DNA of 64,000 nucleotides, taken from assembly GCF_014863405.1 (NCBI RefSeq), contig NZ_JACZZA010000001.1, positions 558,001 through 622,000 on the forward strand. The letters run 5' to 3'. The translations under genes were made by a program, and so were the position numbers. The notes under the pieces were generated by a model. It saw nothing but the letters and a program-made list of their open reading frames with translations, was not told the DNA's origin and made no database searches. Below, one piece after another: positions 1-64,000 of the stretch. Position 1 is the stretch's first letter, and every line of letters begins with the position of its first letter. This DNA comes from Dyella acidiphila (GTDB taxonomy: Bacteria; Pseudomonadota; Gammaproteobacteria; Xanthomonadales; Rhodanobacteraceae).

Positions 1-351
1 GGCATCCAGATTGAGACTGCCGGCATCTTGCCGCACCGCCTGCATGGCGACATCCACGCCGTGCTGTGCGACGGCCTTGACGCGCGGCATCAATGCGCGC
101 AAATCGCGCTGAAATACCGCCAGGCGATCCTGGTCTTCTTCGTTGAGCGCAACGCTGCGTCCATCGGTCACCAGCGCGCCATCGCTGAGCACTACCCGCG
201 TAGGCGCAGGCGTGGGCCGGTCGAACACCAGCCGGTTCGGCTCAACGGTAAGGTCATAGCTGCTGGTGGCATGACAGACCGTCGCCAGATCCTGCGCATG
301 CACACCCGCACAGGCGGCAGCCAGCACGGCGCTGGCAAGCAATCGACTCAT
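1..351 (-). CDS. DUF2884 (YggN-like) periplasmic protein, 3' end cut by window edge
   Basis: Only the N-terminal 117 residues are visible because the gene runs off the left edge. They begin with a cleavable signal peptide (MSRLLASAVLAACAGVHAQ), followed by a segment typical of the DUF2884/YggN family: an early cysteine, a 'TVEPNRLVF' strand, 'LSDGALVTDGRSVALNEEDQDRL', then a helix with 'FQRDLRALMPRV'. The family is periplasmic and has no settled function. An ATG two codons upstream (position 357) is an alternative start; neither has a clear ribosome binding site. It lies 84 bases downstream of the membrane protein gene ending at 436, on the same strand, so it may be the last gene of the peroxiredoxin operon. 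The family assignment rests on pattern memory of a partial sequence. Confidence 0.6.
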   Translation of the reverse strand, partial: MSRLLASAVLAAACAGVHAQDLATVCHATSSYDLTVEPNRLVFDRPTPAPTRVVLSDGALVTDGRSVALNEEDQDRLAVFQRDLRALMPRVKAVAQHGVDVAMQAVRQDAGSLNLDA

Positions 352-435
352 GCACATGGGATATCCGTTCGCCCGCTCAGGGATGGGCCGACAGCGATAC
401 GGCCCGGCGCGCGAACCGGGGCTGAATCGTGCCGA

Positions 436-981
436 TCAGACCCGGCGCGCACGAAACTGCAGGCGTACGGCAGGGTGTCCCAGCTGCCAGGCAAGCCACA
501 GCAGCAGCGGGATCGCAATCACGCGCAAGCCCAGGCCCAGCAGCAGCACGCGCCGCAAATCCGTTACCTGCGGCGGCACGGTTGCGCCCCCTGCCACCAG
601 CGCCGCGTTGGCCGCGTTGAATACCTGCCACTGCTGCCACAACAGCACGCCGCGATAGGCACTCCACACGCACAGCAGCAGTACCAGCACGCGCAGTACG
701 GGGCGGGCCCAATCCTGACGCAGGATGCAACCCGCGCAGGCCACGATCAGCGCGAACGACGCCACCAGATAGCCCACGTCCCAGGCCAGCATGCCATGCA
801 GGGCCGACGCGCTTTGTTCATCGCCCGCGGGCAATGCCTGCAGCGCGCCCCACACCTGCTGGCCATGCTGCACATATTGCACGCCGCCAAAGGCCGCCAA
901 CAGCAGCAACAGCCATACCAGCATGCGCCACCATGCAAACCCGGGCTTGCGCCGGCCCAGGTCGGAGCGGGAAATCAGCAT
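436..981 (-). CDS. Small inner-membrane protein of unknown function
   Basis: The 181-residue product has about four hydrophobic helices: one near residues 20-37, one near 70-90, one near 98-115 and one near 145-168. The N-terminus is basic (RSDLGRRK) and the C-terminus is short and Arg-rich. I do not recognise the family. The ATG shares a base with the TGA of the upstream peroxiredoxin gene (TGATG), so the two are almost certainly translationally coupled. A TTG one codon earlier is also possible. The coupling suggests an envelope role connected with the secreted peroxiredoxin, but nothing in the protein shows a redox motif. Confidence 0.7.
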   Translation of the reverse strand: MLISRSDLGRRKPGFAWWRMLVWLLLLLAAFGGVQYVQHGQQVWGALQALPAGDEQSASALHGMLAWDVGYLVASFALIVACAGCILRQDWARPVLRVLVLLLCVWSAYRGVLLWQQWQVFNAANAALVAGGATVPPQVTDLRRVLLLGLGLRVIAIPLLLWLAWQLGHPAVRLQFRARRV

Positions 982-1529
982 CAATGGATCGCCTTCTTCA
1001 GCGTATCGAGATCGCTCAGTACCTGAGCGGAGTTTTTCTCCGGATCCACGTCGCGGTAGATCTTGGCGATCTTGCCGTTCGGATCGATCAGGAAGGTAGT
1101 GCGCTTGGCGAAGTGCATGCCGACCGCCGAAGTCAGCACGCCGTAGTTGATCGCCACCTGCCGCCTGGCATCGGACAGCAGCGGAAACGGCACGTGGTAC
1201 TTGGCCGCGAATTCGGCATGCGATTTGACGTCGTCCAGGCTGATGCCGACCACATCGGCACCGCTCTGGCGCAGCTTGATTACCGCATCGCGGAAGGCGC
1301 AGACCTCGGTGGTGCAGCCCGGCGTGAAATCTTTCGGATAGAAGTACAGCACCAGCCAGTGCCCGTGGTAGTCGGCGGGCGTATGCCAGTGCCCGTTCTG
1401 GTCTTCCAGGCGGAAAGCGGGTGCGGCCTGTCCCACTTGCGGATTGCCCAGCTTCACCCCGGCCAGCGCGGGAATCGCGGCCAGGCCCGACAGGCAGATC
1501 AGCGCAAGCATGATCAAAATACGACGCAT
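981..1529 (-). CDS. Secreted peroxiredoxin, BCP/PrxQ type
   Basis: This is a thiol peroxidase of the AhpC/TSA fold, which reduces hydrogen or organic peroxides. The 182-residue protein starts with a signal peptide (MRRILIMLALICLSGLAAIPALAG), so it should act in the periplasm, unlike the usual cytoplasmic Bcp. The catalytic block 'FYPKDFTPGCTTEVCAF' carries the peroxidatic cysteine (C72) and a second cysteine five residues later (C77), the arrangement of the atypical two-cysteine PrxQ subgroup. Later conserved pieces are 'VVGISLDDV', 'HAEFAAKYHVPFPLLSD' and 'KRTTFLIDPNGKI'. The start at 1529 is chosen because GAGGGGG lies just upstream and the signal peptide begins there; an upstream TTG is unlikely. 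It is the first gene of a tight operon with the membrane protein at 436-981. Confidence 0.88.
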   Translation of the reverse strand: MRRILIMLALICLSGLAAIPALAGVKLGNPQVGQAAPAFRLEDQNGHWHTPADYHGHWLVLYFYPKDFTPGCTTEVCAFRDAVIKLRQSGADVVGISLDDVKSHAEFAAKYHVPFPLLSDARRQVAINYGVLTSAVGMHFAKRTTFLIDPNGKIAKIYRDVDPEKNSAQVLSDLDTLKKAIH

Positions 1530-1617
1530 GGGCGGTACCCCCTCAAGCAAGAAACCGATCCGTGGAACATGTAGTGCGCCGAGTATACGCGGGCCTTCAC
1601 GCTCGGCAGCGGGAAAA

Positions 1618-1644
1618 CGAAAGGCGCCACATGGGCGCCTTTCG
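1618..1644 (-). terminator. Hairpin terminator after the small secreted protein gene
   Basis: An 11-bp stem (CGAAAGGCGCC paired with GGCGCCTTTCG) around a 5-base loop lies just downstream of the gene ending at 1668. On the minus strand it is followed by a short T-rich stretch (TTTTCCC). It would also protect the peroxiredoxin operon from read-through. Confidence 0.7.
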
Positions 1645-1667
1645 CGGATTGCCGCAGCGAACTGCGT

Positions 1668-2126
1668 TTACTTGACGGGCTCGATGTCGAACTTGTCGAC
1701 GGCCACGCCGAGGTTGACACCCTCGCCGGTACCGGTCAGCGCGATCGACGCGGTGCCCTTGGTCAGCACCTGGGCGGTGCCGCTGTTGACTGCACCGGCC
1801 GATGCGCCGGCCTGGGCATAGCTGCCGAATACATCGTGGATGGCGTAGACGTTGCTGATGTCGCCACGGCCGCTGACGCGGAACTTGCCGGCGGTGAGGC
1901 CGCCACCATGCATGCTCAAGCTCACGGCAGCACGCTGGCCGTTGTCGCACACCACGTGACCACTGCCTGTCGCATGCTGGTAAATCGCTGACCAGCCGGC
2001 CAGTTCATACGTCAGATGGCACTTCACCGGAGCCGTGGCCGCAGAGGCCTGGCTAGCCGGCAGGGCCGCCAGTGCACCGGCAGCAAGCAGCAGGGCGGCG
2101 GTCAGTCCAACAGTAGTCTTCTTCAT
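1668..2126 (-). CDS. Small secreted protein of unknown function
   Basis: The 152-residue product has a clear signal peptide (MKKTTVGLTAALLLAAGALA, cleavage near ASQASA-A). The mature part is Gly/Ala/Ser-rich with two cysteines (in 'VKCHLTYEL' and 'HVVCDNGQ') that could form a disulfide, and repeated beta-like segments such as 'GKFRVSGRGDISNVY' and 'GTASIALTGTGEGVNLGVAVDKFDI'. It resembles small periplasmic beta-sandwich proteins such as DUF992 in general pattern, but I cannot confirm a family. It is monocistronic, with its own terminator at 1618-1644, and is divergent from the universal stress protein gene across a 224-base intergenic region. Confidence 0.65.
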   Translation of the reverse strand: MKKTTVGLTAALLLAAGALAALPASQASAATAPVKCHLTYELAGWSAIYQHATGSGHVVCDNGQRAAVSLSMHGGGLTAGKFRVSGRGDISNVYAIHDVFGSYAQAGASAGAVNSGTAQVLTKGTASIALTGTGEGVNLGVAVDKFDIEPVK

Positions 2127-2350
2127 GCTGGTCTCCTTACATTGCGTTGACGGTCTTCAATGCCGTGACGGAAGTGTCACGTGTGGAAACTGAACGATTT
2201 AACAAGAATGCTCCGAGATGTTCAGGATCGGCAAGTTCCCGTGATAAATCCGTACACGCCGCCTGTTGTTTCCGTGTGCTTGATGCTTAACTAACAAGAC
2301 GCCGCGCACACTGAACTCACGTGGCTGCCGCCATCGCCACGGAGGACCCC

Positions 2351-2770
2351 ATGATCAAGTACTCGCTGGTTGGTTACGACAGTTCGGATACCTCGCAGCG
2401 TGCTTTCCGCTTTGCCATGGAACTGGCGCGCTGCAGTGGCGGCCGTGTGCGCGTGGTGTATGTGCTGCAGGTGACGCAGGGCGGTGCGGACGCCTGCTCC
2501 CTGATGATCACCGACGAGTCCCGCAACCGCAGCGAAGAGCTGCTGACGGAGTTGCGCCAGATCGCCCCCGATGCGGGCGAACGAGTGGACCTGGAAATCA
2601 CCCATGGCAGCCCCGGCGACGTGCTGGTCAATCAGGTCCGGCAGCACCCCGACATCGACCATATCGTCATCGGCCACACCTCCCGCGGCACCCTGGGCCG
2701 CTGGCTGCTCGGCTCGGTATCGGAAGATGTGCTGGCCGGCGCCCATGTGCCGGTGACCGTCGTCCGCTGA
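2351..2770 (+). CDS. Universal stress protein (UspA family)
   Basis: This is a single-domain Usp of 139 residues, a cytoplasmic nucleotide-binding stress protein. It starts with the typical 'MIKYSLVGYDSSDTSQRAFRFAMELA' strand and helix containing the conserved Asp, and ends in 'VPVTVVR'. The ATP-binding loop 'IGHTSRGTLGRWLLGSVSEDV' follows the G-x2-G-x9-G-S pattern, except that the second Gly is Ser. The start at 2351 is supported by CGGAGGACCCC immediately upstream. A longer frame from 2321 lacks such a signal. No partner genes are coupled to it. Confidence 0.88.
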   Translation: MIKYSLVGYDSSDTSQRAFRFAMELARCSGGRVRVVYVLQVTQGGADACSLMITDESRNRSEELLTELRQIAPDAGERVDLEITHGSPGDVLVNQVRQHPDIDHIVIGHTSRGTLGRWLLGSVSEDVLAGAHVPVTVVR

Positions 2771-2890
2771 GATAGTTGCCGCGACAGCTTTCGGGTCGGC
2801 TGGCATTAATCACTCGCAGCGTTCACCCTTTATGCTGTTGTCCCCGATCTGTCATGGATCGGGTGGCCTTTTTCGTACAGGAAACCCCTC

Positions 2891-3712
2891 GTGGACTACA
2901 GCTCCGCCCTGCCCTGGACCCTGGAAAGCCTGAATTTCGCGGAGATCGATGTCGCCCGCGTACGGCATAACCAGGATCTTTTCCTGCTGCTCTGCAGCGC
3001 CTCGTTCGTGGAAAGCGGCTCGGACCTGTACACGCACAACCTGATCGAGCACTTCGACGGCGACGCGGAGCTGCAGGGCTGGCTGCGCGAACACTGGGAA
3101 CACGAAGAACTGCAGCACGGCCGCGCCCTGGCCGCCTACGTCCGCCACGTCTGGCCGGAGTTCGACTGGGATGCCGGCTTCGAGGCCTTCTGGAAGGACT
3201 ACGGCGCACTGTGCACCAACGAACAGCTGGAACCGTCGCGCGGGCTGGAACTGGCTGCCCGCTGCGTGGTGGAAACCGGCACCGCCAGCCTTTATCGCGC
3301 CTTGAACGACATCGTCGACGAGCCGGTGCTCAAGCAGCTCACCAACAACATCAAGAGCGACGAAGTGCGCCACTACAAGCATTTCTACCAGGCATTCCAG
3401 CGCTATCGCGAGAACGAACGGCTGGGTCGCTACAAGGTGTTCCGCGCGATCCTGCGGCGGGTCAACGAGATCCGCAACGAAGACAGCGATATCGCGCTGC
3501 GCCACGTGTTCAACCAGTGCTACCCGCAGCACAAGGGCAACCAGGCGGAATTCCAGAAGGTGGCCGGTCCGGCGCAGGCGCTGCTGCGCCGGCATATTCC
3601 GGCGGAAATGACTGTGAAGATGCTGCTCAAACCGCTGGCCCTGCCGCCGCGCCTGCAGCAAACGCTGGAAAAACCACTGGCACGCATCAGCGAAAAGCTG
3701 TTCCTGCAATAA
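2891..3712 (+). CDS. Ferritin-like di-iron domain protein
   Basis: This is a 273-residue, mostly helical protein. Candidate di-iron ligands are spread over a four-helix bundle: a Glu in 'ASFVESGSDLYTHNL' (about residue 40), 'EHEELQHGR' with an E-x2-H pattern (about 71-76), a Glu in 'CVVETGTASLYRAL', and 'SDEVRHYKHFYQAF' with a second E-x2-H. That is the ligand pattern of ferritin-like and di-iron oxygenase families. The C-terminal 80 residues are basic and helical and may be a separate docking part. The start is GTG at 2891, with AGGAAA upstream. The substrate is unknown. It is convergent with the DUF6491 lipoprotein gene, with 30 bases between them. Confidence 0.75.
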   Translation: MDYSSALPWTLESLNFAEIDVARVRHNQDLFLLLCSASFVESGSDLYTHNLIEHFDGDAELQGWLREHWEHEELQHGRALAAYVRHVWPEFDWDAGFEAFWKDYGALCTNEQLEPSRGLELAARCVVETGTASLYRALNDIVDEPVLKQLTNNIKSDEVRHYKHFYQAFQRYRENERLGRYKVFRAILRRVNEIRNEDSDIALRHVFNQCYPQHKGNQAEFQKVAGPAQALLRRHIPAEMTVKMLLKPLALPPRLQQTLEKPLARISEKLFLQ

Positions 3713-3742
3713 CCGGTACGCGCCTGCGGCTTTCCCGGGCGC

Positions 3743-4210
3743 TCAATGATTGGCAGGCGGCGGCGCCGCGGCACTGCCGCTGTCGCGCGACTGCATGTCG
3801 ACCTCGCGCTGCGCGGCCTGCTCGAGCTTCAGCTGCGCAAGATTCACCGGGCGGATCCGGCTGATGACGCAGGGCACATACGGCCGCCCGGCCAGCACCT
3901 TGTCGAAATTCACCGATACCTCGCGGAAGCTCGAGGTCAGCCCGATCGCCTGCGCCCACATCAGATTCGGGCAATCCCAGACATCCAGCAGATAGGCGGT
4001 GCTGGGCGTGGTGTAGACCGCCAGTTGCTTGTCGCTCAACGGCTCCCACGACCAGATCTGGGTGAAGAAGCGGAAGCTGCGGACGGGTGCGCCTGCGGCC
4101 GCGTTATAGGCGTTCCGGCGCTGCTGCGTGCGTTGCGCATAAGGCACGCTGGAACAGGCGGCCAACACGGCCGAAAGCAGCACGGCTGCGGCGATTCGCA
4201 TGGTCGACAT
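3743..4210 (-). CDS. DUF6491 family lipoprotein, paralogue 3
   Basis: The 155-residue product has a lipoprotein signal peptide ending in LLSAVLAAC, so it should be lipid-anchored in the envelope. The mature part carries the DUF6491 pattern: 'AYNAAAGAPVRSF', 'SWEPLSDKQLAVYT', 'AYLLDVWDCPNL', 'IGLTSSF', 'DKVLAGR.YVPCVISRIRPVNLAQLK'. Two internal cysteines (DC and PC) are conserved among the three paralogues here and probably pair. The start at 4210 has GGAG eight bases upstream. It is the last gene of a minus-strand cluster of three paralogues and a zinc-ribbon gene. The function of the family is unknown. Confidence 0.8.
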   Translation of the reverse strand: MSTMRIAAAVLLSAVLAACSSVPYAQRTQQRRNAYNAAAGAPVRSFRFFTQIWSWEPLSDKQLAVYTTPSTAYLLDVWDCPNLMWAQAIGLTSSFREVSVNFDKVLAGRPYVPCVISRIRPVNLAQLKLEQAAQREVDMQSRDSGSAAAPPPANH

Positions 4211-4275
4211 GGCACAAGCTCCGGTTGTTCTGCTTGCCCTAACGCGCCAGCGCCATGCAAGTGCACAGCATGGCT

Positions 4276-4548
4276 TCAGCGCGAGGACGGCTGCTCGGCT
4301 TCCAGCTGATGTTCCGATTCGTGCTGTTCGGTCTCGGGCCAGTGATACCAGTCCTTGTGCAGCGAATAGCGTTTGCAGGCATGGCAGGCGGTGATTTCCC
4401 AGCGATAGCTGCAGCCTGGACAGACACCGCCGGTCCAGAAGGTATTCCACGAGGTATTGCATCCGCCCATCTGGCGCGCGCAGACCCAGCGACTGGTACC
4501 CAGCGGACGCCAGGCGCATTGCGGGCAATAGATCTGCGGTTCGCTCAC
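4276..4548 (-). CDS. Small multi-cysteine zinc-ribbon protein
   Basis: The product has 90 residues and no signal peptide. It contains CPQC near the N-terminus, then C-x7-C, CPGC and CHAC, four cysteine pairs enough for two zinc ribbons. It is rich in Trp (W-RPLGTSRW, TSWNTFW, YRWE, DWYHW), and the C-terminal tail is acidic and His-rich (ETEQHESEHQLEAEQ). The proposed start is a GTG four bases after the stop of the upstream lipoprotein gene, implying translational coupling. I do not recognise the family. Its place between two DUF6491 lipoprotein genes is odd because it looks cytoplasmic. Confidence 0.65.
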   Translation of the reverse strand: MSEPQIYCPQCAWRPLGTSRWVCARQMGGCNTSWNTFWTGGVCPGCSYRWEITACHACKRYSLHKDWYHWPETEQHESEHQLEAEQPSSR

Positions 4549-4552
4549 GGGG

Positions 4553-5020
4553 TCAGTGCCCGCCTGCCGGCTGCGGCGCGGCGTCACGCTCGCGCTGCAG
4601 GCGGTCGACGTGGCGCTGTGCCTCGCGCTCCAGCTTGAACCGCGCCAGGTCCACCGGGCGGATCTGCTTGATCATGCAGGGCACGTAGCCGCGGCCGGTA
4701 AATACCTTGTCGAATCCCACCTGCACCTGATCGGCGAACGAGGTGAGGCCAATGCCGTTGGCGAAGGTGAGATTGCTGCACGGCCACACATCGAGCAGAT
4801 AGGCGCGCGTGGGCTGCGTATAAACCACCAGTTGCGTGTCGCTCAGCGGCTCCCACGAATAGATGCTGCCGAGGATCAGGCGAAAACTCTGCACTGGCGC
4901 GCCAGCCGCAGCGCCGTAGGTCTGCTGACGCTGCTGCAGGCGCTGCGCATACGGCACGCTGGAGCAGGCGGCGAGCAGGCTGGACAGCAGCAGGGCTACG
5001 ACGATTCGTTTACACCGCAT
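4553..5020 (-). CDS. DUF6491 family lipoprotein, paralogue 2
   Basis: The 155-residue lipoprotein has a signal peptide of about 19 residues (MRCKRIVVALLLSSLLAAC). The mature part follows the family pattern: 'TYGAAAGAPVQSFRLI', 'YSWEPLSDTQLVVYTQPTRAY', 'LLDVWPCSNL', 'IGLTSFADQVQVGFDKVFTGRGYVPCM', 'IRPVDLARFKLEREAQRHVD'. It is closer to paralogue 1 than to paralogue 3 in the central 'YTQPTRAYLLDVWPC' block. It sits 32 bases after paralogue 1 and is followed by the coupled zinc-ribbon gene, so the cluster is probably one transcript read from 5517 downward. Its role is unknown. Confidence 0.8.
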   Translation of the reverse strand: MRCKRIVVALLLSSLLAACSSVPYAQRLQQRQQTYGAAAGAPVQSFRLILGSIYSWEPLSDTQLVVYTQPTRAYLLDVWPCSNLTFANGIGLTSFADQVQVGFDKVFTGRGYVPCMIKQIRPVDLARFKLEREAQRHVDRLQRERDAAPQPAGGH

Positions 5021-5052
5021 GGCACCGCCTCCGATGATGCTGCGCCGGATTG

Positions 5053-5517
5053 CTACGCGGCCGGCTTGGACGCGTCGCTATCCCGTTGCAGGTTGTCGAT
5101 ATGGCGCTGGCTCGCCTTGTCCAGCTTGAACTGCGCCAGATCCACCGGCCGAATCTCTTCGATCTTGCAGGCCAGGTGGGAGTGGCTGACGATCACCTTG
5201 TCCGCTCCCACCGCCACCTGGTTGGCCGAAGAAGTCAGGCCGATGCTGTTGGTGTAGTTGAGACTGCTGCAAGGCCACACATCCAGCAGATAGGCGCGCG
5301 TGGGCTGGGTATAGACCACCACCTGCGTATCGCTCAGCCGCTCCCAGGAATAAATATCGTGCAACACCAGGTGGAAGTGCTGCACCTGGTCACCGGCCGC
5401 GGCGTTGTACGCCTCCTGCCGTTGCTGCTGCGGCAGCGATGGGGTGGACGGTTCGCTGACACAGGCACTCAGGCCCAGCGCCAACAGCATGATGGTCGAC
5501 ACGCGCAATACCGGCAT
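5053..5517 (-). CDS. DUF6491 family lipoprotein, paralogue 1
   Basis: This 154-residue protein has a lipobox 'LALGLSAC' after a short hydrophobic signal (MPVLRVSTIMLLALG). It has the same body as its neighbours ('EAYNAAAGDQVQHFHLV', 'YSWERLSDTQVVVYTQPTRAY', 'LLDVWPCSSL', 'IGLTSSANQVAVGADKV', 'IRPVDLAQFKLDKASQRHID'). The loop 'VSHSHLACKIEE' replaces the 'GRGYVPCM' seen in paralogue 2. The start at 5517 has GGGAG upstream; a longer frame to 5577 would bury the signal peptide. It is the first gene of the cluster. Confidence 0.8.
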   Translation of the reverse strand: MPVLRVSTIMLLALGLSACVSEPSTPSLPQQQRQEAYNAAAGDQVQHFHLVLHDIYSWERLSDTQVVVYTQPTRAYLLDVWPCSSLNYTNSIGLTSSANQVAVGADKVIVSHSHLACKIEEIRPVDLAQFKLDKASQRHIDNLQRDSDASKPAA

Positions 5518-5580
5518 AACACTCTCCCTGTATGACATACCACGCCAATCATGCCTGCCCGGCACACCGGGCAGCACGCC

Positions 5581-6315
5581 TCACTTCTTACCCACCTCGG
5601 TCCACTTCGACGAATCGTAGCCGCCAGTCTCGAACACCAGCTCCTGCTTGCCGCCGTCCTGCAGCTCCACGTCCATCACCATGCGCCTGGTCTTGCTCAG
5701 CGCTTCGATAAAAGGCTTGTCGTCGCGAATGAAAATGGCCGGCTCGCCAGTGGTGGGCAGGAACGCGCGCAGCGGATGCGGCTTGCCGTCGAATTGGGCC
5801 TGGATTGTGCAATTGCCCTTGCAGACAAAGCCGTGGCCATTGCCGAACAGAAATACGCTTTGCCCCCACTGAGTATGCCGGCGCAGCACCAGGCGCACCG
5901 CGCGATCGCCCGAGGGCCGCGTGGTGTAGAGGCTGGCGGTGGATTGCGTGCCGCCTTCCATCGGGCCGACCTGATACGTCCACAGCGCTGCGAGGCGGCG
6001 TTTCTCGCTGGTTTCTTTCCAGCGCTGCTGCACGTCCGGCAGGCTTTGTTGCACTTCCTTGGCCGCGGGCGAATTGGGGAAATGCTGCAGGATGTCCTGG
6101 CCCAGCTCCGCCGCCATCTCGTCGTTCTTCGCCTGCAGCATCTGGCGGTAGCTCTGCAGCTGGCTGTTGGCTTCGTTGGCCTCGGCCTGCGCCTGTGCCT
6201 TGGCGGCATCGGCCTGGGTGGCCGCGTTCTGATCCTGCTGCGAGCAGGCGGCCAGGGCCAGCAAACTGCACGCGGCAGCCACGGCAATGGAGCGACGAGG
6301 GAGCAAGCGGATCAT
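5581..6315 (-). CDS. Lipoprotein with N-terminal coiled coil, function unknown
   Basis: The 244-residue product has a lipoprotein signal (MIRLLPRRSIAVAAACSLLALAAC). After it comes an Ala/Gln-rich coiled-coil stretch ('AATQADAAKAQAQAEANEAN', then 'LQSYRQMLQAKNDEM') of about 45 residues and then a beta-rich domain. That domain has 'LYTTRPSGDRAVRLVLRRHTQWGQSVFLF' and a possible disulfide pair in 'GFVCKGNCTIQ'. The start at 6315 is chosen by the signal peptide; an ATG at 6387 is possible but would hide it. It lies 79 bases after the LytTR regulator gene on the same strand. I do not recognise a function; envelope localisation is the only firm inference. Confidence 0.7.
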   Translation of the reverse strand: MIRLLPRRSIAVAAACSLLALAACSQQDQNAATQADAAKAQAQAEANEANSQLQSYRQMLQAKNDEMAAELGQDILQHFPNSPAAKEVQQSLPDVQQRWKETSEKRRLAALWTYQVGPMEGGTQSTASLYTTRPSGDRAVRLVLRRHTQWGQSVFLFGNGHGFVCKGNCTIQAQFDGKPHPLRAFLPTTGEPAIFIRDDKPFIEALSKTRRMVMDVELQDGGKQELVFETGGYDSSKWTEVGKK

Positions 6316-6394
6316 GGTCAATGCACCGGCGATGGACAGGCTGTTAGCTTGGAACGAGCCCTGTTTCAGCGCAACCGGGGCGATCATGCGGACA

Positions 6395-7267
6395 TCAGGC
6401 GGCGCTGGATTGCCCGAAGCGCTCGCGCAATGCCGCGCGATAACGGCGGCTGCAGGGAATCTTCGCGCCGTCGCGCATCAGCAGGCGCGCATCGCCCGTA
6501 TCGAGCGGCTCGATCTCGGCCAGGAAATCCAGGTTGATCACGTAGCTGCGATGCACCCGCATGAAGTGCTGCACGTCCAGCCGCGTCTCGATCCCGGCCA
6601 TGGTGGCGCGCAAGGGATAGTCGCGGCCGCGCACATGCAGATTGACGTAGTTGGCCGAGGCCTGCAGCCACTCGATCTCGCGCGCAGCGAGCAGAAATTC
6701 CTTGCCCAGCTTGCGCACCAGAAAACGCTCCGGCTGCTCCACCGGCTCTACCGGCGGCCCCACGTCCGGCTCCGCCAGCAAGCTGGCTTCGCCCTGGAAG
6801 CGCATCACCCACAGCCGGTACAGAGCGATGCCAGCCATCATCCAGAAATAGCTGCGCACATCCTTGAGGTATTCGTAGCTGAAATTCGACCAACTGTCGC
6901 CGAACACGTAATGGCCCCCGACCATTGCATAGACCACCTCGCGCACCGCCACCATGCCCAGCACATGTACCAGGCTGAAAAGCACGCTGAAGGCCAGATG
7001 CCGCAGCAAGTTGGTGCGCCAGGTTTCGAAGCGGATCGGCCAGCGTCGCGATACGTAGACCAGGGCCGGCATCAGCGCCAGCATCACCACCGCACTGCTG
7101 GCTTCCCAGGTCCACGGCTCCCATGCCGGAAAATCCGGGTGATCCATCACCGATACCGTAGCGTTGAACACGGTGTTGATGACGAAAAATACCGGCCAGA
7201 AGCCGAGCTCGAACGCACGGCGCCAGCGCTGGAAGCTTTCGAAGGTGAAGCTTTGCTGTTTCCCCAT
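6395..7267 (-). CDS. Membrane-anchored LytTR-type DNA-binding regulator
   Basis: The 290-residue protein has an N-terminal membrane part with about four helices (roughly residues 22-40, 55-73, 90-110 and 140-155), a linker, and a C-terminal LytTR domain from about residue 190. LytTR marks are 'FLVRKLGKEFLLAAREIEWLQASANYVNLHVRGRDYPLRATM' and 'FMRVHRSYVINLDFLAEI', then 'RRYRAALRERFG'. Proteins of this build bind DNA while held in the membrane and have no receiver domain, so they probably sense a membrane or small-molecule signal directly. The next gene downstream encodes a lipoprotein and could be a target. Start at 7267 is the first Met of the frame. Confidence 0.85.
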   Translation of the reverse strand: MGKQQSFTFESFQRWRRAFELGFWPVFFVINTVFNATVSVMDHPDFPAWEPWTWEASSAVVMLALMPALVYVSRRWPIRFETWRTNLLRHLAFSVLFSLVHVLGMVAVREVVYAMVGGHYVFGDSWSNFSYEYLKDVRSYFWMMAGIALYRLWVMRFQGEASLLAEPDVGPPVEPVEQPERFLVRKLGKEFLLAAREIEWLQASANYVNLHVRGRDYPLRATMAGIETRLDVQHFMRVHRSYVINLDFLAEIEPLDTGDARLLMRDGAKIPCSRRYRAALRERFGQSSAA

Positions 7268-7365
7268 CCGGCAATTCTAAGAGGAAGTGCCGCGCATTAG
7301 GCGCAAGCGTCACTTTGCCAGCCCATGCCGCGGGCTGATAATGCAGGTTCTGCCCAGGATCGATC

Positions 7366-8634
7366 ATGCCGCCCTCCCCCACGTCCCCCGCGGACTCGCT
7401 GCTGCAACACCGCGCCTACGTCGCCTTCTGGTGCGCCCGCACCGCCTCAAGCTTCGGTTTCCAGATGCTGGCCGTGGCGGTGGGCTGGCAGATCTACGCC
7501 ATGACCGGGCGTGCCTTCGACCTGGGCCTGATCGGCCTGGTGCAATTTTTCCCGTCGGTGTTGCTGGCGCTGCCGGCCGGCCATCTCGCCGATCAGTTCG
7601 ACCGCCGCCGCATCGTGCTGCTCGGCCAACTGGTGGAATGGGTGGCGATCGTACTGCTGGCTGTGCTGACCCTGCTGCATGCCATCAACGAAGTCGGCAT
7701 GCTGCTGCTGATTTTCACCATCTCGGTGACCAAGGCCTTCGAATCGCCGTCGATGCAATCGATGGTGCCGGCACTGGTGCCGCCGGCCCTGCTGCCGCGG
7801 GCGATGGCTGTGAACGGATCGGCCATGCAGGCGGCATCGATCGTGGGTCCGGCGCTGGGTGGCTTTCTGTATGTGGCCGGGCCGGGCGTGGTGTATGCCG
7901 TGTCGGCTGTGCTTTACCTGATCGCCGCCACGCTGGTGGCGCAACTGCGCTACGAGCAGGCGCCGCCGAAACGCGAGCCGCCCACACTGAAGACCTTGTT
8001 TGCCGGCGTGCATTTCATCCGCGAGCGCAAAGATGTGCTGGGCGTGATTTCGCTCGACCTGTTCGCGGTGTTGCTGGGCGGCGCCACCGCCCTGCTGCCG
8101 GTCTTCGCCAAGGACGTGCTGCACACCGGCCCATGGGGCCTGGGCCTGCTGCGTGCAGCGCCGGCAGTGGGCGCCTTGCTGATGTCGTTCTGGCTCGCGC
8201 GCAACAACATGGAGCGCAACGTCGGCAAGATCATGTTTGCAGCGGTGGCCGGTTTCGGCGTCGCCACGCTGATATTTGCGCTGTCGAAGCTGCTGTGGCT
8301 GTCGCTGCTCGCGCTGTTCGCGCTGGGTGCCTTCGATATGGTCAGCATGGTGATCCGCGGTTCGCTGGTGCAACTGGATACGCCGGACGCGATGCGCGGG
8401 CGGGTCAGTGCGGTGAATGCGATTTTCATCAACACCTCCAACCAGCTCGGCGAATTCGAATCGGGCATGCTGGCCGCATGGCTGGGCGCGGTCGGCTCCG
8501 CCGTCGTTGGCGGCATCGGCACGCTGGTGGTGGTAGGTGTATGGATGTGGCTGTTCCCCACCCTGCGCCGGCGCCAGCGCCTGCATATGGAGCCGGTGGA
8601 ACAGGATCGCGAAAACCAGGCGCAAACGGTGTGA
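7366..8634 (+). CDS. MFS transporter, EntS-like exporter group
   Basis: The 422-residue integral membrane protein has about twelve hydrophobic helices. The MFS loop motif between helices 2 and 3 appears as 'GHLADQFDRRRIVLLGQL', and a second pseudo-repeat starts near residue 215. The N-terminal 'AYVAFWCARTASSFGFQMLAVAVGWQIYAMTGRAFDLGLIGLVQFFP' is typical of the MFS_3 group that includes enterobactin exporter EntS. The substrate cannot be told from sequence, and no siderophore genes lie nearby. The gene runs into the GST gene with 7 bases between them, so the two are probably co-transcribed. Confidence 0.85.
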   Translation: MPPSPTSPADSLLQHRAYVAFWCARTASSFGFQMLAVAVGWQIYAMTGRAFDLGLIGLVQFFPSVLLALPAGHLADQFDRRRIVLLGQLVEWVAIVLLAVLTLLHAINEVGMLLLIFTISVTKAFESPSMQSMVPALVPPALLPRAMAVNGSAMQAASIVGPALGGFLYVAGPGVVYAVSAVLYLIAATLVAQLRYEQAPPKREPPTLKTLFAGVHFIRERKDVLGVISLDLFAVLLGGATALLPVFAKDVLHTGPWGLGLLRAAPAVGALLMSFWLARNNMERNVGKIMFAAVAGFGVATLIFALSKLLWLSLLALFALGAFDMVSMVIRGSLVQLDTPDAMRGRVSAVNAIFINTSNQLGEFESGMLAAWLGAVGSAVVGGIGTLVVVGVWMWLFPTLRRRQRLHMEPVEQDRENQAQTV

Positions 8635-8641
8635 GGTCCGC

Positions 8642-9316
8642 ATGATTACCGTTCACCATCTCAACAACTCGCGCTCGCAGCGCATCCTGTGGCTGCTGGA
8701 AGAGCTCGGGCTGCCCTACGAGATCAAGCGCTACCAGCGTGATCCGCGCACCATGCTGGCACCGCCCGAACTGCGCGCAGTGCATCCGCTGGGCAAGTCG
8801 CCGGTGGTCACCGATGGCGAACGAACCTTGGTGGAATCGGGCGCGATCATCGAATATCTCGCCGACCGCTACGGCAATGGCCGATTGATTCCCCCGCACG
8901 GCAGCGACGCGCGCCTGCGCAGCACCTATTGGCTGCACTACGCCGAAGGCTCGGCAATGCCGCCGCTGCTGCTCAAGCTGGTGTTCCAGCGCGTGCAGAG
9001 CACGCCGGCGCCGTTCTTCGTGCGCCCCGTGGCCAAGGCCATCGCCGGCAAGGTGCAGCAGAGTTTTGTCGATCCGCAGATCGCCCTGCATCTTTCGTAC
9101 CTGGAGGGCGAGCTGACCAAGGCCGAATGGTTCGGCGGCACGGATTTCAGTGTCGCGGACATCATCATGAGCTTTCCGCTGGAAGCGGCCGCCATGCGCA
9201 GCGGCCTCGACCAGCGCTATCCGCGCCTGCAGGCATTCCTGCAGCGCATTCACGCGCGGCCGGCCTATCAGCGAGCGCTGCAGCAAGGCGGCGAATACAG
9301 CCTGTTGAGTGGCTGA
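8642..9316 (+). CDS. Glutathione S-transferase family protein
   Basis: This 224-residue protein has an N-terminal thioredoxin-like GST domain ('MITVHHLNNSRSQRILWLLEELGLPYEIKRYQR', 'HPLGKSPVVTDGERTLVESGAIIEYLADRYG') and a C-terminal helical domain ('WFGGTDFSVADIIMSFPLEAA'). The Ser/Arg after the first strand (NNSRSQR) and the 'VESGAIIEYL' glutathione-binding Glu-Ser pair are present. Such enzymes conjugate or reduce with glutathione in the cytoplasm. The start at 8642 follows the MFS stop by a few bases. The specific substrate is unknown. Confidence 0.85.
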   Translation: MITVHHLNNSRSQRILWLLEELGLPYEIKRYQRDPRTMLAPPELRAVHPLGKSPVVTDGERTLVESGAIIEYLADRYGNGRLIPPHGSDARLRSTYWLHYAEGSAMPPLLLKLVFQRVQSTPAPFFVRPVAKAIAGKVQQSFVDPQIALHLSYLEGELTKAEWFGGTDFSVADIIMSFPLEAAAMRSGLDQRYPRLQAFLQRIHARPAYQRALQQGGEYSLLSG

Positions 9317-9394
9317 ATACATCTATTATCGATTAACGCCACGCTCACGTAGGCGCTGGCAAGTTCACCCATCTGGATACCGCGGAGAAGACCC

Positions 9395-9709
9395 ATGAGC
9401 AGGCAAGCCGATATCGAACGTCGCCTCGACGACCTCAGCAGCCGGGTGCGGCAGTACGGCGACGGCATTTCCGACACGGCCGACAACCTGATGACGCGCG
9501 GCCGCCGCGCCGTGGGCCGCCTCAACCGCCGCGACACCGGCAAGCGCATCGCCCGCGCGGCCGAGGATTTCGCCGACGAAGCCAACTACCAGTACCGCCG
9601 CCTGCGCCGGCAGGTGAATCGCCATCCGGTGGCCACGGCAGCGATCGTTGCCGGCACCGTGGGTGCCTTCCTGCTGCTGCGTCACGTATTCCGCGGCGAC
9701 GACGACTGA
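9395..9709 (+). CDS. YqjD/ElaB-like membrane-anchored small protein
   Basis: This 104-residue, very Arg-rich helical protein has a single C-terminal membrane helix ('VATAAIVAGTVGAFLLLRHVF') ending in an acidic tail. The helix has the Gly spacing seen in YqjD, ElaB and related DUF883 proteins, which anchor to the inner membrane and, in E. coli, bind ribosomes in stationary phase. The start is supported by CGCGGAG upstream. It is monocistronic with a strong terminator at 9733-9769. Family membership is likely; the ribosome role is by analogy only. Confidence 0.7.
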   Translation: MSRQADIERRLDDLSSRVRQYGDGISDTADNLMTRGRRAVGRLNRRDTGKRIARAAEDFADEANYQYRRLRRQVNRHPVATAAIVAGTVGAFLLLRHVFRGDDD

Positions 9710-9732
9710 GCAGTACAGCGTTCGCCCCGCCG

Positions 9733-9769
9733 CAAAAAAGAAACCCGCCTTTCGGCGGGTTCTTTTTTG
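9733..9769. terminator. Bidirectional terminator between YqjD-like gene and aceE
   Basis: A GC-rich stem (ACCCGCC/GGCGGGT) is flanked by an A-run on the left and a T-run on the right, so it serves both convergent genes. Confidence 0.92.
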
Positions 9770-9779
9770 ACTGCGGCGA

Positions 9780-12473
9780 TTACACCGTCTGCGGGTTCGG
9801 CTTGTCCGGATCGAGCTTGTACTCGCGGATGGCGCGCGCCACATCCTTGGCGTTGACCTTGCCGTCCTTCGCCAGCGCCGCCAGCGCGGCGTGGGCGATC
9901 CAGTAGCGGTCCACTTCGAAGAAGTTGCGCAGATGCTCGCGCGTATCCGAGCGGCCATAGCCATCGGTGCCGAGCACGGTATAGCGCATGCCGTCCGGCA
10001 TGAAGGCGCGGACCTGGTCGGCGAATTCGCGCACATAGTCGGTAGCGGCAACCGCCGGACCCTGGCGGCCCTGCAGCAGGCCGGTGACATACGGCAGGCG
10101 CTGTTCCGCTTCCGGATGCAGGCGGTTCCAGCGTTCGGCATCGAAGCCGTCGCGGCGCAGTTCGCTGAAGCTGGGCACCGACCAGATGTCGGCGCTGACG
10201 CCGAAATCCTTCTCCAGCAGTTCGGCCGCGGCAATCACCTCGCGCAGGATGGTGCCGGAGCCGAGCAGTTGCACGCGGGTCTCGCCCTTCTTCGCCTTGC
10301 CGCCGTCCTTGAACAGGTACATGCCCTTGACGATGCCTTCCTCGACGCCTTGCGGCAGATCGGGATGGGCATAGTTTTCGTTCATGACGGTGAGGTAGTA
10401 GTACACGTCCTCCTGCTCTTCCAGCATGCGGCGCGTGCCGTCCTGCAGGATCACAGCCACTTCATAGGAGAAGGTGGGATCGTAGGCGCGCACGTTCGGA
10501 ATCGAACCGGCCAGCAGGTGCGAATGGCCGTCTTCGTGCTGCAGGCCTTCGCCGTTGAGCGTGGTGCGGCCGGCGGTGCCGCCGATCAGGAAGCCGCGCG
10601 AGCGCATGTCGCCCGCGGCCCAGGCCAGGTCGCCGATGCGCTGGAAACCGAACATGGAGTAGTAGATGAAGAACGGCAGCATCGGCTGGTTGCTGATGCT
10701 GTAGCTGCTCGCCGCCGCCATCCACGCGGCCATGCCGCCGGCCTCGGAAATGCCTTCCTGCAGCACTTGGCCCTTCTGGTCTTCGCGGTAATACAGCAGC
10801 TGGTCGGCGTCCTGCGGGCGGTACTTCTGGCCTTCCGGCGCATAGATGCCGATCTGGCGGAACATGCCTTCCATGCCGAAGGTGCGCGCTTCGTCGGCGA
10901 CGATCGGCACCACGCGCGGGCCGATGCCCTTGTCGCGCAGCAACAGGTTCATGCCGCGCACCAGCGCCATGGTGGTGGAGATTTCGCGATCGCCGGTGCC
11001 CTTGGTGATCTGCTCGAAGGCGGCCAGTTCCGGCGCCTTGAGCTTCACGTCGGTGTGGCGGCGACGCTGCGGCAGCGCACCGCCCAGCGTCTTGCGGCGC
11101 TCCAGCATGTACTGCACTTCCGGCGAATCCTTGCCGGGGTGGTAGTACGGCACGTCCTTGAGCTTGTCGTCCGAGACCGGGATGTTGAAGCGGTCGCGGA
11201 AATGGCGCACGGCGTCGTCATCCAGCTTCTTCTGCTGGTGGGTGGGATTCTGCGATTCGCCGGCCGCGCCCATGCCGTAGCCCTTGACCGTCTTGGCCAG
11301 GATCACGGTCGGCATGCCCTTGGTGTTCACCGCGGCGTGATAGGCCGCGTACACCTTGTGCGGATCGTGGCCGCCGCGGTTGAGGCGCCAGATATCATCG
11401 TCGCTGAGGTTGGCGACCATCTCGCGCGTCTCCGGATACTTGCCGAAGAAATGCTCGCGCGTGTACGCGCCGCCGAAGGCCTTGCAGGCCTGGTATTCGC
11501 CGTCGATGGTTTCCATCATCAGCTTGCGCAGCACGCCGTTCTTGTCGCGGGCGAGGAGCGGATCCCAGTAGCTGCCCCACACCACCTTGATGGCATTCCA
11601 GCCGGCGCCGCGGAACACACCTTCCAGTTCCTGGATGATCTTGCCGTTGCCGCGCACCGGACCGTCCAGGCGCTGCAGGTTGCAGTTGATCACGAAGATC
11701 AGGTTGTCCAGGCCTTCGCGGCCGGCCAGCGAGATCGCACCCAGCGATTCGGGCTCGTCGGTTTCGCCGTCGCCCATGAAGCACCAGATCTTGCGGTCGG
11801 TCTTGGGCATCAGGCCGCGATGCTCCAGATACTTCCAGAACTGCGCCTGGTAGATGGCCTGGATTGGGCCCAGGCCCATCGACACCGTCGGCACCTGCCA
11901 GTAGTCGGGCATCAGCCAGGGGTGCGGGTAGGAGGACAGGCCGCGGCCCTTGCCGGCCACTTCCATGCGGAACAGGTCGAGCTGCTCTTCGCTGATGCGG
12001 CCTTCGAGGAAGGAACGGGCATAGACGCCCGGGCTGGAATGGCCCTGGTGGAACACCAGGTCGCCCGGATGATCGGCGCTCGGTGCGCGCCAGAAATGGT
12101 TGAAGCCCACGTCATACAGCGTGGCGGACGAGGCGAAGCTGGCGATATGGCCGCCCAGCTCGCCCGGCTTGCGGTTGGCGCGCACCACCATCGCCATGGC
12201 GTTCCAGCGGATCAGGGTGCGGATGCGCCATTCCATCGCGGCGTCGCCGGACATCTTCGCTTCCAGATGCGGCGGGATGGTGTTGACGTATTCAGTGGTG
12301 GGATCGAACGGCAGGTAGCCGCCCGAACGACGCGTGGAGTCGACCAGCCGCTCCAGCAGGAAATGCGCGCGCTCGGTGCCTTCGCGATCGATGACGGCAT
12401 TGAGCGATTCGACCCACTCCTGGGTTTCGGTGGGGTCGAGGTCCTGGTGGAGGATATCGTCGAGCTGATCCAT
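9780..12473 (-). CDS. aceE: Pyruvate dehydrogenase E1 component, homodimeric type
   Basis: AceE is the thiamin-diphosphate E1 of the pyruvate dehydrogenase complex; it decarboxylates pyruvate and acetylates the lipoyl group of E2. At 897 residues it is full length. The ThDP motif is 'GDGETDEPES' at about 234-243, followed by 'NLIFVINCNLQRLDGPVRGNGKI'; the N-terminal E2-docking part begins 'MDQLDDILHQDLDPTETQEWVESL'. The start at 12473 has GGAGACG upstream; the open frame extends 54 codons further but with no family similarity. aceF and lpd are not adjacent: the gene stands alone between its own promoter region and the terminator at 9733-9769. A promoter and a palindrome are proposed in the leader. 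Confidence 0.97.
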   Translation of the reverse strand: MDQLDDILHQDLDPTETQEWVESLNAVIDREGTERAHFLLERLVDSTRRSGGYLPFDPTTEYVNTIPPHLEAKMSGDAAMEWRIRTLIRWNAMAMVVRANRKPGELGGHIASFASSATLYDVGFNHFWRAPSADHPGDLVFHQGHSSPGVYARSFLEGRISEEQLDLFRMEVAGKGRGLSSYPHPWLMPDYWQVPTVSMGLGPIQAIYQAQFWKYLEHRGLMPKTDRKIWCFMGDGETDEPESLGAISLAGREGLDNLIFVINCNLQRLDGPVRGNGKIIQELEGVFRGAGWNAIKVVWGSYWDPLLARDKNGVLRKLMMETIDGEYQACKAFGGAYTREHFFGKYPETREMVANLSDDDIWRLNRGGHDPHKVYAAYHAAVNTKGMPTVILAKTVKGYGMGAAGESQNPTHQQKKLDDDAVRHFRDRFNIPVSDDKLKDVPYYHPGKDSPEVQYMLERRKTLGGALPQRRRHTDVKLKAPELAAFEQITKGTGDREISTTMALVRGMNLLLRDKGIGPRVVPIVADEARTFGMEGMFRQIGIYAPEGQKYRPQDADQLLYYREDQKGQVLQEGISEAGGMAAWMAAASSYSISNQPMLPFFIYYSMFGFQRIGDLAWAAGDMRSRGFLIGGTAGRTTLNGEGLQHEDGHSHLLAGSIPNVRAYDPTFSYEVAVILQDGTRRMLEEQEDVYYYLTVMNENYAHPDLPQGVEEGIVKGMYLFKDGGKAKKGETRVQLLGSGTILREVIAAAELLEKDFGVSADIWSVPSFSELRRDGFDAERWNRLHPEAEQRLPYVTGLLQGRQGPAVAATDYVREFADQVRAFMPDGMRYTVLGTDGYGRSDTREHLRNFFEVDRYWIAHAALAALAKDGKVNAKDVARAIREYKLDPDKPNPQTV

Positions 12474-12642
12474 GGAACGTCTCCGCGGCGCCGTGCGCCG
12501 CATGCTGTGGATGCGCGTCGCTGGGGAAGCGACGAAACCAAGGCATCGATCCGGCGACTCAAGGCCGGGACGGAACAGGACCGCGTTGGCGTGTTCGCCG
12601 CAGGACGAGCTAAGTCCTCCGATTCTAGCCTCCAAGCGACTA

Positions 12643-12660
12643 TCCCGCCAATTGGCGGGA
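12643..12660. promoter_or_regulatory. 18-bp perfect palindrome in the aceE leader, operator-like
   Basis: TCCCGCCAATTGGCGGGA reads the same on both strands. It lies about 16-33 bases downstream of the transcription start implied by the promoter at 12683-12712, a position where a bound repressor could block transcription. The core CCAATTGG faintly recalls the half-sites of the E. coli PdhR operator, but the arrangement differs. Role inferred. Confidence 0.4.
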
Positions 12661-12682
12661 GCCTACATACGTATGCGCACGG

Positions 12683-12712
12683 ATACTATTGACGGCCTGC
12701 GCCGGCCATCAA
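12683..12712 (-). promoter_or_regulatory. Candidate sigma-70 promoter of aceE
   Basis: On the minus strand TTGATG (12712-12707) and TAGTAT (12688-12683) are spaced by 18 bases. This places a start near 12676 and a leader of about 200 bases before aceE. A 10-bp palindrome (CATACGTATG, 12666-12675) sits at the predicted start. The rest of the 316-base gap holds only the maeB terminator. Confidence 0.45.
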
Positions 12713-12726
12713 AAATTTAGACGTTC

Positions 12727-12757
12727 AAAAAAAGCAGGCGGCCCGCAGGCCGCCTGG
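12727..12757 (-). terminator. Terminator of maeB
   Basis: On the minus strand a stem AGGCGGCC/GGCCGCCT with a short loop is followed by seven T residues, 33 bases beyond the maeB stop. It is a standard intrinsic terminator separating maeB from the aceE promoter. Confidence 0.88.
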
Positions 12758-12789
12758 CAATCGGTGGGGCAAGCCCCCTGTGGATCGGC

Positions 12790-15081
12790 TCAGCTGCGCT
12801 CGCCCTGAGCCGCGGCACGGATCTGTGCATCGACCACGGCAATGGCGGTCATATTCACCACGCGCCGCACGGTGGAGGACGGCGTGAGGATATGCGCAGG
12901 CCGGTTCACGCCCATCAGGATCGGGCCGATGGCGACGCCATCGGTCATCACCCGCACCATGTTATAGGCGATGTTGGCGGCGTCCAGGTTGGGCATCACA
13001 TACAGGTTGGCGCGGCCGCTCAGGGTGGTGTTGGGGAAGATGCGCTGGCGCAGCGTTTCATCCCAGGCGGTATCGGCCTGCATTTCGCCGTCCACTTCCA
13101 GCTTGGGCGCGCGGGCGCGCAGAATCTTGAACACCTCGCGCATCTTGGCCGCGCTGGCGTTCTCGTGGCTGCCGTAATTGGAGTGCGACAGCAGCGCCAC
13201 CTTCGGCTCGATGCCGAACAGCTTCAGGCGATACGTGGCCTGCAAGGTCGCCTCGGCGATCTGCTCGGCGGTCGGATCGCACTGCACATGCGTGTCCAGG
13301 AAGAACCAGGTGCCCTTGTCGTTGATCACGCCGCTCATCGCCGAGGTGCACGATACGCCCGGGTCGAGCCCGAACACGCTACGGATATAACCGAGCTTCT
13401 TGTGATAGCGCCCGACCAGGCCGGAGATCATCGCATCGGCTTCGCCGCGCTCGACCATGATGGCGGCGATCAGCGTAGGCCGCGAACGCAGCAGGTTCTT
13501 GGCCGCGGCCGGCGAAACGCCGCGCCGCTCGGTCAGCAGGTGATAGTGCTGCCAGTATTCGTTGAAGCGCGGGTCGTCATTGATATTGGTCAGTTCGAAA
13601 TCGACGCCCGCGCGCATACGCAGGCCCATGCGCTGGATGCGCGTTTCGATCACATCGGGACGGCCGATCAGGATCGGATAGGCGAGCTTTTCGTCGATTA
13701 CCGTCTGCACCGCGCGCAGCACGGTTTCTTCTTCGCCTTCGGCGTACACCACACGCTTGCGGTCGGTGCGTGCACGCTCGTAGATCGGCTTCATGATGTA
13801 GCCGGTGCGGTAGATAAACTGCGCCAGCTTCTCGATATAGGCGTCCATGTCGGTGATCGGACGCGTGGCCACGCCCGACTCCATTGCCGCCAGCGCCACT
13901 GCCGGTGCAAGCATCACCAGCAGGCGCGGATCGAACGGGCGCGGAATCAGATAGTCCGCACCGAAGGTCGGCGGATCGCCGGCGTAGGCGCTGGCCAGGT
14001 CGCCTGACTCCATCTGCGCCAGCGCTGCGATGGCGTGCACGCAGGCCAGCTTCATCGCTTCGTTGATGCCGGTGGCGCCTACGTCCAGCGCACCGCGGAA
14101 GATGTACGGGAAGCACAGCGCGTTGTTGACCTGGTTCGGGTAGTCCGAACGGCCGGTGGCGATGATGCAGTCCGGCCGCACCTGCTTGGCATCCTCCGGC
14201 AGGATCTCCGGATTGGGATTGGCCAGCGCCAGGATGATCGGCTTGTCGGCCATGCTGGCCACCATCTCCGGCTTCAGCACGCCGCCAGCCGACAGGCCCA
14301 GGAAGATATCCGCGCCATCGACGATCTCGGCCAGCGTGCGCGCCTTGGTATCGCGCGCATAGCGCTGCTTGTCCGGATCCATCTGGTCGCGGCCGGTGTA
14401 CAGCACGCCTTCGCGGTCGTAGGCGAGGATGTGTTCGGGCTTCAGGCCCAGCGCCACCAGCATGTCGAGGCAGGCGATGCCGGCCGCGCCGGCGCCGGCC
14501 GTGGCCAGGTGCACGTCTTCGATTTTCTTGCCGACGATCTGCAGCGCATTGACGATGGCCGCACCGACGATGATCGCGGTGCCATGCTGGTCGTCGTGGA
14601 ACACCGGGATCTTCATCCGCTCGCGCAGCTTGCGCTCGACGATGAAACACTCCGGCGCCTTGATGTCTTCCAGGTTGATACCGCCGAAGGTCGGTTCCAT
14701 CGCGGCGATGATGTCGACCAGCTTGTCCGGGTCGCGCTCGGCCAGCTCGATATCGAACACATCAATGCCGGCGAACTTCTGGAACAGCACGCCCTTGCCT
14801 TCCATCACCGGCTTGCCGGCCAGCGGCCCGATGTCGCCCAGGCCCAGCACCGCAGTGCCATTGGTGATCACCGCCACCAGGTTGGAGCGCGCGGTGTACT
14901 CGCTCGCGCTTTGTGGATCCTCGACGATCGCTTCGCAGGCATAGGCCACGCCGGGCGAATACGCCAGCGACAGATCGCGCTGAGTGATCAGCGAGGTCGT
15001 CGGCGAAACCTTGATCTTGCCGGGGCGCGGCAGGCGGTGATAGTCGAGGGCGGCTTGGCGGAAGTCGTCGGAATGGGCCAT
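12790..15081 (-). CDS. maeB: NADP-dependent malic enzyme with C-terminal phosphotransacetylase-like domain
   Basis: MaeB oxidatively decarboxylates malate to pyruvate and makes NADPH. The 763-residue length matches the two-part MaeB family: a malic enzyme part up to about residue 430 ('[15 protein letters not shown]', '[24 protein letters not shown]', '[18 protein letters not shown]', 'NPNPEI') and a phosphotransacetylase-like part ('[18 protein letters not shown]', '[19 protein letters not shown]', '[20 protein letters not shown]'). In E. coli the second part is regulatory and not catalytic. The start at 15081 ([15 protein letters not shown]) matches family N-termini; the longer frame does not. 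The gene ends in a clear terminator and is divergent from the DUF2165 gene. It sits next to aceE, and both act on the pyruvate node. Confidence 0.96.
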
Positions 15082-15277
15082 CGGATGCGTTGCAACGAAG
15101 AAGGAGGGCGGGTGCCGCGCGGCGGCATGCTGCGCATGGTAGCACCCGTGCACCGCGGCGCCGGGCACAAGAGCTAGTCAAAAGGTAGTAGTGCGGTCAC
15201 GTTCTGTTCGGTAGCCTTCTGCTGCATCGTCATTTTGCTGCAGCGCGATATCCATCGCGCCGGGCACCGGGACACTC

Positions 15278-15772
15278 ATGACCACTCGCATCGCCAAGAT
15301 CGTGCTGTCGCTGGTACTGGCGGCGTTCGCCTTGATCGTTACCCTCGACAACCTCGTCGACTACGGCTCCAACTTCCGGTTCGTCCAGCATGTGCTGTCG
15401 ATGGACACGACCTTTCCCGGCAATGCTTTGCTTGGTCGTGCCATCACCAGCCCGGTGCTCTGGCATATCGGCTATGGCCTGATCATCGCCGCCGAAGGCG
15501 CCACCGGCCTGCTGCTGATAGCCGGCAGCCTGGCGCTGTGGCGGGCCCGCCACCAGCAGGGAGCCCGCTTCAACCAGGCCAAGAAACGGGTCACGGCCGG
15601 CTGTGTGCTGGGTTTTGCGGTGTGGTTTTTGGGCTTTATGGTGGTGGGCGGGGAATGGTTCGCCATGTGGCAGTCCAGCAGCTGGAACGGCCAGGAAGGC
15701 GCCTTTCGCTTCTACATGGCGATCCTGGGCGTGCTGATCTTCGTCAACCAGCCCGATCACGATCTCGCCTGA
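15278..15772 (+). CDS. DUF2165 family small integral membrane protein
   Basis: The 164-residue protein has four membrane helices (about 5-25, 65-85, 108-128 and 140-158). Family marks are 'VTLDNLVDYGSNFRFVQHVLSMDTTFPGN', 'WHIGYGLIIAAEGATGLLLIAG' and 'WFLGFMVVGGEWFAMWQSSSWNGQEGAFRFY'. The family is widespread in proteobacteria and has no known function. The gene is convergent with the QEGLA-motif gene, directly abutting it. Start ATG follows a weak GGGACA-type site. Confidence 0.85.
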   Translation: MTTRIAKIVLSLVLAAFALIVTLDNLVDYGSNFRFVQHVLSMDTTFPGNALLGRAITSPVLWHIGYGLIIAAEGATGLLLIAGSLALWRARHQQGARFNQAKKRVTAGCVLGFAVWFLGFMVVGGEWFAMWQSSSWNGQEGAFRFYMAILGVLIFVNQPDHDLA

Positions 15773-17050
15773 TCAGATCCCCGCCGACAGCGTTTCCGCT
15801 TCCACCTTGGACATGCGCACGCGGTTGATAAACAGCGAAAACGCCAGCTTGCCGGCCAGCCCGTGCACATGCTGCATCCACGGCGGCAACCAGCGCGGCG
15901 GGGCCAGCGCACCGGACAGGAAATGCGGCTCCAGGCTCATCACGTCGTGCAGGGTGAGCTTGCCGGCAAACAGATAACGCAACAGGTCCAGCCGCCGTTC
16001 CTTCAAGGCCCAGCGGAAGAAGGTGTGCACGTCGAGCAGGCCGGAGAGGTACACATTGTCTTTGGCGAAGGCCGCACCGCCGGTCAGCGGCACGCCGCGG
16101 AACACGCGCTGCGCGGAATGAAAGCTGTCGCCCACGCTTTGCCCGCAGCGATTGAAGAAGCGATACACCTCGACAAAGTCCGCCCCGTTGAGCGCCATGT
16201 CGATCGCCAGGATGCGCAGGCTGATGCGCTTGAGCCGCGCGATATCGATGGCGCCGGACATCAGTTCGGCAAACACCGCCAGGCCTTCCTGCGTTGCCGT
16301 GACACGCGGCGAGGTGCGCGCCAGCGAAGCCAGCAGCGGCTGCTCGCGTCCGTTCAAGGCGGTCAGCGAATGCACATAGGCTTCGTGATTCAGCAGCTGG
16401 TGGCGGTCGTATTGGCTGAAGCGCATGCCGCCGCGCAGACGAATGCGGGTGGCGCCGGCGGCGGCCTTGGCGGTGAGATCGTTATCGATTTCCACCGCGA
16501 TCTTGCCGACGCCGAAAAAGTCGTCCAGCGCCTTGGCCAGGTCGGCGCGCAACACTTCGGAGGAAATGTTGGCGGTGATGTCGTCGTCGTGCAGGTCGGC
16601 GCCGAGCTCGTCGGACAGCTCCACGAAATAGCGCGCGGCATCCAGATTGCTGCGATCGCTGCCGGAAATCGCGTCGCCGGGACGGCCGTACAGCTGGATG
16701 GACGGCGCGGTAACGCCCTCGGTGCCGACCGCTTCGAGCATCTCTGCCGCAATCCGCCACGATTCGGCCGTGCGCCGCAGGTAATCGCCGAGCGGATCGT
16801 CATTGCCCGCTTCGCTTTCGATCGCGGCCAGTTCCCTGCGCACCTCGGAAAGATCCGGCACTTTGTACTGCACGTCCGGCAAGGTGTATTGACCCCTGCC
16901 GTACTCCTCGATCATGCGGTCTTCCAGCGAAGCCGGCCAACTGACCGTGGAGAGAATGTTGATGCCGCGAACCGCAGCGAGCAGACGCTTGTCCAGCGCG
17001 GCATACGGAGCCAGGTCCGCGGGAATGGCTTCGATGGGGGTACTGCTCAT
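15773..17050 (-). CDS. QEGLA-motif DUF1704 protein, putative metallopeptidase
   Basis: The 425-residue protein belongs to the DUF1704 family, called 'flavohemoglobin expression-modulating QEGLA motif' in bacteria. The signature 'LLNHEAYVHSLTALNG' gives an H-E-x3-H site (H222, E223, H227), and 'TATQEGLAVFAELMSG' supplies QEGLA (254-258) with a further Glu at 262. In the animal relatives MATCAP1/2 these residues bind zinc and make a carboxypeptidase, so peptidase activity is plausible here. The ATG lies one base after the rsgA stop (TGACATG) and has GGGAG upstream, so translation is coupled to rsgA. Its substrate in bacteria is unknown. Confidence 0.85.
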   Translation of the reverse strand: MSSTPIEAIPADLAPYAALDKRLLAAVRGINILSTVSWPASLEDRMIEEYGRGQYTLPDVQYKVPDLSEVRRELAAIESEAGNDDPLGDYLRRTAESWRIAAEMLEAVGTEGVTAPSIQLYGRPGDAISGSDRSNLDAARYFVELSDELGADLHDDDITANISSEVLRADLAKALDDFFGVGKIAVEIDNDLTAKAAAGATRIRLRGGMRFSQYDRHQLLNHEAYVHSLTALNGREQPLLASLARTSPRVTATQEGLAVFAELMSGAIDIARLKRISLRILAIDMALNGADFVEVYRFFNRCGQSVGDSFHSAQRVFRGVPLTGGAAFAKDNVYLSGLLDVHTFFRWALKERRLDLLRYLFAGKLTLHDVMSLEPHFLSGALAPPRWLPPWMQHVHGLAGKLAFSLFINRVRMSKVEAETLSAGI

Positions 17051-17051
17051 G

Positions 17052-18107
17052 TCACTCCCGCTCACGCGAACCGCGCGGCCCATGCGTTTTCACTACCGGC
17101 CGGCCGCCGCGCTGGCGGCGCAGGCGCGACTCCAGCATGTTCGCCTGCTCTTCGCGCTCGTCGCGCAGCTTCAGATAATTGCGCCAGCGCTCGGCCGACA
17201 GTTCGCCGTCGTGCAAGGCTTCCTGCACCGCGCAGCCCGGCTCGCTGCCATGCCCGCAATCGGCGAAGCGGCAGTTCTCGGCCAATGCGTCGATATCGGC
17301 GAACAGATCGAGGTTTTCTTCACCGGTAAGCTTCAGCTCGCGCATCCCCGGCGTATCGATCAGACAGCCGCCGCTAGGCAACTGCAGCAAGGCGCGATGG
17401 GTGGTGGTGTGGCGGCCGCGGCTGTCATGGCTGCGCACCGCACTGGTGGCCATGCGCTCGGTACCCAGCAAGGTGTTGGTCAGGGTCGACTTGCCGGCGC
17501 CGGAAGAACCGACCAGCACGGCGCTGTCGCCCGGCTTGAGGTAGGCCGCCAGCACCGCGACGCTGGCCGGGTCCTTGCCGTTAATGGCATGGATCGGCGT
17601 GCCCACCGGCAAGCGCACGCGCAGGTCGGCCACGCAGGCCTCGGCATCCTCGCGCTGGTCGAGCTTGCTCAGGATGACCACCGGCTGCGCACCCGAACCC
17701 TCGGTAAGGGACAGGTAACGCTCGATGCGCGCCGGATTGAAGTCGCCATCCAGCCCGGTCAGCACCAGCACGTAATCGATATTGGTGGCGATCACCTGGC
17801 GCTCATAGCGCTCGCCCGCCGCGGCGCGCGACAGCACGGTGCGGCGCGCCTGCACGGCAAGAATATGCGGCGGCTTGCCCGGCTCCACTTCGACGAAGTC
17901 GCCGACCGCCGGCCGTTCGGCCGGATCCAGCCCGCGCTTGAGGAAATGTCCGGCCGGCTGGGCGCCGAAGGTATCGACGCCATCGTGCAATTCGTAGCCG
18001 GCGCGATGCTGCGCCACCACTCGCGCCAACCGCCGTCCGTCGGCTGGCAAGGCATCGCCCCGCCAGCCGATGTGGCGGAGCTGTTCGATGGTCTGGGCAT
18101 CGCTCAT
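17052..18107 (-). CDS. rsgA: Ribosome small-subunit biogenesis GTPase RsgA
   Basis: RsgA is a circularly permuted GTPase that checks late 30S maturation. The 351-residue protein shows the permuted order: G4-like SKLD at 147-150 (NKxD is usual; the Asn is Ser here), P-loop GSSGAGKST at about 200-208, and G3 DTPG at 251-254. An N-terminal OB fold ('RVVAQHRAGYELHD') and the C-terminal zinc finger ligands C279, C284, H286 and C292 are present. The tail is basic (RRQRGGRPVVKTHGPRGSRERE), fitting rRNA binding. It is first in a coupled pair with the QEGLA gene and divergent from the aminotransferase gene. Confidence 0.93.
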   Translation of the reverse strand: MSDAQTIEQLRHIGWRGDALPADGRRLARVVAQHRAGYELHDGVDTFGAQPAGHFLKRGLDPAERPAVGDFVEVEPGKPPHILAVQARRTVLSRAAAGERYERQVIATNIDYVLVLTGLDGDFNPARIERYLSLTEGSGAQPVVILSKLDQREDAEACVADLRVRLPVGTPIHAINGKDPASVAVLAAYLKPGDSAVLVGSSGAGKSTLTNTLLGTERMATSAVRSHDSRGRHTTTHRALLQLPSGGCLIDTPGMRELKLTGEENLDLFADIDALAENCRFADCGHGSEPGCAVQEALHDGELSAERWRNYLKLRDEREEQANMLESRLRRQRGGRPVVKTHGPRGSRERE

Positions 18108-18315
18108 GGGGTTCGATTATGCCGGGAGCTGGGGTCGACGGGGAATGGACATACCGCATGGACGCTCGGGGCACACCGTGGTGAAAGGAAAAACCCGCAT
18201 ATCCGATGCCTTTTTTCGCCCGATTCAGAGCCCCACAGCGCCCGCACACGCTGTTAGCATCGACGCAAGAACCGGCGGCAGGCCGGGTTTCCCCGAAGAA
18301 ATAAGGACTAAGCCG

Positions 18316-19557
18316 TTGGCCTCGATCAAACCCAGTGCGCATCTGAATGAGGTGCGCTATGAAATCCGTGGTGCGCTGACCCGCCGTGCACGCGAACTGG
18401 AAGCGGCCGGGCTGCCGATCATCAAGCTCAATATCGGCAACCCTGCCCGCTATGGCTTTACCGTGCCGGAGCATCTGCGCCAGGCCATTGCCGCGCACCT
18501 GCACGAAAGCGAAGCCTATGGCCACGAGCAGGGGTTGGAAGAAGCGCGCGAGGCGATTGCCGCGCAGCAGCGCGCCCGCGGCGCGCGCCAGGTGGAAGTG
18601 GAACGCATCTTTATCGGCAACGGCGTCAGCGAGCTGATCGATCTCAGCCTGCGCGCCCTGCTGCAGCCGGGCGACGAAGTGCTGCTGCCCAGCCCGGACT
18701 ACCCGCTGTGGAGCGCCGCCACCATTCTCAACGGCGGCGTGCCGCGCTACTACCGCTGCCTGGCGGAAAACCGGCATTTGCCGGATCCGGAAGAAATCGA
18801 GGCGCTGGTCACGCCGCGCACGCGGGCGCTGGTACTGATCAATCCGAACAATCCCACCGGCGCGGTGTATCCGCGCGCGCTGCTGGAACAGATCGTTGCC
18901 ATTGCCGCACGCCATCGCCTGCTGTTGCTGTGCGACGAGATCTATGACGAGATCCTTTACGACGGCACCCATTTCCAGCCGGTGGCGCAGGTGGCGGGCA
19001 ATACCCCGTGCATCAGCTTCGGCGGCCTGAGCAAGGTGCATCGCGCCTGCGGCTATCGGGTCGGCTGGCTCAGCCTGTCGGGCGATGTGGCCAGCACGCG
19101 CGAATACCGCGATGCGCTGCAGCTGCTGGCGGCACTGCGCCTGTGCGCCAACGTCACTGCGCAATGGGCGGTGATTCCGGCGCTGCAGGACACGCCCACC
19201 ATCGGTGCGCTTACCGCACCGGGCGGCCGCCTGCATGAGGCACGCAAGGCCGTGCTGGAAGGCGTCGCCGCCAGCGATTATCTGGACCTGGTCACCCCGG
19301 GCGGCGCCTTGTACGCCTTCCCGCGCGTGCGTACCGACCGCATCGCCAACTTCAACGACGACACCTTCGCCCTGCGCCTGCTGGAAGAAGAATCGGTGCT
19401 GGTGGTGCCTGGCTCCAGCTTCAACGTACCGACCAGCCGCCATGTGCGCCTGACTCTGTTGCCGCAGCCGGCGCAACTGCGCGACGTGTTCGTGCGCATC
19501 GAGCGCGTGCTGGAACGGATGGCCGCCGAACAGACTCCGCGCGCCGCGATCGCCTGA
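18316..19557 (+). CDS. alaA: AlaA-like pyridoxal-phosphate aminotransferase
   Basis: This 413-residue fold-type I aminotransferase matches the AlaA (YfbQ) group that makes alanine from pyruvate and glutamate. The PLP lysine is in 'SFGGLSKVHRACGYRVGW' (K240 counted from the proposed start). 'LINPNNPTGAVYP' and 'LCDEIYDEILYDG' carry the PLP-binding Asn and Asp, and the N-terminus 'KPSAHLNEVRYEIRGALTRRARELEA' is typical. The proposed start is a TTG at 18316 with ATAAGGA eight bases before; no ATG fits in the conserved register. The SGNH hydrolase gene follows after 3 bases, suggesting one transcript. Confidence 0.9.
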   Translation: MASIKPSAHLNEVRYEIRGALTRRARELEAAGLPIIKLNIGNPARYGFTVPEHLRQAIAAHLHESEAYGHEQGLEEAREAIAAQQRARGARQVEVERIFIGNGVSELIDLSLRALLQPGDEVLLPSPDYPLWSAATILNGGVPRYYRCLAENRHLPDPEEIEALVTPRTRALVLINPNNPTGAVYPRALLEQIVAIAARHRLLLLCDEIYDEILYDGTHFQPVAQVAGNTPCISFGGLSKVHRACGYRVGWLSLSGDVASTREYRDALQLLAALRLCANVTAQWAVIPALQDTPTIGALTAPGGRLHEARKAVLEGVAASDYLDLVTPGGALYAFPRVRTDRIANFNDDTFALRLLEEESVLVVPGSSFNVPTSRHVRLTLLPQPAQLRDVFVRIERVLERMAAEQTPRAAIA

Positions 19558-19560
19558 TCC

Positions 19561-20166
19561 ATGCCGCTGCGTTACCTGGCCCTGGGCGATTCCTACACCA
19601 TCGGCGAAGACGTGCCCGCCCAGGCACGCTGGCCGGTACAGGTGGCCGAAAAGCTGCGCGCACGCGCCTTTGCCATCGACGATCCGCAAATCGTCGCCGT
19701 CACCGGCTGGACCACCGACGAACTGTCGGACGGCATGGACAAGGCCGAACTGGGCGCCAGCTACGACCTGGTCACCCTGCTGATCGGCGTCAACAATCAA
19801 TACCGCGGCCGCGCGGCAGAGGAATACCGCGCGCAGTTGCGCACCTTGCTGATGCGTGCCACCACCCTGGCCGGCAAGCGTGCGGCACGCGTGGTGGTGG
19901 TATCCATTCCCGACTGGGGCGTCACCCCGTTCGGCCACCGGAGCGGCCGCAATCTGCAGCAAATTGCGGCCGAACTGGATGCGTTCAACGCAATCGCCCG
20001 CGAGGAGGCGCTCGCGGCGGGGGCCCGTTTCGTGAATATCACCGGCATCTCCCGCGATCACGCGAGCCTGGTCGCCTCCGACGGGCTGCACCCGTCCGGC
20101 GCCCAATATGCGCTATGGACCGAGGCCATCGAGCCCGCCGTGGCCGCTGCGCTGGCGCAGCACTGA
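19561..20166 (+). CDS. SGNH/GDSL-family hydrolase
   Basis: This is a 201-residue esterase-like protein with no signal peptide. Block I is 'LALGDSYTIGEDV' with catalytic Ser11, block III is 'LLIGVNNQYRG' with the oxyanion Asn, and block V is 'SDGLHPSGAQY' with Asp174 and His177. The first residues (MPLRYLALGDSYTIGE) are typical of the Xanthomonadales and Bacteroidetes cytosolic group of acyl esterases. The substrate is unknown. It sits 3 bases after the alaA-like gene. Confidence 0.88.
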   Translation: MPLRYLALGDSYTIGEDVPAQARWPVQVAEKLRARAFAIDDPQIVAVTGWTTDELSDGMDKAELGASYDLVTLLIGVNNQYRGRAAEEYRAQLRTLLMRATTLAGKRAARVVVVSIPDWGVTPFGHRSGRNLQQIAAELDAFNAIAREEALAAGARFVNITGISRDHASLVASDGLHPSGAQYALWTEAIEPAVAAALAQH

Positions 20167-20199
20167 CCTTTCCCGCTTTCGCCCGGAAAGAAACAGAAA

Positions 20200-20216
20200 G
20201 TGACAGGACATGTCAC
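20200..20216. promoter_or_regulatory. Dyad upstream of the first TonB receptor
   Basis: GTGACA and TGTCAC form an inverted repeat with a 5-base spacer, about 245 bases before the receptor start. It is symmetrical like an operator, but no known regulator motif was matched. Confidence 0.25.
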
Positions 20217-20274
20217 GACAGCTAAGCGCGGCAGCGCGAGCTGCGGCGCCCGTGGCCTGGTTCACGAAACTTGC

Positions 20275-20299
20275 CGCAAGTATTTGCCCGCAAGTATTT
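20275..20299 (+). repeat. Tandem direct repeat of CCGCAAGTATTT upstream of the first TonB receptor
   Basis: Two copies sit 14 bases apart, in the 293-base gap between the SGNH hydrolase and the receptor. The AT-rich core stands out from its surroundings and could be part of the promoter or a regulator site. Nothing else with coding character was seen in the gap. Confidence 0.4.
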
Positions 20300-20459
20300 A
20301 CTCTTCGTCAGTTTCTTGAAAGAGTTGCTCCAGGGGGAGCACTAGGCAAAGCATCCCTGATCGGATGTCCGGATTACACGTCCCGTGAAGCACGGGGAAA
20401 GCACGGGCGTGCCGGGTTGTATCGGTGTTCCTCCTTGGCCATTCATTCGGGGAGACATC

Positions 20460-23330
20460 ATGCAAGCTCACTACAATCGCTTGTCCATAGCGGTGCGTCT
20501 GGCGCTGTCGGTCGGCCTCGCCTCTTCTGCAGTAGTTGTCCATGCGCAAGACACCGTCCCGCCGCAGAACCCCTCTAACCAGAACACCGGCGAGCAGAGT
20601 CCGCCGGCCAAGCCCAAGACGCTGTCGGCGGTAACCGTCACCGGCTCGCTGATTCGCCGCGTGGATACGGAAACCGCCAGTCCGGTGATCACGCTCGATC
20701 GCACCGCCATCACCAATAACGGCAGCCCCACGCTGGGCGATGTATTGCAGCAACTGCCGAGCATTTCCGGCTACGCCACCAACCCGTCCAACAACAGCAA
20801 CGGCGGCGGCGTCGCCAGCCCCACGCTGGAGGGCGGCGATGGCGCATCGCGCGTCTCGCTGCGCGGCCTGGGCGCCAATCGCACCCTGGTGCTGGTAGAT
20901 GGCCAGCGCATGGCCAACGCGGATCTCAACATGATTCCGCAGAACATGATCCAAAGCGTGGACGTGCTGGCCGAAGGCGCCTCCACCGCCTACGGTTCGG
21001 ATGCCGTCGGCGGCGTGGTGAACTTCCATCTGCGTACCGATTTCAAGGGCGCCGAAGCCAGCGTCAACGATGGCATCTCCAGCCACGGCGACGGCCAGCG
21101 CCGCGGCTTCAGCTTCACCACCGGCGCCAGCGGTGCGCAGGGCAACATCGTGGCGGGCATCGACTGGAACAAATACACGCCAGTGCTGGCCACCCGGCGC
21201 AGCTTCTCGCAGCACGCGCTGTATCTGTCCAGCGGTGTCGTCACCCCGCAAGGCTCCGGCACCATCCCAACCGGCCGCATCCTGATTCCTGCCGGGCTCT
21301 CGCCGGGCGGCTGCAGCGTCAACGGCGCGGGCAACACCTATGTGACGCTGTCGCATGGCACCGGCAGCAGCCTCGGCGATTACCGCTGCTACGGCGGCCC
21401 GGGCGACACCTTCAACTACAACGCCTACAACTACATTCAGACCGAGCAGAAGCGGGTGAACTTCTTCACCCTCGGCAACTACAACATCACGCCGAACCTG
21501 ACGGCGTTCGCCAACGTGTTCTTCAACCGCACCAACTCTGCCGGGCAGGATGCGTCCTCGCCCACCGGCACCAGCGACGGCTGGTACGTGGCGGCGAATA
21601 ACCCGATCAATCCGTTCGGCGTCACCTTCGGCACGCCGCCGGGCTACACCGGCACCAGCTACGTGATGAATACGCGCCTGACCGGCCTGGGCACGCGCCT
21701 GCACACCTTCGATACCGACAATCTGCAGGTCAATACGGGCCTGCGCGGTCACTTCGGGCAGAGCAGCTGGATCTGGGATGCGAGCCTCGATTACGGCTAC
21801 ACCAACCGCAAGCAGGTCGACTACAACGAAGTGAACATTGCCGACCTGCAGGCGGTCATCAATGCCGGCGGCAACATCTTCGATCAGGCCGACCCGGCGG
21901 TAACCGGCGCGCTGAAGAACGGCGTGGATTCGCCCACCTATGTCTACACCGCCACGATGAAGCAACTGCAGTTCAATGCCTCCGGCGAGCTGTGGGATCT
22001 GCCCGCCGGCGCGATCCAGCTCTCCACCGGCGCGCTGTACCGCTGGAACTCGATGAACTACACGGTGACGCCGGATGCGATTCTCGATCCGGGCACCGCC
22101 ACCTGCGCGGTGCTGGCCGAAGCCTGCGGTTCGCCCGGTCGCGGCAGCGACAACGTCAAGGAACTGTACGCAGAAACCTTGCTGCCGCTGCTGTCGGGCA
22201 AGCCGGGCGTGTATTCGCTGAACCTGGATCTTGGCATCCGCGCCTCCGACTACAGCACCTCCGGCACCACCACCAACAAGAAGATCGCGCTGGAGTACCG
22301 CCCGATTGCCGACTTGCTGGTACGCGCCACCGCCACCCAGGTCTTCCGCGCGCCCAACCTGGATGAGCAGTTCGACGGCATCACCATCGCCAATCCCACC
22401 ATCAACGATCCCTGCGTGGGACTCAGCAGTGCGGCGCTGGCAGCGCATTCGGCAGCGTGCCAGAACGTGCCGCCGCAATGGGCAGGCAATCCGAATCCGC
22501 AGATCACCGGCTACTACTCCGGCGGCAAACCCGCAGGCGTCAATTTGCGGCCCGAGCAGGGCATGTCCTACGACTTTGGGCTGGTGTATTCGCCGAGCTG
22601 GCTGGAAGGTTTCTCCTCCACCGTCGATCTGTGGCGCATCAACCTGCACGATCTGCTCACGCCGCTGGCGGCGCAGACCGTGCTGGATGCGTGCTTTGCC
22701 AATGGCGGCAGCCCGTACTGCAACTTCATCCATCGCTATCCCAGCAACAATGCACTGGCCGGCGCGATCTATTACATGAACACCCCGGAAGTGAACCTGG
22801 GCACCTTGAGCACCAGCGGCGTGGATTTCAGCACCACCTACTCCATTCCGCACTTCGACCTGGGCAGCTTCAATCCCGGCAATTTCAAGCTGGGGCTCAA
22901 CACGACCTATACCGGCTCGTTCTACAACAACGCCACGCCCGGCCAGCCGGGTGCGAAGACGGTCAACTACGCCGGCACCTACACGCAGCAATTCGGCAAT
23001 ATCGCCCGCTGGCGCGGCACGCTCACGCTCAACTGGTCATTGGGCAACTGGAGTGCGCAATGGCAAACGCGCTACATCAACCACCTCACCAACCTCAACG
23101 CCGACTACATCACCGGCGCCAGCGCACCGATGGCCTCGGTGCTGTATCACTCGGCACAGATCGCCTATACGGTGCCGTCCATCAAGACCCGCTTCGAATT
23201 CGGCGTGGACAACATCACCGACAAGACGCCCCCGCTGATTTATCAGAACGGCCTGAACTACAACGTCGACACCGCTACGTATGACGTATTGGGCCGCTAC
23301 TACTGGGCGCGTGCGACGGTGAAATTCTAA
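20460..23330 (+). CDS. TonB-dependent outer-membrane receptor
   Basis: The 956-residue receptor has a signal peptide (cleavage after about residue 29, VVHA-QD), a short Pro/Asn/Gln-rich stretch, a TonB-box-like segment 'KTLSAVTVTGSLI', then a plug domain. The plug marks are 'GSPTLGDVLQQLPSISG', 'RVSLRGLGANRTLVLVDGQRM' and 'VDVLAEGASTAYGSDAVGGVVNFHL'. The rest is a large beta-barrel ending in the outer-membrane C-terminus 'GRYYWARATVKF'. Such proteins import scarce ligands using TonB energy. It lacks the Oar-like N-terminal fold of the other two receptors here. The start has GGGGAG upstream. A TPR-sulfotransferase gene follows on the same strand after a hairpin. Confidence 0.93.
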   Translation: MQAHYNRLSIAVRLALSVGLASSAVVVHAQDTVPPQNPSNQNTGEQSPPAKPKTLSAVTVTGSLIRRVDTETASPVITLDRTAITNNGSPTLGDVLQQLPSISGYATNPSNNSNGGGVASPTLEGGDGASRVSLRGLGANRTLVLVDGQRMANADLNMIPQNMIQSVDVLAEGASTAYGSDAVGGVVNFHLRTDFKGAEASVNDGISSHGDGQRRGFSFTTGASGAQGNIVAGIDWNKYTPVLATRRSFSQHALYLSSGVVTPQGSGTIPTGRILIPAGLSPGGCSVNGAGNTYVTLSHGTGSSLGDYRCYGGPGDTFNYNAYNYIQTEQKRVNFFTLGNYNITPNLTAFANVFFNRTNSAGQDASSPTGTSDGWYVAANNPINPFGVTFGTPPGYTGTSYVMNTRLTGLGTRLHTFDTDNLQVNTGLRGHFGQSSWIWDASLDYGYTNRKQVDYNEVNIADLQAVINAGGNIFDQADPAVTGALKNGVDSPTYVYTATMKQLQFNASGELWDLPAGAIQLSTGALYRWNSMNYTVTPDAILDPGTATCAVLAEACGSPGRGSDNVKELYAETLLPLLSGKPGVYSLNLDLGIRASDYSTSGTTTNKKIALEYRPIADLLVRATATQVFRAPNLDEQFDGITIANPTINDPCVGLSSAALAAHSAACQNVPPQWAGNPNPQITGYYSGGKPAGVNLRPEQGMSYDFGLVYSPSWLEGFSSTVDLWRINLHDLLTPLAAQTVLDACFANGGSPYCNFIHRYPSNNALAGAIYYMNTPEVNLGTLSTSGVDFSTTYSIPHFDLGSFNPGNFKLGLNTTYTGSFYNNATPGQPGAKTVNYAGTYTQQFGNIARWRGTLTLNWSLGNWSAQWQTRYINHLTNLNADYITGASAPMASVLYHSAQIAYTVPSIKTRFEFGVDNITDKTPPLIYQNGLNYNVDTATYDVLGRYYWARATVKF

Positions 23331-23364
23331 GCCGCCGACGCCGTACTTCGTGCCATGATCGATG

Positions 23365-23391
23365 CCCTCCCCGGCCTGTCGCCGGGGAGGG
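23365..23391. repeat. Palindromic intergenic element, CCCTCCCC family, copy 1
   Basis: A perfect 11-bp stem (CCCTCCCCGGC/GCCGGGGAGGG) with a 5-base loop lies between the TonB receptor and the TPR-sulfotransferase. There is no T-run, so it is not a standard terminator. Similar C/T-rich palindromes are found at 27510 and 42435. Confidence 0.6.
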
Positions 23392-23403
23392 CCGACGCAC
23401 GAC

Positions 23404-25260
23404 ATGGGGACCCGCCGCGTGGATGCCTCCCGCTCCAGTACCGCCGAGATGCTCGCCGCCTTCGAACAGGGCGAGATGCAGCGCGTGCTGACCTTGAGCG
23501 AAAGCTTGTCCGGCGAGCATGAAATCGAACTGCTGCTGCGCGCCCTGGCCTTGCGTGCCACGGGACGGGCAACCGAAGCCCTGCCGCTGCTGCTGCGCCT
23601 GACCCAGCTCAGACCGCAAACCTTCGAGTACTGGAACAATCTGGGCCTGGTCGCGCGCGAAACCGGCGACGTGCCTACGGCCGAGCAGGCGTTGCGGCGC
23701 GCCTTGGCGCTGGCGCCGCAACACGCCGACGTGCACTACAACCTCGGCCTGCTCCAGCTGCAACAGCAACACTGGCTGGCCGCACGCGAGACCTTGCTGG
23801 ATGCCGTGCAACTGGCTCCCGGTTTGATCGAGGCGCGCCTGCAGGCCGCGCATGCCTGCCATGTCTGCGGCGACAGCCTGGGCGAGGAAGCGATGCTGGA
23901 AAACGCCGCGACATGGCCACCGCAGCCCGCCGAGCAGGCGCTGACCCTGGCCCGCATGCTGTCCACACTGGGACGCCAGGACGAAGCATTCCACGCCCTG
24001 GACCAGGCACTGCTACCGGGCGATCACAGCGCACCCTCTCTGCGCCTGCGCATCATCGCCATGCGCGCCGCGCTGCTCGAACGCAGCAACCGGCTGGAGC
24101 AGGCCGAAACAGAACTCACACAACTGCCTCTGCAGGAACTGCCGCCAGATGATCCGCAACTACTCTGCGCGGCTTGGCTGACCCATGCGGCAGTAGCCAT
24201 GCGGCGCGGCGACACAGCCAGCGCCGAACAGCTGTACCGACGCATCCTCGCCAGCACCGAGGACGCAGACGCACGTGCGCAAGCCGCATTCGGCCTGGCC
24301 GCCGCCTGTGATCGACAGCAACGGCAGCACGCGGCATGGGCTGCCTTGCAGCAGGCGCATGCCGCGCAGCTCACTATCGCCCAAGGCATCGTGCCTGAGC
24401 TGACCGGCGAAGACAGCCAGCCGCTGGCGATGGCCGACCTGCTCGTCAGCCGCAGCGAATACGCGCGCTGGGCACCGCTACCACCGCCACGCGAGGACCA
24501 GAATCCGGTTTTCGTGCTGGGCTTTCCGCGCTCCGGCACCACCTTGCTGGAACAAATGCTGGATGCACATCCGGACTTTTGCGCGATGGACGAACGCGCC
24601 TTCATCCACGAACTCACCGAGCGCATGCGGCTGGCCGGCCAGCCCTATCCGTCCGCACTGGCCGATCTCACCGACACGGATGCCGCGCAGCTGCGTGCCG
24701 TCTATACCCAGATGGTGCGCAAGGTAGTGCCCGAGCTTGGTGCACGGCGGCTGGTCGACAAGAATCCGCTCAACATGCTGTGCCTGCCGATGATCGCGCG
24801 CCTGTTTCCGCAAGCGCGCATCATCCTGTGCCTGCGCCATCCCTGCGACGTATTGCTGAGTTGCTACATGCAATCGTTCCGCTCGCCGGCCTTCATGGTG
24901 ATGTGCAGTTCGCTGCAACGCTTGGTGCGTGGCTACGTGCGCGCGTTCGAGCACTGGTTCGACCAGGTCGAAGTGTTGGCGCCACGGGTATTGGAATGGC
25001 GCTACGAATCGGTGGTGTCGCACTTCGACGAGCAGGTGCTGCAACTGGGTCATTTCCTGGATCTGGACAATGCCGGACCGATGGCGCGCTTCGCCGAGCA
25101 CGCGCGCAGCAAGCGCTACATCAGTACACCCAGCTATGCGCAGGTAACGCAGGGCATCCACGGCCACGCCGTGCATCGCTGGCATGCATACCGCGAGATG
25201 TTCGAGCCCGTGTTGCCGCTGCTGCGTCCGCTACTGGAACGACTGGGCTACGCCGCATAG
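23404..25260 (+). CDS. TPR-domain sulfotransferase, copy 1
   Basis: This 618-residue protein has N-terminal TPR helices (clear repeats around 75-140, e.g. 'YWNNLGLVARETGDVPTAEQALRRALALAP' region) and a C-terminal Sulfotransfer_3-like domain from about residue 365. The PAPS loop is 'VLGFPRSGTTLLEQML' (about 371-386), and the 3'-phosphate motif is 'LRHPCDVLLSCYMQSF' (about 477-492). There is no signal peptide, so it is expected in the cytoplasm. Relatives sulfate small molecules or, as in tyrosylprotein sulfotransferases, proteins; the TPR part suggests a protein or peptide partner. The gene is 73 bases downstream of the TonB receptor and convergent with the beta-hydroxylase. Confidence 0.85.
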   Translation: MGTRRVDASRSSTAEMLAAFEQGEMQRVLTLSESLSGEHEIELLLRALALRATGRATEALPLLLRLTQLRPQTFEYWNNLGLVARETGDVPTAEQALRRALALAPQHADVHYNLGLLQLQQQHWLAARETLLDAVQLAPGLIEARLQAAHACHVCGDSLGEEAMLENAATWPPQPAEQALTLARMLSTLGRQDEAFHALDQALLPGDHSAPSLRLRIIAMRAALLERSNRLEQAETELTQLPLQELPPDDPQLLCAAWLTHAAVAMRRGDTASAEQLYRRILASTEDADARAQAAFGLAAACDRQQRQHAAWAALQQAHAAQLTIAQGIVPELTGEDSQPLAMADLLVSRSEYARWAPLPPPREDQNPVFVLGFPRSGTTLLEQMLDAHPDFCAMDERAFIHELTERMRLAGQPYPSALADLTDTDAAQLRAVYTQMVRKVVPELGARRLVDKNPLNMLCLPMIARLFPQARIILCLRHPCDVLLSCYMQSFRSPAFMVMCSSLQRLVRGYVRAFEHWFDQVEVLAPRVLEWRYESVVSHFDEQVLQLGHFLDLDNAGPMARFAEHARSKRYISTPSYAQVTQGIHGHAVHRWHAYREMFEPVLPLLRPLLERLGYAA

Positions 25261-25264
25261 CGCA

Positions 25265-26473
25265 TCAGGCACCGCTTGCGCGATTGAACTGACCGATCGC
25301 TTCGATCAATTCGGTGACCGCGACGCGCTCGGCATCGGTCAGATCGGGATTCCAGCTATCCAGAATCAATACCACGCGGGTTTCCGCGCTGCGATTCCAC
25401 GCTTCGTGCTCGAAGGTGTCGTCGAAAGTGACGCAATGGCCCTCGCGCCATGCGTGCAGCTCACCACCGACACACAGGGCGCAATCGGCTGGCACCAGCA
25501 AGGGCAGATGGGTGACCAGGCGTAGGTTGGTGACGCCGGTGTGCGGCAGGATATGCGTGCCGGGGGTCAATACGGAGAACAGCGTTTCGGGCGCGTGGCC
25601 GGGGATGCGCGTGAGCGGCAGGCCGTCCAGCAACGCAGCCGTGCGTGGACAGGCCGCGGCATGGGCGTCGTAACGCTCGCCATGCCGATAGAAGAAATAA
25701 GCATCCCAGGCAGCAGGCTGCGGCCCCGACGATTGCAACATGGCCTGTTGCATCTGGCCCGGCGGCGGTGCGTCCAGAAAAGCTTCCAGGCTATCGCGCT
25801 GCGCCAGCACAGCCTGCAGCTCTTGCCGGATCGATGCGGTGGCCGCTTCGAGCTCGGCATGCCAGGGGAAGCGTTCGCGCGGGTAATAAGGCTGGCTGGG
25901 CAGGCCGGGGAAATAGAGGAATTTGGGTCGCTGGCGCGGATCCGGCGTGGCGACAGGACGCTCGCCGAGATAGCTCGCCAGGCAATCCGCCACCCGGCGC
26001 ATCTGGGCGACACCGTAGCGCTGCTGCAAAGGTTCAAGTACCTGCCGGAACCAGGCCGGACGGCCTGCATCGACGTAGCGCATGGAGTGCTTCACCGCGT
26101 CGCGCAGGCCCGGTGCGGTGGTGTCATCGCCAAGCCAGCGTCCCTGGTTCTGCGCTGTACGCAAGGCGCCGAAATAGGCGGTCAGTGCGTCCTGCGGGCG
26201 GTCAAGCCGTTCCAGCGCCACGCCCAGGCGCAGCCGCTCCACGAACAACTCTGGCGCCCGCTGCAGTGCCTGCTGCAAGGTCTGGGCGGCGGCGGAAAAA
26301 TCGCCGGCCGCCAACTGCGCGGTGCCCAGCACCTGCAGCGCTTCCACGTCGTCCGGCAGTTGTTCCAGGATCCGCTGGAACAACGCCGCGGCCTGCTGCA
26401 GCTCGCCGCGCTGCAGGCTGGCATGCGCGGCTTCGCGCCATTGCGCAAGCGGCGTGGCGACTGGCAGGTTCAT
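25265..26473 (-). CDS. TPR-domain aspartyl/asparaginyl beta-hydroxylase
   Basis: The 402-residue protein has N-terminal TPRs (about 10-110: 'LQRGELQQAAALFQRILEQLPDD', 'AQLAAGDFSAAAQTLQQALQRAP') and a C-terminal Asp_Arg_Hydrox domain. Iron and 2-oxoglutarate residues are visible: H311 in 'ILPHTGVTNLRLVTHLPL', H356 in 'DDTFEHEAWNRSAETRVVLILDSWNPDL', and Arg318/Arg366. Known relatives hydroxylate Asp or Asn side chains in proteins, or lipid A and ornithine lipids in the LpxO and OlsC branch; the TPR part points to protein binding. The start at 26473 has GGGGAGGG upstream. Its stop is 4 bases from that of the TPR-sulfotransferase, tail to tail. Confidence 0.85.
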   Translation of the reverse strand: MNLPVATPLAQWREAAHASLQRGELQQAAALFQRILEQLPDDVEALQVLGTAQLAAGDFSAAAQTLQQALQRAPELFVERLRLGVALERLDRPQDALTAYFGALRTAQNQGRWLGDDTTAPGLRDAVKHSMRYVDAGRPAWFRQVLEPLQQRYGVAQMRRVADCLASYLGERPVATPDPRQRPKFLYFPGLPSQPYYPRERFPWHAELEAATASIRQELQAVLAQRDSLEAFLDAPPPGQMQQAMLQSSGPQPAAWDAYFFYRHGERYDAHAAACPRTAALLDGLPLTRIPGHAPETLFSVLTPGTHILPHTGVTNLRLVTHLPLLVPADCALCVGGELHAWREGHCVTFDDTFEHEAWNRSAETRVVLILDSWNPDLTDAERVAVTELIEAIGQFNRASGA

Positions 26474-26639
26474 GGCTGTTTCCCTCCCCTCGCGGCTCTT
26501 ATCGCATACCGACCGCGGTTTTTCCCAGTTCCTGCGCGCAAAAAGCCGTGGCGGCAACCTGTTTGCAACCTTTTCGCCATCACCCGGTGACCTTGCAGGA
26601 CGAGACTGGGCACCCGGCAACCAACCGGGAACCGACGCC

Positions 26640-27497
26640 ATGGCCATCCTCCGCTGCCGCAGCGTTTTCATCTCCGATGTCCACCTGGGCACGCCTGATT
26701 GCAAGGCGGCCTACCTGCTGGATTTCCTGCGCAATCTGCAGTGCCAGAAGCTGTACCTGGTGGGCGACATCATCGATCTCGAAGCTCTGGGCCGCCGCAA
26801 GTGGTGGCATCAGGACCACAGCACCGTCATCGCCGAAGTGCTCGACATGGCACGGCGCGGGGTTGAGGTCACCTATATCCCCGGCAACCACGACGCGCCG
26901 CTGCGCGGCATGGTCGGGCAATCGATCTGCGGCGTGCGCATCGAACTGGATGCCGTGCACGTAGGCGCGGACGGACGCCGCTACCGGGTCAGCCACGGCG
27001 ACGAATACGATCCCGAGCAGATCGGCCGCAGCTGGATGCTGCATATCGGCGAAGCCATGCACCGCTTCATCTGCTGGAGCAATCGCCGCGTGAATGCCTG
27101 GCGCCGACGCATGGCGCTGCCGTACCTGCCGCTGTCGATTATCGTGAAATCGCATATCGGCAAGGCGCTGGCCTATATCCGCGCTTACGAGGAACGCGTC
27201 GCCGCCGATGCGCGCGAGCGCGGCATGGACGGGCATATCTGCGGCCATATCCATTACGGCCAGGTGCGCACCATCGACGGCGTGGTCTACCTCAACGATG
27301 GCGACTGGGTGGAACACTGCACCGCGCTGGTCGAAGACGAGATTGGCGCGATGGAGCTGATCCACTGGAGCGAGCAGCCCACTGCCCTGGGCCGCGCCAG
27401 CCGCGAACTGGTACTGCCGTCGCCCACCGCCGCCCTGGCGCTGGCCCCGCTGGCCCGCCGCAAGCGCGACCTGGACGAGCTGCGCCCCGCCGCCTGA
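26640..27497 (+). CDS. Calcineurin-type phosphatase, UDP-2,3-diacylglucosamine diphosphatase-like
   Basis: The 285-residue metallophosphoesterase has all five metal motifs: 'FISDVHLG' (D13, H15), 'VGDIID' (42-47), 'IPGNHD' (81-85), 'SHGDEYD' (H119) and 'GHIHYG'. The motif order and the intervening 'PYLPLSIIVKSHIGKALAYIRAYEE' match the LpxH2-like group annotated as UDP-2,3-diacylglucosamine diphosphatase, which takes part in lipid A synthesis; the exact substrate is not proven. The C-terminus is Ala/Leu-rich. It is divergent from the beta-hydroxylase across 166 bases and is followed by a CCCTCCCC-type hairpin. Confidence 0.82.
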   Translation: MAILRCRSVFISDVHLGTPDCKAAYLLDFLRNLQCQKLYLVGDIIDLEALGRRKWWHQDHSTVIAEVLDMARRGVEVTYIPGNHDAPLRGMVGQSICGVRIELDAVHVGADGRRYRVSHGDEYDPEQIGRSWMLHIGEAMHRFICWSNRRVNAWRRRMALPYLPLSIIVKSHIGKALAYIRAYEERVAADARERGMDGHICGHIHYGQVRTIDGVVYLNDGDWVEHCTALVEDEIGAMELIHWSEQPTALGRASRELVLPSPTAALALAPLARRKRDLDELRPAA

Positions 27498-27509
27498 TCC
27501 CCTGGACGA

Positions 27510-27532
27510 CCTCCCCTGCCCCGCAGGGGAGG
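27510..27532. repeat. Palindromic intergenic element, CCCTCCCC family, copy 2
   Basis: A 10-bp perfect stem (CCTCCCCTGC/GCAGGGGAGG) around CCC lies 13 bases after the phosphatase stop. It has no T-run. It shares the C/T-rich arm with the elements at 23365 and 42435. A separate 14-bp palindrome (CCTGCATATGCAGG, 27569-27582) follows before the next gene, just ahead of a TACAAT box at 27587. Confidence 0.55.
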
Positions 27533-27616
27533 GCCGGCAACATCCCACCTTGGAACATGGCCGACCCGCCTGCATATGCAGGGGGATACAATGTCCCTCT
27601 TTTGCCGGAGCCTTCC

Positions 27617-28543
27617 ATGTCCCTCGACAGCGCCACCCGCGACCGAATCGAAAGCCTGCTCAAAGACCACCGCGTGGTGCTGTTCATGAAAGGCACGCGC
27701 CAACAGCCGATGTGCGGCTTTTCCGCCGCCGCCACCAATACGCTCAACGAGCTGCTGCCCGACTACCACACGGTGAACGTGCTGGAGGATTCGGAGATCC
27801 GCGAGGGCATCAAGGCGTTCGGCAACTGGCCGACCATTCCGCAGCTGTATGTCGACGGCGAGCTGGTCGGCGGCGCCGACATCATTCGCCAGATGTACGG
27901 CAGCGGCGAGCTGCACCAGCTGTTCGGCGCCTCCGCGCCGGACCGCACGCCGCCGCAGATCACCATTACCGACAAGGCCGCCGAGGCGATCCGTCAGGGC
28001 ACGTCGAATGCACAGGGGCTCGCGCTGCATCTGGAAATCGGCCCGGACCACAGCGCCGGCTTCCAGCTGGCGCCGGGCAGCGAGCATGACATCGTAGTGG
28101 TGGCCAACGGCATCGAAGTGCACTTCGATCCGGCCAGCGCACAGCGCGCCAAGGGCATCGTGATCGACTGGGTCTCCACCATGCAGGGCGAAGGCCTGAG
28201 CCTGAAATTTCCCGGCGCCGGCACCGAGCTGAAGTCGATGAGCGTGCAGGAGCTGCAGCAGCGTCTGGCCAAAGGCGACATCACCCTGATCGACGTGCGC
28301 CCGGCCCAGGGCCGCCAGCTGGCTGCGCCGCTGCCGCAGGCGCGTGTGCTGGAAGAAGAGGGCTACGCCGCGCTGGCCGCGCTGCCCAAGGACACCGCAC
28401 TGGCCTTTATCTGCCACCACGGCATTTCCAGCCGTAGCGCGGCCGAGCGCTTCATCGCGCACGGCTTCACCGACATCTACAGCGTGGATGGCGGCATGGA
28501 CGCATGGGCGGCCGAGATCGACAGCAGCGTTCCGCGTTACTGA
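27617..28543 (+). CDS. Three-domain monothiol glutaredoxin, A-type-like and rhodanese fusion
   Basis: The 308-residue protein has a Grx4-type glutaredoxin at 1-105 with the monothiol site CGFS at 33-36 and 'NWPTIPQLYVDGELVGGADI'. From about 114 to 200 there is a domain with the A-type carrier fold pattern ('ITITDKAAEAIRQ', 'HDIVVVANGIEVHFDP', 'KGIVIDWV'). A rhodanese-like domain from about 205 has its active Cys in 'FICHHGISSRSAAERF' (C266). Monothiol CGFS glutaredoxins handle Fe-S clusters. The middle domain has no cysteine at all, so it cannot hold a cluster by the usual ligands. The start has GGAG upstream. A strong terminator follows, so the gene is alone. Confidence 0.85.
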   Translation: MSLDSATRDRIESLLKDHRVVLFMKGTRQQPMCGFSAAATNTLNELLPDYHTVNVLEDSEIREGIKAFGNWPTIPQLYVDGELVGGADIIRQMYGSGELHQLFGASAPDRTPPQITITDKAAEAIRQGTSNAQGLALHLEIGPDHSAGFQLAPGSEHDIVVVANGIEVHFDPASAQRAKGIVIDWVSTMQGEGLSLKFPGAGTELKSMSVQELQQRLAKGDITLIDVRPAQGRQLAAPLPQARVLEEEGYAALAALPKDTALAFICHHGISSRSAAERFIAHGFTDIYSVDGGMDAWAAEIDSSVPRY

Positions 28544-28566
28544 TCTCCAGCTTCGCGCATGAACCC

Positions 28567-28599
28567 AAGCACGGGACCTCAGGGTCCCGTGCTTTTTTT
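28567..28599 (+). terminator. Terminator of the glutaredoxin fusion gene
   Basis: A 12-bp perfect stem (AAGCACGGGACC/GGTCCCGTGCTT) with a TCAG loop is followed by seven T residues, 24 bases after the stop codon. Confidence 0.95.
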
Positions 28600-29143
28600 G
28601 TGCCTGTAGCGCCTCGGGGACAACTGAATAAGGCAGCAGGGACCCGCATTTCTCGGTCTATTCCGACCAGGAAATCACAAAAAAATACGATTGGATTTAA
28701 CTACCGTTAAGTAAAAACTTGCGATTGACTGCCCATGCTGACGGCGGCTGGACATCGTGCAGCGCCGCAACGGCCAGCCAGTCTCTGGGAAATTCCCTAA
28801 TAATATTAAGTAGCTAAGTTTGACTACCCGCCATGGCGCATATGCCACGCGCAAAGCGTGCCAACTTCGTCCGTAAAAAATTTCGCCATCTTTTCGTAAG
28901 CATTGCGTAAGAATTTGGCATTTCGTAATTTCGTACGCGGCCTGGTTGTAACGGCATCGCCGCCGGACCGGCCTCCCGGGTGTGGGGACACCCGGTCGAA
29001 TCGGGCATAGCAAGCCACCCAACCAGAGGTATCGCAGGACGAGGCTGGAGCCTCGTGCGCGGCTTCGCCGTGGGCGGCAGACCGGTTCGATGAAAGTTCC
29101 AGGCGCAGCAACGAGAACAATCATCATCAACCGAGGTTCAACC
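28600..29143 (+). promoter_or_regulatory. Long AT-rich upstream region of Oar-like receptor 1
   Basis: This stretch of over 500 bases has no convincing gene. It is markedly AT-rich up to about 28940 and contains several CGTAA elements (CCGTAAAAAATTT near 28871, TTCGTAAGC near 28893, GCGTAAGAATTT near 28905, CGTAATTT at 28924-28931) and TTAAGTA at 28707 and 28806. Farther down, an 8-bp hairpin (CCGGGTGT/ACACCCGG, loop GGGG) lies at 28976-28995 in the probable mRNA leader. The AT-rich motifs recur upstream of the other Oar-like receptor. It is probably the control region of the receptor at 29144; I cannot fix the promoter. Confidence 0.5.
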
Positions 29144-32100
29144 ATGATTTCCAGCCATGCCAAGCGCCGCGAAGGTTTCCTGCCTGCGCGACGACAGATC
29201 GCCTTTGCCGTATCGCTCGGCCTCAGCCTTGCCGCCGGCGTGCTGCACGCGCAATCGAACTCTACCGGCGTGATCTTCGGCCAGGCCGAAGCCGGCGCAA
29301 CTATCCACATCGAAAGCGCGCAGACCGGCCTGCGCCGCGACCTCACCACCGATTCGCAAGGCCGCTATCGCGCGGCGTCGCTGCCGATCGGCTCGTATTC
29401 GGTGTCGGTGATCCGCGATGGCAAGGTGATCGACAGCCGCAACAACGTACAGACCACGATCAGCAGCGGTACCGAGGTGTCGTTCGCCAACGCCGCCAGC
29501 GCGGCCAATGCCAAGAACCTCGGCACGGTAAGCGTCACCGCCAATTCGATGCCGGCGATCGACGTATCGTCGGTGGACTCGCGCACCGTACTCAACGCCA
29601 CCCAGCTGTCCGAGCTGCCGATTGCGCGCACGTCGATCAGTTCGATCGCGCTGCTGGCGCCGGGCACCGTGCCGGCAGCGCGCGGCTATGGCAATGCGTT
29701 GTCGTTCGGCGGTTCGTCGGCCTCGGAGAACTCGTTCTACATCAACGGATTTTCGGTCACCAATCCGCTCACCGGCGTGAGTTCGCGCCAGCTGCCGTAT
29801 GACGCGATCGACCAGGAACAGGTACTGATCGGCGGCTACGGCGCCGAATACGGCCGCTCCACCGGCGGCGTGATCAACGTGGTCTCCAAGCGCGGTACCA
29901 ACGACTGGAAGGGCGACGTGCAGATGTTCTGGTCGCCCAGCGCGCTGGCGCAGGAGCCGCGCAATGTGCATCGCCGCGACGGCTCGCTCTACCAGATCGG
30001 CAACAACTACGCCGGCCGCGACAGGGATGAGCTGCAGTACTCGGGCTCGATCGGCGGCCCGCTGATCAAGGATAAATTGTTCTTCTTCGGCGCCGCCGAT
30101 GCGATCCACTCCAACGACCAGCTGTACACGCCGCAGACTGCCGGCTCCACCGCGCAGAACGACAACAACCGCATCACCCGCTGGCTGGCCAAGGTCGACT
30201 GGAACATCACCGACAGCAACATCGTCGAATTCACCGCCATCGGCGACGACGAACAGACCGATTCGCAGATCTACGGCTACAACTACCTCAGCGGCCAGAA
30301 CACCGGCTATCTCGGCCATCAGTACACCAAGAACTACAACGGCACGCAGACCAACGGCACGCCGGGCGGCAACGTCTACATCGCGCACTACACCGGTTAC
30401 ATCACCGATGACCTGACGATCAACGCGATGTACGGCAAGAGCAATTCCGATCACATGCAGACGCTCACTGGCCAGGGTGGTTCGGCTTGTCCCTCGATCC
30501 AGGACAACCGCGCCATCGCTGCCACCAATCCGGCGCCGAGCTGCCAGTTCGGCAACTCCACCGTGCTGCGCCCCGGCTCGAAGGACAGCACTGCGGGCTG
30601 GAGCCTCAACGTCGAATATCGCCTCGGCGATCACGATCTGCGCGCCGGCATGGACAACTACAACCTGCGCGCCACCTGGGGCAGCGCGCCTGTAGGCGGC
30701 ACGCAGTGGCGCTACTACGACGTCGGGAACGGCCAGGCGATCCAGCAGCGCCTTACCAACCTCGGCCTGAGTCCGACGCTGTACAACCCGGCCAACTTCG
30801 CCAACGGCTGGTACGCGGAATCCACCGGCCTCAGCACCGGCACCTCGGCACGCACCGCGCAGCGTTCGGAATTCGTGGAAGACAACTGGCAGGTGACGGA
30901 TCGCTGGCATGCCTACATCGGCCTGCGCAACGAACAGTTCACCAACTACAACGGTATCGGCCAGGCGTATGCACGCGAACGCCATCAGCTCGATCCGCGC
31001 CTGGGTGTGTCGTGGGACGTATACGGCGACAGCACGCTGAAGGTGTACGCCAATGCCGGCCGCTACCATCTGGGCCTGCCCACCAGCGTCGCGGTGCGCG
31101 GCGCCGGTCCGTCCACCTTCCCATCCACCTACTACAGCTTCACCGGCATCGATCCGCTCACCGGCGTGCCGACCGGCATCAGCACCGGTGCGGCCTATTC
31201 CGGTACGTACTACAACAACGGTGCCAACGGCGTACCGCCGGATGCCAAGACCGTTTCGATCAAGAACCTGAAAACCTACTACCAGGACGAGTTCATCCTC
31301 GGCTTCGACAAGCAGCTGTCGGAAACCTGGACGGTCGGCGCGAAGGCGATGTTCCGCGTGCTGCGCAACCTGATCGACGACACCTGCGATGCGCGCCCGC
31401 TGCAGGCCTGGGGCGATGCGCATGGGCTGAGCGACCAGGTAGCCGCTGGCCTGGCGCGCAGCACGGGCTGCTGGCTGTTCAACCCGGGCAACCACGGCAC
31501 CTTCGTGCTGTCGCCGGCACCGGGCCAGTACCTGGATGTGCCGCTCACCGCCGCCGAAATCGGCGAGCCCAAGGCGAAACGCCGCTACTACATGCTCGAC
31601 ATGTACGCCGAGCACCAGTTCAGCGACAAGTGGTACGGCCGCTTCGAATACACCTTCTCGCGCAGCTACGGCAATTCGGAAGGCCAGATGAATTCGGACA
31701 TCGTGCAGGCCGACGTGTCGACCACGGAAAGCTGGGATTTTCCGGAGATCATGGAAAACACCAACGGTCCGCTGGCCAACGACCAGACACACCAGATCCG
31801 CATCCTCGGCACCTATCAGCCGACACCGGAGTGGCGCTTGTCGACGGTCACCCGCATTGCTTCCGGCACGCCGATCAGCTGCATCGGTGCGCGTCCGGAA
31901 TCGGCGGGCGGCGATCCGATGAATTACCAGGCGGCCTATTTCTGGTGCAACGGCCAGCCCTCGGCACGCGGCTCCAAGGGCCGTACCCCGTGGACGTATG
32001 GCCTGGACTTCAGCGCCGCCTGGCAGCCGGCCTTCCTCGATCACCGCTTCACGCTGTCGGCGGATATTTTCAATCTGCTCGGCAAGCAGCGCGTAACGCA

Positions 32101-32218
32101 GCTGTATGAGTCCTGCGAGAACGCTTCCGGTGCAACGGTGATCGATTGCTTCCGTCCGCGTTCGTTCCAGGATCCGCGCTACGTCCGCCTCGGCGCGCGC
32201 TACGACTTCACGCTCTGA
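29144..32218 (+). CDS. TonB-dependent receptor with Oar-like N-terminal domain, copy 1
   Basis: The 1024-residue outer-membrane protein has a signal peptide ending near 'VLHAQS', then a carboxypeptidase-regulatory-like domain ('GVIFGQAEAGATIHIESAQTG', 'DSQGRYRAASLPIGSYSVSV'). Next come the TonB-box-like 'LGTVSVTAN' and a plug ('QLSELPIARTSISSIALLAPGTV', 'INGFSVTNPLTG', 'GAEYGRSTGGVINVVSKRGTN') and a large barrel ending in 'RYVRLGARYDFTL'. This is the build of the Oar/SusC-like TonB receptors common in Xanthomonadales; ligands are mostly unknown. The start at 29144 has GAGG upstream. It is followed by a terminator and then by a TPR-sulfotransferase gene. Confidence 0.92.
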   Translation: MISSHAKRREGFLPARRQIAFAVSLGLSLAAGVLHAQSNSTGVIFGQAEAGATIHIESAQTGLRRDLTTDSQGRYRAASLPIGSYSVSVIRDGKVIDSRNNVQTTISSGTEVSFANAASAANAKNLGTVSVTANSMPAIDVSSVDSRTVLNATQLSELPIARTSISSIALLAPGTVPAARGYGNALSFGGSSASENSFYINGFSVTNPLTGVSSRQLPYDAIDQEQVLIGGYGAEYGRSTGGVINVVSKRGTNDWKGDVQMFWSPSALAQEPRNVHRRDGSLYQIGNNYAGRDRDELQYSGSIGGPLIKDKLFFFGAADAIHSNDQLYTPQTAGSTAQNDNNRITRWLAKVDWNITDSNIVEFTAIGDDEQTDSQIYGYNYLSGQNTGYLGHQYTKNYNGTQTNGTPGGNVYIAHYTGYITDDLTINAMYGKSNSDHMQTLTGQGGSACPSIQDNRAIAATNPAPSCQFGNSTVLRPGSKDSTAGWSLNVEYRLGDHDLRAGMDNYNLRATWGSAPVGGTQWRYYDVGNGQAIQQRLTNLGLSPTLYNPANFANGWYAESTGLSTGTSARTAQRSEFVEDNWQVTDRWHAYIGLRNEQFTNYNGIGQAYARERHQLDPRLGVSWDVYGDSTLKVYANAGRYHLGLPTSVAVRGAGPSTFPSTYYSFTGIDPLTGVPTGISTGAAYSGTYYNNGANGVPPDAKTVSIKNLKTYYQDEFILGFDKQLSETWTVGAKAMFRVLRNLIDDTCDARPLQAWGDAHGLSDQVAAGLARSTGCWLFNPGNHGTFVLSPAPGQYLDVPLTAAEIGEPKAKRRYYMLDMYAEHQFSDKWYGRFEYTFSRSYGNSEGQMNSDIVQADVSTTESWDFPEIMENTNGPLANDQTHQIRILGTYQPTPEWRLSTVTRIASGTPISCIGARPESAGGDPMNYQAAYFWCNGQPSARGSKGRTPWTYGLDFSAAWQPAFLDHRFTLSADIFNLLGKQRVTQLYESCENASGATVIDCFRPRSFQDPRYVRLGARYDFTL

Positions 32219-32292
32219 GGTCGCTCCCCATGCGGGCTCAGGGACGAGTCCGCACCTTTTTCACGCGGCATGCGTCGCTTTCCTCCAGCACA

Positions 32293-32320
32293 GGCCATCC
32301 TTCGGGGTGGCCTCTTTTTT
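32293..32320 (+). terminator. Terminator after Oar-like receptor 1
   Basis: The stem GGCCATCC/GGGTGGCC with a TTCG tetraloop is followed by CTTTTTT, about 75 bases beyond the receptor stop codon. It separates the receptor from the sulfotransferase transcript, at least partly. Confidence 0.85.
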
Positions 32321-32387
32321 CGCCGCCGCCCGGGCCGCTGATGTAGTCTTTCGCGTTGGATCACAGCGGCTTTCGGGGATACGCAAC

Positions 32388-33986
32388 ATGACGGCAAACC
32401 AGGCTCCATCGCCGGAAGATCGTGCAGCTGGCTTGTCGCCCACCGCCCGTCGTTTTCTGGAGGAGGCCAGCCAGGCGTTTGGCCGCGGCCAGCCAGGCAT
32501 CGCCGAGCGCTCATTGATCAGCGCGCTGGCCTTGGCGCCGAAGAACGCCGAAGTCCACATGCTGCTGGGCATCGCATCGCAAATGCAGGGCGACCACGCC
32601 AAGGCCGTCGAGGCGTTCGAGCATGCACTTCGCCTGCGCGCCGACGACGCCCCCACCGTGATGTATCTGGGCATCTCGCAGTTCGAGCGCGGCGCGGTGG
32701 AGCAGGCCCTGGCGTCCTTCCAGCGCGCATGCGAACTGGCGCCGCAGATGACGCCGGCCTGGTACAACCTGGGCAAGGCCTTGAAAGTGCAATGGCGCCG
32801 CGTGGAAGCCTGCCAGGCGATGGAGCGCGTGCTGCAGCTCGATCCCGCACACATGCTGGCGCGCCTTAGCTTGGCCGATACCCAGCTAAGCCTGGGCGAC
32901 GTAGCCGCTGCGATCGCCAACTACCGCGAGGTATTGCGCCGCCAGCCCGAGCATCCCGAAGCATGGTTTGCCTTGGCCAATCTGAAGACCGAAGCGCTTA
33001 GCGAACAAGATGTCACGCTACTGCAGCGCGCGTTCCGCAAGCCGGGCCTGGCCGCCGATGCACGCATCCGACTCGGCTTCGCGCTGGCCAAGGCGCTGGA
33101 AGACCAGGCCGCCTACGCCGCTTCGTTCGAGGTGCTGCGCGAAGCCAATACGCTGAAGCGCACGCAGTTGCGCTGGAGCGCTGCGGAAGAACACGCGCGT
33201 GTCGACGCCATCATGTCGGCGTTTGCTGCCTCCATGCCGGCGCCGCTCGATCCGACGCTGGGCCATGAAGTCATTTTCATCGCCAGCTTGCCGCGCTCGG
33301 GTTCCACCCTGATCGAGCAGATCCTGGCCTCGCATCCGCAGGTGGAAGGTGCGGACGAAATCACCGATCTGCCGCAGGTGCTCGACGAAGAATCCAGACG
33401 CCGCGGCCAGCCGTTTCCGCAATGGGTCGCGGCGGCCACCGCCGAGGACTGGGCGCGGCTGGGGCGCGACTATCTCGCACGCACCGCGCGCTGGCGCCTG
33501 CAGCGCCCGCGCTTTACCGACAAGAACATGCTGACTTGGCAGTACCTGGGCGCGGCCCTGGCAATGCTGCCGGGCGCGCGCGTGATCAACTGCCATCGCG
33601 ATGCCGTGGAAACCTGTTTTGCCTGCTATCGCCAGCTCTTCAGCATCGGCTCGCATTTCAGCTACGACCTTGACGACATGGCGAGCTACTACAACGACTA
33701 CGTGCGTCTTTGCCATTACTGGCAACAGCGTCATCCGCAGCAGGTGCTGGACTATTCCTATGAAGCCCTGCTCGCTGACAGCGAGCCGCAGATTCGGCGC
33801 CTGCTGGATTTCTGCGGCCTGGACTTCGATCCCGCCTGCCTGGCGTTCCACCAGACCTCGCGCACCGTGCTCAGCACCGCCAGCGCCGCCCAGGTACGCC
33901 AGCCATTGCAGAAGAGCACCGCACGCGCAGCGCATTACGAAGCTCAGCTGGCGCCGTTGCGCGCACGTCTGCAGTCGACAAGCTAA
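32388..33986 (+). CDS. TPR-domain sulfotransferase, copy 2
   Basis: This 532-residue protein has about five TPR units (about 20-200, with Ala/Leu-rich helices such as 'ALALAPKNAEVHMLLGIASQMQGDHAKAVEAFEHAL' split by short turns) and a C-terminal sulfotransferase domain from about 290. The PAPS loop is 'FIASLPRSGSTLIEQIL' (about 297-313). The 3'-phosphate region is 'VINCHRDAVETCFACYRQLF'; 'YSYEALLADSEPQIRRLLDFCGLDFDPACL' is the usual C-terminal helix pair. There is no signal peptide. It has the same architecture as copy 1 but is clearly diverged. It lies between the two Oar-like receptor genes and has a bidirectional terminator behind it. Confidence 0.87.
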   Translation: MTANQAPSPEDRAAGLSPTARRFLEEASQAFGRGQPGIAERSLISALALAPKNAEVHMLLGIASQMQGDHAKAVEAFEHALRLRADDAPTVMYLGISQFERGAVEQALASFQRACELAPQMTPAWYNLGKALKVQWRRVEACQAMERVLQLDPAHMLARLSLADTQLSLGDVAAAIANYREVLRRQPEHPEAWFALANLKTEALSEQDVTLLQRAFRKPGLAADARIRLGFALAKALEDQAAYAASFEVLREANTLKRTQLRWSAAEEHARVDAIMSAFAASMPAPLDPTLGHEVIFIASLPRSGSTLIEQILASHPQVEGADEITDLPQVLDEESRRRGQPFPQWVAAATAEDWARLGRDYLARTARWRLQRPRFTDKNMLTWQYLGAALAMLPGARVINCHRDAVETCFACYRQLFSIGSHFSYDLDDMASYYNDYVRLCHYWQQRHPQQVLDYSYEALLADSEPQIRRLLDFCGLDFDPACLAFHQTSRTVLSTASAAQVRQPLQKSTARAAHYEAQLAPLRARLQSTS

Positions 33987-34010
33987 ACACACCGCATCCG
34001 CTCGATGCAT

Positions 34011-34045
34011 AAAAAAAGCCGCCGGATGACCGGCGGCTTTTTTTG
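34011..34045. terminator. Bidirectional terminator between sulfotransferase 2 and Oar-like receptor 2
   Basis: The stem GCCGCCGG/CCGGCGGC with an ATGA loop is flanked by seven A on the left and seven T on the right, so it serves both convergent genes. Confidence 0.95.
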
Positions 34046-34097
34046 TTTTGCTGCAACGTGGCTGGAAGAAGCCAGCCACGTTGTATTTGCTTGACGC

Positions 34098-37000
34098 TTA
34101 CCAGTCGTAGGTAACGCCGACCTGCACGGTACGCGGAGCTTCCACTGCCGCGGCGCCGTTGGACAGCTGGTACACCGACTTGTACAGCGCGTTCGGCGAA
34201 GCCACGGTACCGAAGTCTGCCTGGTACTGGGTGATCTTCTGCTCGTTGGTCACGTTGCGAACCTGCAGCTGGAAGCCCAGCTTCTTGTCCGCCCACAGCG
34301 GGCGATATTCCAAGGTCAGGTCCAGCGTGTGGATCCACGGAGTGAAGCCGGTGCTGCCCGCCGGGGTCGGCACGCCGCCGCACCAGTGGTAGGCACCCAC
34401 GCCGTAGCCCAGGCCCGGGTTGCTTTCGTTCGGACCGTACAAGCCAAGGCACGAAGCCGGGGTACCCGAAGCGATCTGCAGCACGCCGCTGATCGACCAT
34501 TCCGGCAGGAACTGGTAGGTACCGTAAGCCTTCAGCACATGCTTGCGGTTGTTCGACTGCAGGCCGTTGGCGGCCGACATCACCTGGCCGTAGTCCCACT
34601 GCTCGGTCGCCGACTGAGAAGTACCGCCCTGGCCGATGTTCGACTGGGTCGGACCTTCGGTGGTGCCGTAGCTCTTGGAGTAGACGTAGTCCACCTTCGC
34701 CCACCACTTGCCATCCCACGGATGCTCCAGGAAGAGCTCCAGAGAGTAGAAGTTGCGGTAAGCCGGCGGATACAGCAGCTGCGACGGGCTGACCCAGCCG
34801 TAGGCGTAACCGCCGTTGGCGTTCTGCAGCTTGTAGTACTCGGTCGAACCCGGGTTGATCAGGATACTGGCGTTGGCGTTCAGCGGACCGCCGTTGGCGC
34901 AGTTGCCGCCGGTCTGGCCGGCCAGGCCCGGATTCTGAGCCATGACGGCGTCGCAGATCGCGTACTGGCCTTCGCCGGTATCGTCGATGATGCGGCCCAG
35001 CTTGGTCCAGGTACCGGTTACGCCGTAATCCCACGACGGGTTGATCTGCTGCTGGAAGCCCAAGACGTAGGAATCCTGGTACTCAGCCTTCAGATTGCGC
35101 GCCGCAACCGTGGAAGCGTCGAGCGGCTGGCCATACTCGTTGTTGGCCGACACCGGCACGCCCGGACCTGCGGTCTGGCCGATCGAGGGGATCGCGGTCA
35201 GGCCGGTCGGAGCGCCGTTACCGTCGATACCGGTATAGGTGTAGTACTGGCCGGTATAGGTCGAAGCCGAGGCTTCACGCAGAGCCACGCCGGTCGGCAG
35301 CGCGAGGTAGTAGCGGCCCGCGTTGGCGAACAGCTTCATGCTCGAGTCGCCGAGGATGTCCCAGCTGAAGCCCAGGCGCGGGGCCCACTGCGGCTTGGTC
35401 AGACGCACATAGGCTTCGCCGACCGGGTTGTAGTTGGTGAACTGGTCGTTACGCAGACCGAGGTTCAACAACATGTTCGGCGTAACCTGCCAGGTATCCT
35501 TGATGTACTGCGCGCGCTGTGCCACTTCCACCGATGCGCTGGTGATGTAGACAGTCTTTTCGACGTAGTACTCGCTGCCGATCGGGGCGACGTACGGAGC
35601 GGCGTTCGGGTTGTTGCCCACGATCGCCTGGCCCGGGGTGGCGGGGCCGTAGTTCCAGTAGTAGCCAGGACCGGTCGGGATCGAACCGTCGTTGATGTCG
35701 CGCGTGGTCTGGTTGTCGATACCAACCTGGATGTTGTGATCGCCGAGCTTGTAGCTCAGGTCAAAACGCAGGTTGGTTTCTTCCGACTTGTGGTTCGGGT
35801 TGGTGACGTCGGCGTACAGCTGGCTGTTGGTGCAGTTCTGAGCCGGGCAATAAGCCGGGTTCTGATAGTTCGCACCAGCAATGGCCGGCAGCGAGGACGC
35901 GGTACCCGGGGTAGTCGAGTAGTACGTGCCGTCCATCTTGCCGTACAGCACGTTCAAGGTCAGGTCGTCGGTGATGTACGACGTGAACTTGGCGATGCCG
36001 AGGTTGAAGTTGTTCTTGAAGAACGTGTTGTAGCCGGCGAACGCGCCTTCGCTACGGGTGGCGTAGTCGTAGTTGTAGTAGTCACCGTTGTAGTTTTCCG
36101 TCGACTTGATACCGGTCAGCGACAGAATGTTCGAATCGGTGATGTTCCAGTCCAACTTCGCGTAGTACTTCGGATTGGAGTACTTGTTCTGGTACTCGTA
36201 AGGCGTACCGCTGTTCGCGCTGACGTTGTCCGTATCGCGATGATCGGCTTCGGCAGCGATGAAGAAGAACAGCTTGTCCTTGATCAGCGGGCCGCCGACG
36301 TAGGCGTCGTAGATCTGTTCCCACTGCGAGTTGTCATTGCGGTACTGCAGCAGGCTGCCCGGAGCCGTCGACCCGGAGGTGATGGCGGGGTTGCGGTAGT
36401 ACATGTTTGCCTGCGTGCCATTGGCACCCGACGGCGACCAGAACACTGCGCCACCGAAGTGCCACGTGTTGGTGCCGCTCGCGCCCACCTGGCTGATCAC
36501 GCCGCCGGTCGAACGACCGTATTCCGGACCGTAACCGTTGGTGAGGGTTTCCTGCTGGGCGATCGCGCCGTAGGGCAGCGTGATACCGCCCGAGTCGGAC
36601 AGCGGATCGGTGGTGTTGAAGCCGTTGATGTAGTACGCGTTTTCAACCACCGACGAACCACCGAACGACACCAGCGGTTCACCGGTCGGGCCGCCGCCGA
36701 GCGCGCTCGCGCCCTGCACGGTGCCCGGCGCCAGCAAGGCGATCGCCGCACCGGTACGGGCCAACGGCAGGTTCTTCAGCTGCTCGGAGGTGATAACCGT
36801 GCTTTCCTGCGTCGAGCTCACGTCGATCGGCGGAATCGCATTGGCGGTCACCATCACCGACGACAGATTCTGTGCGTTGCTGGACGAAGCGGCGCCGGCA
36901 GCGGCGACGAAGTCCACGTTCACGTTACCGGCAGCCAGGGCGGTCACGCCCTTCTTGGTCTGCACGGCCTGACCGTTCTGCATCAGGGTGACGTCATAGG

Positions 37001-37244
37001 TACCCACCGGCAGCGTGATGCTGTAGCGGCCCGACTTGTCGACCGGCACGGTACGGTTGTAGCCCGAACCACCGATGATCTGCACCGTTTCACCGCTGGC
37101 AACCGGCGCTTGGCCGAAGATCGTGCCATTGGTCGACTGTGCGAGAACGCTCCCTGAAAAACCGAATCCCATGGCAACAGCCACAGCCAACGCAGTGTGA
37201 CGCACCGGCATCCTGGATGCGGGCGCAAGCTTTTTAATACTCAT
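34098..37244 (-). CDS. TonB-dependent receptor with Oar-like N-terminal domain, copy 2
   Basis: The 1048-residue receptor has a signal peptide ending near 'SVLAQS', a carboxypeptidase-regulatory-like domain ('GTIFGQAPVASGETVQIIGG', 'DKSGRYSITLPVGTYDVTLM'), a 'LSSVMVTAN' TonB-box-like segment and a plug ('QLKNLPLARTGAAIALLAPGTV', 'INGFNTTDPLSDSGG', 'GPEYGRSTGGVISQVG'). The barrel ends in 'TVQVGVTYDW' and is rich in Tyr, Asn and Gly. It shares architecture and many barrel blocks with the copy at 29144 but is not a recent duplicate. Its codons (many GGT, GTA and CGT, with fewer GC-ending choices) differ from its neighbours and suggest high expression. It has a 443-base AT-rich upstream region. 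Confidence 0.92.
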   Translation of the reverse strand: MSIKKLAPASRMPVRHTALAVAVAMGFGFSGSVLAQSTNGTIFGQAPVASGETVQIIGGSGYNRTVPVDKSGRYSITLPVGTYDVTLMQNGQAVQTKKGVTALAAGNVNVDFVAAAGAASSSNAQNLSSVMVTANAIPPIDVSSTQESTVITSEQLKNLPLARTGAAIALLAPGTVQGASALGGGPTGEPLVSFGGSSVVENAYYINGFNTTDPLSDSGGITLPYGAIAQQETLTNGYGPEYGRSTGGVISQVGASGTNTWHFGGAVFWSPSGANGTQANMYYRNPAITSGSTAPGSLLQYRNDNSQWEQIYDAYVGGPLIKDKLFFFIAAEADHRDTDNVSANSGTPYEYQNKYSNPKYYAKLDWNITDSNILSLTGIKSTENYNGDYYNYDYATRSEGAFAGYNTFFKNNFNLGIAKFTSYITDDLTLNVLYGKMDGTYYSTTPGTASSLPAIAGANYQNPAYCPAQNCTNSQLYADVTNPNHKSEETNLRFDLSYKLGDHNIQVGIDNQTTRDINDGSIPTGPGYYWNYGPATPGQAIVGNNPNAAPYVAPIGSEYYVEKTVYITSASVEVAQRAQYIKDTWQVTPNMLLNLGLRNDQFTNYNPVGEAYVRLTKPQWAPRLGFSWDILGDSSMKLFANAGRYYLALPTGVALREASASTYTGQYYTYTGIDGNGAPTGLTAIPSIGQTAGPGVPVSANNEYGQPLDASTVAARNLKAEYQDSYVLGFQQQINPSWDYGVTGTWTKLGRIIDDTGEGQYAICDAVMAQNPGLAGQTGGNCANGGPLNANASILINPGSTEYYKLQNANGGYAYGWVSPSQLLYPPAYRNFYSLELFLEHPWDGKWWAKVDYVYSKSYGTTEGPTQSNIGQGGTSQSATEQWDYGQVMSAANGLQSNNRKHVLKAYGTYQFLPEWSISGVLQIASGTPASCLGLYGPNESNPGLGYGVGAYHWCGGVPTPAGSTGFTPWIHTLDLTLEYRPLWADKKLGFQLQVRNVTNEQKITQYQADFGTVASPNALYKSVYQLSNGAAAVEAPRTVQVGVTYDW

Positions 37245-37687
37245 GCGGTAAAACCCCCAGCGGCAAGAATTTTTTTAAAACGGATCAGCCGTCGCTGGCC
37301 TTCCTTTGCCGAGCCGGGCCTTATGGCCCTGACTGCGAAAAACACGACGTTTGATCGTCCCCATCCCCAACAGATTGTTTGGTCAGCGAGCCTCTACTTA
37401 ACCACTGCTTAGCAATCTGATGCGCCGAACATACGGTTCCAAATAACAGAAAGTCAACGGCAAAAAATTACGCTTCTTGTGCAAGAAATTACGAATTATA
37501 AAAAGCCTTTCCGGCTCGGAATTTACCGGGCCGGCCGTTCATAAAAACCGACAATAGCCGCAAGAAATTGCGTCATGAAATAGCGCGTTTTTGTCGTCGA
37601 ACTGACGGAGACATCACCCTGTAACAACATCCAGGTAAACCCGGAGAAGGCCCAAATGGGCGCTCCGGGCCACCGTCGCCGCGCCGA
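37245..37687 (-). promoter_or_regulatory. AT-rich upstream region of Oar-like receptor 2
   Basis: These 443 bases between the amn stop and the receptor start hold no gene. Features: a hairpin close to the amn stop (CCGGAG...CTCCGG, 37641-37668), a dyad TTCTTG-TG-CAAGAA at 37474-37487, two AAATTACG direct repeats 21 bases apart (37465-37472 and 37486-37493), and a near copy AAATTGCG at 37565. CTACTTAA at 37394 (TTAAGTAG on the coding strand) and the AAATTACG units also occur, in the corresponding sense, upstream of receptor 1. This looks like a control region for the receptor gene. Confidence 0.5.
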
Positions 37688-38476
37688 TCACTCGATCGGA
37701 TCTTCCTCGAATCGCAGATGCTTAACACTTCGGCCGTTGCGGCGGACCAGCTTGAGCGCCTCGATGCCGACGCGGATGTGCGCCTCCACGTACTGGGCGG
37801 TGACGCTGCGGTCGCTCAGCTCGGTCTTCACCCCTTCCGGGATCATCGGCTGGTCCGACACCAGCAGCAGCGCCCCGCAGGGAATGTGGTTGGCGAAGCC
37901 GGCAGCGAAGATCGTGGCTGTCTCCATGTCCACCGCCATGCAGCGGGTACGGCGCAGGTATTCCTTGAAGGTTTCGTCGTGCTCCCACACGCGCCGGTTG
38001 GTGGTGTAGACAGTGCCGGTCCAGTAGTCGTGGCCGAGGTCGCGGATCATGGTCGACACGCCGCGCTGCAGCTGGAACGCCGGCAGCGCCGGTACTTCGG
38101 GCGGCAGGTAGTCGTTGCTGGTGCCTTCGCCGCGAATCGCCGCGATCGGCAGGATCAAGTCGCCCAGCTTGTTTTTCTTCTTGACGCCGCCGCATTTGCC
38201 CAGGAACAGCACGGCGCTCGGGCTGATCGCGCCGAGCAGGTCCATCATGGTCGCGGCATTGGGGCTGCCCATGCCGAAATTGATCATGGTGATGCCATCG
38301 GCCGTGGCATTGGGCATGGGTCGATCGCGTCCCTGCACTTCCACCCCGTGCCATTCGGCGAACAGGTCCACATAGTGGCCGAAGTTGGTCAGCAGAATAT
38401 GCGGGCCGAACTGCTCCAGCGGCACGCCGGTATAACGCGGCAGCCAGTTGCTTACGATCTCTTGTTTGGTCTTCAT
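37688..38476 (-). CDS. amn: AMP nucleosidase, short form
   Basis: This 262-residue phosphorylase-fold enzyme should split AMP into adenine and ribose-5-phosphate. Conserved blocks are 'NATADGITMINFGMGSPNAATMMDLL', 'AVLFLGKCGGVKKKNKLGDLILPIAAIRGEGTSNDYLPPEVPAL' (split here by short gaps), 'CMAVDMETATIFAAGFANHIPCGALLLVSDQPM' and 'YVEAHIRVGIEALKLVRR'. The length fits the short AMP nucleosidases found in Xanthomonads and Bacteroidetes rather than the 480-residue E. coli protein with its extra N-terminal domain. The start at 38476 (MKTKQEIVSNWLPRY) matches family N-termini. A 294-base gap with no visible features separates it from the divergent DegV gene. Confidence 0.85.
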   Translation of the reverse strand: MKTKQEIVSNWLPRYTGVPLEQFGPHILLTNFGHYVDLFAEWHGVEVQGRDRPMPNATADGITMINFGMGSPNAATMMDLLGAISPSAVLFLGKCGGVKKKNKLGDLILPIAAIRGEGTSNDYLPPEVPALPAFQLQRGVSTMIRDLGHDYWTGTVYTTNRRVWEHDETFKEYLRRTRCMAVDMETATIFAAGFANHIPCGALLLVSDQPMIPEGVKTELSDRSVTAQYVEAHIRVGIEALKLVRRNGRSVKHLRFEEDPIE

Positions 38477-38770
38477 AGGTGCTCTTGAGCAGAGCGCAGC
38501 GAGCCATCGCTGCGCATGACCGGCGACGCCACGCCGGCGGAATGCCAAATAGAAGCCCCGCCATTTTAGAGGTTATCGATGAACGCCGGGCGGCAGCATG
38601 CATCACCTATGCAAAGGCTATACATGCCGCTACCGTCGTCACGCATACCTTCAACGCAGGTCGTGCAAGCGTGTGGCCGGGTGCCATGGAACCTTGGCGC
38701 ACTGCGACAATCACAGCTTGATAACGCGTGCTATGTTCCGCACGCCATGACAAGGTGAGGGAGTGGCAAG

Positions 38771-39715
38771 ATGCGAATGGGCTTGGCTATCGATGCGTCC
38801 TGCGATCTGCCGCAGGATTTCCTGCAACAGCACGACATCGCCGTCATGCCCATCGCGGTGCGGGTGGATAGCTCCACCTTCAAGGACAATCGCGACCCCG
38901 CCGAAATCCAGCGCTTTCTCAGCCTCAAGCTGGGCAGCCGCAGCCATTCGGCGGAAACCGAGCCCTGCTCGGTGGAAGACGTGCAGAAGCTGTTCCTGGA
39001 AAAACTGGTGCTGGAAAAGGACTGCGTGTTCTGCCTCACCATCACCGCCACGCGCAGCCCGATCTACGACCACGTGGTGAAAGCCAGCTTTGCGGTACTG
39101 AAAAACTACCGCCAGGTGCGCGAACCGGCCGGCATCACCGGGCCGTTCCTGATGCGCGTGATGGATACGCGCAGCCTGTTCGCCGGTTCCGCTCCCTGCG
39201 TGATCGAGGCAGTACGCCTGATGCAGGCGAATGAAACGCCGGCGGCGATCCGCGAGCGCCTGGCCTATATCGCCGAAAACTCCTACGGCTACATGTTGCC
39301 GCGCGATCTTTATTACCTGCGCGCGCGCGCCAAGAAGAAAGGCGACCGCAGCGTGGGCCTGCTCAGTGCCGTGCTCGGTTCCACCCTCGACATCAAGCCA
39401 CTGCTGCGCGGCTACCGCGGCGACACCAGCCCGGTCGGCAAGGTGCGCGGCTGGGAGCACGGCTGCGAGACCCTGTTCCAGTACGCCGCCGACCGCGTGC
39501 GCGCCGGCCTGCTGGTCCCGGTGATGTGCACTGCCTATGGTGGCGACCTGGCCGAGCTGCCCAAGCTGCCCGGCTACGACAAGCTGGCGCAGACCTGCGA
39601 AGAATACGGCGTGACCCTGATGCAGGCGCCGATGAGCATCACCGGCATGGTCAATGTGGGTGAAGGCGCGGTGACCGTCGGCTTCGCCGCCGAAGAACAC
39701 CAGGTCGACTTCTGA
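38771..39715 (+). CDS. DegV family fatty-acid-binding-like protein
   Basis: This 314-residue protein has the two-domain DegV pattern: N-terminal 'GLAIDASCDLPQDFLQQHDIAVMPI' with the 'D-S/A-x-x-D' start, the 'CLTITATRSPIYDHVVKASFAV' lipid-headgroup loop, 'VMDTRSLFAGSAPCVIEAV', then the C-terminal 'GLLSAVLGSTLDIKPLLRGYRGD'. The family binds fatty acids; in Firmicutes FakB works with the FakA kinase. No fakA is nearby, so the role here is open. GGGAG lies upstream of the start. It appears monocistronic. Confidence 0.83.
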   Translation: MRMGLAIDASCDLPQDFLQQHDIAVMPIAVRVDSSTFKDNRDPAEIQRFLSLKLGSRSHSAETEPCSVEDVQKLFLEKLVLEKDCVFCLTITATRSPIYDHVVKASFAVLKNYRQVREPAGITGPFLMRVMDTRSLFAGSAPCVIEAVRLMQANETPAAIRERLAYIAENSYGYMLPRDLYYLRARAKKKGDRSVGLLSAVLGSTLDIKPLLRGYRGDTSPVGKVRGWEHGCETLFQYAADRVRAGLLVPVMCTAYGGDLAELPKLPGYDKLAQTCEEYGVTLMQAPMSITGMVNVGEGAVTVGFAAEEHQVDF

Positions 39716-39774
39716 CCGCCATCCGGCCGGCGGCTGCCGGGTCGCGCGCTGCCAACCTCCTTTATTCTTGCGGC

Positions 39775-40401
39775 ATGAATCGCCTGTCCGCCCTGTTGCT
39801 GGTTGCACTGCTTCTGCTGGCGCTGCGTGCACCTACGCCGGCCCAGGCCGATACCACTGCATATAAGTGTGTCTCAGCCCAGGGGCAGGTGGTTTATCAG
39901 GACAAACCCTGCGCGCATGGTCAGCAGCAGCAGACCTTGCAGTTGGAGGACAAGGAGCCCGCTCCCCCGCCGCCTGCGTCTGCCACGGACGAGGCGGCCC
40001 CTGCAGCAACCGTCGCCGCCGCGCCTGCACCGGCCCCGCTGCGCACGCCGCCCGCGCCGATGTACCGCTGCATCAACGCTGTCAACAAGAACAGCTACAT
40101 CAGCAGCAATGGCGATCCGCAGCCGTATTACGCGCCGCTCGCCGTGACCGGCATCGTGCCTACCCCGCTCGGTCATACCTATGCGCCGCCCGGCCGCGGC
40201 GCCGCCAACGCCGCCACCATCGCCAGCCACTACGTGCTGGTGCAGGACAGTTGCCAGGCGATGACGCCGCAAGACACCTGCTCGGAATTGCGCGACGAAT
40301 ACGACGCCAACGAAAGCAAGCTGTCGCGCGCTTTCAAGAGCGATCAGCCGCCGCTGCTCCAGCGCGAAAAAGATTTGCTCGCCCAGCTCAATCGTTGCTG
40401 A
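39775..40401 (+). CDS. DUF4124-domain secreted protein
   Basis: The 208-residue protein has a signal peptide (to about residue 25, PAQA-DT) and a DUF4124 segment 'AYKCVSAQGQVVYQDKPCAHG'. A Pro/Ala-rich linker follows, with a second similar segment 'MYRCINAVNKNSYISSNGDPQPYYAPL'. Six or so cysteines in the mature part could form disulfides. DUF4124 proteins are common in proteobacteria and bind unknown partners in the envelope. It is convergent with the SDR gene; the 126-base gap has no terminator-like hairpin that I can see. Confidence 0.78.
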   Translation: MNRLSALLLVALLLLALRAPTPAQADTTAYKCVSAQGQVVYQDKPCAHGQQQQTLQLEDKEPAPPPPASATDEAAPAATVAAAPAPAPLRTPPAPMYRCINAVNKNSYISSNGDPQPYYAPLAVTGIVPTPLGHTYAPPGRGAANAATIASHYVLVQDSCQAMTPQDTCSELRDEYDANESKLSRAFKSDQPPLLQREKDLLAQLNRC

Positions 40402-40527
40402 GCAAAACCTGTGCAGCATGTGCGCAAGCCGACGCAAATACTTGTCGCGCAACGCCTGCAGAAAGTTGTCCACAGGTTTGCTACCAGGCTGTCCCCAATC
40501 GCTGTGGAAAACTGCCGGCGGCCCGGC

Positions 40528-41310
40528 TCAGAAGCCGTAGTTGAGAAAACCGCCGTCTACCGCCAGCAATTGCCCGGTGATGTAGCTCGCCGCAGGCAGG
40601 CAGAGAAAAGCAATCGCCGCAGCGACTTCTTCCGGCTCGCCAATGCGCCGCAGGGGCGTGTGATCGAGCACTTCGTCCAGATAATCCGCATCGGCCAGCG
40701 CCGGTTCCGAACGCTGTGTGCGGATGTACCACGGCGCGACGGCGTTGACGCGGATGCCGTCGATCGCCCATTCCGCCGCCAGATTGCGCGTGAGCTGGTG
40801 CAGCGCCGCCTTGGTCATGCCATACGGCGAACCGGTGCGCACATGGGTGACGCCGGATACCGAACCGACATTGACGATCGCCGCATGCGCGTGCTGCGCC
40901 AGATACGGATGCGCCAGGCGGCACATTTCATAAGCCGAGAACAGGTTCTGCTCGAAGATCTCGCGGTATTCGTCCGGCTGATAATCAAGCGTGGCCTTGG
41001 GCGCATTGCCGCCGGCATTGTTGATCAGCAGCGACAGCGGCACTTCCAGATCGGCGATCCAGTCGAACACGGCCATGCGATCTTCAGTCACGCTTACATC
41101 GGCCGCAAACGACAACACCTCGACGCCGGGAAAATCATCGGCCAGTTCCACGCATACCTGCTCGAGATAATCCTCGTCGCGCGCCACCAGCAGAAGATCG
41201 GCGCCCAATCCGGCCAGTTCGCGTGCAGCGGCATAGCCGATGCCCTTGCTGGCACCGGTGATCAAGGCGGTGTGATCCTGCAATTGCCACGCGTCGATGC
41301 GGTTATTCAT
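40528..41310 (-). CDS. SDR family oxidoreductase
   Basis: This 260-residue classical short-chain dehydrogenase has the cofactor loop TGASKGIG at about 19-26, NNAG in 'LLINNAGGNAPKATLDY', catalytic Ser in 'NVGSVSG' and the Y-x3-K pair in 'SPYGMTKAALHQLTRNLAAEW'. The C-terminal 'ASYITGQLLAVDGGFLNYGF' is the usual dimer region. Sequence character resembles tropinone-reductase-like enzymes, but the substrate is not known. 'LLLVARDEDYLE' after strand 2 has Arg, which usually goes with NADP(H). Confidence 0.9.
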   Translation of the reverse strand: MNNRIDAWQLQDHTALITGASKGIGYAAARELAGLGADLLLVARDEDYLEQVCVELADDFPGVEVLSFAADVSVTEDRMAVFDWIADLEVPLSLLINNAGGNAPKATLDYQPDEYREIFEQNLFSAYEMCRLAHPYLAQHAHAAIVNVGSVSGVTHVRTGSPYGMTKAALHQLTRNLAAEWAIDGIRVNAVAPWYIRTQRSEPALADADYLDEVLDHTPLRRIGEPEEVAAAIAFLCLPAASYITGQLLAVDGGFLNYGF

Positions 41311-41390
41311 GCGCGCAGCTTACAGGAACAGCTTGTTCCAGACCGCGCATGGCGGGACACTCTCCCGCATCGCTGCCCGAGGCCATTGCC

Positions 41391-41603
41391 ATGAAAACCG
41401 TCGCCGCCCTGCTGTGCCTGCTCGGCCTTGCCGCATGCAGCAACAAGCTGCCCGCACCGCAGTCCGATCCCTCGGCAGCAGCCACCTCGGCTGCACCGTG
41501 GGCGGCCATGAAGCAGGATGAGCAGCGCGCCAAGGACGTGCAGAAGATGGCCGACAAACAGGCCGCCGACCAGGACAAGCAGATCCAGCAGCAGACGCAG
41601 TAA
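41391..41603 (+). CDS. Small lipoprotein of unknown function
   Basis: This 70-residue lipoprotein has a 'LLGLAAC' lipobox after a 16-residue signal. The mature part is about 52 residues, Ala/Gln/Lys/Asp-rich and probably helical ('MKQDEQRAKDVQKMADKQAADQDKQIQQQTQ'). The start Met directly precedes the hydrophobic signal (MKTVAALLCLL). It is placed 2 bases before the ABC ATPase gene and likely shares its transcript. Function is unknown. Confidence 0.72.
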   Translation: MKTVAALLCLLGLAACSNKLPAPQSDPSAAATSAAPWAAMKQDEQRAKDVQKMADKQAADQDKQIQQQTQ

Positions 41604-41605
41604 GC

Positions 41606-42430
41606 ATGTTGGATAGCACTCACGCCATTGATACCGCCGCGCCACTGCTGGAGATTCACCGGGCCAGCGTGATGCGCGGCGAGCAGCTGATCCTCGACCA
41701 GTTCAGCCTGCGCCTCGCCACCGGCCAGCACACCGCCATCCTCGGCGCCAATGGCTCGGGCAAATCCACCTTAATCCGGCTGATCGCGCGCCAGCTCTAT
41801 CCGCTGGCGCGCGGCGACGGCACGCCGGTGATCCGCGTGTTCGGGCGCGAGCGCTGGAGCGTCAGCCAATTGCGCAGTCTGATCGGCATCGTCTCGCCCG
41901 CGCTGCAGCTGGACTACACCAGCGATGCGCCGCTGGAAGTGTTCGATGCGGTGGTATCGGGTTTCTTTGCCGCACGCGGCCTGGGGCTGGATCACCAGAT
42001 CACGCCGCCGATGCGCGAACGTGCGCATGCAGCGCTGGCGCAGATGGATGCCTCGCCACTGATCGGCCGCGAGATGGCCAGCCTGTCCACCGGCGAGGCA
42101 CGGCGCGTGCTGATTGCGCGGGCGCTGGTGCATCGACCGCGCGCACTGCTGCTGGACGAACCCTGCGCCGGCCTCGATCCGGCCAGCCGCCGCCGCTTTC
42201 TCGAAAGCCTGCGTCAGCTCGCCCGCCAGGGCACCACGCTATTGCTGGTCACGCATCACGTGGAAGAAATCCTGCCGGAGATCGAGCATGTGCTGCTGTT
42301 GCGCGAAGGCCGTTTGCTGCAGGAAGGACGCAAGACGGAGGTGCTGACCGACGCTGCGCTGAGCGCGGCATTCGGCATGCGCATGCAGGTCGGACGGCGG
42401 GGCGACTATTACAGCGCCGAAGTGCTGTAG
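41606..42430 (+). CDS. Stand-alone ABC ATP-binding protein
   Basis: The 274-residue ATPase has Walker A 'GANGSGKST', a signature 'LSTGEARRVLIARAL' where LSGGQ is usual, Walker B 'ALLLDEPCAGLD' and the switch His in 'LLVTHHVEEILPEIEHVLLLREGRL'. The overall pattern ('VFGRERWSVSQLRSLIGIVSPALQ', 'VVSGFFAARGL') is close to the ModF/YlmA-type ATPases. No membrane subunit is adjacent, so its partner or substrate is unknown; it might not be a transporter. The small lipoprotein gene lies 2 bases upstream. Confidence 0.85.
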   Translation: MLDSTHAIDTAAPLLEIHRASVMRGEQLILDQFSLRLATGQHTAILGANGSGKSTLIRLIARQLYPLARGDGTPVIRVFGRERWSVSQLRSLIGIVSPALQLDYTSDAPLEVFDAVVSGFFAARGLGLDHQITPPMRERAHAALAQMDASPLIGREMASLSTGEARRVLIARALVHRPRALLLDEPCAGLDPASRRRFLESLRQLARQGTTLLLVTHHVEEILPEIEHVLLLREGRLLQEGRKTEVLTDAALSAAFGMRMQVGRRGDYYSAEVL

Positions 42431-42434
42431 CGCG

Positions 42435-42460
42435 CTCCCTCTCCCCGCGGGGAGAGGGAG
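42435..42460. repeat. Palindromic intergenic element, CCCTCCCC family, copy 3
   Basis: A 26-base perfect palindrome (12-bp arms CTCCCTCTCCCC/GGGGAGAGGGAG around GC) lies just after the ABC ATPase stop and before the convergent sppA end. It has no T-run. It resembles the elements at 23365 and 27510. Confidence 0.6.
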
Positions 42461-42467
42461 TAGAACG

Positions 42468-44351
42468 TCAGTGCGGCGAGCAGAAGCAATACGAATACAC
42501 GTTCGGCTGGCCCGCCTGCGCCGTGCGCAGCATTTGCAGTTCCGGGGCGAGTGCGGGCAACTGCGCCACCCAGCTCGGCAGCTTCACGCCATAGCCCTGC
42601 AAGCCCGCCACCATCGCCGTCTGATTGAGGCTGACCACGAAGCGCTCGAACGCGCCCATCGGCTGTTCCTGGTAGCGCACGGCGTAATCCTTGCCCAGAT
42701 GCGCCAGATCCGCCGCCTGCGTGATGGCGGTATTCAAACCGCCCAGCTGGTCGACCAGGCCACGCTGCATGGCCTGCTCGCCGGTCCACACGCGGCCCTG
42801 CGCAATCGCGTCGATGGCGGTGTAGTCCTTGCCGCGCGCCTGCGCCACGCCACCGACGAAATCGTGATAGCCCTTGTTGATCACCGACTGGATCACCGAA
42901 CCCACCTTGGGATCCAGCGGCCGGCTGATATCGAACGCGCCGGCCAGTGGCGTGGTGCTGACGCCATCGCTGCTGACGCCGAGTTTGGCCAGCGCGTTGG
43001 GGATGGTGTAGTACATGCCGAAGATGCCGATCGAGCCGGTGATGGTGTTGGGCTCGGCGTAGATCTTGTCGGCATTCATCGCGATCCAGTAGCCGCCGCT
43101 GGCCGCCACATCACCCATCGACACCACCACCGGAATGCCGGCTTTGCGGGTCTGCGCCACCTCGCGGCGGATTTCTTCGGCGGCATACACTTCGCCGCCC
43201 GGTGAATTCACCCGCAGCACCAGCGCCTTGGTGCGCTTGTCCTGGCGTGCGCTGCGGATCAGCGCCGCGGTGGATTCGCCGCCGATCGAACCGGCCGGCT
43301 GCTCACCGCCGGAAATCTCGCCTTCGGCCACCACCACCGTCACACCCGCACCGGTGAGCTTGTCGCGCGTGGGCATGGCCGCGGCATAGCGGTCCAGGGT
43401 CACGCCGCGGATGCCATGGCCGTCCTTGCCGGCGGGCACGCCCTGCGAACGCAGGGTTTCGATCAATTCCTCGCGCGTGGCCAGGCCATCGATCAGATGT
43501 TCGTCCAACGCCAGCTTGGCCAAGTCGCCCTGGGCGCCGGCAATGCGATCGGGCAATTGGTCGATGTCCGCTCGCACCACCGCCGGATCGAGCTTGCGCA
43601 GCTTGGCCACGGTAGCGATGTAGCCGTCCCACAGACCGCCCATCCAGTAACCGTCCGCTTCCTTGGATTCGGGCGAGGCGTGATTGAGGATGAAAGGCTC
43701 GGCCGCGCTCTTGAACTGGCCGACACGGAACAGGTAGACCTGCACGCCCAGCTTGTCGAGCAGATCCTTGTAGAACAATCGATAGTTGGCCAGGCCGGTG
43801 ATCAGCACGCCGCCCTGCGGATCGAGCAGGATGCGATCGGCGTGCGCCGCCAGCAGATACTGGTACTGATCCAGATTCGACGCCCACGCCACCACCGGCT
43901 TGCCGGCGGCGCGGAAGCGGTCCAGCGCGGCGCCTACTTCGGTCAGCGCGGCAAAACCGCTGGCCTGCAGCTGGCTGGGATCGAGCACGATGCGCGTGAT
44001 GTGCGCATCCTTCGCCGCCGCATCGATCGCACCGGTGAGATCGCGCAGCTGCACTTCCTTGGGCTCGTTGCCGGAAAGCTTGGACAGTGCACGCTGCATC
44101 GGATTGATGCTGTATTGCTCCACCAGCCGCCCCTGCGGCTTCAGCACCAGCACGCTGCTGTCCTGGATATCGATGTTGTGCCTGGTCGCGCCGATCGCAA
44201 AGATCACCAGCAGGAACAGAAACAGAAAGCCGAAGAACAGCAGGTTGATCAGCACCAGCCTCACCATATTGAGGCCGCGGCCGAACACGCGCAGAAAAGC
44301 CCAGAATCCATTCGGCTGGCGCGCCTGGCGCAAGGGCGGGGGTGTCGTCAT
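42468..44351 (-). CDS. sppA: Signal peptide peptidase SppA, 67K type
   Basis: SppA degrades leftover signal peptides in the inner membrane, with the active site facing the periplasm. The 627-residue protein has one N-terminal membrane anchor (about 30-54) and two tandem protease-like domains. The catalytic Lys is in the first domain ('GQFKSAAEPF', K214) and the catalytic Ser in the second ('MGDVAASGGYWIA', S418), as in E. coli SppA (K209, S409). Another conserved piece is 'RVNSPGGEVYAAEEIRREV'. The unusual C-terminal tail ends in a Cys-rich 'SYCFCSPH'. It lies 54 bases downstream of the MATE transporter gene on the same strand. Confidence 0.95.
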   Translation of the reverse strand: MTTPPPLRQARQPNGFWAFLRVFGRGLNMVRLVLINLLFFGFLFLFLLVIFAIGATRHNIDIQDSSVLVLKPQGRLVEQYSINPMQRALSKLSGNEPKEVQLRDLTGAIDAAAKDAHITRIVLDPSQLQASGFAALTEVGAALDRFRAAGKPVVAWASNLDQYQYLLAAHADRILLDPQGGVLITGLANYRLFYKDLLDKLGVQVYLFRVGQFKSAAEPFILNHASPESKEADGYWMGGLWDGYIATVAKLRKLDPAVVRADIDQLPDRIAGAQGDLAKLALDEHLIDGLATREELIETLRSQGVPAGKDGHGIRGVTLDRYAAAMPTRDKLTGAGVTVVVAEGEISGGEQPAGSIGGESTAALIRSARQDKRTKALVLRVNSPGGEVYAAEEIRREVAQTRKAGIPVVVSMGDVAASGGYWIAMNADKIYAEPNTITGSIGIFGMYYTIPNALAKLGVSSDGVSTTPLAGAFDISRPLDPKVGSVIQSVINKGYHDFVGGVAQARGKDYTAIDAIAQGRVWTGEQAMQRGLVDQLGGLNTAITQAADLAHLGKDYAVRYQEQPMGAFERFVVSLNQTAMVAGLQGYGVKLPSWVAQLPALAPELQMLRTAQAGQPNVYSYCFCSPH

Positions 44352-44405
44352 AAATCCATCGATCCTCTTGGTCGACCGTGAGCGTAGCCGCTTATACGGT
44401 CCGGG

Positions 44406-45812
44406 TCATGAGGGAATCGTGGCATCCGCGGTGGACGTTGTGACAGGGCCAAACGTCCCGGGTTGCGGCCGGCGCGAACTCAGCCAGAAACGCGTGAACA
44501 ACAACACCGCGGCCATGCTCAAGCCGGCGATCAGGCCCATCCAGATACCGCGTGCGCCCAGGCCGAGATGGAAGGCCAGCCACCAGCCCACCGGCATGCC
44601 CACTATCCAGTAGGCGAACAAGGTGATCGCCATCGGCACACGCGTATCCTTCAGCCCGCGCAAGGCGCCGTTGGAGGCGACCTGGATGCCATCCGAAAAC
44701 TGGAACAGCCCGGCTAGCAGCAGCAACTGCGAAGCCAGCGCGATCACCGCAGGATCATGCGTGTAAAGCGAAGCAATAAGATGCGGCACGCCCAGCATCA
44801 GCCCGGCCGAGATCAGCTGGGTGACCAGGGTCAGGCCGATGCCGCAGAAGCCGGCATAGCGCACGCCCGCCGCATCGCCGCGGCCGACAGCATTGCCGAC
44901 GCGCACGGTGATCGCCATTGCCAGCCCGAGCGGAATCATGAAGAACAGCGACGCGACGTTGAGCGCCACCTGATGGCTGGCCACCACGTCTTCGCCCATG
45001 GTGCCGATCAGCAGCGCGGCGGCCACGAACAGGCCGCCTTCCGCCAGCAAGGTGACCGCCATCGGAAAACCGATATGCATCAGCGCGCCGATGCGCTTGA
45101 GATTGGGCCACTCGAAATGCTCGAACAGACCCAGTCCCTGATAGCTGCGATGGCAGGCCACATAGATGCCGAACGCCAGCATCTCCAGCCACAGCACCGT
45201 GGCCGTGGCGATGCCGCAGCCACGCGCACCCTGCGGCGGCAGGCCCAGCTTGCCGAACATGAAGATATAGCCCAGCGGCACCAGCAGGAACAGGCCGCCG
45301 AAGCTGAAATACATCGACGGGCGCGTCAGCGACAGTCCTTCGGACAAGCCGCGCAGCGCGAAATAACAGGTAAGCGCCGGCGCCGCCCAGCTGATGGCGC
45401 GCAGGAATTCGCCCACGTCCAGATACAGGCCGGGGGATACGCCGATCAGCTTGATCAGCGGCTCGGCATGGCGCACTGCAAACCACAGCACCACGCCCAT
45501 GCCCAGCGCCAGCCACACCGCCTGGCGGAACACCGCCCCGGCCTCATGCCGGCGGCCGGCGCCATCCAGCTGCGAAATCGACGGCGGCACCGCCATCATC
45601 ATGCCGATGCCCGAGACCAGCGCCAGCGACCAGATGCTGGCGCCCACCGCCACTGCGCCAAGCACGTGCGCGCCCACGTGACCGGCCAGCACGGCATCGA
45701 TCACATTGCTGCCGATGGCAGCCAACTGGGCGAAGATCAGCGGAAGTGCGAGGCGCACGGTAGCGCCGATCTCCCGTGACACACGGGCACGGTCGAGATG
45801 GAAGGCGGGCAT
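44406..45812 (-). CDS. MATE family efflux transporter, NorM-like
   Basis: This 468-residue inner-membrane protein has about twelve hydrophobic helices arranged as two pseudo-repeats. Marks include 'ALPLIFAQLAAIGSNVIDAVLAGHVGAHVLGAVAVGASIW', 'PALTCYFALRGLSEGLSLTRPSMYF', 'VASHQVALNVASLFFMIPLGLAMAITVRVGNAVGRGD' and 'FSDGIQVASNGALRGLKDTRVPM', all typical of NorM-type Na+ or H+ drug antiporters. The start at 45812 has GGAGAGC upstream. The substrate is unknown. sppA follows on the same strand. Confidence 0.9.
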   Translation of the reverse strand: MPAFHLDRARVSREIGATVRLALPLIFAQLAAIGSNVIDAVLAGHVGAHVLGAVAVGASIWSLALVSGIGMMMAVPPSISQLDGAGRRHEAGAVFRQAVWLALGMGVVLWFAVRHAEPLIKLIGVSPGLYLDVGEFLRAISWAAPALTCYFALRGLSEGLSLTRPSMYFSFGGLFLLVPLGYIFMFGKLGLPPQGARGCGIATATVLWLEMLAFGIYVACHRSYQGLGLFEHFEWPNLKRIGALMHIGFPMAVTLLAEGGLFVAAALLIGTMGEDVVASHQVALNVASLFFMIPLGLAMAITVRVGNAVGRGDAAGVRYAGFCGIGLTLVTQLISAGLMLGVPHLIASLYTHDPAVIALASQLLLLAGLFQFSDGIQVASNGALRGLKDTRVPMAITLFAYWIVGMPVGWWLAFHLGLGARGIWMGLIAGLSMAAVLLFTRFWLSSRRPQPGTFGPVTTSTADATIPS

Positions 45813-45930
45813 GGAATGAGCTCTCCGTAGCCGTTCATTGTACACACCAGGCCGCATGCTTCAGGCCGGCAGCGGTAAAAACCGTACACATATGCCAAGA
45901 TCGCGGGCTTGTACCGAAGGGGATCGGGGC

Positions 45931-47127
45931 ATGAAGGAATTGACGTCGTTCGAAGGCGTGAAGTGCGCCAACTGCGCCACGCCGCTGGAAGGCGAGTACT
46001 GCCACCACTGCGGCCAGTCGGTGCACAGCGTGCTGCGCCCGGTGCACGGGCTGCTGGAAGAATTCCTGGAAACGGTGCTGCATATCGACGGCCGCATCCT
46101 GCACACCCTGCCGCCGCTGTTCCTCAAGCCGGGCTTTCTCACCCTGGAATATTTCAGCGGGCGGCGCGTGCGCTATATCGCCCCGTTCCGGCTGATGTTC
46201 GTGCTGTGCCTGCTGTCGTTCTTCACCATGCACCTGGCAGCGGACGTGATCTCTTCGCGTGCCGGCCAGCGCCACCAACAGGACCTGATCAGCGGCGCGG
46301 CCAGCAACTTCGACGAAGACCACAACGCCGACGTGGTGCGCAAGGACCTGGCCCGCAAGCTGGCCAGCCTGGAGGCCCTGCGCGAGTCCAATGCCCGGCC
46401 CGGCGGCAATCCGGCCATCGCCGCTCAGGTCGAACGCAGCGAGCAGCAATACCGCGCCGACGCCGCGCAGCGCCTGCACGACCTGGGCGTGCCCGCGGCG
46501 ACCGCCTCAGCCGCCAAGGCGGCCCCTGCCCCGGCCAGTTCGGCCGATGACGATTACAGTGACAAGCCGTCCGACTGGACCGTCAAGCCGGTGTCGATCC
46601 ACTGGCTGCCCGCCTTCGCCAACGAGCGGCTGACGGTGCTGGACCAGCACATGATCGACAACATGCACGAGCTGTTCCACGGCACCGAGGCCCAGCGTAC
46701 CCAGGCGCGCGAGCGGCTGATCACCAACGTGTTCAGCGAGCTGCCCGAGACCATGCTGGTGATGATGCCGTGCTTCGCGCTGCTGCTGACCCTGTTCTAT
46801 CTGTTCAAGCGCCGGCTGTACATGGAGCACCTGATCGTCTCCCTGCACAGCCATGCCTTCATCTTCCTCAGCCTGATGCTGATCACCCTGGCCGGCATGC
46901 TCTCCACCTGGCTGCGCCCGCATGCGGCCTGGACCGGCTGGGCGCTGGGCCTGTGCCAGGGGGCGCTGATGCTGTGGCTGCCGGTCTACCTGTTCCTGAT
47001 GCAGAAGCGGGTCTACCGCCAGGGCGGCCTGATGACCTTCGTAAAATTCTGGCTGATCGGCTGGTGCTATTTCTGGCTGCTGACCTTTGTCCTCAGTCTG
47101 GCGGCGATGCTCGGCCTGGCCCACTGA
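45931..47127 (+). CDS. DUF3667-type membrane protein with N-terminal zinc ribbon
   Basis: The 398-residue protein starts with a zinc-ribbon 'KCANCATPLEGEYCHHCGQSV' (two C-x2-C pairs), then 'HGLLEEFLETVLHIDGRILHTLPPLFLKPGFLTLEYFSGRRVRYIAPFRLMFVLC', the core pattern of DUF3667. Membrane helices are near 90-110 and four more between about 270 and 395. A polar, Ala-rich loop of about 160 residues sits between them. The family's function is unknown. The start at 45931 is chosen because the conserved part begins there; an upstream in-frame start at 45838 has no support. The gene has a 398-base non-coding gap behind it. Confidence 0.8.
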   Translation: MKELTSFEGVKCANCATPLEGEYCHHCGQSVHSVLRPVHGLLEEFLETVLHIDGRILHTLPPLFLKPGFLTLEYFSGRRVRYIAPFRLMFVLCLLSFFTMHLAADVISSRAGQRHQQDLISGAASNFDEDHNADVVRKDLARKLASLEALRESNARPGGNPAIAAQVERSEQQYRADAAQRLHDLGVPAATASAAKAAPAPASSADDDYSDKPSDWTVKPVSIHWLPAFANERLTVLDQHMIDNMHELFHGTEAQRTQARERLITNVFSELPETMLVMMPCFALLLTLFYLFKRRLYMEHLIVSLHSHAFIFLSLMLITLAGMLSTWLRPHAAWTGWALGLCQGALMLWLPVYLFLMQKRVYRQGGLMTFVKFWLIGWCYFWLLTFVLSLAAMLGLAH

Positions 47128-47333
47128 TTGTCATTTTCCGGGGCCGGAAAGGTCGGTTTTGCACAGCGTCAAGGGATTGACATATCCGTGTGTCCAGGTC
47201 GTGGAGTCGGCTAGGACAAGATCGATGCTTTGGCGCAATCCACTGAAAATATTGACTATTTTTAGCTGATCAAAACTTGAACAGCTTGTCATAAGGTCCA
47301 TTCTGGCGCGTGTTAAGCCCCCCTCTCAACGGT

Positions 47334-47368
47334 ACATCCACAGACTTATCCACAGATCTTGTGGATAA
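47334..47368. promoter_or_regulatory. DnaA-box cluster upstream of priA
   Basis: Two perfect consensus boxes face each other: TTATCCACA at 47346-47354 and TGTGGATAA (inverted) at 47360-47368. A weaker copy, ACATCCACA, is at 47334-47342. They lie about 160-190 bases before the priA start, in a gap (47128-47525) that otherwise shows only a small hairpin near 47135-47150 and AT-rich sequence around 47240-47300. DnaA binding is likely by sequence; whether it regulates priA is inference. Confidence 0.6.
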
Positions 47369-47525
47369 AGGAAAAACCACGTGTCGCTGAGCCACTTAGC
47401 CGTTTTTCCTAGATGACAAGGCATCACTCGCAGGCAAGCCTTCGACGCAACATCCTTCGCCATCCGGACCCGTGCGTTGCCGGCTGCGCGATACACTTGA
47501 GCCGGTAGCGCGCCCGATCTCGACC

Positions 47526-49700
47526 ATGCCATCCGCCCTCCGCATCGCCCTGCCGGTTCCCCTGCCCACCTTGTTCGACTACCTGCCGCCAGTCAGCGGC
47601 GAGGCGGCGGTGGGCAGCCGTGTGCTGGTGCCGTTCGGGCGCGGCAAGTCAGTGGGCGTGGTGGTCGCGGCCGGGGTCGAAGCGCAAGTAGGCAGCGCAC
47701 GGCTCAAGCGCGTGCTGCGGGTGCTGGACGATGCGCCGCTGCTCGATGCCGAATTGATGCAGACGCTGGCCTGGGCCGCCGACTACTGGCTGGGCGCCCC
47801 CGGCGAAGCCTATGCCAACGCACTGCCGCTGCTGCTGCGCGAGGACAAGCCGCTGCCGGAAACACGCGAGCCGGTGTGGCAGCTGAGCATCGCCGGCATG
47901 AGCGCATTGGATGCCGGCAGCCGCCGCGGAGGCAGCCGCGCCTTGCTGCAGGCGCTGGCCAACGGACCACAGCCCGCGGCGGATCTGGATATCGCGTTGC
48001 CGGAGTGGCGCGCCGCCGCACGCCGCCTGGCCGAGGCCGGCCTGATCGAGCGCGGCGAACAGTCGCTGTCGCCGACCGCGCAACCCGCGCTGGCCGCACC
48101 GGCCCTGCATCCCGAACAAGCGGTCGCCGTGCAGGCCGTCGCGGCGGCCTTCGATCGTTTTCAGCCGTTCCTGCTCGATGGCATTACCGGCAGCGGCAAG
48201 ACCGAGGTGTATCTCGCGCTGATCGAACAGGCGCTGGCGCAGGACAAGCAAAGCTTGTTGCTGGTACCGGAAATCGGCCTGGCCCCGCAAACCGTGCGCC
48301 GCCTGCGCGAACGCCTGGGCGTGCCGGTGGAAGTGCTGCATTCCAACCTGGCCGAAGGCGAACGCGCGCGTGCCTGGCTGCGCATGCGTTCGGGCGAATC
48401 GAAAGTGGTGCTGGGAACGCGCTCGGCCGTGTTTACGCCGTTGCCGCAGGCGGGCCTGATCATCGTCGATGAAGAACACGACGGCGCCTACAAACAACAG
48501 GAAGGCTTTCGCTATCACGCACGCGACCTTGCCCTGGTGCGCGCACGCGCCTTGAACGTGCCGGTGCTGCTGGGCTCGGCCACGCCCTCGCTGGAAAGCC
48601 TGGCCAACGTCGAAGCCGGTCGCTATCAGGCACTGCACCTGCGCTCACGTCCCGGCACGGCGCGTCCGCCGCAAGTGCAGATCATCGACATGCGCGCGCA
48701 GCGGCTCGAACACGGCCTGTCGCCGGCCCTGTTGCACGCCATCGGCGACACCGTGGCGCGCGGCGAACAGGCGCTGGTGTTCCGCAATCGCCGCGGCTAC
48801 GCACCGGTGCTGCTATGCCACAGTTGCGGCTGGCATGCCGAATGCCCGCGCTGCGAACATCCGATGACTTTGCACGCGGCCTGGCGCCGCCTGATCTGTC
48901 ATCACTGCGATCATCAAGCCGCCGTGCCAGCCGCATGCCCGGCGTGCGGCAGCAACGAGCTGAAGCCGCAAGGCCAGGGCACCGAGCGCCTGGAAGAAGC
49001 GCTTACCGCGCAATTCCCGCAAACACCGGTGCTGCGCATCGACCGCGAGACCACGCGACGACGCGACGCCTTCGAGCAATTGCTGGCCAATCTGCATGAG
49101 GATGCGCCGGCAATCCTGGTCGGCACCCAGATGCTGGCCAAGGGCCACGATCTGCCCAATCTCACCCTGGTGGCGATCGTCGGCGTGGACGAAGGTCTGC
49201 TCAGCGTGGATTTCCGTGCCAGCGAACGTTTGGCGCAATTGGTGGTGCAAGTAGCCGGTCGCGCCGGCCGCGCGCGCAAGCCCGGCCGCGTGCTGCTGCA
49301 GACACATCATCCGGATCATCCGCTGCTGCGCAGCCTGCTGGCGCAAGGTTACGCCGTGGCAGCCAAGGAACTGCTGGTCGAACGCCGACAGACCGGCCTG
49401 CCGCCGCATGGCCATCAAGTGCTGCTGCGCGCGGAAGCGCATCAGCGCATGGCCGTCGACGCCTTTCTCGGCGAAGCCCGCGCTGCGTTGCCCGATACCG
49501 ATGCACTGCAGATTGCCGGACCGATGCCTGCACCGATGCCGGTGCGGGCCGGACGCCAGCGCGGCCAACTGCTGGTGGAATCGCCCAGCCGGCGCGATCT
49601 GCATATGGCGGTGCGGCCATGGTCGTTGCAGCTTGCGCAGCTGCCCAGTGCGCGCAAAGTGCGCTGGTCGCTGGATGTGGATCCGGTGGATTTGTATTGA
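47526..49700 (+). CDS. priA: Primosomal protein N' (replication restart helicase PriA)
   Basis: PriA reloads the replisome at stalled forks. The 724-residue protein has an N-terminal DNA-binding part ('RIALPVPLPTLFDYLPP', 'VLVPFGRGKSVGVVV'), Walker A 'LLDGITGSGKTEVYLALIEQ', 'VPEIGLAPQTVRRL', the DEEH box in 'IIVDEEHDGAYKQQEGFRYHARDLA' and 'LLGSATPSLES'. The zinc region has C-x2-C pairs ('CHSCGWHAECPRCEHPM', 'CHHCDHQ', 'CPACGS'). Motif 'VGTQMLAKGHDLPNLTLVAIVGVDEGL' and 'QVAGRAGRARKPGRVLLQT' complete the helicase. Start at 47526 (MPSALRIALPVPL) fits the family. A DnaA-box cluster lies upstream. Confidence 0.96.
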   Translation: MPSALRIALPVPLPTLFDYLPPVSGEAAVGSRVLVPFGRGKSVGVVVAAGVEAQVGSARLKRVLRVLDDAPLLDAELMQTLAWAADYWLGAPGEAYANALPLLLREDKPLPETREPVWQLSIAGMSALDAGSRRGGSRALLQALANGPQPAADLDIALPEWRAAARRLAEAGLIERGEQSLSPTAQPALAAPALHPEQAVAVQAVAAAFDRFQPFLLDGITGSGKTEVYLALIEQALAQDKQSLLLVPEIGLAPQTVRRLRERLGVPVEVLHSNLAEGERARAWLRMRSGESKVVLGTRSAVFTPLPQAGLIIVDEEHDGAYKQQEGFRYHARDLALVRARALNVPVLLGSATPSLESLANVEAGRYQALHLRSRPGTARPPQVQIIDMRAQRLEHGLSPALLHAIGDTVARGEQALVFRNRRGYAPVLLCHSCGWHAECPRCEHPMTLHAAWRRLICHHCDHQAAVPAACPACGSNELKPQGQGTERLEEALTAQFPQTPVLRIDRETTRRRDAFEQLLANLHEDAPAILVGTQMLAKGHDLPNLTLVAIVGVDEGLLSVDFRASERLAQLVVQVAGRAGRARKPGRVLLQTHHPDHPLLRSLLAQGYAVAAKELLVERRQTGLPPHGHQVLLRAEAHQRMAVDAFLGEARAALPDTDALQIAGPMPAPMPVRAGRQRGQLLVESPSRRDLHMAVRPWSLQLAQLPSARKVRWSLDVDPVDLY

Positions 49701-49716
49701 TCCAAACCCGCGCGAT

Positions 49717-49803
49717 GCGTAGGTTGGGTTAGCGCAGCGTAACCCAACGATGTCGCTACGAAGACGGATCGTCGGGTTACGCTGCGCCAACCCAACCTGC
49801 GTT
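49717..49803. repeat. Paired REP-like palindrome (GGTTGGGTTAGCGCAGCG family)
   Basis: Two arms of about 34 bases, with only about three mismatches, are inverted around a 19-base centre. Each arm is itself an imperfect hairpin (TTGGGTT-AGCGCAGCG-TAACCCAA in the left arm). The element fills the space between priA and the convergent RND pump outer-membrane factor gene. Elements with this core are common in many proteobacteria; this pair has the build of a REP doublet (REPIN) that a RAYT transposase could move. Confidence 0.75.
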
Positions 49804-49815
49804 CGGTGCAAGGGA

Positions 49816-51270
49816 TTATTTGCCCGACGCTTGCGCCACCATCCCAGCCTGCTCGCGCGTCCAACCGCCACCCAACGCCCGGATCAGATCCACGCTCGCC
49901 TGCAAGCGTCGCGTCCGCAGCGTCTGCGCATCGCGCTGCGCCGACAACGCCGCCGTCTGCGCCGTCACCACATCCAGGTAATTGACGATGCCTTCGCGAT
50001 AGCGATTGGTCGCAATGCTCTGGGTTTTCTGCGCGGCAACCACCGCCTGATCTTCCTGATCGGCTTCCACTCCCAGATCCCGTAGCAGCACGAGGTTGTC
50101 CTCCACATCGCGGAAGGCCGCCAGCACCACTTGCCGATAATCGGCCGAGGCTTCGTCGAACTCGGCATGCGCCTGACGCAATTGCGCGCGGCGCAGACCG
50201 GCGTCGAACAGGTTCAAGGTCGCCAACGGCCCCAGCGACCAGAAACGATTGCCGATGCCCAGCAGATTGCCGAAACCGGTGTTCTGGAAACCGTAGCTGC
50301 CGGACAGACTCAGATCCGGAAAGAACGCCGCCCGCGCGACACCGATGCCTGCGTTCGCAGCGAATACGCGACGCTCCGCTGCCGCGATATCCGGGCGACG
50401 CTCCAGCAAGGTGGACGGCACGCCCGGCGGCGTTACCGGCACCTGCAACTGCTGCGTATTCGCTGCCAGCGAAAAGCTCGATGCCGGCTCGCCGATCAGC
50501 GCGGCGATGGCGTGCTCGGTCAGTGCGCGTTGCGCCATGACCTCGGTCACCTGCGCCTGCGCATCGTGCAGCTGTGCTTGTGCGCGCGAGACATCCATGC
50601 CGGATGCAATGCCGCCCGCGTGACGGTTCTCCGTCAAGTCCAGCGCACGCTGATAGGCCCGCAGGGTGTTTTGCAGAATGCCGGTCTGGATGTCGTAGCC
50701 GCGCAGGCGCACGTAATCATCCGCGAGCTGCGCTTCAAGGCTCAGCTTGGCCGAGGCCAGATCGGCCTGCGCCGCCTGCGATTGTGCATGCCCTTCGCTG
50801 ACTTCGTTACGGATGCGACCCCACAGATCCAGATCGAAGCTGGCGGACACGCCCGCCGTGTCGGCGTCGTATTCATCCGGCTGGCCGGACCCGCGCAGCG
50901 GGCGGTTATTCGACTGACGATCGCGCTGCGGGTTGGCCGAAAAATCCAGGCTGGGAAACAAGCCGGAACCGAGTTGGCTCTCGAAGGCGCGCGCCGTGTC
51001 GTAGCGGGCCAGCGCGGCGGCGAGGCCGGGATTGTCCGCATCCAGCTTGCCTTCCAATTGGCTCAGCGCATCGTCGCTGTACACCGTCCACCAGTTCCCG
51101 CGCGGCAACTGATCAGCGGGTTGCGCCACCTGCCAGGCCGTGCCCGCTTCTTTGAACGAGGCGGGCATCGGTGGCAGCGCAGGCGTGTGATACGTCGGTG
51201 CCAGCGAGCAGCCGCCCAGCATGGCGATGGCCGTGGCTGCTACCAGCAAACGATTAGCGTGCCGCTGCAT
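49816..51270 (-). CDS. Outer-membrane efflux lipoprotein, OprM/NodT family
   Basis: This is the outer-membrane channel of a tripartite RND pump. The 484-residue protein has a lipoprotein signal (MQRHANRLLVAATAIAMLGGC) followed by 'SLAPTYHTPALPPMPASF', the usual start of NodT-type proteins. Two OEP repeats are visible: 'LDADNPGLAAALARYDTARAFESQLGSGLFPSLDFSA' ... 'FDLDLWGRIRNEV' and 'LLERRPDIAAAERRVFAANAGIGVARAAFFPDLSLSG' ... 'LFDAGLRRAQLRQA'. The start at 51270 has AGAAGGG upstream, and the gene overlaps the end of the adaptor gene by 17 bases. It is third in the pump operon. Confidence 0.93.
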   Translation of the reverse strand: MQRHANRLLVAATAIAMLGGCSLAPTYHTPALPPMPASFKEAGTAWQVAQPADQLPRGNWWTVYSDDALSQLEGKLDADNPGLAAALARYDTARAFESQLGSGLFPSLDFSANPQRDRQSNNRPLRGSGQPDEYDADTAGVSASFDLDLWGRIRNEVSEGHAQSQAAQADLASAKLSLEAQLADDYVRLRGYDIQTGILQNTLRAYQRALDLTENRHAGGIASGMDVSRAQAQLHDAQAQVTEVMAQRALTEHAIAALIGEPASSFSLAANTQQLQVPVTPPGVPSTLLERRPDIAAAERRVFAANAGIGVARAAFFPDLSLSGSYGFQNTGFGNLLGIGNRFWSLGPLATLNLFDAGLRRAQLRQAHAEFDEASADYRQVVLAAFRDVEDNLVLLRDLGVEADQEDQAVVAAQKTQSIATNRYREGIVNYLDVVTAQTAALSAQRDAQTLRTRRLQASVDLIRALGGGWTREQAGMVAQASGK

Positions 51271-52468
51271 GGCCCTTCTCCGCAGCCGCCTGGTCGGTAG
51301 CATCGCTGTCGCTGGCATCCAGTTGCACGCGATCGCCGTTCATCAGCGAATCCGGCGGATTTTCGATCACGCGGTCATTCTGCGTGAGGCCTTGGTCGAT
51401 CAACAGCGTCTGGCCAAGATCCATGCCCACGTGCACGTCGTGCAGATGCGCGTGGCTGTCCGGCCCGAACACCGCCACTTGCGGACCATGCGCGCGGAAG
51501 ATCAGCGCGCTGGCCGGAATGCTGACCAGGTTCGGATTGGTTTCCAGCGACAGCTTCACATCGGCGTAGTCGCCCGGCTTGAGCGCGCCATCGTCGTTGT
51601 CGGCTTCGAACTGCGCCAGCATGCTGCCGGAGGCCTGGTTGATCGCGCCGGAGTTGCCGAGCAACGTAGCCTGGAACGTGCGCCCCGGATATTCGGGCAC
51701 GCTCAGCGTTACCTTCATGCCGGGCTTGATACCGCCGGCATCTACCTGCGGAATCGGTACGTACAGGCGCATATGCGTGGTGTCGGCCACGGTGAACAGC
51801 TCCTGGTTGCTGTTGTCGTTGTTGGCGGTGATCAGGTCGCCCACGTCGGTGCGGCGCGCCGTGACCAGACCCTTGAACGGCGCCACGATGTTCTTGAACG
51901 CCTCCAGTGCATTCAGGCGATCCACATCGGCCTTGGCCGCCAGCACGGTGGCCTCGGCGGCCTCGGCTTCGCCGGCCTTTTCATCAGCTTCCTGCTTGGA
52001 CACCGAATCGGAGGCGAGCAGATGCTGCCAGCGCTTGGAGGTGATGTTGGCCAGATTGTCGTCGGCGCGTGCCTTGGCCAGCACCGCCTTGGCCTGCTCC
52101 AACTGTTGATCGAGCTCCGGCGTATCGATGCTGGCCAACACCTCGCCAGACTTCACCTGAGCGCCGATGTCCTTGTACCAGTTCTTCAGATAGCCGCTGA
52201 CGCGCGCGTGGATCGGCGAGCTGTACCACGCTTCCAGATGACCGGGCAGCGTGATCACATGCACTTTGTCCGGATCCGACGGCGGCGCCAGGCGCACGGT
52301 GGGAATCAGCTGGTCGTCGGTCCATTGCACCAGTTCGTGATGATCGTGATAGCGGATCGCCAGGCCGCCGCCGACGATCAGCACCGCTGCGATGATGCCG
52401 ATGACGGCAAGCTTTTTCAGGCGCGGCGGACGCGCTGCGACGTGCACGGGTGCAGGGTTATGCGACAT
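51254..52468 (-). CDS. RND efflux periplasmic adaptor (membrane fusion protein)
   Basis: The 404-residue adaptor has an N-terminal membrane anchor (about 20-38), lipoyl halves ('PGHLEAWYSSPIHARVSGYLKNWYKDIGAQVKSGEVLASIDTPEL' and 'NIVAPFKGLVTARRTDVGDLI'), a coiled-coil hairpin between them (about 110-180), and a beta-barrel part ('MRLYVPIPQVDAGGIKPGMKVTLSVPEYPGRTF'). It links the inner-membrane pump with the OprM-like channel. It overlaps the permease gene by 11 bases and the channel gene by 17, so the three are one operon. Confidence 0.93.
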   Translation of the reverse strand: MSHNPAPVHVAARPPRLKKLAVIGIIAAVLIVGGGLAIRYHDHHELVQWTDDQLIPTVRLAPPSDPDKVHVITLPGHLEAWYSSPIHARVSGYLKNWYKDIGAQVKSGEVLASIDTPELDQQLEQAKAVLAKARADDNLANITSKRWQHLLASDSVSKQEADEKAGEAEAAEATVLAAKADVDRLNALEAFKNIVAPFKGLVTARRTDVGDLITANNDNSNQELFTVADTTHMRLYVPIPQVDAGGIKPGMKVTLSVPEYPGRTFQATLLGNSGAINQASGSMLAQFEADNDDGALKPGDYADVKLSLETNPNLVSIPASALIFRAHGPQVAVFGPDSHAHLHDVHVGMDLGQTLLIDQGLTQNDRVIENPPDSLMNGDRVQLDASDSDATDQAAAEKGHAAAR

Positions 52469-55400
52469 GGGGAATTCCTGCGGCAGGTTCGGATTCGGAA
52501 GAGGTTTGCTCGCGGCCGTGCACGATGCTGAAGATCACCGGCACGAACAGCAGGGTGGCGCCGGTGGCGAACAGCAGGCCGCCGATCACCGCGCGCCCCA
52601 GCGGCGAATTCTGTTCTTGCGTCAACGCCATCGGCAGCATGCCGATGATCATCGCCAGCGCGGTCATGCAGACCGGACGGAAGCGGGTGAACCCGGCTTC
52701 CAGCGCCGCCTTCATCGCGTCGCCGTGCTCGGCCAGGCGTTCGCGCGCAAAGCTCACCACCAGGATCGAGTTGGCAGTGGCCACGCCCATGCACATGATC
52801 GCGCCGGTCAAGGCCGGTACCGACAGCGTGGTATGCGTGGCGAACAGCATCCACACGATGCCGGCCAGCGCGGCGGGCAATGCCGTGATGATCACGAATG
52901 GATCCAGCCACGACTGGAAGTTCACCACGATCAGCATGTAGATCAGCACCACCGCGCCGAGCAGGCCGAACAGCAGGCCGCTGAAGGCGGTATTCATGGC
53001 CGTAACCTGGCCGAACAAACCGACGGTGGAACCTTTCGGGCGATCCTTGGCGAAATCGTTGAGCACCTTCTGGATATCGGAGGACACCGCGCCCAGGTCA
53101 CGTCCCTGCACCGCGGCGTAGACGTCGAACGACGGTGCGATGTTGTAATGCGTGACCACCGCCGGCGTATCGGTGCGCGTGATCGACGCCAGCGCACCCA
53201 GGGTCTGCTGCGCGCCGGTGCTGGCGGAGGTGATCGGCAGACTTTGCAGCTGAGCCATGCTGTCCATGTTGTACTGCGGTGTCTGCGCTACCACCGCGTA
53301 GGACACGCCGGTGCGCGGATTCAGCCAGAAAGTGGGCGCCACCTGCGAGCTGCCGGCCAGCGAGGACACCATGCTGTTGGTGACATCCTTTTCGGTGATA
53401 TCCAGCTGGTCGGCGCGCACGCGATCGACGTTCACGTTCAACTGCGGCTGGCCCACCGACTGCTGCAGGCGCACGTCGGCGATGCCCGGGATGCTTTTCA
53501 TGCGGCGCATGATCTGGATCGCATACGCCTGATTGGCGGCCAGGTCGCGGCCGGAGATCTTCACGTCCAGCGGCGCGGGCGCGCCGAAGTTGAGGATCTG
53601 GCTGGCCATGTCCGCCGGCAAGAACGAGAAATCCGTACCGGGAAATTCGCGCGGCAGCACGGTGCGCAGTTTTTTCACGAACTCGTCGGTGGGATCGTGG
53701 CCTTCCTTGAGCAGGATCTGGATGTCGCCATCCTGCGGACCGATCGTGCCGGTATTGCTGTACACCATATTGGTGCCGCTGATCGGCAGGCCGATGTTGT
53801 CAATGATGTTGTCCAGCTGCGCCGGCGGGATCACCTTGCGGATCGCGTTTTCCACGCGGTCGAATTCCGCCGCCGTATCCTCGATGCGCGTACCTACCGG
53901 TGCGCGCACATGCAGGGCGATCGCGCCCGAATCGGTGCTTGGGAAGAAGTCGCGCCCCAGGAACGGCACCAGCACGAACGAGGCCACCACAAAGGCGAGA
54001 AAGCCCAGCACGAACTTCCTGCGCGCGCCCAGTGCCAGGCTGAGCATGCCGTAGTAGGCGTCGCGGATCTGGGAGAAGCGGCGCTCGAAACCCTGCTGAA
54101 AATGGACCAGCGCCAGCCGTACCGAACTGCGCCGCATCGACGGATGCTGATCGCCTTCGTGATGGTTGATGAACGGATCTTCCGGATGCTCGCCTTCGCC
54201 CGATTCCATCACGTGCGGCTTGAGCAAATACATCGCCATGGTCGGCACCAGCGTGCGCGACAGCACGAACGAGGAAATCATGGCGAAGATCACCGCCAGC
54301 GCCATCGGCCGGAACAGATAGCCGGCGATGCCTTCCAGCATGAACATCGGCACGAACACGATGCAGATGCACAGCAGCGAGACGAAGGCCGGCGTGACGA
54401 TCTGGCGCGCGCCGTCCATGATCGCGGTGTGCACGTCCTTGCCCTGCTCCAGATGCCAGTTGATGTTCTCGATGGTCACCGTGGCGTCGTCGACCAGGAT
54501 GCCCACCGCCAGCGCCAGGCCGCCTAGCGTCATCACGTTGAGCGTTTGCCCGAACGCTGCCAGCAGCGCGATCGCCGACAATACCGCCAGCGGAATCGAC
54601 ACGGCGATGATCACGGTGGAACGCCAGCTGCCGAGGAAGATCAGGATCATCAGCGAAGTGAGACAAGCGGCAATCGCACCTTCGCGCGCCACCGACGTCA
54701 CCGCCGCTTTCACGAATATCGACTGGTCGCCCAGCGGCTTGACCTTCAGCGAGGGCGGCGTGGTTTCCTCGATCAGCGGCAGCATTTTCTTGATGCCGGC
54801 CACTACCGATAGCGTCGATGCCTCGCCGTACTTCAACGCCGACATCAGCACCGCGCGATGGCCATCCACGCGCACGATGTTCTGCTGCGGCGGCGCGCCA
54901 TCGCGTACGTGTGCGACCTGGCCAATGGTGATGGTGGCGCCGTTGACGGTCTTGATCGGCAGGTTGTTGAGCTCTTCGATCGCCGTGGGGCTGTCGTTGA
55001 GCTGCACCATGTAGTCATCCCGGCCGATCTTGATATCGCCCACCGGCACGATCTGGTTCTGCGCGGCCAATGCATTGCCGACGTCCTGCGCGGACAGGCC
55101 CTTGGCGGCCAGCGCCTGCGGATCCAGGTCGAGCATCACCTCGCGGTTCTTGCCGCCATACGGCGAAGGCACCGCCACGCCGGCCACATTGGTCAGCGCG
55201 GGGCGGATGAAGTTCTGGCCGATATCCAGAATCTGCTGCTCGGAAAGCTTGTTGCTCGACAGCGCCAGCTGCAGGATCGGCACGGTGGAGGCGTTGTAGT
55301 TGATGATCTGCGGCGGCGTGATGCCCGGCGGCATCTGCTTGAGCACCGTCTGCGAGATCGAGGTGACCTGCGCCGTGGCGGTGCGGATATCCACGCCCGG

Positions 55401-55694
55401 CTGGAAGAAGATCTTCACCACGCCGATGCCGGGCAGCGACTGCGATTCGACATGCTCGATGTCGTTGACCGAGGTACTGAGCGAGCGCTCGTAGTAGTAG
55501 ATCACGCGGCCGGACATGTCGTTGGGCGACAGGCCGTTGTAGGTCCACACCACGCTGATCACCGGGATGCCGATGTTCGGGAAGATATCCGTGGGCGTGC
55601 GCAGCGCCGCCAGCGGCCCTACCAGCAGGATGAACAGGGCAAGGACGATAAAGGTGAGCGGGCGCGAGAGGGCGATCCGGACGAGGGCCAGCAT
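52458..55694 (-). CDS. RND efflux pump inner-membrane permease
   Basis: The 1078-residue proton-driven permease has two repeats of six helices each with a large periplasmic loop. The proton relay of helix 4 is 'LGGLALAVGILVDDATVTIENI' (adjacent Asp pair); other marks are 'PTDIFPNIGIPVISVVWTYNGLSP', 'VTSISQTVLKQMPPGITPPQII', 'LGSWRSTVIIAVSIPLAVLSAI' and the second-half 'LTGAIMCMGVATANSILVVSFARERL'. It is nearest the AcrB/MdtB-like and CzcA-like group; the substrate is unknown. It is first in the operon, ahead of the adaptor, an order less common than adaptor-permease. The two-component genes end 230 bases upstream in the same direction. Confidence 0.94.
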   Translation of the reverse strand: MLALVRIALSRPLTFIVLALFILLVGPLAALRTPTDIFPNIGIPVISVVWTYNGLSPNDMSGRVIYYYERSLSTSVNDIEHVESQSLPGIGVVKIFFQPGVDIRTATAQVTSISQTVLKQMPPGITPPQIINYNASTVPILQLALSSNKLSEQQILDIGQNFIRPALTNVAGVAVPSPYGGKNREVMLDLDPQALAAKGLSAQDVGNALAAQNQIVPVGDIKIGRDDYMVQLNDSPTAIEELNNLPIKTVNGATITIGQVAHVRDGAPPQQNIVRVDGHRAVLMSALKYGEASTLSVVAGIKKMLPLIEETTPPSLKVKPLGDQSIFVKAAVTSVAREGAIAACLTSLMILIFLGSWRSTVIIAVSIPLAVLSAIALLAAFGQTLNVMTLGGLALAVGILVDDATVTIENINWHLEQGKDVHTAIMDGARQIVTPAFVSLLCICIVFVPMFMLEGIAGYLFRPMALAVIFAMISSFVLSRTLVPTMAMYLLKPHVMESGEGEHPEDPFINHHEGDQHPSMRRSSVRLALVHFQQGFERRFSQIRDAYYGMLSLALGARRKFVLGFLAFVVASFVLVPFLGRDFFPSTDSGAIALHVRAPVGTRIEDTAAEFDRVENAIRKVIPPAQLDNIIDNIGLPISGTNMVYSNTGTIGPQDGDIQILLKEGHDPTDEFVKKLRTVLPREFPGTDFSFLPADMASQILNFGAPAPLDVKISGRDLAANQAYAIQIMRRMKSIPGIADVRLQQSVGQPQLNVNVDRVRADQLDITEKDVTNSMVSSLAGSSQVAPTFWLNPRTGVSYAVVAQTPQYNMDSMAQLQSLPITSASTGAQQTLGALASITRTDTPAVVTHYNIAPSFDVYAAVQGRDLGAVSSDIQKVLNDFAKDRPKGSTVGLFGQVTAMNTAFSGLLFGLLGAVVLIYMLIVVNFQSWLDPFVIITALPAALAGIVWMLFATHTTLSVPALTGAIMCMGVATANSILVVSFARERLAEHGDAMKAALEAGFTRFRPVCMTALAMIIGMLPMALTQEQNSPLGRAVIGGLLFATGATLLFVPVIFSIVHGREQTSSESEPAAGIPHVA

Positions 55695-55832
55695 GGGCGC
55701 GATTCCAGCAGCTTGCGTTAGCGTTGCCGCGTATTATCGAAATCGGGCCGGCTGGATGCCTTTCGTGGGCATGAAGATTATTTAATAAAGCCCGGTCCTG
55801 ATGCGCTTGGTTCAGCCGCACCTTCGCCCGTC

Positions 55833-55852
55833 GTCCCAGCGAAAGCTGGGAC
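55833..55852. repeat. REP-like hairpin (GTCCCAGC-GAAA-GCTGGGAC)
   Basis: An 8-bp perfect stem with a GAAA loop is followed by ACTCAGTGACTTCG. The core plus the trailing 'CAGTGACTT' is a form of a dispersed repeat common in Xanthomonadales and Pseudomonads. It lies in the 230-base gap between the histidine kinase stop and the RND permease start. Confidence 0.6.
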
Positions 55853-55924
55853 TCAGTGACTTCGCGCCGCAAAGGCGCCGGATCCAGCGTTTGCCGGGAA
55901 GGCAAGCGCAAGCCGATCGGACAG

Positions 55925-57329
<1,405 letters not shown>

Positions 57330-57337
<8 letters not shown>

Positions 57338-58004
57338 GGCGATACCCCGAACCGCGCATGGTGCGGATCAGCGAGGCCTCGCCTTCGTTGTCCACCTTGC
57401 GCCGCAGACGTGCGATATGCACGTCGATCAAATTCGTGCCGGGATCGAAACGCAGTCCCCACACGCTTTCGAAGATCATCGCGCGCGTCAGCACCTGGCC
57501 CGGATAACGCATCAGGAATTCCAGCAGCCGGTATTCGGTGGGCAGCAAGGTGAGCTCGCGGCTGCCGCGGCGCGCGGTGCGGCTGATCATGTCCAGCTCC
57601 AGGTCGGCCACGCGCAGCTTGGTCTGTGCCGGCTGCTCCTGCCGTTGCCGGCGCAGCAGCACTTCGATGCGCGCGGCCATTTCGTCCGGCGCGAACGGCT
57701 TGGTGAGGTAATCGTCGCCGCCCGCGCGCAGGCCGCGCACGCGCTCATCCACATCGCCCAGCGCGCTGATCATCAACACCGGCGTGGCGATGCCGCGTTC
57801 GCGCAGCTGCGTCACCAGGGTGAGGCCGTCCATGCCGGGCAGCATCAGGTCCAGGGTGATCGCGTCGAAATGCGGTTCCAGCGCACGCTGGAAGCCCTGG
57901 GCGCCATCGTGCACGCGCTCGGTGGTAATGCCATGCGCGGCCAGCTCCAGCGTGATTTCCCGCGCGGTGATTTCGTCGTCTTCGATGACCAGGATGTGGG
58001 GCAT
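57330..58004 (-). CDS. OmpR-family response regulator
   Basis: The 224-residue regulator has a receiver domain with acidic pair D9/D10, phospho-acceptor D52 ('AITLDLMLPGMDG'), and K102 in 'DDYLTKPFAPDEM'. The C-terminal winged helix has 'LTLLPTEYRLLEFLMRYPGQVLTRAMIFESVWG' and 'NLIDVHIARLRRKVD...TMRGSGYRL'. It should bind DNA as a dimer on phosphorylation by the overlapping kinase. Likely targets are its own operon and the RND pump genes downstream; this is by context only. A terminator-bearing gap separates it from rpoH upstream. Confidence 0.95.
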
Positions 58005-58063
58005 TGAGGCTGCAGGCGATGCCGTCGATGGCGGTAAGGGTAGGCCATGCCTGCACCCACAAC

Positions 58064-58092
58064 AAAACGGCCTCCACCAGGGAGGCCGTTTT
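58064..58092. terminator. Terminator of rpoH
   Basis: A 12-bp perfect stem (AAAACGGCCTCC/GGAGGCCGTTTT) with an ACCAG loop lies 25 bases after the rpoH stop. The A and T ends of the stem let it act in both directions. Confidence 0.88.
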
Positions 58093-58116
58093 AACTTGCG
58101 GATAGGCGCTGCCGGA

Positions 58117-58974
<858 letters not shown>

Positions 58975-59002
58975 GTTGGAACCTCCTGAAAGTGGGGTCA
59001 GC

Positions 59003-59029
59003 TTAGCACTCGGGTACTTTGAGTGCTAA
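59003..59029. promoter_or_regulatory. Perfect CIRCE element (HrcA operator) in the rpoH leader
   Basis: TTAGCACTC and GAGTGCTAA are separated by exactly 9 bases, identical to the CIRCE consensus bound by the repressor HrcA. It lies 28-55 bases upstream of the rpoH ATG, between the promoter at 59065-59093 and the ribosome binding site. Confidence 0.92.
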
Positions 59030-59064
59030 CGGCGACGGGAGTTCCGGCGCCATTTATGTACCGA

Positions 59065-59093
59065 ATAGTACACGAATGGGTCGGCCTTGTCCA
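59065..59093 (-). promoter_or_regulatory. Candidate sigma-70 promoter of rpoH
   Basis: On the minus strand TGGACA (59093-59088) and TACTAT (59070-59065) are spaced by 17 bases, giving a start near 59058. The CIRCE element is then inside the leader at about +30 to +56. The local sequence is AT-rich compared with its surroundings. Confidence 0.6.
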
Positions 59094-59240
59094 TTCCCAT
59101 GGTTGCCCCGGGAAGGGGTTTCAAGCGTGACTTTTGGATTGGACGGCGGCTGGGGGATCGACTGTGCGGGGTGGCGCCTTATGGCACCGTGTAACAACAG
59201 TAAAATCGTCGGCCGATTACCCGCTGGATGAACCGCACGG

Positions 59241-59399
59241 ATGAGCTACGACTTGATGGTCTTCGACGTTGCCGGCGCCCCTCGTGACCCCGCCCAGTTC
59301 CTGGGCTGGTATCGCGGCCAGACCAACTGGAACCTCGCAGAACTGCGCTGCACCGCCGACACGACGACGGCCCGGCTCAGCCAATGGTTCGCCCAGATG
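59241..59399 (+). pseudogene. 5' fragment of a MSYDLMVF-type hypothetical gene
   Basis: The frame starts 'MSYDLMVFDVAGAPRDPAQFLGWYRGQTNW' and runs to 'LSQWFAQM', which matches in my memory the N-terminus of a conserved family of about 150-200 residues ('MSYDLMVF...WF.EM...FPPMNGP'). After codon 53 the sequence turns into a low-complexity Arg/Ala run that is simply the antisense of ung; the frame stays open to 59501. So the rest of the gene is missing. Its 3' end and the end of ung overlap by about 20 bases, pointing to a deletion junction near 59400. Confidence 0.6.
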
Positions 59400-60105
59400 A
59401 CCCGCCGAGTTCGGCGCGCGGCGGCAGCGACCAGTCGATCGGCGCCTTGCCGTGCTGCTCCAGATACTTATTGGCCGCCGAAAAATGGCCGCAGCCGATA
59501 AAGCCGCGATGTGCAGACAGCGGCGAGGGATGCACCGATTTCAACACCGCGTGGCGGCGTGTATCGATCAGCTGGCCTTTGCGCTGCGCATATGAACCCC
59601 ACAGCATGAACACGATGCCTTCGCGCTCGCGGTTGAGCGCATCGATCGCGGCATCGGTAAAGCCTTCCCAGCCTTTGCCCTGGTGCGAGGCAGCCAGGCC
59701 GCGCTCGACGGTGAGCACCGCGTTGAGCAACAGCACGCCACGATCCGCCCACGGCGTAAGACAGCCATGGCCCGGCGGGGCGAACCCCAGGTCGCGCTCG
59801 ATTTCCTTGAAGATGTTGACCAGCGACGGCGGCGCCGGCACGCCCGGCCGCACCGAAAAACACAGCCCATGCGCCTGGTTGGGACCGTGATACGGATCCT
59901 GGCCCAGGATCACCACGCGCACCGATTCGAACGGCGTATGCGCGAAGGCATTGAAGATTTCCGGACCGGGCGGATAGATCACCTTGCCGCTGCGCTTCTC
60001 CGTGCGCAGGAAATCCGCGAGCGCGCGCATCTCCGGACGCTGCAGGTAATCGCCGATGCGTTCTTTCCAGGAGGGTTCGAGCTTGACGCGTTCTTCTTCG
60101 GTCAT
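59377..60105 (-). CDS. ung: Uracil-DNA glycosylase
   Basis: Ung removes uracil from DNA in base-excision repair. The 242-residue protein has the water-activating loop '[22 protein letters not shown]' (D70), '[23 protein letters not shown]' and the minor-groove loop '[15 protein letters not shown]'. The family normally ends a few residues after '[11 protein letters not shown]'. Here there is an extra '[13 protein letters not shown]', the last part of which is read from the antisense of the truncated gene at 59241. Its ATG overlaps the stop of the double-receiver gene by 4 bases (ATGA), so they are coupled. Confidence 0.95.
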
Positions 60106-60947
60106 TGGCCTGTTTCTTCTCGCGCACGCAGGTGCTGCGCCACACGCAATTGAAACAGAAGCTTGGTGACCAGCAAACGTTCTTCGACCGGTTTTTCCAC
60201 CAGGTCATTGGCGCCGGCGCGGATCAGCGCAGCCTGGTTGTCGGGGTTTTCGTCGCCGGTCATCACCAGCACCGGCAGCCGGCCCTTGCCGTAGCCGAAG
60301 TCGTTGCGGATGAACTTGAGCAGGTCGCCACCGGTGAGCTCGCCCTTCAGGCTGACGTCGGTAAGCACCACGTCGGCGCCCACGCCGCCTTGCGCACGCT
60401 CGGTTTCCAGCAGGGCCAAGGCATCTTCCACGCTCACCACGTGGCGCACGGTCAGGCCGATTTTCTCCAGCATGCGGCGGGTGGCGAGCGCCACCACGCG
60501 GCTGTCTTCCACATACAGCACCACGCCTTCGACCGCACTTTCCGGCCGCACATAGCCGCGGATGAATTCGGCCAGCGCCTGGAAGCCCAGCGACTTATCG
60601 AAATAGTCCGTCACGTGTTCGCCCAGCGCGCGGCGATGCAGACGGTCGTCCACGTCGCCGGACACCACCACGATCGGCACGTAGACCTGCGGCGAGGCCT
60701 CGCGCACGTAGCGCGCCAGTTCCAGCCCGTCCATGTCGGGCAGGCGCAAGGCCACGGTGATGAAGTCGAACACGCCTTCGCCGAGCAACTGGTGCGCTTC
60801 GGCGCCGCTGCCGCAGCCGACGACCTCAGCCTGCGGCAATTCGGTTTTCAGTACGCGCGTAATCAGCTGGCGGACGACCTTGGAGCCGTCCACTACCAGC
60901 ACTCGCGGTGCAGCGCTGAGGTCGCGGCTGCTGATACTTGCAGTCAT
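60102..60947 (-). CDS. Double-receiver response regulator with one degenerate receiver
   Basis: The 281-residue protein is made of two receiver domains and no output domain. Receiver 2 (about 141-265) has E147/D148, D197 ('[10 protein letters not shown]'), T230 and K252 and looks able to accept phosphate. Receiver 1 (about 14-135) has '[15 protein letters not shown]', where the phospho-acceptor position is Ala66, and one of the acidic pair is Gly (D20-G21). It is probably a pseudo-receiver. A short basic C-terminus follows. Coupled to ung by a 4-base overlap. No kinase is adjacent, so the signalling partner is unknown. Confidence 0.85.
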
Positions 60948-61076
60948 AAATCCCCATCAACCCGTAAGCTTCCGTGCTTATGCGTCGGCAGACGCCCCCT
61001 GCGCCTGTATGGCCGGTCAATGATGCCCTAGACCAGGCCAAAGCGCTGCGAACGATTTCACCACCCGCCGCTCCGC

Positions 61077-62048
61077 TCAGGCCGCCCGGCGCAATTGCCA
61101 GGCGCTGACCAGGCGCGCGCCGAGCCAACCGAGCAGGGCCGCCGCCACCGGCACCGCCAGCAGGAGCCACGGCGGCAGGCCGCCCACGTGCAGCTTGCCT
61201 TCGTAGACCTGACTGAGGCGGCCCACCGGTTCGGCCAGCGCAAATTCGATCGCCAGCGCCAGTCCCACCGCCAGCACGCCGCTGAACAGGCCGTACCAGA
61301 TGCCGGCATAAAGATAAGGACGGCGCACGAAGGCGCGGCTGGCGCCGATCAGCTTCAGCACGCCGATTTCCTCGGCACGGCTGGTGATATCCACGCGCAC
61401 CGTGTTGCCCACCACCAGCAGCACGGCCAGCGCGAACAGCGCGGCCAGAATCAGCACGGCGCGGTTGCCCACCTCCAGCAGTGCATCCAGGCGCTGACGC
61501 CAGGTGCCACTGTCCTGCACCAGGTCCACGCCCTGCATGCCGCGCAGATCCTCGACCAGATGGCTGGCCGCGTCGGCGCCGATGCCGTCCTGCGGCTGCA
61601 CCTGCAAGACATAGGGCAGCGGATTGTCGTCCAGGGCGTGCAGCGAATCGGAGAAGCCCTGCATCTTGCTCAGCTCGTCCATGCCCTGCTGCGGCGTCTT
61701 CACCGTGACGTTGGCCACCCCGTCGTGCTGCTGCACCTGCTTGGCCAGCAATTGCGCATTGCTGACCACCTGGTCGGGCTTGAGGAATACGTTGATCACC
61801 TGGTTGCGGCCCAGCGCATCGCCCAGCGACTGCACATTGGACAGCAGCAGGTAGAAGGCCAGCGGCAGCGCCAGGGCCAGACCCATCACCGCCACCGTCA
61901 GCAGGGTGCCGACCGGCTTGGTGGCCAGCCGGCGCAGGCTCGCCCCGGCGCTCCAGCCGTGATGTTCGCGCCAGCTCGCCAGCGGACGGCGATGGCTGCG
62001 CTCGCTGCGGGCGGGCGCCTGCACATGGATATCGTTCGGCACGCTCAC
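61077..62048 (-). CDS. ftsX: Cell division ABC transporter permease FtsX
   Basis: FtsX is the membrane part of FtsEX, which controls peptidoglycan hydrolases at the septum. The 323-residue protein has a cytoplasmic basic N-terminus (about 45 residues), helix 1 ('LLTVAVMGLALALPLAFYLLL'), a periplasmic domain (about 75-190) and three C-terminal helices. 'GVLKLIGASRAFVRRPYLYAGIWYGLFSGVLAVGLAL' is the FtsX/MacB-type motif. It overlaps ftsE by 4 bases. Confidence 0.95.
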   Translation of the reverse strand: MSVPNDIHVQAPARSERSHRRPLASWREHHGWSAGASLRRLATKPVGTLLTVAVMGLALALPLAFYLLLSNVQSLGDALGRNQVINVFLKPDQVVSNAQLLAKQVQQHDGVANVTVKTPQQGMDELSKMQGFSDSLHALDDNPLPYVLQVQPQDGIGADAASHLVEDLRGMQGVDLVQDSGTWRQRLDALLEVGNRAVLILAALFALAVLLVVGNTVRVDITSRAEEIGVLKLIGASRAFVRRPYLYAGIWYGLFSGVLAVGLALAIEFALAEPVGRLSQVYEGKLHVGGLPPWLLLAVPVAAALLGWLGARLVSAWQLRRAA

Positions 62049-62722
62049 AGCACCTCCTCCGCCGCCACATCCGCTACCAGGCGGCCGTGATCGAGCACCA
62101 CCACGCGCTTGCGCATGCGCTTGATCAGCGGCAGATCGTGGCTGGCGATCAGCACCGTGGTGCCCACCTGCTGGAACTCGGCGAACAGGCCCATGATTTC
62201 CACCGCCAGCTGCGGATCGAGGTTGCCGGTAGGTTCGTCGGCGATCAGCACGCTCGGCTTGGCGACGATGGCGCGGGCAATACCCACGCGCTGCTGCTCG
62301 CCGGTGGAAAGCGAGGCGGGCAGCTGGCGCTCATAATCGAGCAGGCCAACCTTCTCCAATGCGGCACGGACGCGCCGGCCGCGTTCCAACGGCGCGATGC
62401 CGCCGATCACCAGCGGCAGTTCCACATTGGCGAACACGGTGCGGTCCATCAGCAGGCGGTGGTCCTGGAACACCATGCCCAGGCTGCGGCGCAACTTGGG
62501 AATGCCGCCCTGCCCGATCTTGGCCAGACTTTGCCCATCCAGATAGACCTGCCCGTGCGAAGGACGCTCGATCAGCGCCAGCAGCTTGAGCAAGGTGCTC
62601 TTGCCGGCGCCGGAATGGCCGGTGACGAAGGCCATTTCGCCCGTGGCGACTTCGAATGTGAGCTGCGAGAGGGCTTCATGCCCACCTTCATAGCGCTTGC
62701 TGACTTGGTCGAAGCGGATCAC
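62045..62722 (-). CDS. ftsE: Cell division ATP-binding protein FtsE
   Basis: The 225-residue ABC ATPase has Walker A 'GHSGAGKST', 'LGMVFQDHRLLMDRTVFANVELPL' (typical FtsE), signature 'LSTGEQQRVGIARAIV', Walker B 'VLIADEPTGNLD' and switch His in 'IASHD'. It powers FtsX at the division site. It is first in the ftsEX pair. In many gammaproteobacteria rpoH directly follows ftsX; here 2 kb of other genes lie between. Confidence 0.97.
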   Translation of the reverse strand: MIRFDQVSKRYEGGHEALSQLTFEVATGEMAFVTGHSGAGKSTLLKLLALIERPSHGQVYLDGQSLAKIGQGGIPKLRRSLGMVFQDHRLLMDRTVFANVELPLVIGGIAPLERGRRVRAALEKVGLLDYERQLPASLSTGEQQRVGIARAIVAKPSVLIADEPTGNLDPQLAVEIMGLFAEFQQVGTTVLIASHDLPLIKRMRKRVVVLDHGRLVADVAAEEVL

Positions 62723-62803
62723 CGCGTTCCCACCCTTTAACCCTGCATGTCAATGGCGGCAAGGATAAGGGAAGCGTTGTGAGCTGTCGTCATGCGCCGG
62801 CGT

Positions 62804-62827
62804 GCGGGACGACGCGTGTCGTCCCGC
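62804..62827. repeat. 10-bp hairpin between ftsE and the helicase gene
   Basis: GCGGGACGAC and GTCGTCCCGC flank a GCGT loop, just after the helicase stop. There is no T-run on either side, so it is a weak terminator candidate or another palindromic intergenic repeat. Confidence 0.4.
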
Positions 62828-62836
62828 CGTACAGCA

Positions 62837-64000
62837 TCAGTGGCTCTTGAACAGGTTGACCAGGCGGCGGAAGAAACCCTGCTTCTTCGGCGTGGGCAGT
62901 TCGCCGGACGGCGATTGCGCCACCACCTGGCGCGAGGGGCGACTGCCGCTGCTGCTGGCGCCGACGGCGTTGCCAACCTGGCCGGCTGCCGCCTCGGCAC
63001 CTGCGGCGCCATTGCGGCGGCGACCGCGACCGCCACGACGACGGCGGCGCTTGCCCTCGCCGGCCAGTGCATCGGCGGCCTGCTCGGCAGGCGCTGCCGC
63101 GGGCACGCTTTCCGCCACCACGGCATCGGCCGGCTGTTCGGTGCGCGGCTTGCGCGGACGATCTTCCCGGCGACGCTCCGACGATCCCGAACGCTCGCCG
63201 CTGCGGCCGCCACGACCACTGCTCGAGCCACGCTCACCGCTGCGACGCGAGCCGCCCGGACCTGGTTTCTGTTCGCGCGAAACCACCTTGTCGCCGAACG
63301 CCGCACTGTCGGCCGCCGCTTCGGCGGCGAACTGCGCATCGATCTGCTTGGGCTCGGGCATCACCAGCAATTCCGGCGCGACCGCCGCGGTGGGAATCTT
63401 CTGCCCGATGTATTCCTCGATATCCGGCAGCGACATCGCATACAGGTCGCAGGCGAAGCTGATCGCATCGCCTTCGGCGCCCAGGCGCGCGGTACGGCCG
63501 ATGCGGTGCACGTAGTCTTCGGCATCCTGCGGCAGGTCGTAATTGAATACGTGGCTGACGGCTGGAATATGCAGGCCGCGCGCGGCTACGTCGGTGCATA
63601 CGAGGATGTCGAGCTGACCATCCTGAAAGCGCTGCAGCAGCTTCTGGCGCTTGAGCTGCGGCACGTCGCCGGACAGCGCGCCCACGCGATAGCCCTGGCG
63701 CTTGACGCGGTCGGTAATCCGTTCGGCCGCGGCCTTGGTGTTGACGAAAATGATGCTGCGCTCGGCCTTGGTCTGGTCCAGCAGGTTGAGCAGCAGCGGC
63801 ATCTTTTCTTCCTTGGCGGGGAAGTAGACCAGCTGGCGCACGCGGTCGGCGGTGACGTTGTCGGTCTCCACCACCAGTTTCTCGGCGTTGTGCATGTGCT
63901 CGTAGGCCAGCTCCAGCACGCGGTGCGAAAGCGTGGCCGAGAACAGCAGCACCTGGCGCTGCTCGCGCGCCGGCAGGCGCCGGAAAATGAAGCGCACATC
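62837..64000 (-). CDS. rhlB: DEAD-box ATP-dependent RNA helicase, RhlB-like (N-terminal part outside window)
   Basis: The gene is cut by the right edge; about 388 C-terminal residues are visible. Motif III '[15 protein letters not shown]', then '[45 protein letters not shown]', '[44 protein letters not shown]' (motifs V and VI) define a DEAD-box helicase of the RhlB group. A 170-residue Arg/Gly/Ser-rich tail follows, with '[12 protein letters not shown]', and it ends in '[13 protein letters not shown]'. Such tails bind RNA. RhlB works in mRNA decay and ribosome biogenesis. Confidence 0.88.

Follow-up and report, generated by a model that had tools for sequence, protein, structure and literature searches.

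A CIRCE operator in register with a predicted sigmaE promoter upstream of rpoH in Dyella acidiphila and related bacteria

The gene for the heat-shock sigma factor sigma32, rpoH, is found on the minus strand of the stretch of Dyella acidiphila DNA analysed here (64,000 nucleotides, referred to below as the window), which belongs to a genome of 5.07 Mb in 28 contigs (G000). In profile searches its open reading frame scores 409.9 bits against the RpoH model TIGR02392, an equivalog-level score given the cut-off of 323.1, and 431 bits against NF005143. Upstream of it, on the same strand, lie ung, a response-regulator gene, ftsX and ftsE. An ORF of 86 amino acids on the plus strand (window 59241-59498) is divergent from rpoH and overlaps the 3' end of ung. 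A Pfam search gave no match for it, and it is possibly a gene remnant or a chance reading frame. The elements of the rpoH leader are collected in Table 1.

Table 1. rpoH and the elements of its leader, in window coordinates.
Feature	Position	Strand	Basis or remark
rpoH (heat-shock sigma factor sigma32, 285 aa)	58117..58974	-	ATG at 58974; profile scores
Shine-Dalgarno AGGAGG of rpoH	58982..58987	-	read off the sequence
CIRCE operator, predicted HrcA site	59003..59029	-	exact match; also in relatives' rpoH leaders
Predicted sigmaE (RpoE) -10, TCAAA (TCnnA)	59018..59022	-	in CIRCE left arm and spacer positions 1-3
Predicted sigmaE (RpoE) -35, GGAACT	59040..59045 (GGAAC 59041-59045)	-	register with CIRCE in leaders
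sigma70-type promoter, TGGACA-N17-TACTAT	59065..59093	-	promoter scan, 9/12 matches

The element nearest to the gene, apart from the Shine-Dalgarno sequence, is an exact CIRCE, TTAGCACTC-N9-GAGTGCTAA, 28 bp from the start codon. A sequence-only reading of this DNA had already pointed it out, and the claim is borne out: the site is the sole match in the window at up to three mismatches, none was found in 100 shuffles of the window, and about 2e-5 exact matches are expected by chance per 5.07 Mb at the window's composition. The operator is also kept in the aligned rpoH leaders of relatives, being exact in 11 of the 12 genomes of the genus sample, with a difference of one base in G060.

The same reading had described the sigma70-type promoter upstream of the CIRCE, which is present. 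To compare leaders we aligned 32 of them, namely the 30 best rpoH matches (one family, our genome included) together with L004 and L073; L004, from Dyella flagellata of the same genus, is the same contig as L094 (G307), so that 31 of the 32 are distinct. The promoter pair TGGAC...TGTAC.AT recurs in 31 of the 32, and the distance from its -10 to the CIRCE drifts from 35 to 59 nt. The operator has no fixed register with this promoter. Two further elements are seen in this region. A palindrome, TGTAC-N6-GTACA (window 59057-59072), overlaps the sigma70 -10; it is exact in 14 of the 32 leaders and present in all 32 in a relaxed form (GT[AT][CT]A), and it could be the operator of some regulator or merely a conserved promoter start region. 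Upstream of the sigma70 promoter stands CTTGAAA (window 59119-59125), which resembles a sigma32 -35. CTTGAA recurs in 13 of the 32, chiefly in leaders from the same genus, and reading by eye for a sigma32 promoter of the form CTTGAAA-N11-16-CCCCAT at rpoH gave no good CCCCAT -10.

A second conserved block, absent from the earlier list of elements, is seen in the alignment: GGAAC, located downstream of the sigma70 promoter and upstream of the CIRCE. It lies 16-17 nt from the start of the CIRCE in 31 of the 32 leaders. Since this distance is fixed whereas the other drifts over 35-59 nt, the CIRCE is in register with GGAAC and not with the sigma70 promoter. A wider sample was drawn from the best 80 named loci with rpoH relatives, which gave 78 usable leaders; calling CIRCE at up to two mismatches and accepting C or G at arm position 7, we find it in 43 of them. 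Of the 41 named CIRCE leaders with enough upstream sequence, 19 have GGAAC at 16-17 nt, compared with 0.07 on average, and never more than 2, in mononucleotide shuffles. It is lacking, in any -35-like form in register, from 17 of the 43, mainly betaproteobacterial, and six ambiguous leaders were set aside.

The block has the form of a sigmaE -35. Our genome reads GGAACT-N17-TCAAA, and the E. coli rpoH leader (L285) reads, at equal spacing, TGAACT-N17-TCTGA, a stretch that we take to be E. coli rpoH P3. In E. coli, P3 is a known sigmaE promoter and GGAACTT is given as the RpoE -35 (PMC8103513). The nGAACT-N17-TCnnA geometry of P3 is thus the same as here; the difference is that the E. coli leader has no CIRCE (8 mismatches in the best match) and a profile search of the E. 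coli control genome gave no HrcA match. We predict at least two promoters for rpoH, the nearer of sigmaE type and the farther of sigma70 type.

The predicted -10 makes the overlap with the operator explicit. TCnnA begins 17-18 nt after GGAACT, on the final two bases of the left CIRCE arm, so that an A is required at position 3 of the CIRCE spacer. Such an A is present in 88 of the 94 class composites described below, in which spacer positions 4-9 are mixed, and among named leaders it is found in 19 of 20 with GGAAC in register versus 4 of the 17 that lack any -35-like match. The CIRCE sites of groES leaders make a useful comparison. There are 24 sites of the TTGGCACTC type, of which 22 precede groES (L002 included) and two, L212 and L220, precede rpoH: none of the 22 has A at spacer position 3, and both rpoH sites do. 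Among 30 further groES leaders, two have the A and none has GGAAC in register.

The exact composite of GGAAC and CIRCE is widespread. It is found in 12 of 12 genomes of the genus sample, in 69 of 125 family genomes by row count (56 of the 125 are without it), in 126 of 398 genomes and 35 of 98 genera of the order sample, and in 94 of 369 genomes and 72 of 272 genera of the class sample, with 275 of the 369 without it; the pattern allowed no mismatch, so these counts are lower bounds, and it set the arm letters, so that arm identity within them is no evidence of conservation. A reversed pattern gave no match in either the order or the class sample. We retrieved 60 of the composite loci (30 of the 126 order matches and 30 of the 94 class matches), and in all 60 the composite is found 18-132 bp ahead of rpoH, in the same orientation. 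The composite element is carried by L018, a contig labelled Verrucomicrobia with a gammaproteobacterial-type rpoH (60% identity); the label or the bin is probably wrong.

The arms themselves vary in part of this range. Arms of a Lysobacteraceae type, TTAGCAGTC-N9-GACTGCTAA, a name that we infer from the named loci L005, L007 and L008, are frequent at rpoH in part of the order. The change, G for C at arm position 7 and/or the opposite C for G, is seen at L116-L133, L139-L160 and L255-L284, at rpoH and variably at groES. We considered whether these arms could be fully explained by the better sigmaE -10 (GTCnnA) that they create, and rejected it, as some genomes are changed in the right arm only; groES leaders also vary between C and G at the same base, and the better -10 accounts for only part of the pattern. 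It is no less likely that HrcA has relaxed its preference, and a shifted preference is possible too. Of the 30 variant-arm loci that we retrieved, 28 lie before rpoH; where these lack GGAAC, most have (T/C)GAACTT in the same place, like E. coli P3 (for example L137, L139, L140, L142-L155 and L157-L159), and at L162 GGAAC is present and out of register. The locus L161 (G080) carries TTGGCAGTC-N9-GACTGCTAA near neither rpoH nor groES in the stretch retrieved, the groES site of that genome being elsewhere (L215). This may be a further HrcA target.

The genome encodes both of the regulators that such a site calls to mind. There is a single hrcA (C24:307366-308022; PF01628, 224.6 bits in a profile search), whose product scores 319.3 bits against TIGR00331 (cut-off 197.2) and matches the HrcA structure 1stz, that of the Thermotoga protein. 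It heads a cluster with grpE, dnaK and dnaJ, which has no CIRCE at up to four mismatches and in which a sigma32 promoter, sought by eye, was not found with confidence; we accordingly make no claim for the negative-feedback half of a cascade. In this cluster a gene for a TMEM175-type potassium channel lies between dnaK and dnaJ (L114 1455-2096, minus strand; PF06736, 115.8 bits). A genome-wide search at up to three mismatches returned two CIRCE-like sites, the one at rpoH and one before groES-groEL (L115), where the identities of GroES and GroEL were confirmed and where a sigma32 and a sigma70 promoter can be read by eye. The groESL site is a likeness within the same genome, an HrcA-type operator before a heat-shock gene. 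As for sigmaE, there is one RpoE equivalog (TIGR02939, 315.9 bits, cut-off 236.15), whose alignment with E. coli sigmaE 1or7 runs over its length and takes in gtvrsrifrareaid, a stretch of region 4; a match to 2h27 was obtained as well. Its own locus contains no GGAAC-N16-18-TCnnA.

The presence of a CIRCE at rpoH follows that of hrcA. In the 78 named leaders hrcA and CIRCE occur together in 40, both are missing in 30 (Vibrio and enterobacterial loci and Haemophilus among them), hrcA occurs alone in five and CIRCE alone in three; the Fisher probability of 5e-13 for this table overstates independence, because clades were sampled repeatedly, and most of the comparisons here carry no correction for phylogeny. 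Seen from the other side, CIRCE is absent from 30 of the 33 named hrcA-less leaders. One of the five hrcA-only exceptions is Xanthomonas pisi, which has a degenerate site, and for the three CIRCE-only exceptions no hrcA was found in genomes of 1.7-2.9 Mb; two of the hrcA-positive calls are weak or partial (L035, 46.6 bits, and L074, 26.4 bits at a contig edge). The composite behaves in the same way, with hrcA in 40 of 40 composite genomes, taken one per family from 40 families, versus 23 of 40 composite-free genomes. Among the 30 named leaders for which both hrcA and CIRCE are missing, nGAAC(T/C)T with TCnnA at 17-18 nt is present in 19, of which one (L027) is far upstream and doubtful, and such a sigmaE-like pair was not seen in the other 11.

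Some leaders look intermediate. The rpoH leader of Xanthomonas pisi (L005) keeps GGAACTT and GTCCAA and has a degenerate left CIRCE arm, CCGGCAGTC, as if the operator were decaying and the promoter kept. In two leaders where hrcA was not detected, the sigmaE -10 region reads TTTACACTC (L017, a Methylophaga MAG) and CACACTC (L044, Dickeya), each like a leftover left half of a CIRCE; these are possible traces of a lost operator.

Taken as a whole, the interpretation in the sequence-only reading is partly supported. Control of rpoH by HrcA, which it had proposed, is well supported by these comparisons, since hrcA is in the genome, the site is conserved and CIRCE at rpoH tracks hrcA. That reading had also considered a CIRCE at rpoH unusual, and in this it did not hold up: by comparison of leaders, the site is widespread among the beta- and gammaproteobacteria that have hrcA, and it was already in print for Geobacter sulfurreducens, where a CIRCE upstream of rpoH is a predicted HrcA target (Rodionov et al. 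2004, PMC545781, Table 8). HrcA at rpoH is thus of a known kind with a published precedent. As far as the available part of that paper goes, the Geobacter operator has the same exact arms and spacing and lies at -51 from the start codon; unlike here, further CIRCE sites are found at both groESL and hrcA-grpE-dnaK-dnaJ, and no overlap with a sigmaE promoter is described (PMC545781). A sigmaE-type factor at rpoH has a precedent of its own in a betaproteobacterium: the SigE of Bordetella bronchiseptica transcribes the Bordetella rpoH (fam) promoter in vitro, in line with what we propose, and a word search of the full text found mention of neither CIRCE nor HrcA (PMC3490749).

The overlap itself, a CIRCE on a sigmaE promoter at rpoH, is not described in the titles and abstract openings of the open-access papers that we searched, and an earlier mention of CIRCE at rpoH for this group may be contained in published regulon studies. 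Permina and Gelfand have reportedly treated the regulons of sigma32 and of HrcA in beta-, gamma- and epsilon-proteobacteria, and the RpoH and RpoE regulons of Xylella are the subject of further papers.

How, then, might the site work? The sequence-only reading held that HrcA at the CIRCE mainly represses the sigma70 promoter and that heat derepresses rpoH, with GGAAC of no importance. The sigma70 pair is indeed nearly constant in the alignment, and the 17 named CIRCE leaders without a GGAAC-like match fit this account. It is nevertheless unlikely, given that the operator keeps its distance from GGAAC and not from the sigma70 -10, that the A at spacer position 3 accompanies GGAAC and is missing from the 22 groES sites, and that the GGAAC register recurs far beyond the family. 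An effect without consequence is also conceivable, the CIRCE being a relic or a low-affinity site with no regulatory role. The degenerate left arm of Xanthomonas pisi beside intact sigmaE elements would suit such a reading, as would the fact that no HrcA effect on rpoH in this group is described in the open-access listings that we searched. We find it barely credible for a site with all 18 arm bases intact in 11 of the 12 genus genomes, recurring with GGAAC in 72 of 272 class genera, absent from 30 of the 33 named hrcA-less leaders and accompanied by hrcA in 40 of 40 composite genomes.

Structured leaders control rpoH in E. coli, and the repeat might act mainly as RNA, with a leader hairpin that sets the stability or translation of the rpoH mRNA as a thermometer or stabiliser. 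We folded two versions of the leader, one beginning at the sigma70 start and the other at the predicted sigmaE start. The CIRCE hairpin forms in the sigma70 version (z = -2.9 relative to shuffles), but this hairpin does not pair with the Shine-Dalgarno sequence, which the predicted folds of both transcripts place in a separate short stem, partly paired with C's close by, and the shorter transcript from the predicted sigmaE start has the right arm alone and so forms no CIRCE hairpin. A thermometer was rejected on these grounds. Half-changed arms that break the pair (C/C or G/G) in 12 of the 94 class composites, together with the tie between CIRCE and hrcA, also argue against an RNA role, and we regard it as very improbable.

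We think it likely instead that HrcA occludes the sigmaE promoter of rpoH, with the sigma70 promoter supplying basal expression. What the analysis shows is that the elements are present in the sequence, that they hold a conserved register, that they lie in front of rpoH and that they go with hrcA; from this we infer the binding of HrcA, the binding of sigmaE, the transcription starts, the exclusion and the logic. The nearer promoter would be a sigmaE promoter and the counterpart of E. coli rpoH P3, with a start predicted near 59011. HrcA on the CIRCE would then cover about -16 to +9 of this promoter, so that the bound repressor should exclude sigmaE-RNA polymerase. In this scheme GroE keeps HrcA active; the repressor lets go once GroE is taken up with misfolded protein in the cytoplasm, or in direct response to heat, and envelope stress frees sigmaE. 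Full transcription of rpoH would be reached only when the two releases coincide, and the recovery of GroE would repress the gene anew. The farther sigma70 promoter would provide basal rpoH, and HrcA, sitting about 29-55 nt past the start of that promoter, could lower this level by acting as a roadblock. Because the CIRCE is in register with the sigmaE promoter, the relevant signal probably arrives through sigmaE as well as through HrcA, and one short stretch of DNA probably lets envelope stress and internal protein damage jointly set the timing of rpoH.

Two published results bear on these steps. In Campylobacter, GroE stimulates HrcA binding (PMC8533110). In Stenotrophomonas maltophilia, after 10 min at 42 C, rpoE was up 5.9-fold and rpoH showed no significant change (PMC6479208). 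The second result counts against a simple form of the coincidence logic, and it bears likewise on the simple cascade of the sequence-only reading, in which heat would inactivate HrcA and rpoH would then be transcribed. The CIRCE leaders without a GGAAC-like match also indicate that HrcA control of rpoH can occur without the overlap, and hence that such control is wider than the fused form.

A more far-reaching suggestion concerns the origin of the arrangement. In Gammaproteobacteria with hrcA, a group taken here to include the betaproteobacteria, the ancestral rpoH P3 may be the fused HrcA operator and sigmaE -10, through which rpoH would detect the coincidence of envelope damage and cytoplasmic protein damage, and the P3 of E. 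coli and other enterics may be what remained after the loss of hrcA and of the dyad. We put this forward tentatively, as an idea that falls somewhat short of probable.

Textbook accounts of heat-shock control in Gram-negative bacteria take E. coli as their model, a species whose control genome gave no HrcA match. Should the fused element function as proposed, many beta- and gammaproteobacteria join three regulators (HrcA, sigmaE and sigma32) at one promoter, and E. coli is the reduced case. It would also predict in which genomes the expression of rpoH depends on HrcA, and the integration of envelope and cytoplasmic damage would be testable by single-base changes that separate the bases shared by the operator and the -10.
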